Positions 1 through 28,885 of a DNA stretch of 28,885 nucleotides are shown here, one piece after another; within the stretch, counting starts at the first letter, position 1, and every line of letters starts with the position of its first letter. The notes under the pieces were generated by a model. That model ran no database searches, was not told where the DNA came from, and saw only the letters and a list, made by a program, of their open reading frames with translations. This stretch comes from a virus: positions 1 through 28,885 of IMG/VR virus record IMGVR_UViG_3300043410_002315; one strand, given 5' to 3'. Position numbers and translations under genes: made by a program.

Positions 1-437
1 GAAACCGCCTGAAGTGTCAGCAGGTTTTTAGCCTTGGTCGCAGCAATTTCCGCTGCCGATTTTTCGGCCTTGGTTTTGATACCAGCAAGCTTTTCGGCCG
101 CCTTGATGCGGTTAATACGGCGAGGTTCCGCTGAAGGAACGGCCGCGGTAACTGCATGGAAGAGAGTTACAAAGCGCTCGAGATTTTCGTATTCGAAGGT
201 GGAAAGAGTGCTGGAAGATTTGACCAGTTTAAAACCAGCCGCAACCGCCGCGGCATGAATTTCCTTGAGGAAGTTTGAATATGCACCAACGATATATGTA
301 CCGTTGTTGATGTTGACCTGAACACGGCCAGCTTTACCGGCTTTCACGTAAAACACGCGGTCATTATATTGAACGACCGGGCCGAGAGTCTTGGTTTTTG
401 CCTCAAAGTCGGCAAAAGAAATGGCAACCTTACCCAT
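1..437 (-). CDS. Hypothetical protein, 3' end cut by window edge
   Basis: An open frame runs on the minus strand from an ATG at 437 to the window edge without a stop (about 145 codons visible). It begins MGKVAISFADFEAKTK, and the visible C-terminal part is very rich in Ala and Lys (AEKSAAEIAATKAK), suggesting a basic helical segment. I do not recognise the family. Third positions are richer in G/C (many GCC, GCG, CTC codons) than in the neighbouring genes, which may mean high expression or another origin. It lies downstream of a terminator-like hairpin and a possible promoter, so it probably starts its own transcript. The plus-strand frame at 34-258 is a shadow of it. Confidence 0.75.
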   Translation of the reverse strand, partial: MGKVAISFADFEAKTKTLGPVVQYNDRVFYVKAGKAGRVQVNINNGTYIVGAYSNFLKEIHAAAVAAGFKLVKSSSTLSTFEYENLERFVTLFHAVTAAVPSAEPRRINRIKAAEKLAGIKTKAEKSAAEIAATKAKNLLTLQAV

Positions 438-492
438 GATATAATCCTTCAGTTAGAAGCACCAAATCGGTGCATTTCGATTTAACTATAAG

Positions 493-522
493 ATACTATC
501 ATAAAGAAACCGGGCTGTAAAC
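493..522 (-). promoter_or_regulatory. Possible T4-early-like promoter for the 1-437 gene
   Basis: Read on the minus strand, GTTTAC (517-522) is followed after 18 bases by TAGTAT (493-498). GTTTAC is the -35 form of T4 early promoters. The -10 match is imperfect and the spacer is one base longer than ideal. The position, between a terminator-like hairpin and the ATG at 437, supports the call. Confidence 0.4.
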
Positions 523-540
523 CGAAAAATGCATATTCTA

Positions 541-567
541 TAAAAAAAGTGTGTTACAAGTGTAACA
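541..567 (-). terminator. Rho-independent terminator after the exonuclease gene
   Basis: On the minus strand, directly after the stop codon at 573, TGTTAC and GTAACA form a 6-bp stem around a 4-base loop (552-567). Three bases later there is a run of seven T. The stem is short and AT-rich, so termination may be partial. It would end the minus-strand unit carrying RNase H, PhoH and the nuclease. Confidence 0.6.
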
Positions 568-572
568 GGATG

Positions 573-1265
573 TTACATTTTGCGGTAACCTGTAAATATC
601 TCGGTAACCTTTGCCCTATAGCCCTCGTTGGGCCTTACATAGACCTGTGGTTCGGGTTGGTCATCCACTGCTATGACGATAGCAAACTGTGGTACCTTAA
701 GACCAGTCCGTTCTTCCATCATCATAGCATAGGTTGTGGCCTGAAGGAAATATCCTTCGATCCATTCTTCCTTTTTAGGCTTCCTGGAGGTCTTGAAGTC
801 GACGATGGTGGGAAGGCCATCCCATTCGGCAATACAGTCAGTTCGGCCTGCTGCCTTGAGTGTAAAGGAATAAAGTGGAGCTTCAATAGCATAAATCTTG
901 GTAATCTTTTCATCGATTACCGGTTGGATTTGCTTGAAGTTAAAAAGATTAACTGGCATTGCTTCTCGCTTCCAGTCATCTTCGTTGAGCAAATAGCGCT
1001 CGGCCAATAAATGAATTGCTGTGCCGCGATTGCCTGCCTGTGTCAAAACCTGAGTGGCTTTTTCTTCACCAATTTCACGGCGCCAATTTTCAATGCCGGA
1101 TTTATCCAGTGCTTGACCAAGTACTGTAGTAACAGACATGGCAAGTTCACCGTTCGGCAATTCATAAAAGCGCTTATCATGCATAGTAATAGCAGTCAGT
1201 TGCTCGAATTCATAGAACTCGTGCTTGAAGTATTTACGCGGCGATGTTGAGCCTTGTTTTAGCAA
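573..1265 (-). CDS. PD-(D/E)XK superfamily exonuclease
   Basis: Predicted DNA exonuclease of the PD-(D/E)XK fold (Cas4/RecB/MGME1-like), likely acting in phage DNA recombination, repair or host DNA breakdown. Motifs in order: GTAIH with H85, an acidic strand near E129, GRTDCI with D143, IVDFKTS with D156 and K158 as the catalytic D-x-K, and QATTY with Q175 and Y179. The 230-residue frame begins with TTG inside the end of phoH, and AAGGA lies 8 bases upstream of it. An internal ATG at 1184 has no clear ribosome site and would remove an N-terminal strand, so I prefer the TTG. It is the last gene before the terminator at 541-567. The fold is confident; substrate polarity cannot be read. Confidence 0.8.
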   Translation of the reverse strand: MLKQGSTSPRKYFKHEFYEFEQLTAITMHDKRFYELPNGELAMSVTTVLGQALDKSGIENWRREIGEEKATQVLTQAGNRGTAIHLLAERYLLNEDDWKREAMPVNLFNFKQIQPVIDEKITKIYAIEAPLYSFTLKAAGRTDCIAEWDGLPTIVDFKTSRKPKKEEWIEGYFLQATTYAMMMEERTGLKVPQFAIVIAVDDQPEPQVYVRPNEGYRAKVTEIFTGYRKM

Positions 1266-1977
1266 TAATATATTCCTTTACCATGGAAGATCTCACAATA
1301 TCATCTTCCTTGAAATCCACATATGCGAACGATTTCATTCTATCAAGAATTCTCATAAAGTCAACCAAACCGTTCTTTTCATGTTCACGGGTAAAGTCAG
1401 ACTGTCTAAAGTCTCCACAGAATATTATTTTACAATTTTTGCCGACTCTAGTTATAACTGAGTCAAGCTCATGTAATGTCATATTGGCAATTTCATCAAC
1501 CACAATAATACTATCATTGATAGTAATACCGCGTATGAAAGAAGTACTGATGAAATCGACAATACCTTTCGATTTAAGATATTCATAAGCGTCTCCTCGC
1601 TCGAAGAGTTCATGAAAGATTGCCTGATATGGCGCTTCATAGACTTTGGATTTTTCTTTGTTGTTACCGGGAAGGAATCCCATGTCTCTTGTAGGTACAA
1701 CGGACCTAACGATGACAAGCTTTTTGTATCTGCTTGATTCACTGAGGATGGATTGTAACGATAGGTATATTGAGAGGAAGCTTTTTCCAGTGCCTGCGAT
1801 GCCGTGGAGTAGGAGGTTTTTTCCGTCATGATATCTCTCAAACGTGAGACGTTGATTTTCAGTTAATGGTTCTATGTGTTTTAATTGAAAATTAAGTTTT
1901 GGATTGTTCTGTTGTTCTCTGCCCTGTTGCTCTTGAATTCTGCGCTGCTTTCTAGTCAGTCTTTTTGTAGTACTCAT
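1234..1977 (-). CDS. phoH: PhoH-like P-loop ATPase
   Basis: PhoH-family ATPase, an enzyme class very common in marine phages; its biochemical role in infection is not settled. The Walker A motif is HGIAGTGKS (about residues 58-66) and Walker B is IIVVDEIANM (D161, E162). CGDFRQSD, near residue 212, fits the conserved sensor-like region of the family. The N-terminus is a basic, Gln-rich stretch (KRLTRKQRRIQEQQ). The frame can open at a GTG at 1986, but the ATG at 1977 has a GTGGA ribosome site 5 bases upstream and is preferred. Its 3' end overlaps the start of the exonuclease gene by 32 bases, so the two are co-transcribed. Family assignment is firm. Confidence 0.9.
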   Translation of the reverse strand: MSTTKRLTRKQRRIQEQQGREQQNNPKLNFQLKHIEPLTENQRLTFERYHDGKNLLLHGIAGTGKSFLSIYLSLQSILSESSRYKKLVIVRSVVPTRDMGFLPGNNKEKSKVYEAPYQAIFHELFERGDAYEYLKSKGIVDFISTSFIRGITINDSIIVVDEIANMTLHELDSVITRVGKNCKIIFCGDFRQSDFTREHEKNGLVDFMRILDRMKSFAYVDFKEDDIVRSSMVKEYIIAKTRLNIAA

Positions 1978-1989
1978 GCAATCCACTTT

Positions 1990-2232
1990 TTAAAATGTGT
2001 TAATAGTGCTCCTAGATATTCCTCTACTGTTCTTCTTTTTAATATCTTTGAGCAGATCACGGAATCCCTGTTCAGGTTTTCCAAGTCCTCTGCCAGAATG
2101 AACAAGAGGTGCTCCATTAACAAGTTGCGTTATATTTGGGTTATCATTTAAATACTGCTCAAGAGCAGAGATACTCATAAAGTCCTCAAACTCTTCACCA
2201 GTACTTGTATTTAGGAATTTATAAGTTGGCAT
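1990..2232 (-). CDS. Small conserved phage protein (MPTY- start)
   Basis: An 80-residue protein beginning MPTYKFLNTSTGEEFEDF. The start recalls FmdB-type zinc ribbons (MPTYEF...), but there are no cysteines, so it cannot bind zinc in that way. It has a predicted helix (SISALEQYLNDNP) followed by a glycine-rich turn and a basic tail (DIKKKNSRG). From memory, similar short proteins of unknown function occur next to phoH or recombination genes in marine T4-like phages. Its ATG overlaps the stop of the upstream gene, so it belongs to the RNase H-PhoH unit. No function is assigned. Confidence 0.8.
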   Translation of the reverse strand: MPTYKFLNTSTGEEFEDFMSISALEQYLNDNPNITQLVNGAPLVHSGRGLGKPEQGFRDLLKDIKKKNSRGISRSTINTF

Positions 2233-2426
2233 CAGCGAGGATCTCCATAATTATAATAATCCCAGTCATCTTCTTCTTCATCTTCTAATAGAGCACTTAG
2301 ATCTTTAGTTTTAAGTGCTCTGTCAAAGCGCTTTTCTTTGCGCTTGTCTTTAATCTTACGACCATCAGTTTCAAATTCTTCATCATCGTAATCGCGATCC
2401 TCAAAACCGTAACGACGCTTCTTCAT
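2232..2426 (-). CDS. Small highly charged hypothetical protein
   Basis: A 64-residue protein (MKKRRYGFEDRDYDDEEFE...) with alternating basic and acidic blocks, ending in an acidic segment (LLEDEEEDDWDYYNYGD). It is probably disordered. The frame can be extended upstream to 2471, but that would run inside the preceding gene. The ATG at 2426 lies directly after that gene's stop and has AGGAG about 13 bases upstream, so it is the better start. The family is not recognised. Confidence 0.75.
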   Translation of the reverse strand: MKKRRYGFEDRDYDDEEFETDGRKIKDKRKEKRFDRALKTKDLSALLEDEEEDDWDYYNYGDPR

Positions 2427-2427
2427 T

Positions 2428-2859
2428 TTAGTTCTTAGTCTCCTGTGGCAACAAATCGGGAAATGCTTCACGAACCATTTCTGTTGTAATACCTTTCCAT
2501 GGCAATTTCTTTTCTTTAATTGAAAGAATTAAGTCAGCATCTGCTGGTGCAAGTGCTTCCAAAAATTCCACAAACATTGTTTCACGCTTAAGTGGCTTAA
2601 GATTAGGACCACCTTCAACAAAATAAATCAATTTACGAGCATCTTTAATCAGTACATTTTCCTGATCAACGAGATCATTCTTACGGAACGGCGGTACGCC
2701 TTCAGGCAAATTCCACTTAATACGTGGATCAAAAGCGCCTTGCAAAATAGTACGAAGAACATAACTATCGTTTGCCTTAAGTGCTTCTACTTTATCTTCT
2801 TTCTTTTTTAGCTTGCTGACCTTCTCTAGAAATTCAGCTACGCCTACCCTCATTCCCAT
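2428..2859 (-). CDS. Conserved phage protein of unknown function
   Basis: A 143-residue soluble protein without signal or membrane segments. The N-terminus is helical and Lys-rich (VAEFLEKVSKLKKKEDKVEAL), followed by YVLRTILQGAFDPRIKWNLP, a pattern I recall from conserved hypothetical proteins of marine T4-like phages (possibly the DUF6433 family; unverified). It starts one base before the stop of the RNase H gene, consistent with coupling. The location among replication genes suggests a role in DNA metabolism, but this is only positional. Confidence 0.8.
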   Translation of the reverse strand: MGMRVGVAEFLEKVSKLKKKEDKVEALKANDSYVLRTILQGAFDPRIKWNLPEGVPPFRKNDLVDQENVLIKDARKLIYFVEGGPNLKPLKRETMFVEFLEALAPADADLILSIKEKKLPWKGITTEMVREAFPDLLPQETKN

Positions 2860-2860
2860 T

Positions 2861-3715
2861 TTAAAACTCCGAGATGTGTTCCATTAGATGTTTAAGTTTG
2901 TTTGCGATAAAATAATTAAACATTTTATCACGGCTTCTGTTTGTTTGTGATTCATATGACTCTAGAATCTTTTCCGCAATTTCTTTTGGTACACGTGAGA
3001 GGTCAATCAGCTCACGGTTACGCATAAAATTACGGAAATTAGGATGATCAAGTTTACCATCCAATCCAAGTTCAATGAGTGCATCAATTTTCTTTTGTGT
3101 CAGAGGTCGCTGGCGCTCGCCCGTAACAAAACAATTATCAGGAGAAAGTACGTTAGGTACACCATCGCCTGCGTCTCCTTTCAGGACGTGTTCTTCTAAG
3201 TATCGACTTGGGTTATTATGTGTGATCCACTTCTTACGCACAGGATCATATTGTTTCACGTGTGAATATTTGTGAAGTTGGATAAAGTCTTTATCACCAG
3301 AAAGGATGAGAATATTCTCGGGAGGAAACACACCGTAGTTTGCCACAAGTGTGGCAATAATATCATCTGCCTCAGCAGACTCGATATCAATAACTCGGTA
3401 AGGAAAATAATCCTTGAGTTCCTGCCTGATCTTATTCAGACATTCAAAAATTGCCTTCCAGTCCATTTCGGACTTCTCTTGGCTCTTTTTACGATTTGCT
3501 TTATAGTAAGGGAAGTATTTTTTACGCCAGTAATTTGTGTTATCGCAAGCAATAACAAGTTCACCATAATCGGCACCGAACTTTTGGCGATAATTACGAA
3601 GTGAATTAAGGACCATATGTCGGACCATGTTCTCTTCGATTTGTGCATTGGTATGATTACCAAGTTGCACCATGAGATTTGAAAGCATAACTTGTGAGAG
3701 ATCAACAATGATCAT
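2861..3715 (-). CDS. rnh: T4-type RNase H (5'-3' exonuclease/flap nuclease)
   Basis: Member of the FEN/5' nuclease family that in T4 removes RNA primers from Okazaki fragments. The metal-binding acidic residues are visible: D5 (IIVDLS), D58 (IACDN), E115/D117/D118 (ESAEADDII) and D141/D143 (LSGDKDF). KGDAGDGVPNV, near residues 179-189, is the helix-3-turn-helix DNA-binding motif with its acidic residues. At 284 residues it is close to T4 RNase H (about 305). It sits in a minus-strand unit behind a possible promoter at 4116-4144 and follows a small acidic gene. Assignment is firm. Confidence 0.93.
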   Translation of the reverse strand: MIIVDLSQVMLSNLMVQLGNHTNAQIEENMVRHMVLNSLRNYRQKFGADYGELVIACDNTNYWRKKYFPYYKANRKKSQEKSEMDWKAIFECLNKIRQELKDYFPYRVIDIESAEADDIIATLVANYGVFPPENILILSGDKDFIQLHKYSHVKQYDPVRKKWITHNNPSRYLEEHVLKGDAGDGVPNVLSPDNCFVTGERQRPLTQKKIDALIELGLDGKLDHPNFRNFMRNRELIDLSRVPKEIAEKILESYESQTNRSRDKMFNYFIANKLKHLMEHISEF

Positions 3716-3722
3716 GATAAAA

Positions 3723-4109
3723 TCAGCCTATATCGGCTGGCTCCCTTTCGTATTCTTCAAGATTAAGATCAAGGCGTTTAGTGACGGAAATTGTACCATC
3801 TGATTCTTCGATAAAGAAGGATTCTGAGATTTCTTGGATAGGATGTTTGATATCATAGTATTTACACATAAGTGATCTGATAGACTCAACTATCATAGCA
3901 CTATCTTTAAGATTCTGAGTATCTTCTTCCTCCTCAGGAACCACATCAAAACCTGCTACCATCATATCATTAAAGAGCTTTGGAATTAAAGTCTGTAATG
4001 CTTCGTTGATATGGTTTATCTTTACCATGTTCATATCGGTAGCAATCTTCTCTTCAGAAGGAATTACCGATTGTTTGTTTTTCCTAGGAAACTGAATTAC
4101 ATTATCCAT
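3723..4109 (-). CDS. Hypothetical protein
   Basis: A 128-residue acidic soluble protein (MDNVIQFPRKNKQS...). The middle is helical (INEALQTLIPKLFNDMMVAG) and contains an EEEED run, and the C-terminus is acidic. I recognise no family or motif. It is the first gene of the RNase H-PhoH-exonuclease unit. The ATG at 4109 lacks a strong ribosome site, and a sigma70-like promoter upstream would place the transcript start almost at the ATG (see findings). Confidence 0.75.
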   Translation of the reverse strand: MDNVIQFPRKNKQSVIPSEEKIATDMNMVKINHINEALQTLIPKLFNDMMVAGFDVVPEEEEDTQNLKDSAMIVESIRSLMCKYYDIKHPIQEISESFFIEESDGTISVTKRLDLNLEEYEREPADIG

Positions 4110-4115
4110 TTATAG

Positions 4116-4144
4116 ATCTTATCCCAAGACAAGCAATATGTCAA
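4116..4144 (-). promoter_or_regulatory. Sigma70-like promoter for the RNase H-PhoH unit
   Basis: On the minus strand, a perfect TTGACA (4139-4144) is followed after exactly 17 bases by TAAGAT (4116-4121). It lies in the 44-base gap between the heptose module and the RNase H unit. The -10 matches the consensus at 4 of 6 positions. Confidence 0.5.
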
Positions 4145-4153
4145 CAATATTTA

Positions 4154-4750
4154 TTAAAGTTTAAGGTTAGATGGGTCGGTGGCCATATTTGTGCGGATCT
4201 TCTGGGCCAGAGCGTGCATTAGCATCTGGTGGACATCTTCCACCACCCCATAATTATAGGTATTTACCCGCACCATATAATCGGCCAAATCTCCACGGTA
4301 TATCTTACCGCCGTCAAACCCTATAAAAGCCAAAGTTTTCCAACCTTGTTCTCGAGCCTGTTTTAGGGCTTTAACTATATTTGGAGAATTACCGCTTGAT
4401 GAAATGGCTAATAGAACACCAGGAGTATCTTTTAGATATTCAACTTGTTTTGCAAATACATCTTCAAAGCTGTAGTCATTTGATATGGCAAGCATCAACG
4501 GAGCATTTGAAGCCAAACTGATAACTTTGCTAGTCAAATGTGTATCATGTTGAATACCTTTTGTATGATCACAAGCAAAGTGTTCTGATATGGCCGCAGA
4601 GCCTCCATTACCGATTACGTAAATTGGAACATTATTTCTATATGCATCAAGCAGTACTGAAAAAGCCATGAAGACTTCTGAATCATCCACACCTCTGGCA
4701 GCATCATTTATTTTTGTAATATATTCATCAAAGAAGTTAGTGTCGGTCAT
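4154..4750 (-). CDS. gmhA: Sedoheptulose-7-phosphate isomerase (GmhA-like SIS domain)
   Basis: SIS-fold sugar phosphate isomerase of the GmhA type, which converts sedoheptulose 7-phosphate to D-glycero-D-manno-heptose 7-phosphate, the first step of nucleotide-activated heptose synthesis. The substrate loop GNGGSAAISEHFACD (residues 47-61) matches the family, and a second phosphate loop AISSSGNSPN lies near residues 115-124. The C-terminal VEDVHQMLMHAL supplies the His residues expected near the metal site. Length (198) is normal. The gene overlaps the kinase gene by 14 bases and ends the heptose/glycosyltransferase operon. The superfamily is certain; the substrate is inferred from the adjacent HddA-like kinase. 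Confidence 0.88.
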   Translation of the reverse strand: MTDTNFFDEYITKINDAARGVDDSEVFMAFSVLLDAYRNNVPIYVIGNGGSAAISEHFACDHTKGIQHDTHLTSKVISLASNAPLMLAISNDYSFEDVFAKQVEYLKDTPGVLLAISSSGNSPNIVKALKQAREQGWKTLAFIGFDGGKIYRGDLADYMVRVNTYNYGVVEDVHQMLMHALAQKIRTNMATDPSNLKL

Positions 4751-5726
4751 TGTTAAACATTTCTATTGTTGAACCATACTCAGTAAATTGGAAAGGAAAT
4801 CTTTCGTAATTTATCATCTTCTTAGCAAAAGAATAATGTTGTTCTTCTGGAACATAAAATAGCATATATCCACCGCCGCCTGCTCCAAGCAACTTACCAC
4901 CAAGAGCACCAGCTTTCATTCCACATTCATACATTCTATCTATTTCTAAGTTACTTACGTTTGCTGATAACTTTTTCTTTGTATTCCATGAATGATCAAG
5001 TAACTTACCAAATTCATCCAACTCTTTATTCATCAAACATTCAACTGCCAAGCGTGCATATTCTACCATCTTTATAGTATTATCTACAGTATCAGTATTA
5101 TTCTTTAAATTATCAACTTGAGTCGACAAAATACTTGATGCTTGTCGATTAATGCCAGTATTATATATGAATAAGTTGTGATGAAGATTTTGTATTACAT
5201 TATTACCAAGTGGCATAGGTTGAACTGTAGTAGCATTTTTGCTAAAAGATATTACATTAAATCCACCATATGCAGCGGCATATTGATCTTGCTTACCAAT
5301 CGGTTCACCACAGCGTGTAATTTCAATATAAGATGCAACTTCTGCTAGATCTCTCTTATTAAAAGAGAATCCAAGATGTTTACCAAGTGCATTGAGCACG
5401 CCAACTGTAAATGTGGATGATGATCCAAGACCAGTACCTTTTGTAGGCACATCAGAGAAGCTAGCAATCTCGATGTTACTGGTAATGCCTACGTGCTTTA
5501 GCACTTCACGGATGCGGTCATGTTTTATTTCGTCGACCGACTTTGGATATTCCATTTCAGAATATACTAGCTTGATATGATTTGCAACACAGATATTTGC
5601 TGCAATGTATATATGTTTATTGATTGTAGTTGAAAGTACCAGTCCGTTATGATTCTCGTAAAACTCTGGAATATCACTTCCGCCACCGAAGAAACTTATA
5701 CGAAGTGGAGTCTTAGTTACTATCAT
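4737..5726 (-). CDS. hddA: GHMP kinase, heptose-7-phosphate kinase-like (HddA)
   Basis: GHMP-family small-molecule kinase of the HddA type, phosphorylating heptose 7-phosphate at C1. Motif 1 is PLRISFFGGGSDIPEF (residues 7-22); the ATP loop is GTGLGSSSTFTVG (about 96-108); motif 3 is GKLLGAGGGGYMLFYV (about 277-292). Length (329) fits HddA. It overlaps gmhA downstream by 14 bases and the glycosyltransferase upstream by 4 bases, so it is part of one operon. No GmhB-type phosphatase is seen here, so the host may supply that step. Family is firm; exact sugar is inferred. Confidence 0.88.
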   Translation of the reverse strand: MIVTKTPLRISFFGGGSDIPEFYENHNGLVLSTTINKHIYIAANICVANHIKLVYSEMEYPKSVDEIKHDRIREVLKHVGITSNIEIASFSDVPTKGTGLGSSSTFTVGVLNALGKHLGFSFNKRDLAEVASYIEITRCGEPIGKQDQYAAAYGGFNVISFSKNATTVQPMPLGNNVIQNLHHNLFIYNTGINRQASSILSTQVDNLKNNTDTVDNTIKMVEYARLAVECLMNKELDEFGKLLDHSWNTKKKLSANVSNLEIDRMYECGMKAGALGGKLLGAGGGGYMLFYVPEEQHYSFAKKMINYERFPFQFTEYGSTIEMFNNDRH

Positions 5727-6718
5727 GACGTTTTATAAACAAACATTTCACCAGGAATTTTTCTTGACTCTGTTGTAGGATACTTAATAAGCAGATCTTT
5801 CATCAAGTATTCCCACTGACCACTTATCTTAGTAATATTGAATCTTGTATCTGCATATGCTTTAACAAACCCAAGATATTTTTGCATATCATCAGTATTG
5901 ACTACTTGAATTGCGTGGTCAAGATATTGATAAAAAACATTAGCATGTTCTTTCATATCTTGATTGAATTGATACATTGTAGTCAATCCACCAGCGGTAT
6001 CAGGTAGGGCAGCAAGATTTGGATGTACACACATCAACCCAGCAGACATTGATTCCATGAGTACACGGCACGATGTTTCAGGCCAAATGTTTGGATATGC
6101 AAGAATATGTGACTTCAATAGATGTTCACGGAGTACTTCCTGTGGAGCAAACCCATGATATGTCATCTGAGGGTGGTTACGAATTTGTTCGTAGAGTGGC
6201 TCAAACTCTTGATCTTTTTCTTCCCATCCGTAAATCTTAAATGACGAGAAAACATGAAGATGAATATTTGGATATTTCTGAGCCAATACTTCAAATGTAG
6301 GCACAAGAATATTCAGACCACGATGTGGTGTAGAAAAATAGATTAGATTGATAGTATCTTTTGGCTTCTCAGTCTTCTGAAATGGTTCAATGGGAGTTTC
6401 AATAACTGTAAGCTTCTCGTCATATGGCATTCTCAACTTAGTAATAAAGTCATTCATCTGCCAATTTGAACTGAAAACAACTTTGTGAAACTTTCGACGA
6501 CTGTTTGCATTAGCCAAATGCTGAACTTCTGGATCTTCGGGCAAGTCATGTTGCCAATAAATTCGGATCTTTTCTTCATTCAGATCACGCAGTCGTGAAG
6601 GAATGACTTGAAATTCATTTGAAAGTTCTTCTGGAATAAGTTTTGCAATACTGCGTTTAGTAATTTCAGTACCACCTTGTGAGTTTACTGAAATCTCATT
6701 CTCTTCAAACCCCTGCAT
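5723..6718 (-). CDS. Glycosyltransferase, GT4/GT-B type
   Basis: A 331-residue cytosolic GT-B glycosyltransferase, probably moving a sugar from a nucleotide donor to the host surface, a phage protein or DNA. The N-terminal half holds IRIYWQHDLPEDPEV and VVFSSNWQMNDF, typical of acceptor domains. The C-terminal donor domain begins near INLIYFSTPHRGLN and includes ILAYPNIWPETSCRVLMESM, with the acidic residue of the GT4 E-x7-E region. The frame opens with TTG at 6721, but the ATG at 6718 has GAGG 8 bases upstream and is preferred. It lies between a nucleotidyltransferase and a heptose kinase, so an activated heptose is a plausible donor; this is inference. Confidence 0.82.
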   Translation of the reverse strand: MQGFEENEISVNSQGGTEITKRSIAKLIPEELSNEFQVIPSRLRDLNEEKIRIYWQHDLPEDPEVQHLANANSRRKFHKVVFSSNWQMNDFITKLRMPYDEKLTVIETPIEPFQKTEKPKDTINLIYFSTPHRGLNILVPTFEVLAQKYPNIHLHVFSSFKIYGWEEKDQEFEPLYEQIRNHPQMTYHGFAPQEVLREHLLKSHILAYPNIWPETSCRVLMESMSAGLMCVHPNLAALPDTAGGLTTMYQFNQDMKEHANVFYQYLDHAIQVVNTDDMQKYLGFVKAYADTRFNITKISGQWEYLMKDLLIKYPTTESRKIPGEMFVYKTS

Positions 6719-7130
6719 CAATAATCCTCTTTCTCAATTCAGTAGTACTATAGTCATGTCGACGTTTAATATAATCAATTTCTATGCCAAGTTGATTACA
6801 TACAATATGCCCAGTAAAGTTATTTAGTCCTCTATAGTCCTCACCCAAAAATCTTATGTTGATTGGAGTTGTGGCTAATAGATTATTAAGATCTTTTTCC
6901 GTTTCATAAGGAATGATCTTATCAACGTGTAAAGAATTTTCTAATTGAATGAATCTCTCGAACACAGTTTGAATTGGTTTGTTTTTCGAGGAAGGTCTAT
7001 CAATAGTGGGATCTGTGTGTAACCCCACTATTAGATAGTCACATTTAGTTTTACATTCTCTAAGAAGAAAATTATGACCTGCGTGAAACAGATCAAAGGC
7101 TCCACATATGAAGCCAACTTTAAATGTCAT
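6705..7130 (-). CDS. Cytidylyl-/adenylyltransferase-like nucleotidyltransferase
   Basis: A 141-residue HxGH-type nucleotidyltransferase (TagD/HldE C-domain-like). It would join a nucleotide to a sugar or polyol phosphate. The first motif is GAFDLFHAGH (residues 10-19), and the C-terminal signature STTELRKRI matches the family's ST-x-x-LRxRI. RFLGEDYRG is a typical internal strand and loop. It overlaps the peroxiredoxin gene by 4 bases and the glycosyltransferase gene by 14. Together with gmhA and hddA it would complete nucleotide-heptose formation, although glycerol-phosphate activation is an alternative. Superfamily certain, substrate not. Confidence 0.85.
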   Translation of the reverse strand: MTFKVGFICGAFDLFHAGHNFLLRECKTKCDYLIVGLHTDPTIDRPSSKNKPIQTVFERFIQLENSLHVDKIIPYETEKDLNNLLATTPINIRFLGEDYRGLNNFTGHIVCNQLGIEIDYIKRRHDYSTTELRKRIIDAGV

Positions 7131-7726
7131 GGAGAAATATCTCTCTTAAGATAATTCAAAATGTTCTCTGGTGATGTTTCACCATACGGATCTGTTTCAC
7201 AGTTATTTTCAAAGCCGGGCTCTTCAAACCAAGCTTCAATCTTACCGTTATTAACAATCATAGCATAACGCCATGAACGATCACCAAAGCCAAGATTCTC
7301 TTTTTGAACAAGCATCTGCATTTTGCTAGTAAATTCATTATTACCATCAGGTAAAACTTTGACGTGTTCAAGATTTTGTGACTTTGCCCAAGCATTCATA
7401 GTAAATGCATCATTTACTGAAAGGCAGTAAATATCATCAATACCGAGGGCAAAGAAATCTTCAAAATTAGTTTCAAAGCCAGGAAGTTGATATGTTGAAC
7501 ATGTAGGAGTAAATGCACCAGGTAATGAAAATACAATGATGCGTTTACCACCAAAAATCTCGTATGAGTTTAAATCATCCCAACGATAAGGATTGGGTCC
7601 CTCAATAGAATCATCACGAACGCGGATTTTAAAGTTGACAGCTGGTACAATTGATCCTACTCTCTTTGCTTTGCGTTTTTCGTGTTCTAATCTATCCCAT
7701 TCATCATAATCATAAACTGGCATCAT
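7127..7726 (-). CDS. Peroxiredoxin, Prx5 type
   Basis: Thiol peroxidase of the Prx5 subfamily, reducing peroxides. The active site is PGAFTPTCS with the peroxidatic C76 and T73; IYCLSVNDAF, near residues 98-107, is a Prx5 hallmark. An extra Cys in ENNCETDPYG near the C-terminus could be a resolving Cys. The N-terminal 30 residues (DEWDRLEHEKRKAKR) are a charged extension. Two ATGs stand in tandem (7726, 7723), with AAGGAA 4-7 bases upstream. A glutaredoxin is encoded about 1 kb upstream in the same transcript and could be its electron donor. Family firm. Confidence 0.92.
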   Translation of the reverse strand: MMPVYDYDEWDRLEHEKRKAKRVGSIVPAVNFKIRVRDDSIEGPNPYRWDDLNSYEIFGGKRIIVFSLPGAFTPTCSTYQLPGFETNFEDFFALGIDDIYCLSVNDAFTMNAWAKSQNLEHVKVLPDGNNEFTSKMQMLVQKENLGFGDRSWRYAMIVNNGKIEAWFEEPGFENNCETDPYGETSPENILNYLKRDISP

Positions 7727-7735
7727 AGTAATTCC

Positions 7736-8089
7736 TTATGCTTGACGAGTCAAATAATTAGGACGGATTTTCTCTGGCTTAAAATACTGCTTTACTAGTT
7801 CAATTACTACGTCAGTATCATAAGGCTTACAAGAAAATACATCGAGATACATAGTATTATCTTCATTGGCAAAGTGTGCGCAGATATTTGATGTTTCGAT
7901 TAACTGAAACATTGTATAACCTGCTTTGTTCTCTGTACCAAAGTTTACAATAACTGGTTCACCGTATGCAACCATATCAATATCTTTTACCAACTGCTTA
8001 GTAAAATTATAGATATTATCGTGGCTACGAATAGATTCCGGATCACAGCTAGCACAATCAAGTGTCAAATGATAACCCCAAAATGCCAT
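7736..8089 (-). CDS. speD: S-adenosylmethionine decarboxylase proenzyme (SpeD)
   Basis: Pyruvoyl-dependent AdoMet decarboxylase of the short bacterial type, which makes decarboxylated AdoMet for spermidine synthesis. The self-cleavage Ser is in LIETSNICAHF: S67 becomes the pyruvoyl group, with H72 and C87 (DVFSCKP) as partner residues. The spacing S-H 5 and H-C 15 equals that of the well-studied Thermotoga enzyme (S63/H68/C83), so the protein looks active. Length (117) is normal. The flanking SNICAHF differs from the common SHISIHTWPE, showing it is divergent. It might tune polyamines for packaging DNA. No spermidine synthase is seen in the window. Confidence 0.88.
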   Translation of the reverse strand: MAFWGYHLTLDCASCDPESIRSHDNIYNFTKQLVKDIDMVAYGEPVIVNFGTENKAGYTMFQLIETSNICAHFANEDNTMYLDVFSCKPYDTDVVIELVKQYFKPEKIRPNYLTRQA

Positions 8090-8368
8090 TTATTTAGTCT
8101 CCTTAAGTTTGTTAATTTGTGCGAGTTTTGTTTCTTCTAGCCATCCAACAAGGTACATATTATCCTCGTTGAAGAGCTTTAAGTATTCTTCTTTACTGAT
8201 CTCTCTTGTGGAAAGATCCATCTCACCGAGATGTACTTGACTCATCTCGTTGGCACCGCCAAAGAGAACCATATCGGTTGCTTGATAATTAGGTGCATCG
8301 TCAGCAAGTTCAACTACATAACGATGGCGAAACTGAGACAAAGTCTCAACCATAACTAATTTAGGCAT
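8090..8368 (-). CDS. Small conserved phage protein
   Basis: A 92-residue soluble protein beginning MPKLVMVETLSQFRHRYVVE, with a beta-strand-rich N-terminus and acidic helical C-terminus (SKEEYLKLFNEDN). From memory, proteins with this MPKLVMVET-FRHRYVVE start recur in marine T4-like phages without known function. It is packed 1 base from both neighbours in the speD-grx operon. No catalytic motif is visible. Confidence 0.8.
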   Translation of the reverse strand: MPKLVMVETLSQFRHRYVVELADDAPNYQATDMVLFGGANEMSQVHLGEMDLSTREISKEEYLKLFNEDNMYLVGWLEETKLAQINKLKETK

Positions 8369-8369
8369 T

Positions 8370-8648
8370 TTAGTAGCCGTTTACTTCCTGAACATATTCA
8401 ACTGAGTCAACACGGAATGAGCGCCAACCGCCCTTCTGTACATCCCAGCACACGATTACTTCCTGATTTTCAGGCTTTGCGTGTTCTTCTGAAATATGAT
8501 CCATTTGTTCTTTTGTAACAGGTGGCATATAGCGTGGATCAAGTGTACAGCGCATGATACGACGTTCACCATTTACCTTCATAAAGGTAACTTCGCAAAC
8601 TGCTTGGCGCAGATCATTTAGGATTGGTTGTCTTTGAAAAGTACCCAT
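8370..8648 (-). CDS. Small beta-rich phage protein (DUF2693-like)
   Basis: A 92-residue protein with AVCEVTFMKVNGERRIMRCTL near its start and VIVCWDVQKGGWRSFRVDSV near its end. This strand pattern resembles small SH3-like barrels grouped as DUF2693 or the WYL-like core in T4-type phages; the assignment is from pattern memory only. A nucleic-acid-binding role is possible. It sits between glutaredoxin and the MPKLVMVET gene, with a ribosome-site-poor start (TTTTATTATG). Confidence 0.78.
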   Translation of the reverse strand: MGTFQRQPILNDLRQAVCEVTFMKVNGERRIMRCTLDPRYMPPVTKEQMDHISEEHAKPENQEVIVCWDVQKGGWRSFRVDSVEYVQEVNGY

Positions 8649-8662
8649 AATAAAACTCCATT

Positions 8663-8941
8663 TTAAAGTGTGTTGTCTTCATTCAACAGTCGACGATTAT
8701 CTTTAAACTCTTCATTGAGCTTCATCTCAAGTTGATTATAACCGCCAATATAGAATCCGTCAACCACTACGATAGGAAAAGATCTGGCAGTTGGAAACTT
8801 TTCCATAACATATTCACGACTGAAATCTACACCAAGCATTTTCTCTTCAAACTGAATATTAAAATTATTCAGAATGCTTTTGGATTTTGTACAGAAGATA
8901 CAGTCTGGCTTAGACCAGACTTCTACGTGGCCAATGCTCAT
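8663..8941 (-). CDS. grx: Glutaredoxin
   Basis: Dithiol glutaredoxin-like protein, 92 residues, with the redox motif WSKPDCIFCTKS (CIFC), the cis-Pro segment ARSFPIVVV and the GG motif in IGGYNQLE. These are the three glutathione-binding elements of the family. It probably supplies electrons to the phage ribonucleotide reductase, as in T4, and possibly to the peroxiredoxin. The frame extends to 8959, but the ATG at 8941 forms an ATGA overlap with the stop of the upstream 52-codon gene and opens directly into the fold, so I chose it. Confidence 0.92.
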   Translation of the reverse strand: MSIGHVEVWSKPDCIFCTKSKSILNNFNIQFEEKMLGVDFSREYVMEKFPTARSFPIVVVDGFYIGGYNQLEMKLNEEFKDNRRLLNEDNTL

Positions 8942-9096
8942 GATAGTTTCTCGTTCCAATATTCGATGACGTCTGCTTTTGTTTTATAGTCGTAGCCATT
9001 TTTGTACATATCAAATGCTACTAGAAATTCAAGATCACCAACAGTTTCACTCTCGAGTTCAACAATCAGTTCAAGTTCTTGTTCCCACTTATCCAT
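8938..9096 (-). CDS. Small acidic hypothetical protein (52 aa)
   Basis: A short frame beginning MDKWEQELELIVELESE and ending IEYWNEKLS. It is supported by a strong ribosome site (AAGGAG, 7 bases before the ATG at 9096), by the ATGA overlap with glutaredoxin and by exact filling of the gap between genes. It is acidic and helical, with an aromatic centre (FLVAFDMYKNGYDY). Function unknown. Confidence 0.75.
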   Translation of the reverse strand: MDKWEQELELIVELESETVGDLEFLVAFDMYKNGYDYKTKADVIEYWNEKLS

Positions 9097-9117
9097 AACT
9101 AACTCCTTCTATATATA

Positions 9118-10326
9118 TCACAAGCTGAGGGATTTGTTCTTCAATAACTGTTCATACTTGTTTATTTTATCCAAGTATCCGGTGTTACGAAGTTCTTTAA
9201 AAACAAGATTTTCAAAAGAAAACTCACCGCCTTTTACAATAGCAGCGCCTCTCATATTTCTAATCTTATTTTTTATTTCTTTAATGGCAATCATATCCAT
9301 TTTATCTTTGATTGCTTTGTTGATCATACGCTTATAGAAAAGGACTTTTCGCTTGAGACCTGGATCGTCTTGGAAGTTATAGTCTCCCTTATTCGGGAAT
9401 TGTATCCATCGATCACGGGTGAGTGAATAAACGCCTTGGTTTGCTGGGTATCTGTCCACGTTGTCTTGAGCATAGGGCTCAAGGGAGTAGCCGAGTATGT
9501 TGATGTCGTGTGTAAGGGTCCATAAAACTTTCTTGTCCTGGAAATATTCATCGACGAATTCCTTTGATACACCTGGAGCAAATGCATAACGATCCATAAC
9601 TAAATGAACATCAATATCTGATTTTGCTGTATAGTTATAGTTAGCATTACCACCAGTCATAATGATATCCATAATCATAGATCTTGGAATTTTGGCAAAG
9701 TCTGCCCAAGCATTACCAAAAAGAATCAAGGCCTCTCTAACATCAGGTTTAAGCCTAGCACCATTCCACAGTTTTGGATTTAATTCATTATGATATTCTA
9801 GACTAATTTTTGTTTCTTGTAAACCAATTTCTTCATTTAATTTACTTTTTAGAGAAGCCAATAACTTTTTATCTTTTTCATCTTTATATGGAGTAAGATC
9901 CAAGTCTCCAGGTACTAACTGTATGTGTTCTTTAGATACCTGTTTAATAAATGGATCTAAATGATTACAGTATTCAATCCAATCTAGGCCTGCTTTTTCA
10001 ACGGCCTGTCTTTCAATATGATTTGCTATTTTATGAGCTTGCTGATAAGTTAAATTGAATATATCAAGTGCGGCTTTTTCAGCAACTTCATGAATACGAA
10101 TAAACTTAGATATATCTTTTCCTTTATAGCGACAATTAAGATGGCGGTCAATATAAACTTTACTGCCATCTTCTGAATAACCGCCAAGATAAGGAATATC
10201 ATATTTTCGTACAATAGGAATAGATGGCGCCTTAGCAACTCTAGCAACAAGGCGCGGATTTGTCATTATATTTTTAATTTCGGCATTTGGTATTGCCGAT
10301 GTTTTTCTATGAGTTATATGTGGCAT
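9118..10326 (-). CDS. Predicted nucleotidyltransferase with N-terminal HEVAEK domain
   Basis: A 402-residue two-part protein. The N-terminal part (about 40-130) has KVYIDRHLN, then IHEVAEKAALDIFNLTYQQA, a pattern like metal-binding HExxE helices seen in phage proteins of unknown role. The C-terminal part (from about 195) is a nucleotidyltransferase-fold core: TGGNANYNYTAKSDIDVHLV gives the G-[G/S] motif and the D237-x-D239 metal pair, and EPYAQD near 284-288 supplies a candidate third acidic residue. A conserved tail (NQGVYSLTRDRWI) follows. Similar predicted nucleotidyltransferases are common in tailed phages, but the substrate is unknown. It overlaps the ATE-like gene by 20 bases. Confidence 0.75.
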   Translation of the reverse strand: MPHITHRKTSAIPNAEIKNIMTNPRLVARVAKAPSIPIVRKYDIPYLGGYSEDGSKVYIDRHLNCRYKGKDISKFIRIHEVAEKAALDIFNLTYQQAHKIANHIERQAVEKAGLDWIEYCNHLDPFIKQVSKEHIQLVPGDLDLTPYKDEKDKKLLASLKSKLNEEIGLQETKISLEYHNELNPKLWNGARLKPDVREALILFGNAWADFAKIPRSMIMDIIMTGGNANYNYTAKSDIDVHLVMDRYAFAPGVSKEFVDEYFQDKKVLWTLTHDINILGYSLEPYAQDNVDRYPANQGVYSLTRDRWIQFPNKGDYNFQDDPGLKRKVLFYKRMINKAIKDKMDMIAIKEIKNKIRNMRGAAIVKGGEFSFENLVFKELRNTGYLDKINKYEQLLKNKSLSL

Positions 10327-10990
10327 TGTATGCTCTGGTTATGTCGTCGATTGTATTTATTGTTGAATCACGACTGCAAAGTTCTTTATACTTTTCTACA
10401 TCGGTCGACCATTCACTACCAGTCCACCATTCAAATCCAGGAAATTTAGATTTGTAGATACTTCCTTTTTCATAACCTTGGCCAATATACAGATGACTAA
10501 GTCCTTGTGTTTTGGCATACCATATTTCCATATCAACTATTGCTTTACCAAGTTCCATTTTTGGTTTATGATAATTCCAGCAAGTAAATTGACTTTCCAA
10601 ACCTTCTTGATATACTATGAATTTAGTAAAAGCTACAGGAATTCCATCATCTTTTACTATAAGCCACAAAGATCTATCTGGGTCAGTAAATATATCATAT
10701 TCTTCGTTGAAGTTTTTATAGTCTCTATATTCTTTATAGATCTTTTTTATTGGTTCCAGATCATATGTAGTAAACTGATATGTTACTGAATTGGAAACTT
10801 GTTTAATACTTTTATAGTTATCTACTCTTATTCTTGTGCTTCGACAAGCATACCATTCACGGTTACATATTAACCAACCGTTCTCAAGTGCTTCTATATC
10901 TGAAATATTTTTATCAAGAGAAAGTTTTACAAGCTGTAGATCATGCTTTTCCTGAGAACCATAGAAATGTTCGTAATGTATGTTTAACAT
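10307..10990 (-). CDS. GNAT-fold acyltransferase resembling arginyl-tRNA-protein transferase C-domain
   Basis: A 227-residue protein of unknown exact role. Residues about 103-193 follow the C-terminal pattern of ATE/Bpt aminoacyl-tRNA-protein transferases: SLWLIVKDDGIPVAFTKFIV (acyl-CoA-like core strands), then LGKAIVDMEIWYAKTQGLSH, and LYIGQGYEKGSIYKSKFPG corresponding to the family's YxGYxIxxCxKMxYKxxYRP stretch. The N-terminal half (RSTRIRVDNYKSIKQV) is not recognised and lacks the Cys-rich N-domain of true ATE enzymes. A plausible activity is transfer of an aminoacyl group to a protein N-terminus or other acceptor. It precedes and overlaps the nucleotidyltransferase gene. This is distant pattern similarity only. 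Confidence 0.6.
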   Translation of the reverse strand: MLNIHYEHFYGSQEKHDLQLVKLSLDKNISDIEALENGWLICNREWYACRSTRIRVDNYKSIKQVSNSVTYQFTTYDLEPIKKIYKEYRDYKNFNEEYDIFTDPDRSLWLIVKDDGIPVAFTKFIVYQEGLESQFTCWNYHKPKMELGKAIVDMEIWYAKTQGLSHLYIGQGYEKGSIYKSKFPGFEWWTGSEWSTDVEKYKELCSRDSTINTIDDITRAYNATYNS

Positions 10991-10996
10991 TTTTTA

Positions 10997-11230
10997 TTAT
11001 AATGAACCTATGACTCCCGCAATGTAAATAATTGACACTACGGCTTGAATGACTAATAAAGACCATTTACGCCACATTACAGCTACAACGGCCCAACCGA
11101 AGTTTCCAGCAAGACTTAGATATAAGTTTGAAGGAAAATAGTTCATTGCAGTAAGAATGCATCCAACAATTAATACAGATGTAGAGATCCATTCCATCCA
11201 CCATACCCAACTATATTTAGGAAATTCCAT
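10997..11230 (-). CDS. Small membrane protein, conserved in marine phages
   Basis: A 77-residue protein with about three hydrophobic segments: ISTSVLIVGCILTAMNYF, LYLSLAGNFGWAVVAVMW, and LLVIQAVVSIIYIAGVIGS. The Trp-rich start (YSWVWWMEW) and the centre (SLAGNFGW, MWRKWSLL) recall small PnuC-like or conserved marine phage membrane proteins. Its ATG overlaps the stop of the upstream 49-residue membrane gene by one base (TAATG), so the two are translationally coupled and may form a pair. Function unknown. Confidence 0.8.
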   Translation of the reverse strand: MEFPKYSWVWWMEWISTSVLIVGCILTAMNYFPSNLYLSLAGNFGWAVVAVMWRKWSLLVIQAVVSIIYIAGVIGSL

Positions 11231-11379
11231 TACCAGTGCCTTATCACGCCCGCAATAATAAAAAGATTTGTAATGATATAAGAAAGGACAATAACTGTTC
11301 TGATAATAGCAATTTTATCAGCTTCGTTATTGTCCTTACCGTGTTTTTCACCTAAAGCCTTTGCCCATAATCTCCACAT
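11230..11379 (-). CDS. Small membrane protein (49 aa)
   Basis: A short frame, MWRLWAKALGEKHGKDN followed by one hydrophobic helix (IIRTVIVLSYIITNLFIIAG) and ending VIRHW. It fills the gap between the amidohydrolase and the 77-residue membrane gene and shares a TAATG junction with the latter. One transmembrane helix with the charged N-terminus outside the membrane is likely. No family is recognised. The ribosome site is weak, so translation may be coupled to the upstream gene ending at 11383. Confidence 0.65.
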   Translation of the reverse strand: MWRLWAKALGEKHGKDNNEADKIAIIRTVIVLSYIITNLFIIAGVIRHW

Positions 11380-11382
11380 AAA

Positions 11383-12171
11383 TTATGCTACAGTTCTATA
11401 GCCAATAACATGTGAAGCAGGGAAGTAAGCTACGTTTACTTCTTTGTTCTGATTGCCGCCAAGTACTTTTACGTACTTAACACCATCAATCCATTCATAA
11501 CCAATAAAGAACCCAACGTGACCTGCCCATTGGCTACGGCCGCGCTTAAGTACTACAACATCACCTTCTTTTGGATCAACAGTCTTGGCACCCCAAGTCA
11601 AGAATGAACGTGCCATTAAACTGTCAGTACCTTCAATTTCTGTTCTGCGAAGAATTGCATTAGCAAATGCAGCGCACCATGGAATATTGACTGGGTCAAT
11701 AGGTTCCTGACCTGTATCAGCAAAAAGCTTCTTCAGATCTTTTTTATCTTTTCTAGCATTTTTGCCTTCCCACTTTTTGGCTTCGGCAACAACACCTTTA
11801 ACTGTTGGCTCACAAGTAAACCAACCACACTTCATGGCAACTTCCTTACGCTTTTGATCGCGATTAGGAACTATTTTTGCCTGAGCTACTTTTACAGCAT
11901 CCTGCTTTTCCTGGCGATCTCTTTCTTCAGCCCAGTACTGAGCACTAGATTGTTCATGTGAAGAACTAAATGTTGATTCATTCTTCAAAAAAGGATTGTG
12001 CTCTGGTGCTACCTTGGCAGCCTTTGTTACTCTAGCACGCTTCTTTTTAACTGTCTTCTTTTTCTTGACTACGTGTTCAATAGTAGTCTGTTCTGTAGAA
12101 GTTGGTTTTGCTGCCGCTGGTATCGAAAAAAGTCCGATAGCAACTGAGGCAGCTAAAATTGCCTTATACAT
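11383..12171 (-). CDS. Exported Cys/His amidohydrolase (CHAP/NlpC-P60-like, TIGR02594-like)
   Basis: A 262-residue protein with a Sec signal peptide (MYKAILAASVAIGLFSIPAAA) and a Lys-rich linker (VKKKKTVKKKRARVTK). The C-terminal papain-like domain has IPWCAAFANAIL (C166), WAGHVGFFIG (H218) and LGGNQ (N240), the catalytic Cys-His-Asn triad of peptidoglycan amidases/peptidases. SLMARSFLTWG is typical of the TIGR02594 group. The signal peptide would send it to the periplasm without a holin. It is adjacent to an RlpA-like lipoprotein, so both probably act on peptidoglycan, for lysis or envelope remodelling. Family good, timing unknown. Confidence 0.82.
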   Translation of the reverse strand: MYKAILAASVAIGLFSIPAAAKPTSTEQTTIEHVVKKKKTVKKKRARVTKAAKVAPEHNPFLKNESTFSSSHEQSSAQYWAEERDRQEKQDAVKVAQAKIVPNRDQKRKEVAMKCGWFTCEPTVKGVVAEAKKWEGKNARKDKKDLKKLFADTGQEPIDPVNIPWCAAFANAILRRTEIEGTDSLMARSFLTWGAKTVDPKEGDVVVLKRGRSQWAGHVGFFIGYEWIDGVKYVKVLGGNQNKEVNVAYFPASHVIGYRTVA

Positions 12172-12172
12172 A

Positions 12173-12544
12173 TCATTTTCTCCGTTCTAGGACTTCGATG
12201 AGAAGTTTAGCGGTGCCACTATGGAAAAATCCTAGTGCTTGTGCTCCGCCTCGAGACACATCGATCTCCTTATCTCTGACAAAGGGGCCACGGTCATTGA
12301 CCACCGCCTCGATCGTATTACCGGTCTTAACATTTGTCAATCTTAGCATCGTACCGAATGGAAGGGTCCGATGCGCTACACTGTATTTATTTGGGTCGAA
12401 CTTATCACCATTGGCAGTTTTCTTGCCAGATTGGTACCATGTAGCCGTGCCGTGGTACATCTTTTTGACGGCTGGACTGTCAACAGCTTTGACAGTTGTA
12501 CAACCAGAAAGTACCACGGCACAACACAATGCTAGAAGTTTCAT
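12173..12544 (-). CDS. rlpA: RlpA-like double-psi beta-barrel lipoprotein
   Basis: A 123-residue lipoprotein with lipobox LSGC (C15) and an RlpA-type DPBB domain. RlpA proteins bind denuded peptidoglycan and some cleave it as lytic transglycosylases. Visible family motifs are GTATWY, TANGDKFDP, SVAHRTLPFGTMLRLTN (H58) and VVNDRGPF (D84). From memory the active enzyme of Pseudomonas has Glu in TASGETF; here Asp (D47) occupies that place, so catalysis may be altered. There is no SPOR domain, unlike long host RlpA. It lies 1 base from the exported amidohydrolase, suggesting joint action on the cell wall. Confidence 0.85.
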   Translation of the reverse strand: MKLLALCCAVVLSGCTTVKAVDSPAVKKMYHGTATWYQSGKKTANGDKFDPNKYSVAHRTLPFGTMLRLTNVKTGNTIEAVVNDRGPFVRDKEIDVSRGGAQALGFFHSGTAKLLIEVLERRK

Positions 12545-12630
12545 TTCTTACGATTGTTTCTTGCCTTACGCTTCTTGGATCCAATCTTACGGCGGCCTTT
12601 GCGTGGACGGTTTTTATGTGAATGCGGCAT
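12541..12630 (-). CDS. Basic 29-residue micropeptide
   Basis: A very short frame, MPHSHKNRPRKGRRKIGSKK followed by KRK-rich residues and ending NNRKK, with about half its residues Lys or Arg. A strong ribosome site (GAGGAG, 6 bases before the ATG at 12630) and an ATGA overlap with rlpA argue that it is translated. The composition suggests RNA or DNA binding. It lies between tRNA-CAU and rlpA. Function unknown. Confidence 0.65.
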   Translation of the reverse strand: MPHSHKNRPRKGRRKIGSKKRKARNNRKK

Positions 12631-12651
12631 AATATACTCCTCTGGTTAAAA

Positions 12652-12726
12652 TGGTGCGCGAGGTAGGACTCGAACCTACACTCAGACCGTTATGAGCGGC
12701 CGGCTTCACCTTTAAGCTACTCGCGC
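12652..12726 (-). tRNA. tRNA with CAU anticodon (elongator Met or Ile2)
   Basis: A full cloverleaf reads on the minus strand: acceptor GCGCGAG/CTCGCGC, a 4-bp D-stem (GCTT/AAGC), anticodon stem GGCCG/CGGTC with loop CTCATAA, a 5-base variable loop, T-arm GTAGG-TTCGAGT-CCTAC, A73 and encoded CCA. The anticodon stem lacks the three G-C pairs of initiators and the first acceptor pair is matched, so it is not tRNA-fMet. From the sequence alone, elongator Met and lysidine-modified Ile (AUA) cannot be separated. Confidence 0.93.
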
Positions 12727-12727
12727 A

Positions 12728-13198
12728 TTAAACTAGAATTTCCTTGAGACGATCTGCAGCATAGGAAGCAGAAAAAGCTTCTGGTTTTACCTTAGGTGCA
12801 AATCCACAAAGACCACGAATGTATCCAGTTGCTTGCTGGATAACACAAGAACTACCATGCATTTCATCGGGATTAATATCCAAATGAACTTCACAATGAC
12901 GATCACCTACAACGTCGACCAACTGAAGATACATTTCAGCGGCTTTATAAACTTCGTTCATCAATCTAACGGCGGGACGATCGTGACGTGAGTCGTAGTC
13001 TCTTTCCGTTTCAACTTTACCGAATACTTTACAACCTCGTGAAGAGTCCATATGTACAACAATGGCAACAGTATAATCAGCAAACCACAGATCATCTTTG
13101 CCACGGTATCTTTCCGAGTCGGCGCCGATGTAGACTGATGTTGATTCTGATGTGCCACGGATAAATTCCTTGACTTCTTCTAGATCAAATTTCTTCAT
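12728..13198 (-). CDS. YkuK/DUF458-like RNase H-fold protein
   Basis: A 156-residue soluble protein. The pattern SVYIGADSERYRGKD followed by YTVAIVVHMDSS, an acidic RLMNEVYKAAE helix, EVHLDINPDE and GYIRGLCGFAPKVKPEAFSA resembles the DUF458/YkuK family, predicted RNase H-like nucleases. The Asp in IGADS and the acidic HLDINPDE strand would be the metal ligands. It overlaps the hydroxylase-like gene upstream by 14 bases and ends 1 base before the tRNA-CAU gene, so the transcript likely needs tRNA processing. Family call is by pattern, moderate certainty. Confidence 0.7.
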   Translation of the reverse strand: MKKFDLEEVKEFIRGTSESTSVYIGADSERYRGKDDLWFADYTVAIVVHMDSSRGCKVFGKVETERDYDSRHDRPAVRLMNEVYKAAEMYLQLVDVVGDRHCEVHLDINPDEMHGSSCVIQQATGYIRGLCGFAPKVKPEAFSASYAADRLKEILV

Positions 13199-13802
13199 TG
13201 TAGTTATCTCTGATGTATTTAATATTTAAATCTACCGACACAATGATTCTTTCTTTTGTACCATCATGTCGAACACTGTGTGGATAATTACCACCATCAT
13301 AAAACGCTAGTAATTTTCCTTCTTCCCAAGTTCTTGATTCATTTCCTACCGTTATTTTACATTCAGGATCACAAACGATACCAAGATGAAGTCGTAACCA
13401 ATTATTGGACCATCCAAAGTGAGGATTGATTACTGTACCCGGTAATAGACGACTAATAAAACTATTAGCTAAATGTCCACCGAATTCCATTTCTTTAATA
13501 CAGTCAACAAGTGTTGGACACTTTGATCTTGTATTTTCAGTTAAAGCTTTTAAATGAGCTCTAAACTCTGGGCTACCATTTAATTCAATGTACTCATCTC
13601 TGAATACAGAAACAGGCGCCGCTTTCCAATAATTTTCATAGATTGATTTATATTCCGGAATTGGATAATTCGGATAATCAACTAATGACATTGGATCTTT
13701 ACAGAATTGCACAACTTCTTTTTTAATCTGTTCATAATTCTCGACGAGACTTTTACAGATTGGCATATGTGCTATTTTATCTTCAAGAAAGTATTTTGAC
13801 AT
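13185..13802 (-). CDS. Aspartyl/asparaginyl beta-hydroxylase-like 2-oxoglutarate oxygenase
   Basis: A 205-residue protein with the AspH/LpxO-type double-stranded beta-helix: SRLLPGTVINPHFGWSNNWL (H128), LRLHLGIVCDPEC, W159-E-x-G, FYDGGNYPHSVRHDG (H175) and ERIIVSVDL (R185). The two His and the Arg match the Fe(II) and 2-oxoglutarate ligands of this family, which uses a two-His site. The substrate could be a protein Asp/Asn, a lipid A acyl chain or a free amino acid. The N-terminal 110 residues are helical and family-specific. The gene lies between two tRNAs. Enzyme class good; substrate unknown. Confidence 0.78.
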   Translation of the reverse strand: MSKYFLEDKIAHMPICKSLVENYEQIKKEVVQFCKDPMSLVDYPNYPIPEYKSIYENYWKAAPVSVFRDEYIELNGSPEFRAHLKALTENTRSKCPTLVDCIKEMEFGGHLANSFISRLLPGTVINPHFGWSNNWLRLHLGIVCDPECKITVGNESRTWEEGKLLAFYDGGNYPHSVRHDGTKERIIVSVDLNIKYIRDNYNEEI

Positions 13803-13812
13803 TTTGAACCTT

Positions 13813-13889
13813 TGGTACCCGCAGTCGGATTCGAACCGACACTTTGAAGATTTTAAGTCTTCTGTCTCTACCTGTTGGACTATACGGGC
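13813..13889 (-). tRNA. tRNA-Leu(UAA) with short variable loop
   Basis: On the minus strand: acceptor GCCCGTA/TGCGGGT (with a G-U first pair), a Leu-like 3-bp D-stem (GTC/GAC) with GG in the loop, anticodon stem GAAGA/TCTTC, loop CTTAAAA giving anticodon TAA, T-arm GTCGG-TTCGAAT-CCGAC, A73 and encoded CCA. The acceptor ends and D-arm resemble bacterial tRNA-Leu(UAA). The variable region, however, is only 5 bases (AAAGT) instead of the long arm of class II leucine tRNAs. Its first 10 bases overlap the 3' end of the upstream gene. Confidence 0.88.
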
Positions 13890-14302
13890 ATTATTTTCTT
13901 AAGGTGGCCGTCTGAAACCTTTACCATGATCCAACTATTATACCATTTCTCGCTCAAAAGTACATCGTTTTCGAACTGATATTTGGCCTCAAAATAGTTG
14001 CATTCACCTTTAGTTGTGCAAAGCCTGAGAATTTCTCTTTTAAAGTTATATGGACCTAGTTTTTCAACGTCTGCTATTAGTTCTTTATTAGATCCATAAT
14101 AATCTTTCCAGTCACTTTCAACTAATGTTCGTTTCTTCTTACCTTTGACTCTTTTAGTCTTAGTTCTTTTAAGAAGCTTCTTACCAATATATTGACGATT
14201 ATCGGTAAGATTAGTTATATTATATACAAAGCCTAGATAATTGTCAAGGAGCTCTGAATCAACTACACTACCATTATACACCCAAGGGTTTTCATATGAC
14301 AT
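13880..14302 (-). CDS. GIY-YIG-like nuclease (Seg-like)
   Basis: A 140-residue protein with GFVYNITNLTDNRQYIGKK (about residues 24-42), a variant GIY...YIG pair. It is followed by a basic stretch (RTKTKRVKGKKKR), YYGSNKELI, and a Glu in NYFEAKYQ, the order expected of the GIY-YIG nuclease domain. Such stand-alone proteins occur in T4-like phages as Seg-type homing endonucleases or as conserved phage nucleases. The last codons and the TAG stop are made by the first 10 bases of the tRNA-Leu gene. It may be a homing nuclease beside a tRNA, a common arrangement, but mobility is not shown here. Confidence 0.7.
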   Translation of the reverse strand: MSYENPWVYNGSVVDSELLDNYLGFVYNITNLTDNRQYIGKKLLKRTKTKRVKGKKKRTLVESDWKDYYGSNKELIADVEKLGPYNFKREILRLCTTKGECNYFEAKYQFENDVLLSEKWYNSWIMVKVSDGHLKKIMPV

Positions 14303-14454
14303 CAGGAATCATCATCTTCCCAGAGATCATCTTCCTGTTCATCACCCCAACCTGGTGTAATCAGTCCACTGCAATATGGACAGTAAGTAGGCATCTTATC
14401 ATTTTCTGAAAGAATTTCAAACTGTTCACCACAGTCGTCACATTCAAATTCCAT
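14302..14454 (-). CDS. Small zinc-ribbon protein (50 aa)
   Basis: A short frame, MEFECDDCGEQFEILS...TYCPYCSGLITPG, ending in an acidic tail (EQEDDLWEDDDS). The CDDC and CPYC knuckles, 20 residues apart, form a rubredoxin/zinc-ribbon-type site. AAGGA lies 9 bases before the ATG at 14454, and its stop overlaps the ATG of the GIY-YIG-like gene by one base (TGATG). A nucleic-acid or protein-binding adaptor role is possible; none can be assigned. Confidence 0.78.
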   Translation of the reverse strand: MEFECDDCGEQFEILSENDKMPTYCPYCSGLITPGWGDEQEDDLWEDDDS

Positions 14455-14471
14455 TTTCTTATTCCTTCTTG

Positions 14472-14693
14472 TTAACTAGTTATCCGTGTCATCCTTGGGC
14501 ACACAGTGTTGTAGCAGATATATCCCATGGATTTACTGAAATCAATGCCGCAGATAATACAGCATCTTTCTGGTACTTTTGGCATAACTGGAGCCACTGG
14601 AAGTAGAGGACCATAGAGTTCTCTTGCAGCATCCAAGCCGTCTTGATACCCCTCGCGATAGCCTCGCTTGTAGTCATCGTTATCTCCTATCAT
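14472..14693 (-). CDS. Small Cys4 zinc-finger-like protein
   Basis: A 73-residue protein with a charged, aromatic N-terminus (DDYKRGYREGYQDGLDAARE, a repeated Y-R/Q-x-G-Y pattern) and a C-terminal cluster RCCIICGIDFSK...YICYNTVCPR. The paired cysteines (CIIC and CYNTVC) could bind one zinc. It starts in an ATGA-type overlap with the nrdB stop. The overlapping frame at 14489-14677 lacks these features and is a shadow. Function unknown. Confidence 0.75.
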   Translation of the reverse strand: MIGDNDDYKRGYREGYQDGLDAARELYGPLLPVAPVMPKVPERCCIICGIDFSKSMGYICYNTVCPRMTRITS

Positions 14694-15784
14694 AGACTGA
14701 ACCCCTTGAAAGTATCAGCGGATACATCTTTCTTTACACCACCGACCACATAAGAAGTGATCTCTGTTTCCTGTGGTGCTACTTGCACTTCTGCACCAGA
14801 GATCCACTTCTGTGTCCATGGAAGTGGATTGCTACCTCCCTTATAAGGTGATGGCAGCCCCACAGCTGTCATACGCTTATTAGCAATCCATTCTATATAT
14901 TCGCTCAGAAGAACTTCGTTGAGACCCACCATCGATCCATCTTTGAATAGATAACTCGCCCACTGTTTTTCTTGATTGACTGCGTCAACAAAGAGTTTGA
15001 TCGCTTCTTCTTTAGTTTCTTCTGAGATCTTAGCAAAGTCTTCGTCTTCTTTAACGAGCGCCTTGAGTAGCTGCTGTGTTCCAGCAAGATGAAGGTTCTC
15101 GTCACGAGCGATGAACTTGATGATCTTGGCATTGCCTTCCATCTTTTTGACTTCAGCAAACGCCCACGAGCAAGCAAATGAAACATAGAATCTAACTCCT
15201 TCAAGGATATTCACAGACATAAGTGCAAGCCACAAAGCTTTTTTGTGTTTATAATCTACAGTATTTTTTAAACCAACTTCAGTAATATAATTCCACTGGA
15301 TTAGATCATCATAGTACTTGCTGATGTCCTTGGCACAGTCTACGATTTCTTCGATGTCCGTGATCTGATCGAAAACGAGTGAGGGGTTGGGGTATATGTT
15401 TCTGATGATATGCGTATAGGACCTACTGTGGATTGTTTCACTGAAAGTCCACGTAGTGATCCAGGTCTCGAGCTCTGGGAGAGATACAATTGGCCCAAAC
15501 GCTGCCACTGGTGCTCGCCCTTGTACCGAATCAAGTAATATTTGTCGTTTGAGATTGGAAGTAAAGATGTGTTGTTCATGTGGTGTAAGATCCTTAAAAT
15601 CTTTTGCATCTTTATAAATGTCAACTTCTTCTGGGCGCCAGAAGAAACCTAATTGCTTATCAGTTAATTTTTCAATCCAATTGTATTTTTGTTTATCATA
15701 ACGTGCAACGGTAGGAGCATCATCAAAGAATGCTTTGACTGTTGTGTGATCTTTTCTATTGTCCGAATCAAAAACAGAATACAT
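14690..15784 (-). CDS. nrdB: Ribonucleotide reductase class Ia, small subunit
   Basis: Radical-generating beta subunit of aerobic ribonucleotide reductase. Its sequence closely follows the E. coli enzyme: FWRPEEVDIYKDAKDF, ELETWITTWTFSETIHSRSY with the iron ligands Glu and His and the radical Tyr, ARDENLHLAGTQQLL with the C-terminal Glu/His ligands, DGSMVGLN, and VQVAPQETEITSYVVG. It ends in FKGFSL, the tail that docks in NrdA. Length is 364 (E. coli 376). It is separated from nrdA only by a small gene with which it overlaps by one base. Together with NrdA and glutaredoxin it provides dNTPs. Confidence 0.97.
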   Translation of the reverse strand: MYSVFDSDNRKDHTTVKAFFDDAPTVARYDKQKYNWIEKLTDKQLGFFWRPEEVDIYKDAKDFKDLTPHEQHIFTSNLKRQILLDSVQGRAPVAAFGPIVSLPELETWITTWTFSETIHSRSYTHIIRNIYPNPSLVFDQITDIEEIVDCAKDISKYYDDLIQWNYITEVGLKNTVDYKHKKALWLALMSVNILEGVRFYVSFACSWAFAEVKKMEGNAKIIKFIARDENLHLAGTQQLLKALVKEDEDFAKISEETKEEAIKLFVDAVNQEKQWASYLFKDGSMVGLNEVLLSEYIEWIANKRMTAVGLPSPYKGGSNPLPWTQKWISGAEVQVAPQETEITSYVVGGVKKDVSADTFKGFSL

Positions 15785-16242
15785 TATTTTTCTCCAACTG
15801 ATTTCTTATATTCGCGATAGTGATCACCACAAGACATACGATAACCGTTATCAGTTGGATATCCACAACTGATGCTTTTAAAGCAACCGGGCTCATCACA
15901 ATAACCAAGGCGCTTTTTTGCACCTTCAATATCACCACTTTTTAAGAACTCGGCAACTTCTTCTTTTAAACTAAGATCAAATTCATTACTGATAACCATA
16001 CCATCAGATAAAAGTGGACCATAAGCTTCTGGACCAAAACCTAATCTACTATAAATGAGACCACGGTAACTACCACCATCACGTGCATGTTCAACAATGT
16101 GTTTCATTGCCCATCTAGTAACTGCAAGTTTTAGTTCTGATTCACAATTGGCAGCCATTCTATCGTAGTCTTCATCGATAGCTTTAAATACTTCTTGAAG
16201 ATCTTCAACTGCTTCCCAAAAGTCTTTCTTTTCTTCCGTCAT
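15784..16242 (-). CDS. Hypothetical Cys-rich protein between nrdA and nrdB
   Basis: A 152-residue acidic protein. The N-terminal part is helical (FWEAVEDLQEVFKAIDEDYD), followed by WAMKHIVEHARDGGSYRGLI and an acidic helical middle (SLKEEVAEFLKSGD). The C-terminal part, YCDEPGCFKSISCG...YRMSCGDHY, has four Cys plus a His that could bind zinc. It overlaps nrdA by 4 bases and nrdB by 1 base, so expression is tied to reductase subunits. Regulation or assembly of the reductase is a guess from position; the family is not recognised. Confidence 0.78.
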   Translation of the reverse strand: MTEEKKDFWEAVEDLQEVFKAIDEDYDRMAANCESELKLAVTRWAMKHIVEHARDGGSYRGLIYSRLGFGPEAYGPLLSDGMVISNEFDLSLKEEVAEFLKSGDIEGAKKRLGYCDEPGCFKSISCGYPTDNGYRMSCGDHYREYKKSVGEK

Positions 16243-18530
16243 ATTTTACAAGCCTCACAGTCGGCATCATCGATTTTACTTGGTTCAAGTTCTGGTTGCT
16301 TGATATCAATTTCACCAGCACCATCATATGTATTAAAATAGTATAACTGTTTACCGCCATACTTATAAAACATCAGGAGGTGACCGATCATCTCTGACAT
16401 CGGGATCTTTTCATCTTCGTAGAACTTAGGATTATACGAAGTGTTGACACTGATACCCTGATCAATAAACTTTTGCAATACAGCGACGATCTTAAGATAA
16501 CCTTCCGGCGACTTTTGATCCCAAAGTAAGTCATACTTATTCTTAAGCTTTCTTACTTCTGGAACAACCTGCTTGAGTACACCGTCTTTACTCTGCTTAA
16601 CTGATACAAGAGAACGAGGTGGCTCGATTCCGTTAGTAGCGTTGCTAATCTGGGCTGAGGTTTCAGATGGCATGAGGGCCATGAGGGTAGAGTTGCGTAT
16701 TCCGTATTTGGTGATGTTGTCATCCAAGAGCGTCCAATTGCAATTATATTGCGGAACTGCAAGTTCGTCCACTTCTCTCTTGTAAGTATTAATAGGAAAT
16801 AAACCCATTGCATATTTTGTTTCCTTCCACTTCGGACACGGACCCTTCTCCTTTGCAAGATCAACAGAAGCTTTGATCAGATAATAAGACCACGCTTCAG
16901 CGTACTGATGAAGTTTGTTCAATCCATCTGCATCGATATGTTGATAAGATAGATCGTTACGGGCAAGCCAATAAGCGAGATTAATAATGCCGACACCAAG
17001 GGGTCGTCGAGCCATCGTAGAGTTCCTTGCTGCCAAGACTGGATAATCTTGATAGTCGAGTAGCTCATCGAGAGCGCGAACAGCAAGAGTGCAAGGACGT
17101 TCAAAGTCAGTAACATCTTTAATCTTTCCCCAGTTGATTGCGGCGAGAGTACACAGTGAGATCTCACCATCTTCATCATTAATATCGTTCAAAGGTTTAG
17201 TCGGTAGGTCAATCTCACAACACAGATTAGATTGCTTGATAGGTGCGAGTTCTTTAATGAATGCACCGTGATCGTTAGCGTGGTCGACGTTCATAAGGTA
17301 GATGCGACCAGTATCTTTACGTTCCTGCATAAACGCTGAGAACAACTCTATTGCAGGGATTGACTTCTTTCTAATTTTTGTCGAGCGCTCATACTTCTCG
17401 TAGAGAATTCTGAACTGTTCAGTATCGACAAAGAATGCATCATAGAGATCAGGAGTATCGTGAGGACTAAACAGAGTGATGTTACCACCGGTAAGTAGTC
17501 TTTCATACATAACTTTGTTGAATTGTACTCCATAGTCGAGTCCTCTGATACGATTGTCTTCTGTGCCTTTATTGTTCTTTAATACTAGTAGGTCCTCAAC
17601 TTCAAGGTGCCAGATAGGATAATAAAGAGTTGCTGCACCGCCTCTGACACCTCCCTGTGAGCAAGATTTAACCGCGCTTTGGAAGTGTTTGTAAAAGGGA
17701 ATGACGCCAGTATGTGTAGTATCGCCATTGCGAATAGCAGAGCCGATAGCACGAATACGACCAGCACCAATGCCAATACCAGCTTTTTGAGAAACATACT
17801 TAACAATCGAGGCAGCCGTTGAAGAAATTGAATCAAGGCTGTCATCTGTTTCGATAAGTACACACGAACTGAATTGCTTTTGAGGCGAACGGAGACCAGC
17901 CATAATTGGAGTCGGCAGCGATATTTCAAAAGTAGATGTTGCATCGTAAAGTTCCTTGATCCATTTTAATCTATCTTCTTTATAGTTACGGAACAGAACC
18001 ATTGCAATGAGCATATATGCCATCTGAGGCGTTTCATAAATCTTGCTTGTAACTCTGTTCTTAATTAAGTATTTACCCCTGAATTGCTCCATACCAACAT
18101 AAGCAATTTGAAAGTCTCGGTCGTGATTAAGTACTCCATTAAGATAATCAAGATCAGTAGCAGAATACCATTCTTCAATATCTTTGTCGTAGTACCCTGC
18201 GCTAATAACATTATGAATATGATCGCGCAGATGAGGAATGTTGAAATCACCATAAACTTCCTTTCGAAGATGATAGTTGATGAGACGGCCTGCCACATAT
18301 TGGTAGCCTGGAACATCATCAGAAATAAGATCTGCGGCTGCCTTAATTAAGGTTTCTTGGATATCAAGAGTTTTGATACCATTATAGAATTGAATGTGGG
18401 ATTTTATTTCCACCTCAGATTCGGAAACTCCATTAATGCCCTCACAAGCCCAAGCCACCACTCTATGGAACTTATTCAGATCTAGTGGTTCTTTTCTTCC
18501 GTCGCGCTTGGTTACCTGGATTTGGGACAT
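16239..18530 (-). CDS. nrdA: Ribonucleotide reductase class Ia, large subunit
   Basis: Catalytic alpha subunit of class Ia ribonucleotide reductase. It has an N-terminal ATP-cone region (QVTKRDGRKEPLDLNKFHRV), SSCVLIETDDSLDSI with an active-site Cys, GIGIGAGRIRAIGS, SNLCCEIDLPT with the thiyl-radical Cys, MPSETSAQISNATNGIEPPR, and a C-terminal CEACKI redox pair that accepts electrons from glutaredoxin. The frame opens at 18575, but the ATG at 18530 (MSQIQVTK) has GAAGGAG 6 bases upstream and is the real start, giving 763 residues, the normal length. It is the first gene behind the promoter at 18555-18583. Confidence 0.97.
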   Translation of the reverse strand: MSQIQVTKRDGRKEPLDLNKFHRVVAWACEGINGVSESEVEIKSHIQFYNGIKTLDIQETLIKAAADLISDDVPGYQYVAGRLINYHLRKEVYGDFNIPHLRDHIHNVISAGYYDKDIEEWYSATDLDYLNGVLNHDRDFQIAYVGMEQFRGKYLIKNRVTSKIYETPQMAYMLIAMVLFRNYKEDRLKWIKELYDATSTFEISLPTPIMAGLRSPQKQFSSCVLIETDDSLDSISSTAASIVKYVSQKAGIGIGAGRIRAIGSAIRNGDTTHTGVIPFYKHFQSAVKSCSQGGVRGGAATLYYPIWHLEVEDLLVLKNNKGTEDNRIRGLDYGVQFNKVMYERLLTGGNITLFSPHDTPDLYDAFFVDTEQFRILYEKYERSTKIRKKSIPAIELFSAFMQERKDTGRIYLMNVDHANDHGAFIKELAPIKQSNLCCEIDLPTKPLNDINDEDGEISLCTLAAINWGKIKDVTDFERPCTLAVRALDELLDYQDYPVLAARNSTMARRPLGVGIINLAYWLARNDLSYQHIDADGLNKLHQYAEAWSYYLIKASVDLAKEKGPCPKWKETKYAMGLFPINTYKREVDELAVPQYNCNWTLLDDNITKYGIRNSTLMALMPSETSAQISNATNGIEPPRSLVSVKQSKDGVLKQVVPEVRKLKNKYDLLWDQKSPEGYLKIVAVLQKFIDQGISVNTSYNPKFYEDEKIPMSEMIGHLLMFYKYGGKQLYYFNTYDGAGEIDIKQPELEPSKIDDADCEACKI

Positions 18531-18550
18531 ATTTTTCTCCTTCTCTGTAC

Positions 18551-18558
18551 TATAAATA
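18551..18558 (+). promoter_or_regulatory. T4-type late promoter box (TATAAATA)
   Basis: An exact TATAAATA on the plus strand, 50 bases before the ATG of the first plus-strand membrane gene. This octamer is the T4 late promoter consensus recognised by gp55-type sigma. It occurs only three times in the window on either strand. Confidence 0.65.
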
Positions 18559-18583
18559 TATAACAAACTACTCAATAAGTCAA
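18555..18583 (-). promoter_or_regulatory. Sigma70-like promoter for nrdA
   Basis: On the minus strand, TTGACT (18578-18583) is followed after 17 bases by TATATT (18555-18560), 25 bases before the nrdA ATG. The -10 box physically overlaps the opposite-strand late box at 18551-18558. Confidence 0.6.
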
Positions 18584-18607
18584 CATAGGTGGAAACATAG
18601 GTGGAAC

Positions 18608-18895
18608 ATGGATATAAATGCGTTTTTCAAATTAATAGCGGATGTAGGTTTTCCTATTGCAGCCGCTTGTGCTATGGGCTATTTTATTTTTCTAACAATT
18701 AAGTTTATTCTCGACGGTGTGATGAGCAGTGTCCAAGGCCTCAGTGGTATCATTACTGCGCTCGACAACCGAGTTAAGACGATGAATCATGACGTCATAC
18801 GAATCGACACTCTCGTTTCCAACGTTATGGGTGTTAAACCTGACACTGACCGTATTGCCAGAGCGGACGGCAAAAACGATGCAAGAAGGGACTGA
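18608..18895 (+). CDS. Small membrane protein, holin-like paralogue 1
   Basis: A 95-residue protein with one N-terminal membrane helix: LIADVGFPIAAACAMGYFIF, extended by LTIKFIL, then an amphipathic segment ALDNRVKTMNHDVIRIDTL and a charged tail. The ATG at 18608 has AGGTGG directly upstream; the longer frame from 18485 would run into the divergent nrdA promoter and is rejected. The next gene has the same layout (GFPI-AAA-MGY, then ALIDRIRMLDNDLIRL), so the two are tandem paralogues. They are the only plus-strand genes and follow a late box. A holin/antiholin-like or virion membrane role is possible; not demonstrated. Confidence 0.75.
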   Translation: MDINAFFKLIADVGFPIAAACAMGYFIFLTIKFILDGVMSSVQGLSGIITALDNRVKTMNHDVIRIDTLVSNVMGVKPDTDRIARADGKNDARRD

Positions 18896-18897
18896 TA

Positions 18898-19236
18898 ATG
18901 GGTAATGTAGCTGATCTAATTGCAAAATATGGCTTCCCTATCGTTGCTGCGGCAGGTATGGGTTATATGATTTATTATGTTTGGACTTGGGCGACTACTA
19001 TAGTCAAACCAGTTCTTAAAGATGCTAACACTGTACTTATAGCACTCATAGATCGTATCCGCATGCTTGACAATGACTTGATTCGTCTTAACCAAAAAGT
19101 TAACATAGTACTTATGTTACGCGAAATGGAACGCGATGAGTTATTAACAAAAGCGAGCGAGTTCCGAAAGGCTGAGAAGAGGGCCAAACGCGGCCCAAAG
19201 AAGAAGGCCGGCGCTGACGAAGAAAAGTCCAGCTAA
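18898..19236 (+). CDS. Small membrane protein, holin-like paralogue 2
   Basis: A 112-residue paralogue of the preceding gene, 2 bases downstream (TGATAATG junction). One membrane helix (YGFPIVAAAGMGYMIYYVWT) is followed by an amphipathic coiled segment (LIALIDRIRMLDNDLIRLNQ) and a strongly basic tail (KRAKRGPKKKAG). From memory, proteins with GFPI...MGYFIYY and RIRMLDNDLIRLN are frequent in marine phages and resemble the short YvrJ/BhlA-type holin-like proteins. It ends 13 bases from the convergent stop of the cyclase gene, and no terminator is visible between them. Confidence 0.78.
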   Translation: MGNVADLIAKYGFPIVAAAGMGYMIYYVWTWATTIVKPVLKDANTVLIALIDRIRMLDNDLIRLNQKVNIVLMLREMERDELLTKASEFRKAEKRAKRGPKKKAGADEEKSS

Positions 19237-19249
19237 CCAGTAAATTAGT

Positions 19250-21313
19250 TCACTTACTTGTAGCTCTGTATATTCCATCCCAGTCTGCTCCCGGTGGGTT
19301 GTGCATAAACTCTTGCACTCTTTCCATCATCATCTCGTAGTATTCTCTCATCTCGCCACCAAAAGCGTTTTGTAGAGTCAAATAATACTCATACAATTTT
19401 GTCCACTCTTGCGCACGATAAAGCTTTATAAAGTCTTCATGAGTACGAGAATAAGCAACGTTAGTGCTGTTCCTAGGAACAATCGTATAAATGTTAACAC
19501 CCTCAGTTTTTCCTTTAACAGCAATACAATCTAATTCTAAGCAAAGATATTCATCTTTTACTAGTTCATATGTACGTTGGCCAATAACCATTTTCACATG
19601 GTATGGTTTTGATTGTCCTTCAAGGCGTGATGCAAGGTTAACAGTATCACCGAGACAAGTATAATCGAATCTTTGAGAAGATCCCATGTTTCCCACCACA
19701 ACACTGCCCGTATTAATACCAAGCCCCATACCAAAAGGAGGAACACCTTCCAGCGCAATCTCTTTATTAAATCTATCCAAGTCACCCAACATCTCCAATG
19801 CTGTTTTAACTGCGTGTTTTGCATGTTCTGCATCATCTAATGGAGCATTCCAAAATGCCATTTGTGCATCGCCGATATACTTATCTAGTGTACCTTCATT
19901 ATCAAGAATCTTTGCAGTCATCGCCGTCATGTAACGGTTCATAATTTCAGTAAGACCTTGCACATTAGTGCCATAATGCTCAGATATGCTAGTAAAACCG
20001 CGAACATCAGTGAACATGATCGAGAGCTCACGTGTTTCTCCTCCCAACTTTAGTAAATCTGGATTCTCTTGCAATTTTTCTACCATTGCTGGAGATAGGT
20101 AAGTACCAAATTGCTTTTTAATCTGTTGCTTTAATCTGAATTCACGAGCAAAATTATTGAATACCAGGTGTCCGAAAACCACAACCCCTGATACCAATAT
20201 ATAACTAGGATCCCATAATTGCATATAATTCGTAAATGCAAAATATGATCCATAACCAATAAGGAAAATAAAAGATGCAAACAGAGGTATGGTCCAAAAG
20301 ACCGAAGTACGTGGTACTAGAAATAGCAATGTGCTGCACAGTATTAGCAACAACAATCCTTCTAGTAGCCTACTCTCTGGTAACCTACTAATAGAAGTAC
20401 CATCAATAACAGTCTGGAGAGCATTGGCTTGTATTTCATGAGCCCATTTCTCTCCAGTTGGTGTGGCTATAATACCACCAACACCTTCAATAGTTAATCC
20501 AAGAATAACTATTTTACCTTCTATTTTTTCTTTAGTGAGTTCAGTCGCTTCGACACGCTCGAACTTGTTGTTCCAAGTGAGCCAGATACGGCCGTTTTGG
20601 TCTGTTTTAATTGGCGGGAATTGTGGGATACGGACGGCTTCGACACCTGCTTCACCGGTCTTGATTTGATAAGAGGGATCGCCAGCAGCTGTGCGTAAGG
20701 TTTCCAATACGAGAGAAGGATAAAGTGTATCGCCAATCCTAGCCAACATAGGCAGACGGCGAACCACACCATCGCGCTCAGGAGCGCCGGCAAGAAGCCC
20801 CACGCCACTAGCGCTATCTGCCAAACTTGTAAGAGGAGCCACAGCCCCGCGCCAAGTATACAACCATGGATCAGGAGGAGAACCGATAGCAGCAAACCCT
20901 CTGCGAGCTGCATCTGCAGGTCTTGACTGAGCTGTTGGTGTTTGTGATATAACCACTGGAACGGAACGAAAAGCATTTTCAAGATCTTTGTCACCGCCAG
21001 CACGGTCACGTTCAGAAAAAAGTACAGGTACTGCAATAACACCAGCACCCATGGTACGTAAGTTATCAATAGTCTTGGCAATATCTCTACGATCAAAAGG
21101 CCATTGACCAAACTTCTGAACTGATTTCTCACCGAACTCAACAAGTACTACCTCTTCTGACTCTTTTTTATCTAACGATGTAATAAAATAGTCAAAAGTT
21201 TTCAGCTGTAAAGTTTCAACAGGACTTGGATTTATGCTGTAGACAGTAATCAAAAATAATGTCGTTACGACTGCTGTCCACGTGCTCGTAAGTATTTTTC
21301 CAAAAGTTTCCAT
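19250..21313 (-). CDS. CHASE2-domain class III adenylate cyclase
   Basis: A 687-residue membrane adenylate cyclase making cAMP from ATP. Layout: membrane helix near 10-27; CHASE2 sensor facing the periplasm (about 35-310; VVLVEFGEKSV, WPFDRRDIAK, KIVILGLTIEG); three helices near 316-333, 338-360 and 369-386; cyclase domain about 425-612. Catalytic residues are all present: metal-binding D436 (MFTDVRGF) and D482, substrate Lys K478 (LDKYIGDA), T552 for adenine (DYTCLGD), N559 and R563 (NLASRLE). Their spacing (K to D 4, T to N 7, N to R 4) fits active enzymes. Codons for the CHASE2 part (about 20560-21000) are GC-richer than the neighbours, suggesting capture from a bacterium. It is the last gene of the curli operon, 2 bases after a curlin-like gene. 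Confidence 0.92.
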   Translation of the reverse strand: METFGKILTSTWTAVVTTLFLITVYSINPSPVETLQLKTFDYFITSLDKKESEEVVLVEFGEKSVQKFGQWPFDRRDIAKTIDNLRTMGAGVIAVPVLFSERDRAGGDKDLENAFRSVPVVISQTPTAQSRPADAARRGFAAIGSPPDPWLYTWRGAVAPLTSLADSASGVGLLAGAPERDGVVRRLPMLARIGDTLYPSLVLETLRTAAGDPSYQIKTGEAGVEAVRIPQFPPIKTDQNGRIWLTWNNKFERVEATELTKEKIEGKIVILGLTIEGVGGIIATPTGEKWAHEIQANALQTVIDGTSISRLPESRLLEGLLLLILCSTLLFLVPRTSVFWTIPLFASFIFLIGYGSYFAFTNYMQLWDPSYILVSGVVVFGHLVFNNFAREFRLKQQIKKQFGTYLSPAMVEKLQENPDLLKLGGETRELSIMFTDVRGFTSISEHYGTNVQGLTEIMNRYMTAMTAKILDNEGTLDKYIGDAQMAFWNAPLDDAEHAKHAVKTALEMLGDLDRFNKEIALEGVPPFGMGLGINTGSVVVGNMGSSQRFDYTCLGDTVNLASRLEGQSKPYHVKMVIGQRTYELVKDEYLCLELDCIAVKGKTEGVNIYTIVPRNSTNVAYSRTHEDFIKLYRAQEWTKLYEYYLTLQNAFGGEMREYYEMMMERVQEFMHNPPGADWDGIYRATSK

Positions 21314-21315
21314 AA

Positions 21316-21579
21316 TCAGTACTGATTGATGATGTAAGGACTATTAGGGCAAGTACTACCACAAGTGACAGACAGGCTAAAAGACTGAGGCGTTTGGCCT
21401 GATTGGTTGGCGATAACTGAAATAGAGTCTCCGCTAAGAGACAAGTTAATAGAATGGCCAGCACCAGATTGAGTAATAGAAACATTTTGAGTTGCTCCTT
21501 GCAAATTCACTGTTGCATTATTAACAGTCTGCGAATAAGCAGCAGTAGTCATAAGAAGTAAAGCTAAAAATGTTCTCAT
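21316..21579 (-). CDS. Small secreted curlin-like protein
   Basis: An 87-residue protein with a signal peptide (MRTFLALLLMTTAAYS) and alternating hydrophobic/polar strands: NNATVNLQGATQNVSITQSG and AGHSINLSLSGDSISVIANQ. These have the curlin-like N-x-V-x-I-x-Q-x-G spacing. The C-terminus (CGSTCPNSPYIINQY) has a possible disulphide and an aromatic end. It could be a minor fibre subunit or CsgB-like nucleator. Its ATG overlaps the fecR-like stop (TGATG), and the cyclase gene begins 2 bases after its stop. The curlin relation rests on repeat pattern and context, not on strong identity. Confidence 0.7.
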   Translation of the reverse strand: MRTFLALLLMTTAAYSQTVNNATVNLQGATQNVSITQSGAGHSINLSLSGDSISVIANQSGQTPQSFSLSVTCGSTCPNSPYIINQY

Positions 21580-22682
21580 CAGTTACCCTGCTTTATATTA
21601 ATCGTTGTTGTTCCTCTACTATTTACAATCTGTGAAATAGTAATATTTTCCTGAGTAATATTTACTGTTGCACTATTATTGGTAGATAGTGTTACTTCTG
21701 CATATCCATTATTTACTTCGCGATATAATGTTACAAAATCATTTTCAACAAAGTATTTTAAGCCAGTTGCAGCATTGTATTTAGGTAGTAATGCATTATA
21801 TTCTGCTAATTCATTGCCAAGTAATTGCGAAGTAGCTATATCTAATAGATTATATAAAAAATCGGAATCAAGATAATTTCTATCTAATTTATTATATTCT
21901 TTTAGGTAATCTTTACTTAACTCACTATATGCTAATAGATCTTGACCAAGCAAATCTTCATCGAGAAAATTATATGCTTTTGTTACGGTAGTTTCCTGTG
22001 TTTGTATTTGACGAGGAGGTGTGACAATAATAAGATTATTGATTTGATCTAAACTTAGATTTAAAATAGCAGATTGAGGTTTTTGTATTCCAGAATTAAC
22101 AGTAACTGATTCAAATGGTTTTGTTAACCAAATCTTGCCCATAATTGTACTAACAGATATAGATCCAGTAACACAATCACGTTCAATATCTTTCCATCTA
22201 GCAGGACAAGAAGGAAGCAATATAATTGTTGATCTTCCTGTTTCATCTACAGATCCTGAAAAGTCTGTTCCTCTAACACCAATAGTTGCCGTAGGTGTTT
22301 CAACTACAACTTGTTGAGGATCATTCTTTGCTATTTGGCCGGAAGCATATTTGATTGTTCCTAAAGCCATCTTGATTCCAAGTTTACCAGTTTTCTTGGA
22401 ATCATCGTAAACAAAGTTATCAATTACAAGCTTGGAATGCTCGGTTATCTGAACCTTCGTATCATCTCTAAAGGTAATACCTGCTTTAGCATTAGCTGTA
22501 GTAACAATGTCGTTCATCTCCACTTCGGATTGTACCGCAGAAGGAACAACACTGCCAGCTCTTTTAATTTCAGTAGGACCTGTTTGTTCAGTTACCTTAC
22601 CAACATCAGCATTACTGATGGTTGGACTTAACAGTAAGAGCGTTACCAGAACCAGTGATTGTAGAAATAACTTTTGAATCAA
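21579..22682 (-). CDS. FecR-domain protein with C-terminal curlin-like repeats
   Basis: An exported protein with a FecR domain: VQSEVEMNDIVTTANAKAGI, ITFRDDTKVQITEHSKLVID, and ETPTATIGVRGTDFS are the family's strand motifs. A charged Tyr/Leu/Asp-rich middle (LDRNYLDSDFLYNLLD) follows. The last 35 residues (SATVNITQENITISQIVNSR, then TTTINIKQGN) look like curlin repeats. The frame can begin at 22724, but the TTG at 22682 has AGGG 8 bases upstream and yields a clean signal peptide (IQKLFLQSLVLVTLLLLSP). The start therefore lies inside the curlin gene in another frame. In bacteria FecR-domain proteins are often next to CHASE2 cyclases, as here. Secretion through or docking to CsgG is inference. 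Confidence 0.8.
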   Translation of the reverse strand: MIQKLFLQSLVLVTLLLLSPTISNADVGKVTEQTGPTEIKRAGSVVPSAVQSEVEMNDIVTTANAKAGITFRDDTKVQITEHSKLVIDNFVYDDSKKTGKLGIKMALGTIKYASGQIAKNDPQQVVVETPTATIGVRGTDFSGSVDETGRSTIILLPSCPARWKDIERDCVTGSISVSTIMGKIWLTKPFESVTVNSGIQKPQSAILNLSLDQINNLIIVTPPRQIQTQETTVTKAYNFLDEDLLGQDLLAYSELSKDYLKEYNKLDRNYLDSDFLYNLLDIATSQLLGNELAEYNALLPKYNAATGLKYFVENDFVTLYREVNNGYAEVTLSTNNSATVNITQENITISQIVNSRGTTTINIKQGN

Positions 22683-23295
22683 CGCCGCCACCCTGTTTAA
22701 TATCCACTGTATTTGTAGCACCATAGATATTCACATCTGCTTCATGGCCGTTAGTGCCAGCAACACCAGTCTGTTTAATTGCAACATCGTTGCCACCACC
22801 ACCAGCAATTAATACAGTGCTTTTTGCACCGGAAACTGCAGTCGAATCATTCTCAATGTTTACTGTATTATTATCAGTATTAATTGTAACTGTTGAAAGT
22901 GTTAAACCTTCACCATTTTGTGTTACAGTATTATTATCTCCAGTAATAGTATTTTGGATAGTTGAACCTGAACAAGATCCACCAGCACCACAAGCAATAC
23001 CTACAGTATTATTATCACCAGTCACTAGCGAGCTTACAGTTACCCCGTCACCAGATACAGTGACATTGGCAACGTTATTGTTACCAATCTGGTCTATCGT
23101 TACTGTATTATTTTGTCCGTTAAATGACGCTTTTGCACTCGCATTACCTACAGCATTAGTATTACCAGTTTGTGTTATATTAATAGTAGATCCGTCACCA
23201 ATCTGTTCAACATATACACTATTACCTGCTGCATTTGCATAATTTACCATAACCAAGAATGACAATAACGCCATCATTCTTGTTAATAGTTTCAT
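22612..23295 (-). CDS. Curlin-repeat protein (CsgA/CsgB-like)
   Basis: A 227-residue secreted protein with a signal peptide ending in YANA. The mature part is a series of about seven imperfect repeats of 20-30 residues rich in Asn, Gln, Gly, Thr and Val: NSVYVEQIGDGSTINITQTG, NNTVTIDQIGNNNVANVTVS, TVDIKQGGG and others. The V-x-I-x-Q-x-G-x-x-N spacing matches curlin repeats that stack as amyloid beta-solenoids. It is longer than E. coli CsgA (151) and has one Cys pair (ACGAGGSCSG). The gene starts right after csgG, so it is the presumed exported substrate. It is probably the main fibre subunit. Confidence 0.82.
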   Translation of the reverse strand: MKLLTRMMALLSFLVMVNYANAAGNSVYVEQIGDGSTINITQTGNTNAVGNASAKASFNGQNNTVTIDQIGNNNVANVTVSGDGVTVSSLVTGDNNTVGIACGAGGSCSGSTIQNTITGDNNTVTQNGEGLTLSTVTINTDNNTVNIENDSTAVSGAKSTVLIAGGGGNDVAIKQTGVAGTNGHEADVNIYGATNTVDIKQGGGVDSKVISTITGSGNALTVKSNHQ

Positions 23296-24120
23296 TTATT
23301 TTCCCTTCTTGAAGCTCCATAATTTTTTCTGAACGCCTTCTTTAACCATTTCTGTAACGGCTGCCTCAATCGCAATTCTTACGGCATATGTTGTAGGTTC
23401 ATTGATAGATGAACCAGCTTCAAACTCTACTGACTTTGTGCCAGCATCAACAAACTTTAAAACGTTGGTATTCACACCAGTACTATAAATTGTTTTAGTA
23501 ACACCAGTTGATAAAAGTATTTCTCCGGTATTTATAGATATTAACCTTAGCATAATGGTTACTTCGTCTTTTCGGTATTCTTGGGATGCTCCCACACCAA
23601 GAAACCTAGCACCAATACCACCGCTACCAAGATTAGAATCATATCCAACAATTCCGCCATCTATCATAATCCCTGCTACAATAAGAGGAGTAAGAGGCTT
23701 TGCCTGATCCTTCTCATATAATTCTCTCTGACTTCTAATCAGCTGACGTTCTTTAACTAAGTTTTCAAGAGCTACACGTTCAACTGGCATAAACCAGATA
23801 CCTTTACCTGCATCTTGTAATGCCTTAATTAAAAGAACTTCACCACCCTGTGTTACCGCAGAACTGAACGATGCATAGTTTTGTGTCGGTTTTCTTTGAC
23901 CTGTTAAATCAGCAAACTTATAAACAGCAATAGGAATTCTAGGTCCGTCCGGCGGCGTAAGATTTACTAATTCATTAAAACGCTTTGAAGTCTTAATGGG
24001 TTCAGGTGCTTCAGAATATGGTTCAATAGTCTTTTTAGTAGTTACACCTTGACCTGAACAACTTGCAACAAGTATTCCAGCAAATAAAGCAATCCATAAT
24101 CTCTTTAATTTTCTTACCAC
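23296..24120 (-). CDS. csgG: CsgG, curli outer-membrane secretion channel
   Basis: Lipoprotein (lipobox VASC, C21) of 274 residues, the same length as E. coli CsgG (277), which forms a nine-subunit outer-membrane pore for curli subunits. Strong matches along the sequence: FADLTGQRKP, FSSAVTQGGEVLLIKALQDA, FMPVERVALENLVKERQLIR, IMIDGGIVGYDSNLGSGGIG, ARFLGVGAS, STGEILLSTGVTKTI and SINEPTTYAVRIAIEAAVTE. The constriction loop, TQNYASF, is one residue longer than the E. coli YPASNF but keeps the final Phe. It overlaps csgF by 7 bases and precedes the curlin gene by one base. Assignment is firm. Confidence 0.95.
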   Translation of the reverse strand: MVRKLKRLWIALFAGILVASCSGQGVTTKKTIEPYSEAPEPIKTSKRFNELVNLTPPDGPRIPIAVYKFADLTGQRKPTQNYASFSSAVTQGGEVLLIKALQDAGKGIWFMPVERVALENLVKERQLIRSQRELYEKDQAKPLTPLIVAGIMIDGGIVGYDSNLGSGGIGARFLGVGASQEYRKDEVTIMLRLISINTGEILLSTGVTKTIYSTGVNTNVLKFVDAGTKSVEFEAGSSINEPTTYAVRIAIEAAVTEMVKEGVQKKLWSFKKGK

Positions 24121-24551
24121 GCCAGACTCCCATAAGGAACAACCACTTCTGTAACATTACCAGCAGCGTCAGTTATTCTAAGAGTAATATTTGACCCATC
24201 AGATGACCATGCAACATTATTTGTTGCAATATCAAAAGATCCAGATGTATTACCGTTATCTGAAAAAAGCTGTTCTGCTATCTTTTGTGATAAGGTTGCA
24301 TAAACACGGCTTTCCAAGTTGTTCAAGAACTTAGCTAAGTTGGTGTTTTTAGCATCAGACGCAGCTTTGGCAGCTTCAGCTTTTTGATCATCAATTTGCT
24401 TCTGCTTTCTTGTTTGCTCTAAATTCTCAATAGTTAAAACATGAGAAGAATAACCAACACCATTAAAGGATGGGCTCTTAAACCCAAACTGCATCTCACT
24501 AGCAAAAGAGGCAGAAGAAATTAGACAGAATACTATAATCATATTCCTCAT
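24114..24551 (-). CDS. csgF: CsgF, curli assembly factor
   Basis: A 145-residue exported protein (signal MRNMIIVFCLISSASFA). In E. coli, CsgF binds the outer vestibule of CsgG and helps nucleation. The mature N-terminus SEMQFGFKSPSFNG parallels the TMTFQFRNPNFGG segment that inserts into CsgG. The helix LESRVYATLSQKIAEQLFSD and the strands FDIATNNVAW and ITLRITDAAGNVTEVVVP follow the CsgF pattern. Length is close to E. coli (138). It is the first gene of the operon, with AGGAGA before its ATG and a late box 20 bases upstream. Assignment is firm. Confidence 0.9.
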   Translation of the reverse strand: MRNMIIVFCLISSASFASEMQFGFKSPSFNGVGYSSHVLTIENLEQTRKQKQIDDQKAEAAKAASDAKNTNLAKFLNNLESRVYATLSQKIAEQLFSDNGNTSGSFDIATNNVAWSSDGSNITLRITDAAGNVTEVVVPYGSLAW

Positions 24552-24570
24552 AACTGTCTCCTGTTTCTTT

Positions 24571-24578
24571 TATTTATA
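24571..24578 (-). promoter_or_regulatory. T4-type late promoter box for the curli operon
   Basis: An exact TATAAATA on the minus strand, with its downstream end about 20 bases before the csgF ATG at 24551. A 6-bp inverted repeat (AGTTAA/TTAACT, 24579-24601) lies immediately upstream of the box. The position directly before the first gene of the operon makes chance occurrence less likely. Confidence 0.65.
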
Positions 24579-24634
24579 AGTTAATAAAAATAGTTTTAAC
24601 TTTTATAATGTCAAATTATTGACAAAAAATATTT

Positions 24635-25354
24635 TTAAATATCTAGGGCATCTTTGAGACTTGGAAATACACGGGTAATCTCGTACCAAGCGGAAGTAGC
24701 TACCTCACGGTGTTCTTTCTGTGTCTCTACACCCATACGTAGCTGACAATAATGAATCCAACTACGGAGCGTTCCGTTCATATACATACGGCTGTTAGTC
24801 AAACCTTCAGGAAGAACTGCACGAGCCTGTTCCTTGGCGATACCTCGTTCAATAGCTTGTGTATAGAGCATTTGTGCTTGCTGTTGAGAAACAGTCTGTG
24901 CTACACTCCACCATTCTTGAATGTCATCATCGTTGGTTTCAATACTGTTCTGACGATTCTTCGTATCTTGAAGGCGAGCTTCACGAGTAACGAATCCAAG
25001 ATCAGAAGTAGGATCGGCGTAGCGCTGACTGAACTCCTGAAAGCTGAAAGAGCGATGACGAAGGATCTGACGAGCGATGTCACGAGGTGTATTGATCTCC
25101 ATAACAATGTTCACCATTTCAAATGGCGACCAATGCTTATGTTTGGCAAGATATCGAAGTAGCTTAGGAGCTGTTTCAGTATTGTTCTGATTCGATGGAT
25201 TAGAAACACGAGCAACGTAGGCAATGAATTCATCAGCTTCAAGTTTCCTTGGTCCAGCCGTACCAATCTGAAACCCTGATTCATCATAAATTGGATCTTC
25301 AGTATCAGAGAAAATAGTCGGTTGTGTTACGGCAATAATTCGTGCATTATTCAT
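24635..25354 (-). CDS. thyX: Flavin-dependent thymidylate synthase
   Basis: ThyX makes dTMP from dUMP with FAD and methylenetetrahydrofolate. The signature RHRSFSFQEFSQRYA (near residues 99-113) matches the ThyX motif RHRxxSxxxxSxR exactly. Other family parts are ETAPKLLRYLAKHKHWSPFE and ARAVLPEGLTNSRMYMNGTL. Length is 239. It is the last gene of the primase unit, overlapping a small gene by 8 bases. With NrdAB it supports phage DNA synthesis. Only this folate-sparing type is seen, not ThyA (T4 td). Confidence 0.96.
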   Translation of the reverse strand: MNNARIIAVTQPTIFSDTEDPIYDESGFQIGTAGPRKLEADEFIAYVARVSNPSNQNNTETAPKLLRYLAKHKHWSPFEMVNIVMEINTPRDIARQILRHRSFSFQEFSQRYADPTSDLGFVTREARLQDTKNRQNSIETNDDDIQEWWSVAQTVSQQQAQMLYTQAIERGIAKEQARAVLPEGLTNSRMYMNGTLRSWIHYCQLRMGVETQKEHREVATSAWYEITRVFPSLKDALDI

Positions 25355-25601
25355 ACTTTGATTCCACTTCTTTAATTAGACGGCCGCTCATATTATGCAG
25401 TGAGCAAACATATTCCGCAAACTGTAAATCATGTCCAAACATGAACAAAATGTTACCAGTATTTTTATCATAAACTTCAATTTGGCCATTATCTGGGTAG
25501 TGATAAGCCCAAACAGTTTTAGAATTCTTTGTTATATCTTTAAATGTTTTCAGATGACGAATATTATAGAATAGATCATTATCCATCTTTTCCAAAATCA
25601 T
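25347..25601 (-). CDS. Small hypothetical protein between primase and thyX
   Basis: An 84-residue soluble protein (MILEKMDNDLFYNIRHLKTF...) with beta-strands (TVWAYHYPDNGQIEVYDKN) and a charged C-terminal helix. The frame can open at 25613, but the ATG at 25601 has GGAG 6 bases upstream and forms an ATGA overlap with the primase stop, so I chose it. No family is recognised. It is co-expressed with primase and thyX from the early promoter at 26649-26677. Confidence 0.78.
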   Translation of the reverse strand: MILEKMDNDLFYNIRHLKTFKDITKNSKTVWAYHYPDNGQIEVYDKNTGNILFMFGHDLQFAEYVCSLHNMSGRLIKEVESKYE

Positions 25602-26620
25602 AGTTTGCTCCATTTTGTAAGCGCCATTTTAGCGGCCAAGTCACGGTATGTATTTGTATCAATGATATGTTTAATGAAGTCACCAGATAGACCGGCCAAA
25701 ACCATATCATTCACATCTTTATGCTCAAGATTCTCGGGCCAGATACATATATTATAACCATTCATGATTGCTTTGTCAAGTTTTTTTATAGTTTCCTTAC
25801 TTCTTGGCTCGTTGTCATATACGATGACCATATTTTCTTTAGAAAAACTTCCAATTGCAGAAACCAGATCACCACCCGCAGTTGCAATCGAATTAGGAAC
25901 AAACATAGAGTCGATTGGTCCTTCGAATACGTATACTTTTCTATTAAAGTTAACTGTATCCAGGCCGTAAACTTTTGGAACTGATTCATCAAGTACAATG
26001 GTGATGTACTTAACAGCCGATGGACCAATTGAACGACCTTGGTATGCATGAACATTTTTATCAGCATCAATAAACGGGATAAGAAGGCGTGACTCGTCTC
26101 TATACAAACTGTTACTATCAAACTTACCAGGAATGAGATTGTTAGTAAATTGCTTAAAATTAGGACAATTAAAAAGTTTGGCGTGATAGGGAGTAGGAAT
26201 ACGTCGTTCATCCACAAACTTCTTTGTTTTATGATCAGGAGATAATTGAGAAACTTTCTTAAGTCCTTTTAGTGGACCGTCCTTGAGGAACTTAGGTTTC
26301 TTCATTTTTTCAACAAATGACTCAAAATCAACCTGTTGCTCGGTCTTATTTTCTTTAAGAACATCGAGCATCATTTCATTGTACATGATTTGATCTATGG
26401 TTTTAATGAGATTTGGTACTGCCATAGTAACACCACAGTTATGGCAGTGAAAGAGCATTTTACCCTTCTTTTCATAGATATAACCACGAGCCTTTTTTAA
26501 GTCAGACTGTGAGTCACCACATACAGGGCAAGAGAAATTATAGAGACCAGATGACTTCCTTTTGAAGTTCCTGAGTCTTGGAGAGATCATACCAATATAT
26601 TTGTGTTCCAACCAGTTCAT
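25598..26620 (-). CDS. DNA primase, T4 gp61-like
   Basis: A 340-residue primase, the same length as T4 gp61 (342). The N-terminal zinc ribbon is CPVCGDSQSD...FHCHNCGVTM; the Toprim core includes VYVFEGPIDSMFVP (catalytic Glu) and IVYDNEPRSKET (Asp/Glu pair), followed by the DNA-binding CIWPENLEHKDVNDM stretch. The frame extends to 26635, but the ATG at 26620 has AAGGA 6 bases upstream and is the better start. It is the first gene behind a near-perfect T4 early promoter. It would prime lagging-strand synthesis with a helicase encoded elsewhere. Confidence 0.9.
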   Translation of the reverse strand: MNWLEHKYIGMISPRLRNFKRKSSGLYNFSCPVCGDSQSDLKKARGYIYEKKGKMLFHCHNCGVTMAVPNLIKTIDQIMYNEMMLDVLKENKTEQQVDFESFVEKMKKPKFLKDGPLKGLKKVSQLSPDHKTKKFVDERRIPTPYHAKLFNCPNFKQFTNNLIPGKFDSNSLYRDESRLLIPFIDADKNVHAYQGRSIGPSAVKYITIVLDESVPKVYGLDTVNFNRKVYVFEGPIDSMFVPNSIATAGGDLVSAIGSFSKENMVIVYDNEPRSKETIKKLDKAIMNGYNICIWPENLEHKDVNDMVLAGLSGDFIKHIIDTNTYRDLAAKMALTKWSKL

Positions 26621-26648
26621 AGTTTTCCTTTCCATGGACCTCAGTATT

Positions 26649-26677
26649 ATTATACCAGGTTGGAATAGAAAGTAAAC
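26649..26677 (-). promoter_or_regulatory. T4-type early promoter for primase
   Basis: On the minus strand, GTTTAC (26672-26677) and TATAAT (26649-26654) are separated by exactly 17 bases. Both boxes match the T4 early promoter form perfectly. The promoter lies in the 60-base gap before the primase gene. Confidence 0.75.
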
Positions 26678-26680
26678 CTT

Positions 26681-27058
26681 TTATTTGAAAATACCGGTAA
26701 GATGTGCGATATTTGTAAAAAGCCAAGTGATAACCATACCACCGCCAACGGCCATCCAGATGAATTTTTCTAATTGATTGATTTTGTTATTCAATTTAGT
26801 ATGGGCTTCTTGTGATTCAGCTCTCATTTTGGAAAGTTCTTGTAGAATATTATTATCTTGATCTCTCATGGTGTCATAAACATCTTTCAGCTTTATATCT
26901 AACTCTTCTCTACGTTTTTCTACTACCACTTGAATATTCTCTGTAGTTTTTTCTTGACGATCAATTCTTTGATCATGAACAGCAAGCATTGATTTCAGTT
27001 CAGCTGAAATCGTGGTAAGCTTTTCGATAGCTGTTTCTATACGATCACTTTGTTCCAC
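26681..27058 (-). CDS. Coiled-coil protein with C-terminal membrane anchor
   Basis: A 125-residue protein with a long heptad-like helical region (ETAIEKLTTISAELKSMLAV through LSKMRAESQEAHTKLNNKIN) and one C-terminal membrane helix (FIWMAVGGGMVITWLFTNIA). The charged coiled coil is predicted on one side of the inner membrane. Spanin-like or membrane-tether roles are conceivable, but there is no signal peptide or lipobox. From memory, proteins of this layout are common in T4-like marine phages. It overlaps the next upstream small gene by 14 bases. Confidence 0.78.
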   Translation of the reverse strand: MEQSDRIETAIEKLTTISAELKSMLAVHDQRIDRQEKTTENIQVVVEKRREELDIKLKDVYDTMRDQDNNILQELSKMRAESQEAHTKLNNKINQLEKFIWMAVGGGMVITWLFTNIAHLTGIFK

Positions 27059-27230
27059 GAATATCTTCCAGTGTTTTACGAGTTACTATAGAACGTAAGT
27101 TCTTTTTCTTTTTCTGATTAAGAAGAGGATCAAATGTATCAACACCGCCAGTACCAGCAGTTGAACTTGATCCACCCATAGCATTTGCTGGAACTGCTGA
27201 AACTACTCCGTCTTCTTTTAAGTTATCCAT
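27045..27230 (-). CDS. Small hypothetical protein, Gly/Ser-rich with basic C-terminus
   Basis: A 61-residue protein: an Ala/Gly/Ser-rich N-half (VPANAMGGSSSTAGTGGVDT) then FDPLLNQKKKKNLRSIVTRK. The N-half is probably disordered and the C-half a basic helix. Similar DPLL-KKKK-LR small proteins are, I believe, recurrent next to the 132-residue gene upstream in marine T4-like phages. Overlaps both neighbours by 8-14 bases. Function unknown. Confidence 0.75.
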   Translation of the reverse strand: MDNLKEDGVVSAVPANAMGGSSSTAGTGGVDTFDPLLNQKKKKNLRSIVTRKTLEDIRGTK

Positions 27231-27621
27231 TTTTAATCTCTCGTAAAACTTTTACTATATTTTCATCCATGGGAATCATATCAGTATCAACAGAATTTTC
27301 ATCGCGAACATCAAAGATTCTTTCAGGTAATATGTTTAATAATATTAAGAAAGGTTTAATATAATGAAATTGATTTTTCATTTTCAGATAAAGTATCTTA
27401 CACGTATGTTCCGCTCCAAAAACATTACAGAGAATGGTAAGATGATTGAGAATTAATCTCTCTTTCAAATCACCATTCTCTATATAACGAGTAAGTAACT
27501 TCTTTATGTATTTAATTCTTTTTAAATCCTCAATGAACTCTTCAGTAGAATGACATTGAGGATTATCATAATGTTTAGCACAATATATTAAAAAGTTCTC
27601 ATCAGTCAATTTTTCAATCAT
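27223..27621 (-). CDS. Conserved phage protein of unknown function
   Basis: A 132-residue helical protein with central segment KRIKYIKKLLTRYIENGDLK then ERLILNHLTILCNVFGAEHT, a pattern I associate with conserved hypothetical proteins of marine T4-like phages. There is no signal or membrane helix. The ribosome site is weak (GAAAAAAG). It is encoded 21 bases after the stop of the virion-type gene. No function can be assigned from the sequence. Confidence 0.78.
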   Translation of the reverse strand: MIEKLTDENFLIYCAKHYDNPQCHSTEEFIEDLKRIKYIKKLLTRYIENGDLKERLILNHLTILCNVFGAEHTCKILYLKMKNQFHYIKPFLILLNILPERIFDVRDENSVDTDMIPMDENIVKVLREIKNG

Positions 27622-27642
27622 TATCTTTTTTCATTAAATTAA

Positions 27643-28885
27643 TCAGTACCAATAGTTATTTTCAAACTCTGAAATCATTAGTTCCATCTTATACATGATA
27701 CGAACTTTGAGTTTACGGCTGTCGCCCCAACCAGTCCAGTCACTATAGAAGTATATACCGTCTTCATCAAAGTTAGTGAATGGATAAATGGAGCCATAAT
27801 TATCGCCATTCCAAGTATCCCAAAAGTTATTAGTATCAAAAGCAAGCACTGGGAACGTAGCACTATCCCATTCTTTGGTTGCTTGATCGTATAAGCCTAC
27901 ATGTGTTTTTATAGTGCCACCCTGTACGCCATTGCCTACAAAGTTATAATACTGTCGAGGTAGATCAGCTGTCCAATCAAACCACTTTTTGCCATAGAAG
28001 TAATTGCTTTGTTGTTCAGGCTGATAGATATACAATCCGATGTTTGTAGCTTTATAGAAATGAATCTCTACAGTATCTGTTGGGTTGATTGTATAACTAG
28101 TTGAAAGCTGAATTACAAACATACCTTCATTTGAAATATAATTTTCGTTGTAGAAATCATATGGGTTACCGGTGTCACCATTGATGATTACATAACCCGA
28201 ACGATATGAATTGCCTGTATATTTGTTGTTTGATGCATAAATGCAATCTGTAAATTCAGGATAACGCTTGCTATCAAACTCAATGTAATTGTTATTACCG
28301 TCTGAATTTCTAGCATGTGTAACTGTTATAGTCTGAAGTGTTGGTGTTGTAATATCAACAGGTGCACCATCAAAAGTGATAGTATATAAGTTACCTGTAT
28401 TTGCTACAGAAACAATTTTTCTATCAATATCTAATTTACCATTACCGTTTGAATAGAATGTAATTCCACAATTGGCGGTGTGTGTTTTTAATGCTGTAAT
28501 ACTTTCGTCACTGAGATAGTTGAAAGTATCAAAGTCAATGACTACTTGATTAGTATTGGCTGTTGTTTGATCTGGCCAGAAAGTATCATACTCTTCCCAA
28601 GCGCCATAGAAATCTTTAGTGCCTTTCGTGTAGTACTGAAGTGTTAGTTCTTCGCCTTCAACAAGAGTGATATCACCATACCAACTAATTGTATATTCGT
28701 TAGCACCAAGGCTACCGTTTGGTACAAAACCAGTGCCTTCAATACGATAAACACCATAATCATTATTTCTTAAATCATTGAGATAAACACGAATTGCTGA
28801 ACGATAATCATACGCGTCGCGTAGAGCAGTAAGATCTTGACCTGCTAAATTAACTGTAATCTGAGATGTTGTACCAGCTAATCCT
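27643..28885 (-). CDS. Large virion/adhesin-like protein, 5' end outside window
   Basis: An open frame runs from the window edge to the stop at 27643 (413 codons visible, start not seen). The internal Met at 28122 is not the start, because coding continues upstream without a stop. The protein is rich in Tyr, Asn, Asp, Thr and beta-strand patterns (GLAGTTSQITVNLAG, DVVIDFDTF-like strands, YIYQPEQQSNYFYGKKWFDW). There are no membrane segments. This composition and the position next to small phage genes suggest a tail-fibre or baseplate-associated surface protein; the exact family is not recognised. Confidence 0.75.
   Translation of the reverse strand, partial: GLAGTTSQITVNLAGQDLTALRDAYDYRSAIRVYLNDLRNNDYGVYRIEGTGFVPNGSLGANEYTISWYGDITLVEGEELTLQYYTKGTKDFYGAWEEYDTFWPDQTTANTNQVVIDFDTFNYLSDESITALKTHTANCGITFYSNGNGKLDIDRKIVSVANTGNLYTITFDGAPVDITTPTLQTITVTHARNSDGNNNYIEFDSKRYPEFTDCIYASNNKYTGNSYRSGYVIINGDTGNPYDFYNENYISNEGMFVIQLSTSYTINPTDTVEIHFYKATNIGLYIYQPEQQSNYFYGKKWFDWTADLPRQYYNFVGNGVQGGTIKTHVGLYDQATKEWDSATFPVLAFDTNNFWDTWNGDNYGSIYPFTNFDEDGIYFYSDWTGWGDSRKLKVRIMYKMELMISEFENNYWY

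Follow-up and report, generated by a model that had tools for sequence, protein, structure and literature searches.

A predicted UUA-decoding leucine tRNA with a short variable arm in a T4-like myovirus and its relatives

According to a 2023 review, tRNA-Leu carries a long variable arm everywhere except in animal mitochondria. In E. coli, leucine identity depends on A73, A14, A15-U48, G18G19, A20a and core tertiary contacts; the sequence and folding of the long arm are irrelevant to LeuRS, and variants without the anticodon arm and the long arm are active (PMC9976931). The mitochondrial exception, the tRNA-Leu(UUR) of animals, is a class I tRNA that reads UUR and is charged via A73 and A14 without a long arm (PMC9976931). 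A short-loop tRNA-Leu(TAG) has also been mentioned, in one sentence, in a Mycobacterium tRNA gene cluster that looks mobile and holds an HNH endonuclease gene (PMC6582537); our literature search turned up that sentence but no study devoted to class I tRNA-Leu from bacteria or phages, although absence from a search is no proof. In phage T6, a GIY-YIG Seg gene (SegB) stands beside the tRNA-Tyr gene, with microhomology between the two, and amplification has been shown there experimentally (PMC13096335).

We analyzed a stretch of 28,885 nucleotides from a T4-like myovirus (positions 1 to 28,885 of IMG/VR record IMGVR_UViG_3300043410_002315; hereafter the window), which encodes a tRNA-Leu(UAA) without the long arm. 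This tRNA shares with bacterial class II tRNA-Leu(UAA) the anticodon, A73, A14, A15-U48, G18G19, A20a and a three-pair D-stem with unpaired 13-22, and the class II form occupies the same locus in sister viruses; it lacks, however, the variable arm of 10-20 nt, and its core has A9, C13 and an NAGU loop where long-arm tRNA-Leu has G9 and either G13 or A13. The core of the phage tRNA is bacterial and complete, in contrast to the organellar tRNA-Leu(UUR), whose anticodon branch is weakened and which is served by a LeuRS of its own. From the singly mentioned Mycobacterium tRNA, for which no family analysis was given, the phage tRNA differs in its anticodon. A described relative is found in Synechococcus phage S-CREM1, whose short-arm tRNA-Leu is 87.8% identical and lies near a baseplate hub/tail lysozyme gene, but amid many other tRNAs, whereas the window has only two, the second being a CAU-anticodon gene called as tRNA-Met (12652..12726, minus strand; ARAGORN, Rfam).

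The gene lies on the minus strand at 13813..13889 (77 nt with encoded CCA; from 13889 to 13813, GCCCGTATAGTCCAACAGGTAGAGACAGAAGACTTAAAATCTTCAAAGTGTCGGTTCGAATCCGACTGCGGGTACCA), and ARAGORN called a tRNA-Leu(taa) at exactly these positions, with the anticodon at position 35. Rfam RF00005 matched it over its full length (positions 1-71) with 61.7 bits (cutoff 29) and an E-value of 2.7e-11. The minimum free energy (MFE) fold is a cloverleaf of -21.9 kcal/mol (z -2.47; 3/200 shuffles were equally good), with 7/7 acceptor pairs including G1-U72, three D-stem pairs, and 5/5 pairs in both the anticodon stem and the T-stem; a long arm was looked for in this best fold and none was found. Its variable loop, AAAGU, spans the 5 nt of positions 44-48 (13841..13845, with U48 at 13841), as against the 10 nt or more of a class II arm. 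The UAA anticodon (13853..13855) sits in a standard 7-nt loop, CUUAAAA, as in a UAA isoacceptor, and the D-arm (13864..13880) is of leucine type, with a three-pair stem, C13 and A22 unpaired, A14, A15, G18G19, U20 and A20a; the discriminator A73 (13816) is followed by CCA at 13815-13813. The earlier note, which had proposed a leucine tRNA (UAA) lacking the class II arm, was therefore right on that point and accurate in its description of the acceptor ends, the 3-bp D-stem and the anticodon loop. The gene falls within a class I tRNA-Leu set defined by a leucine anticodon, a variable loop of 5-6 nt and a leucine determinant core, and was aligned with 36 other members.

To place the short arm among viral tRNAs, we searched IMG/VR viral contigs with a pattern that disregards arm length, which returned 120 loci. 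The gap between anticodon loop and T-stem was bimodal, being 13 nt (short) in 8/120 and 19-29 nt (long) in 112/120 with none between, such that the short form makes up ~7% of pattern-matched viral tRNA-Leu(UAA). A second pattern, restricted to the short form, was run on viral contigs and bacterial genomes; nearly all of its matches listed were tRNA-Leu(UAA) by ARAGORN, and short-arm tRNA-Leu with CAA, UAG, GAG, CAG and AAG anticodons were also present beside the UAA matches listed. The comparison with related phage tRNAs that the earlier note had called for showed that dozens of independent contigs from related viruses have the short form at this locus and that it also occurs in isolate genomes, among them Synechococcus phages S-CREM1, S-T4, S-SRM01 and Sf-FR1 and Vibrio phage D482; phage records annotate these genes plainly as tRNA-Leu. 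The short arm is thus no peculiarity of this phage.

Every E. coli leucine determinant that we checked is present in the window tRNA (A73, A14, A15-U48, G18G19 and A20a), as is the three-pair D-stem with unpaired 13-22. We scored A14, A15, U48, A20a, A73 and unpaired 13-22 jointly across ~1,800 ARAGORN tRNAs numbered from the loci, and found the full set in 145/148 long-arm leucine tRNAs and in only 6 of ~1,300 tRNAs of other identities (4 Tyr, 1 Ile, 1 Phe). Among the matches listed, 186/238 short-arm Leu(UAA) tRNAs carried it, a figure biased by a search pattern in which U20, A22 and the register of the D-loop were fixed; free of this bias, the short-arm leucine tRNAs with other anticodons at the loci of the matches listed, which were not selected by the pattern, carried it in 90/100 cases. 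Across 37 short-arm sequences, moreover, all four stems covary, with 99.5% of cells paired, two-sided changes in 18/20 pairs, and a covariation score of 0.881 (0.221 for shuffled and at most 0.150 for slid alignments).

When scored with a crude isotype profile derived from long-arm leucine tRNAs, the window tRNA came out as leucine first, with a margin over isoleucine of just 1.8 nats; of the short-arm Leu(UAA) tRNAs among the matches listed, only 96/238 were assigned to leucine. We take this as weak evidence against leucine identity; the unclear call arises in part because the core of the window type differs (A9, C13, NAGU loop), and the case for leucine rests on specific determinants, not on overall similarity. 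Within the short-arm set, position 9 tracks the variable loop: tRNAs with A9 have NAGU or NAGC and those with G9 have UU-rich loops, which suggests that the tertiary core accommodates a short arm in two ways. Short forms carrying G9/G13 more closely resemble long-arm tRNAs after arm loss, and short-arm tRNA-Leu likely, though not provenly, has more than one origin.

The tRNA gene is closely linked to an endonuclease gene. Directly upstream lies a SegE-like GIY-YIG ORF (13880..14302, minus strand; Pfam PF19835, 1.9e-38, 131.9 bits against a cutoff of 25), whose last codons are ATG CCC GTA TAG and whose stop codon forms U8-A9-G10 of the tRNA gene. On the other side are an Asp/Asn beta-hydroxylase-like gene directly downstream (13185..13802, minus strand; Pfam and comparison with relatives) and an RNase H-like gene (12728..13198, minus strand; Pfam PF04308), which served as the anchor for the locus in relatives. 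The beta-hydroxylase-like gene is mostly absent from relatives, only one of which (L559) has it in the same place, with the tRNA on one side and the RNase H-like gene on the other.

With the RNase H-like gene as query we retrieved 80 related contigs, 58 of which, from uncultured viruses, carry a tRNA-Leu(UAA) near it on the same strand; at 53 of these 58 loci a SegE-like ORF accompanies the tRNA on the same strand, mostly ~36 nt upstream and in some cases several hundred nt off. The slot holds alternative alleles: 43 are short and of the window type, 4 are short with a long-arm-type D-arm (L514 being counted as short from the 6-nt loop read in its sequence), and 11 are long (82-83 nt). At least eight changes between short and long forms are required on the RNase H-like protein tree, which is poorly supported. 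The clearest case is a pair of collinear contigs, 86% identical over 3.5 kb and encoding identical RNase H-like proteins, whose tRNAs at the same place differ in class (long in L512, short in L513); L529 and L531 form a second pair of this kind (85% over 4.7 kb). The mutual replacement of the two forms within a single slot speaks for a shared function. By position, and by analogy with T6 SegB (PMC13096335), where the tRNA is tRNA-Tyr and the evidence experimental, the SegE-linked slot is a candidate for endonuclease-driven exchange of tRNA alleles.

The short form also occurs in bacteria, and in many Actinobacteriota it is the sole UAA tRNA found. In a sample of 149 genomes from the phylum of Curtobacterium, 27 yielded just one match, of short-arm length, without any long-arm match, ~70 had a long-arm match instead, and 47 had no match at all (all among the matches listed), from which it follows that the pattern misses some UAA tRNAs. 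In the draft genomes of Curtobacterium oceanosedimentum and Garicola koreensis we typed all Rfam tRNA hits (46 and 40, respectively), and in both the leucine isoacceptors CAA, CAG, GAG and UAG were long-arm, whereas the single UAA tRNA was short-arm; the latter appears to be the sole UUA decoder of each unless a gene is missing from the draft. Elsewhere in bacteria the short form is an additional copy, located in tRNA arrays or beside a long-arm UAA tRNA. Among the matches listed, 85 of 118 bacterial loci, chiefly from Actinobacteriota, contained no other tRNA; seven loci are arrays of 14-39 tRNA genes, where the leucine tRNAs have several different anticodons and are mostly or entirely short-arm, with Ser and often Tyr tRNAs also present. 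A cyanobacterial survey yielded a few matches of short-arm length, and these cannot show sole-decoder status because in AT-rich genomes the pattern produces many chance matches, and because it overlooks trnL genes with an intron; a plasmid collection gave two weak matches only.

Several other explanations of the short arm were weighed. The window is a single metagenome contig, so that its arm could in principle have been deleted in sequencing or assembly, as the earlier note had cautioned. For the short form in general such an artefact is already refuted, and for the window tRNA itself we give it practically no chance, because dozens of independent contigs have the same form at this locus and isolates carry it too; the 5-nt loop, furthermore, retains U48, and the core (A9, C13, NAGU loop) is distinct. 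The earlier note had also raised a changed identity, in which the tRNA would read UUA but be charged with another amino acid. The class I shape and an overall profile near isoleucine point that way, but the full leucine determinant set and the exchange with ordinary long-arm tRNA-Leu at one locus point against it, as do the codons: in the virus clade, leucine stands opposite UUA in 79% of cases and opposite other leucine codons in 79% for the RNase H-like protein, and in 57% and 61%, respectively, for the SegE-like protein. UUA codons thus behave as leucine codons in relatives, and we regard a changed identity of the tRNA as very improbable. A reassignment of UUA was likewise rejected, since aligned codon columns at UUA match those of other leucine codons.

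In most relatives the SegE-like gene immediately precedes the tRNA, and in the window it ends inside the tRNA gene, as might be expected if the latter were a non-functional remnant, or a mere target or insertion site for the endonuclease; the covariation of all stems, the retained CCA and loop consensus, and the 49 distinct tRNA-Leu sequences of the clade (UAA and others) that still fold as tRNAs leave this reading only a slim chance. Selection by host defence is a less remote idea. Resistance to anticodon nucleases, which the earlier note had suggested, found no support, the loop CUUAAAA being standard, and a putative nuclease cutting variable arms would be the more logical agent. Septu and retron-Eco7 cut tRNA-Tyr in the variable loop, and the tRNA-Tyr of T5 is reported to resist retron-Eco7, which makes selection against variable-arm nucleases possible for leucine by analogy. 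A short arm would then deprive host defence nucleases or toxins of a site to cut or recognise, allowing the phage tRNA to survive an attack on host class II tRNAs. The dependence of MenT3 on the long loop of tRNA-Ser (PMC11541572) and the alternation of short and long forms at one phage locus beside a SegE-type gene are in keeping with this, but a literature search turned up no nuclease known to cleave bacterial tRNA-Leu in its arm, leucine tRNAs with other anticodons are short as well, and decoy logic is inapplicable to bacteria whose resident UAA tRNA is the short form; we consider such selection unlikely. A still broader idea, that short tRNA-Leu is a second natural bacterial form which replaced the class II UAA tRNA in whole lineages and was spread by phages via Seg-linked slots, partly as an escape from nucleases or toxins, is offered tentatively and with considerable doubt.

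Taken together, the determinants in the window tRNA and the leucine meaning of UUA in the clade make a leucine tRNA charged by host LeuRS and decoding UUA its likeliest function, and we are confident, short of certainty, that it is a functional short-arm tRNA of this kind in a mobile slot. Because all listed E. coli LeuRS determinants are present, charging through A73 and the leucine-type D-arm and core (A14, A15-U48, G18G19, A20a, short D-stem), much as the earlier note had proposed, is the best reading; arm-less E. coli variants are reported active, and the missing arm would not be a major determinant for bacterial LeuRS. If expressed during infection, the tRNA would enlarge the UUA-reading pool of this AT-rich phage (GC 38%), to the probable benefit of translation. 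UUA, described beforehand as common, is fairly so (20.9% of leucine codons in the window), but it ranks second to CUU (32.7%). The slot itself, a SegE-like gene followed by tRNA-Leu(UAA) that relatives carry interchangeably in short or long form, may be moved by SegE.

As an individual gene the window tRNA is ordinary; what would surprise is the breadth of the short form and its apparent sole-decoder status in bacteria. The statement that tRNA-Leu has a long arm everywhere outside animal mitochondria is contradicted for many phages, and for bacterial genomes whose only UAA tRNA found is short, and the automatic equation of class II with Leu, Ser and Tyr fails in these genomes. Short-arm tRNA-Leu may serve as a natural test of what LeuRS requires, and the long and short alleles at one locus form a set with which to ask whether phage tRNAs are shaped by variable-arm nucleases.

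Elsewhere in the window, a 687-aa protein with CHASE2 and adenylate/guanylate cyclase domains (19250-21313, minus strand) adjoins a FecR-domain protein (21579-22724, minus strand). The cyclase protein matches one from Methylophilales phage Melnitz with 44% identity over 99%, and the cyclase-FecR block resembles that of Melnitz and that of Pelagibacter phage HTVC008M, where it also holds the curli genes CsgF and CsgG; the cyclase is an instance of a phage-encoded nucleotide cyclase without an explained role. Melnitz also has an annotated tmRNA (SsrA) gene (L585:2157-2609).

Follow-up and report, generated by a model that had tools for sequence, protein, structure and literature searches.

An intact CHASE2 adenylate cyclase gene closes a curli and FecR cassette in T4-like phages and may report on secreted fibres

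The window, a 28,885-nucleotide stretch of DNA that constitutes one entire IMG/VR contig (IMGVR_UViG_3300043410_002315), carries a CHASE2 adenylate cyclase gene that, judged from its sequence, is real, intact and functional-looking. The gene lies at the end of a phage curli cassette, immediately beyond genes for curlin-like and FecR-domain proteins (Table 1). Phage-encoded cyclases of this type have already been published, together with the neighbouring FecR and the curli cassette itself, and the window is a further member of this group. What is new here is support, drawn from comparative sequence analysis, for what the cyclase might sense, for when it is likely to be expressed, and for a partner that appears to travel with it.

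Table 1. Features of the cyclase locus, with positions in the window
Feature	Position	Strand	Basis or remark
phrog_18771 protein, first of a tandem pair, one membrane helix and a coiled coil	18611..18895	+	Homology from about 18611; the listed ORF starts at 18485
Second phrog_18771 protein of the pair, partial holin-like match	18898..19236	+	Convergent with the cyclase gene
CHASE2 adenylate cyclase (class IIIb), 687 aa	19250..21313	-	ATG start; ORF, Pfam, residues and model
Class III nucleotide cyclase catalytic domain, residues 428-610	19484..20032	-	Pfam Guanylate_cyc, E 4e-21
Periplasmic CHASE2 sensor domain, residues 19-326	20336..21259	-	Pfam CHASE2, E 1e-39
Second, short curlin-like protein, 87 aa, signal peptide	21316..21579	-	Same-place match in many relatives; no Pfam match
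FecR-domain protein, N-terminal signal/membrane segment, curlin-like C-terminal strand	21579..22724	-	Pfam FecR, residues 72-166; true start uncertain
Curlin-repeat protein (CsgA/B-like)	22612..23295	-	Pfam
CsgG outer-membrane secretion pore	23296..24120	-	Pfam
CsgF	24114..24551	-	Pfam
TATAAATA, T4-type late promoter -10 box, 19 nt before the csgF ATG	24571..24578	-	Position conserved

All six canonical class III residues named in the initial annotation can be read in the translation, namely the metal-binding Asp pair (D436 and D482), the Lys/Thr substrate pair (K478 and T552), and the Asn and Arg of the transition state (N559 and R563). D436, K478 and D482 are invariant in 83 phage homologues and, where the remaining positions are covered, R563 is present in 80 of 80 sequences, N559 in 79 of 80 and T552 in 78 of 80. 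In an alignment, the same Thr, Asn and Arg fall in register with those of the solved class IIIb cyclases CyaB of Pseudomonas aeruginosa (3r5g) and CyaC of Spirulina (1wc1). These two enzymes share the catalytic fold and residue set of the phage cyclase, but they have other sensor domains and were solved as catalytic domains only. The modelled catalytic domain matches CyaB with a TM score of 0.82, as is expected of a class III cyclase. Agreement with CyaB and CyaC in both the Lys/Thr pair and the fold makes cAMP a well-grounded prediction for the product.

The annotation had also proposed a CHASE2 sensor with four membrane helices, and this arrangement is borne out by Pfam, hydropathy and an AlphaFold model (mean pLDDT 85). 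Hydropathy places the helices at residues 7-25, 316-334, about 340-360 and 371-389, and the model places them at 11-27, 314-335, 338-363 and 370-402. CHASE2 is thereby set between the first helix and the three subsequent ones, which is the layout of a receptor cyclase. Over its full length the protein matches the phage family phrog_35576 with 735 bits, a score far beyond chance. The gene is under strong purifying selection, with dN/dS between the window and its relative L002 of about 0.04 for the cyclase domain and 0.22 for CHASE2, values obtained with dS near saturation. None of the 83 phage copies contains a stop codon, and each of the 12 phage records tested carries exactly one class III cyclase.

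The window comes from a T4-like aquatic phage, and its contig carries several T4-like genes, including those for PhoH, RNase H, NrdA/NrdB, ThyX and primase. The order primase-ThyX-csgF...cyclase-NrdA recurs in three other stretches (L020, taken from a 167 kb contig, L027 and L040), and contigs of up to 173 kb are collinear through primase-ThyX-csgF-csgG-curlin-FecR-cyclase-NrdA. Relatives of the cyclase are encoded on more than 599 viral-contig stretches. Moreover, two cultured phages, Melnitz and HTVC008M, have the same cassette including the cyclase, which GenBank annotates in HTVC008M. The window cyclase is 77% identical to its nearest relative and 43-44% identical to those of the two cultured phages. 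In a quick tree with one long outgroup, 20 phage cyclases group in a single clade (SH-aLRT 99), and the 49 bacterial ones fall outside it. The collinear long contigs, the cultured phages and the separate clade establish that the cyclase is phage-encoded, and they rule out host contamination or a chimera. The refutation named beforehand, that the stretch is host DNA wrongly joined to a phage contig, is excluded because the longer contigs are collinear with the window.

Other parts of the contig hold further gene groups. At 11383-12544 (-), a CHAP-domain protein with a signal peptide adjoins an RlpA-like (DPBB) lipoprotein, and these are possible lysis or peptidoglycan genes. Consecutive genes for a sugar-phosphate isomerase, a GHMP kinase, a glycosyltransferase and a cytidylyltransferase at 4154-7130 (-) resemble a heptose/LPS modification module. 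At 13813-14302 (-), a tRNA-Leu shares 10 bases with an overlapping ORF that weakly matches a homing endonuclease (PADLOC HEase, 3e-5).

Wittmers et al. 2022 described curli (type VIII secretion) cassettes in phages, comprising genes for FecR, an adenylate cyclase and a histidine kinase, and assigned them an alphaproteobacterial ancestry (PMC9599517). CsgF and CsgG in such phages have also been reported by Zaragoza-Solas et al. 2020 (PMC7029224) and in the Melnitz paper, whose authors argue that the CsgF of phages has diverged and might not build a pore of the classical curli type (PMC9004378). The published reading of FecR is that of an iron regulator. Genes for CsgF, CsgG, the curlin-repeat protein, FecR and the cyclase are found in the window in the order given in 2022, and in these genes and the second curlin, and in their order, the locus is like the pelagiphage cassette of Wittmers et al., HTVC008M and Melnitz. 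However, the window copy belongs to another T4-like phage clade.

Across phage loci, the order csgF-csgG-curlin-FecR-(curlin)-cyclase is almost invariant, and the cyclase comes last. Among 80 loci anchored on CsgG, 16 have sufficient downstream sequence (at least 6.5 kb), and 15 of these carry both FecR and the cyclase. This near-fixed gene order is an addition to the published description. The locus L232, in which a phage curli cassette has FecR and lacks a cyclase in the 7 kb 3ˊ of CsgG, is a natural case of loss.

The two phrog_18771 proteins are about 93-112 residues each, and their sequences indicate one membrane helix and a coiled coil in each. In 66 of 82 cyclase loci their relatives flank the cassette, lying either immediately ahead of csgF or tail to tail with the cyclase gene, and the pair is directly upstream of csgF in all 69 CsgG loci with room for it. 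An independent search with phrog_18771 returned cassette genes in 40 of 41 loci with long flanks. The pair is thus apparently a dedicated seventh cassette component that has gone unrecognised, and an obligate partner. Whereas the pelagiphage pair lies upstream of csgF, that of the window follows the cyclase on the converging strand. In loci of the HTVC008M type, the position before csgF is taken by phrog_18771 proteins of about 93 residues that have no HisKA or HATPase matches, and no kinase domain was detected in phrog_18771 proteins. Their position suggests that these may be the genes that Wittmers et al. reported as histidine kinases in podovirus cassettes. The pair appears to be exclusive to the curli/FecR/cyclase cassette, can occupy either side of it, and bears a weak resemblance to holins.

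The phage FecR protein seems to end in a curlin-like strand. Pfam Curlin_rpt matched none of 30 phage FecR tails, even at E<1, and after this failure the tails were assessed by a motif search and a profile test with controls. A curlin-like motif is present in 90 of 104 distinct tails, compared with 9.9 in shuffled sequences. The best curlin-profile window falls near the C-terminus in 86 of 100 FecR proteins, but in only 4 of 103 CsgG proteins and 1 of 93 cyclases; for CsgF, a control that is itself a cassette protein, the value is fairly high (28 of 88), and hence the test is not perfectly clean. A structure model of the phage FecR protein has low confidence (pLDDT 62) and gives weak support for C-terminal strands.

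Bacterial relatives provided the opportunity to examine the association of FecR with the cyclase apart from phages. Cyclases of the S. meliloti CyaD1/CyaD2/CyaK type and those of Bradyrhizobium and Pelagibius have the same full-length architecture as the phage enzyme, and the phage and alphaproteobacterial proteins share a conserved C-terminal DWDGVY.ATSK tail and a frequent FecR neighbour. They differ in that the alphaproteobacterial proteins are 35-40% identical to the phage cyclase and form a separate clade, and the bacterial FecR partner is often an RTX/cadherin adhesin, whereas the phage partner is curli. In 190 alphaproteobacterial genomes sampled evenly across the class, 71 encode the cyclase, and CsgF scores above the Pfam cut-off in 6 of 385. 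Neither FecR nor the cyclase was found within about 9 kb of any of the six alphaproteobacterial csg loci. The window, unlike these loci, has both, and its cassette is therefore no simple copy of the curli operon of bacteria.

In 19 of 40 sampled alphaproteobacterial cyclase loci the examined flanks contain a FecR gene, and in 10 of these it lies no more than 1 kb away. The background of 114 FecR matches in about 139 Mb predicts about 0.5 in these flanks, so the cyclase adjoins FecR about 40 times above chance, and does so apart from curli. FecR is absent nearby for about half of the alphaproteobacterial cyclases, and in several genomes the sole FecR gene is the neighbour of the cyclase. No curli genes adjoin the cyclase in the 40 sampled loci (CsgG 0), and CsgF occurs in 1 of 15 cyclase-bearing genomes, that of Telmatospirillum, on a different contig and far from its cyclase.

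In the loci of the closest homologues from bacteria, the adjoining FecR often forms the head of a protein of 1,000-3,200 residues with cadherin, Ig and RTX repeats, which are hallmarks of type I secreted adhesins. Taken with the phage cassette, these proteins thus point to FecR on a secreted surface fibre, together with a CHASE2 cyclase, as the element that phages and bacteria probably have in common. In three loci from marine single-cell or uncultured alphaproteobacteria (L102, L148 and L150), a FecR-RTX gene is located about 6-7 kb downstream of the cyclase on the opposite strand. The arrangement is alike in all three, and their FecR domains score best of the bacterial ones against the phage profile. 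More distantly, FecR genes cluster with a CHASE2 cyclase in Campylobacterota (PMC9239204), and FecR likewise adjoins a CHASE2 signalling enzyme in Burkholderia (PMC5192318), as in the phage. These clusters are cellular, no curli genes are described in them, and the Burkholderia output is a histidine kinase.

The initial annotation had guessed that the enzyme responds to secreted amyloid or to the state of FecR. This putative role is supported by the phage gene order, the curlin-like FecR tail and the independent pairing of FecR and cyclase in alphaproteobacteria.

Expression timing is addressed by TATAAATA, the T4 late promoter consensus. Of 126 phage loci, 84, the window among them, have it upstream of csgF, compared with 0.28 expected. 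Elsewhere in the cassette it precedes csgG in 0 of 125 loci, FecR in 0 of 92 and the cyclase in 1 of 99. The exact box is found in 72 of 76 pelagiphage-type loci versus 12 of 50 of the wider relatives of the window. Three copies are present in the window alone, compared with 2.99 expected; this count is not above chance, and so only the conserved position of the box is informative. Melnitz encodes a late-transcription coactivator. The box suggests that the cyclase is made alongside structural and lysis genes.

We tentatively propose, with somewhat less than even confidence, that the gene content, gene order and late-promoter box observed here reflect a module for exporting fibres that is expressed late, and that FecR and CHASE2 within it inform the host of the state of the fibre by means of cAMP. 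The operon would comprise the small membrane pair, CsgF, CsgG, curlin, the FecR-curlin protein, the second curlin and the cyclase, and would be transcribed late from the T4-type promoter before csgF. Curlin subunits would be exported through the CsgG/CsgF pore and presumably form fibres. At the read-out end, the cyclase, whose residue conservation and selection are observed, would be a working class IIIb enzyme, for which we infer catalytic activity and a cAMP product. The periplasmic FecR domain and its curlin-like tail may couple the fibre or the export machinery to CHASE2; here, the association of the two genes is observed, and contact between the proteins is presumed. A change in fibre state would then act as a switch on the dimeric cyclase and change the level of cAMP in the cytoplasm.

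The proposal that CHASE2 controls the cyclase follows two precedents in S. meliloti, where CyaD1 without CHASE2 produces cAMP constitutively (PMC5498481) and CHASE2 cyclases are activated via the outer-membrane protein NsrA (PMC13001267). No cNMP-binding protein that could serve as a phage cAMP receptor was found in 22 phage records, and therefore the target of the signal is probably in the host. A literature search for a host cAMP receptor found none. The nucleotide most likely acts on putative host receptors late in infection, and would adjust host envelope physiology, aggregation or lysis. Some observations speak against this proposal. The scarcity of the exact late box among the wider relatives of the window, the divergence of CsgF argued for Melnitz and the fairly high CsgF control value count against it. 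The S. meliloti FecR gene SMc02177 adjoins cyaD1 and yet is dispensable for plant-signal perception by CyaD1 (PMC5498481), the FecR tails lack a Pfam curlin match, and about half of the bacterial cyclases lack FecR.

It is also conceivable, though unlikely, that the cyclase raises host cAMP to reprogramme metabolism or to induce fibre genes through a CRP-type regulator, with no sensing of fibres. This reading is close to that of Wittmers et al. An intact enzyme under selection is consistent with it, as is the control of E. coli csgD by CRP-cAMP, which is cited in PMC9599517. However, the sensor domain and FecR partner have been kept with the cyclase, the late-promoter box suggests that the cyclase is produced after the time for early reprogramming has passed, these phages lack CsgD (PMC9599517), and the 22 phage records lack a cNMP-binding protein.

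Rather improbable is a late device for envelope or lysis control, in which CsgG forms a pore, the phrog_18771 pair acts in a holin-like manner, and the cyclase times or delays lysis according to envelope state. The partial holin matches of the pair, its tie to the cassette, the late box, and the CHAP and RlpA-like genes on the contig all fit such a device, and a pinholin-like role has been proposed for CsgG of Melnitz (PMC9004378). The holin similarity, however, is weak and extends over no more than about 25 residues, CsgG resides in the outer membrane, and the curlin and FecR genes are left unexplained.

There is very little chance that the product is another cyclic nucleotide (cGMP, cCMP or cUMP) tied to Pycsar-type immunity or its evasion. 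PADLOC PycC models do match the catalytic domain (best E 9e-26), but the match is limited to that domain at 89 bits, compared with 419 bits for whole-length CHASE2 adenylate cyclases, and Lys478 and Thr552 agree with the cAMP-producing CyaB and CyaC. In addition, a Pycsar cyclase is paired with an effector activated by cyclic nucleotides; the neighbours of the window cyclase are curli and FecR genes, with no effector pair. That the stretch is joined host DNA or a decaying passenger has practically no probability left and is already refuted, despite the alphaproteobacterial ancestry of the cyclase family, by the collinear phage contigs, the cassettes of cultured phages, the separate phage clade, the 83 copies free of stop codons, and purifying selection.

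Phages that make second messengers are much less discussed than those that destroy them, and this cyclase family is abundant in aquatic viruses. It is possible, though we hold the view with considerable doubt, that FecR and the CHASE2 cyclase are a general sensor of secreted surface fibres, which bacteria employ with RTX/cadherin adhesins and to which T4-like phages joined a curli exporter and a dedicated membrane pair, creating a late, self-monitoring amyloid export system that would report to the dying host by cAMP. The published account makes FecR an iron regulator, whereas the present analysis favours a FecR-CHASE2 unit linked to surface fibres. Such a unit would likewise account for a gene pair that is widespread in bacteria and has had no signal assigned to it.
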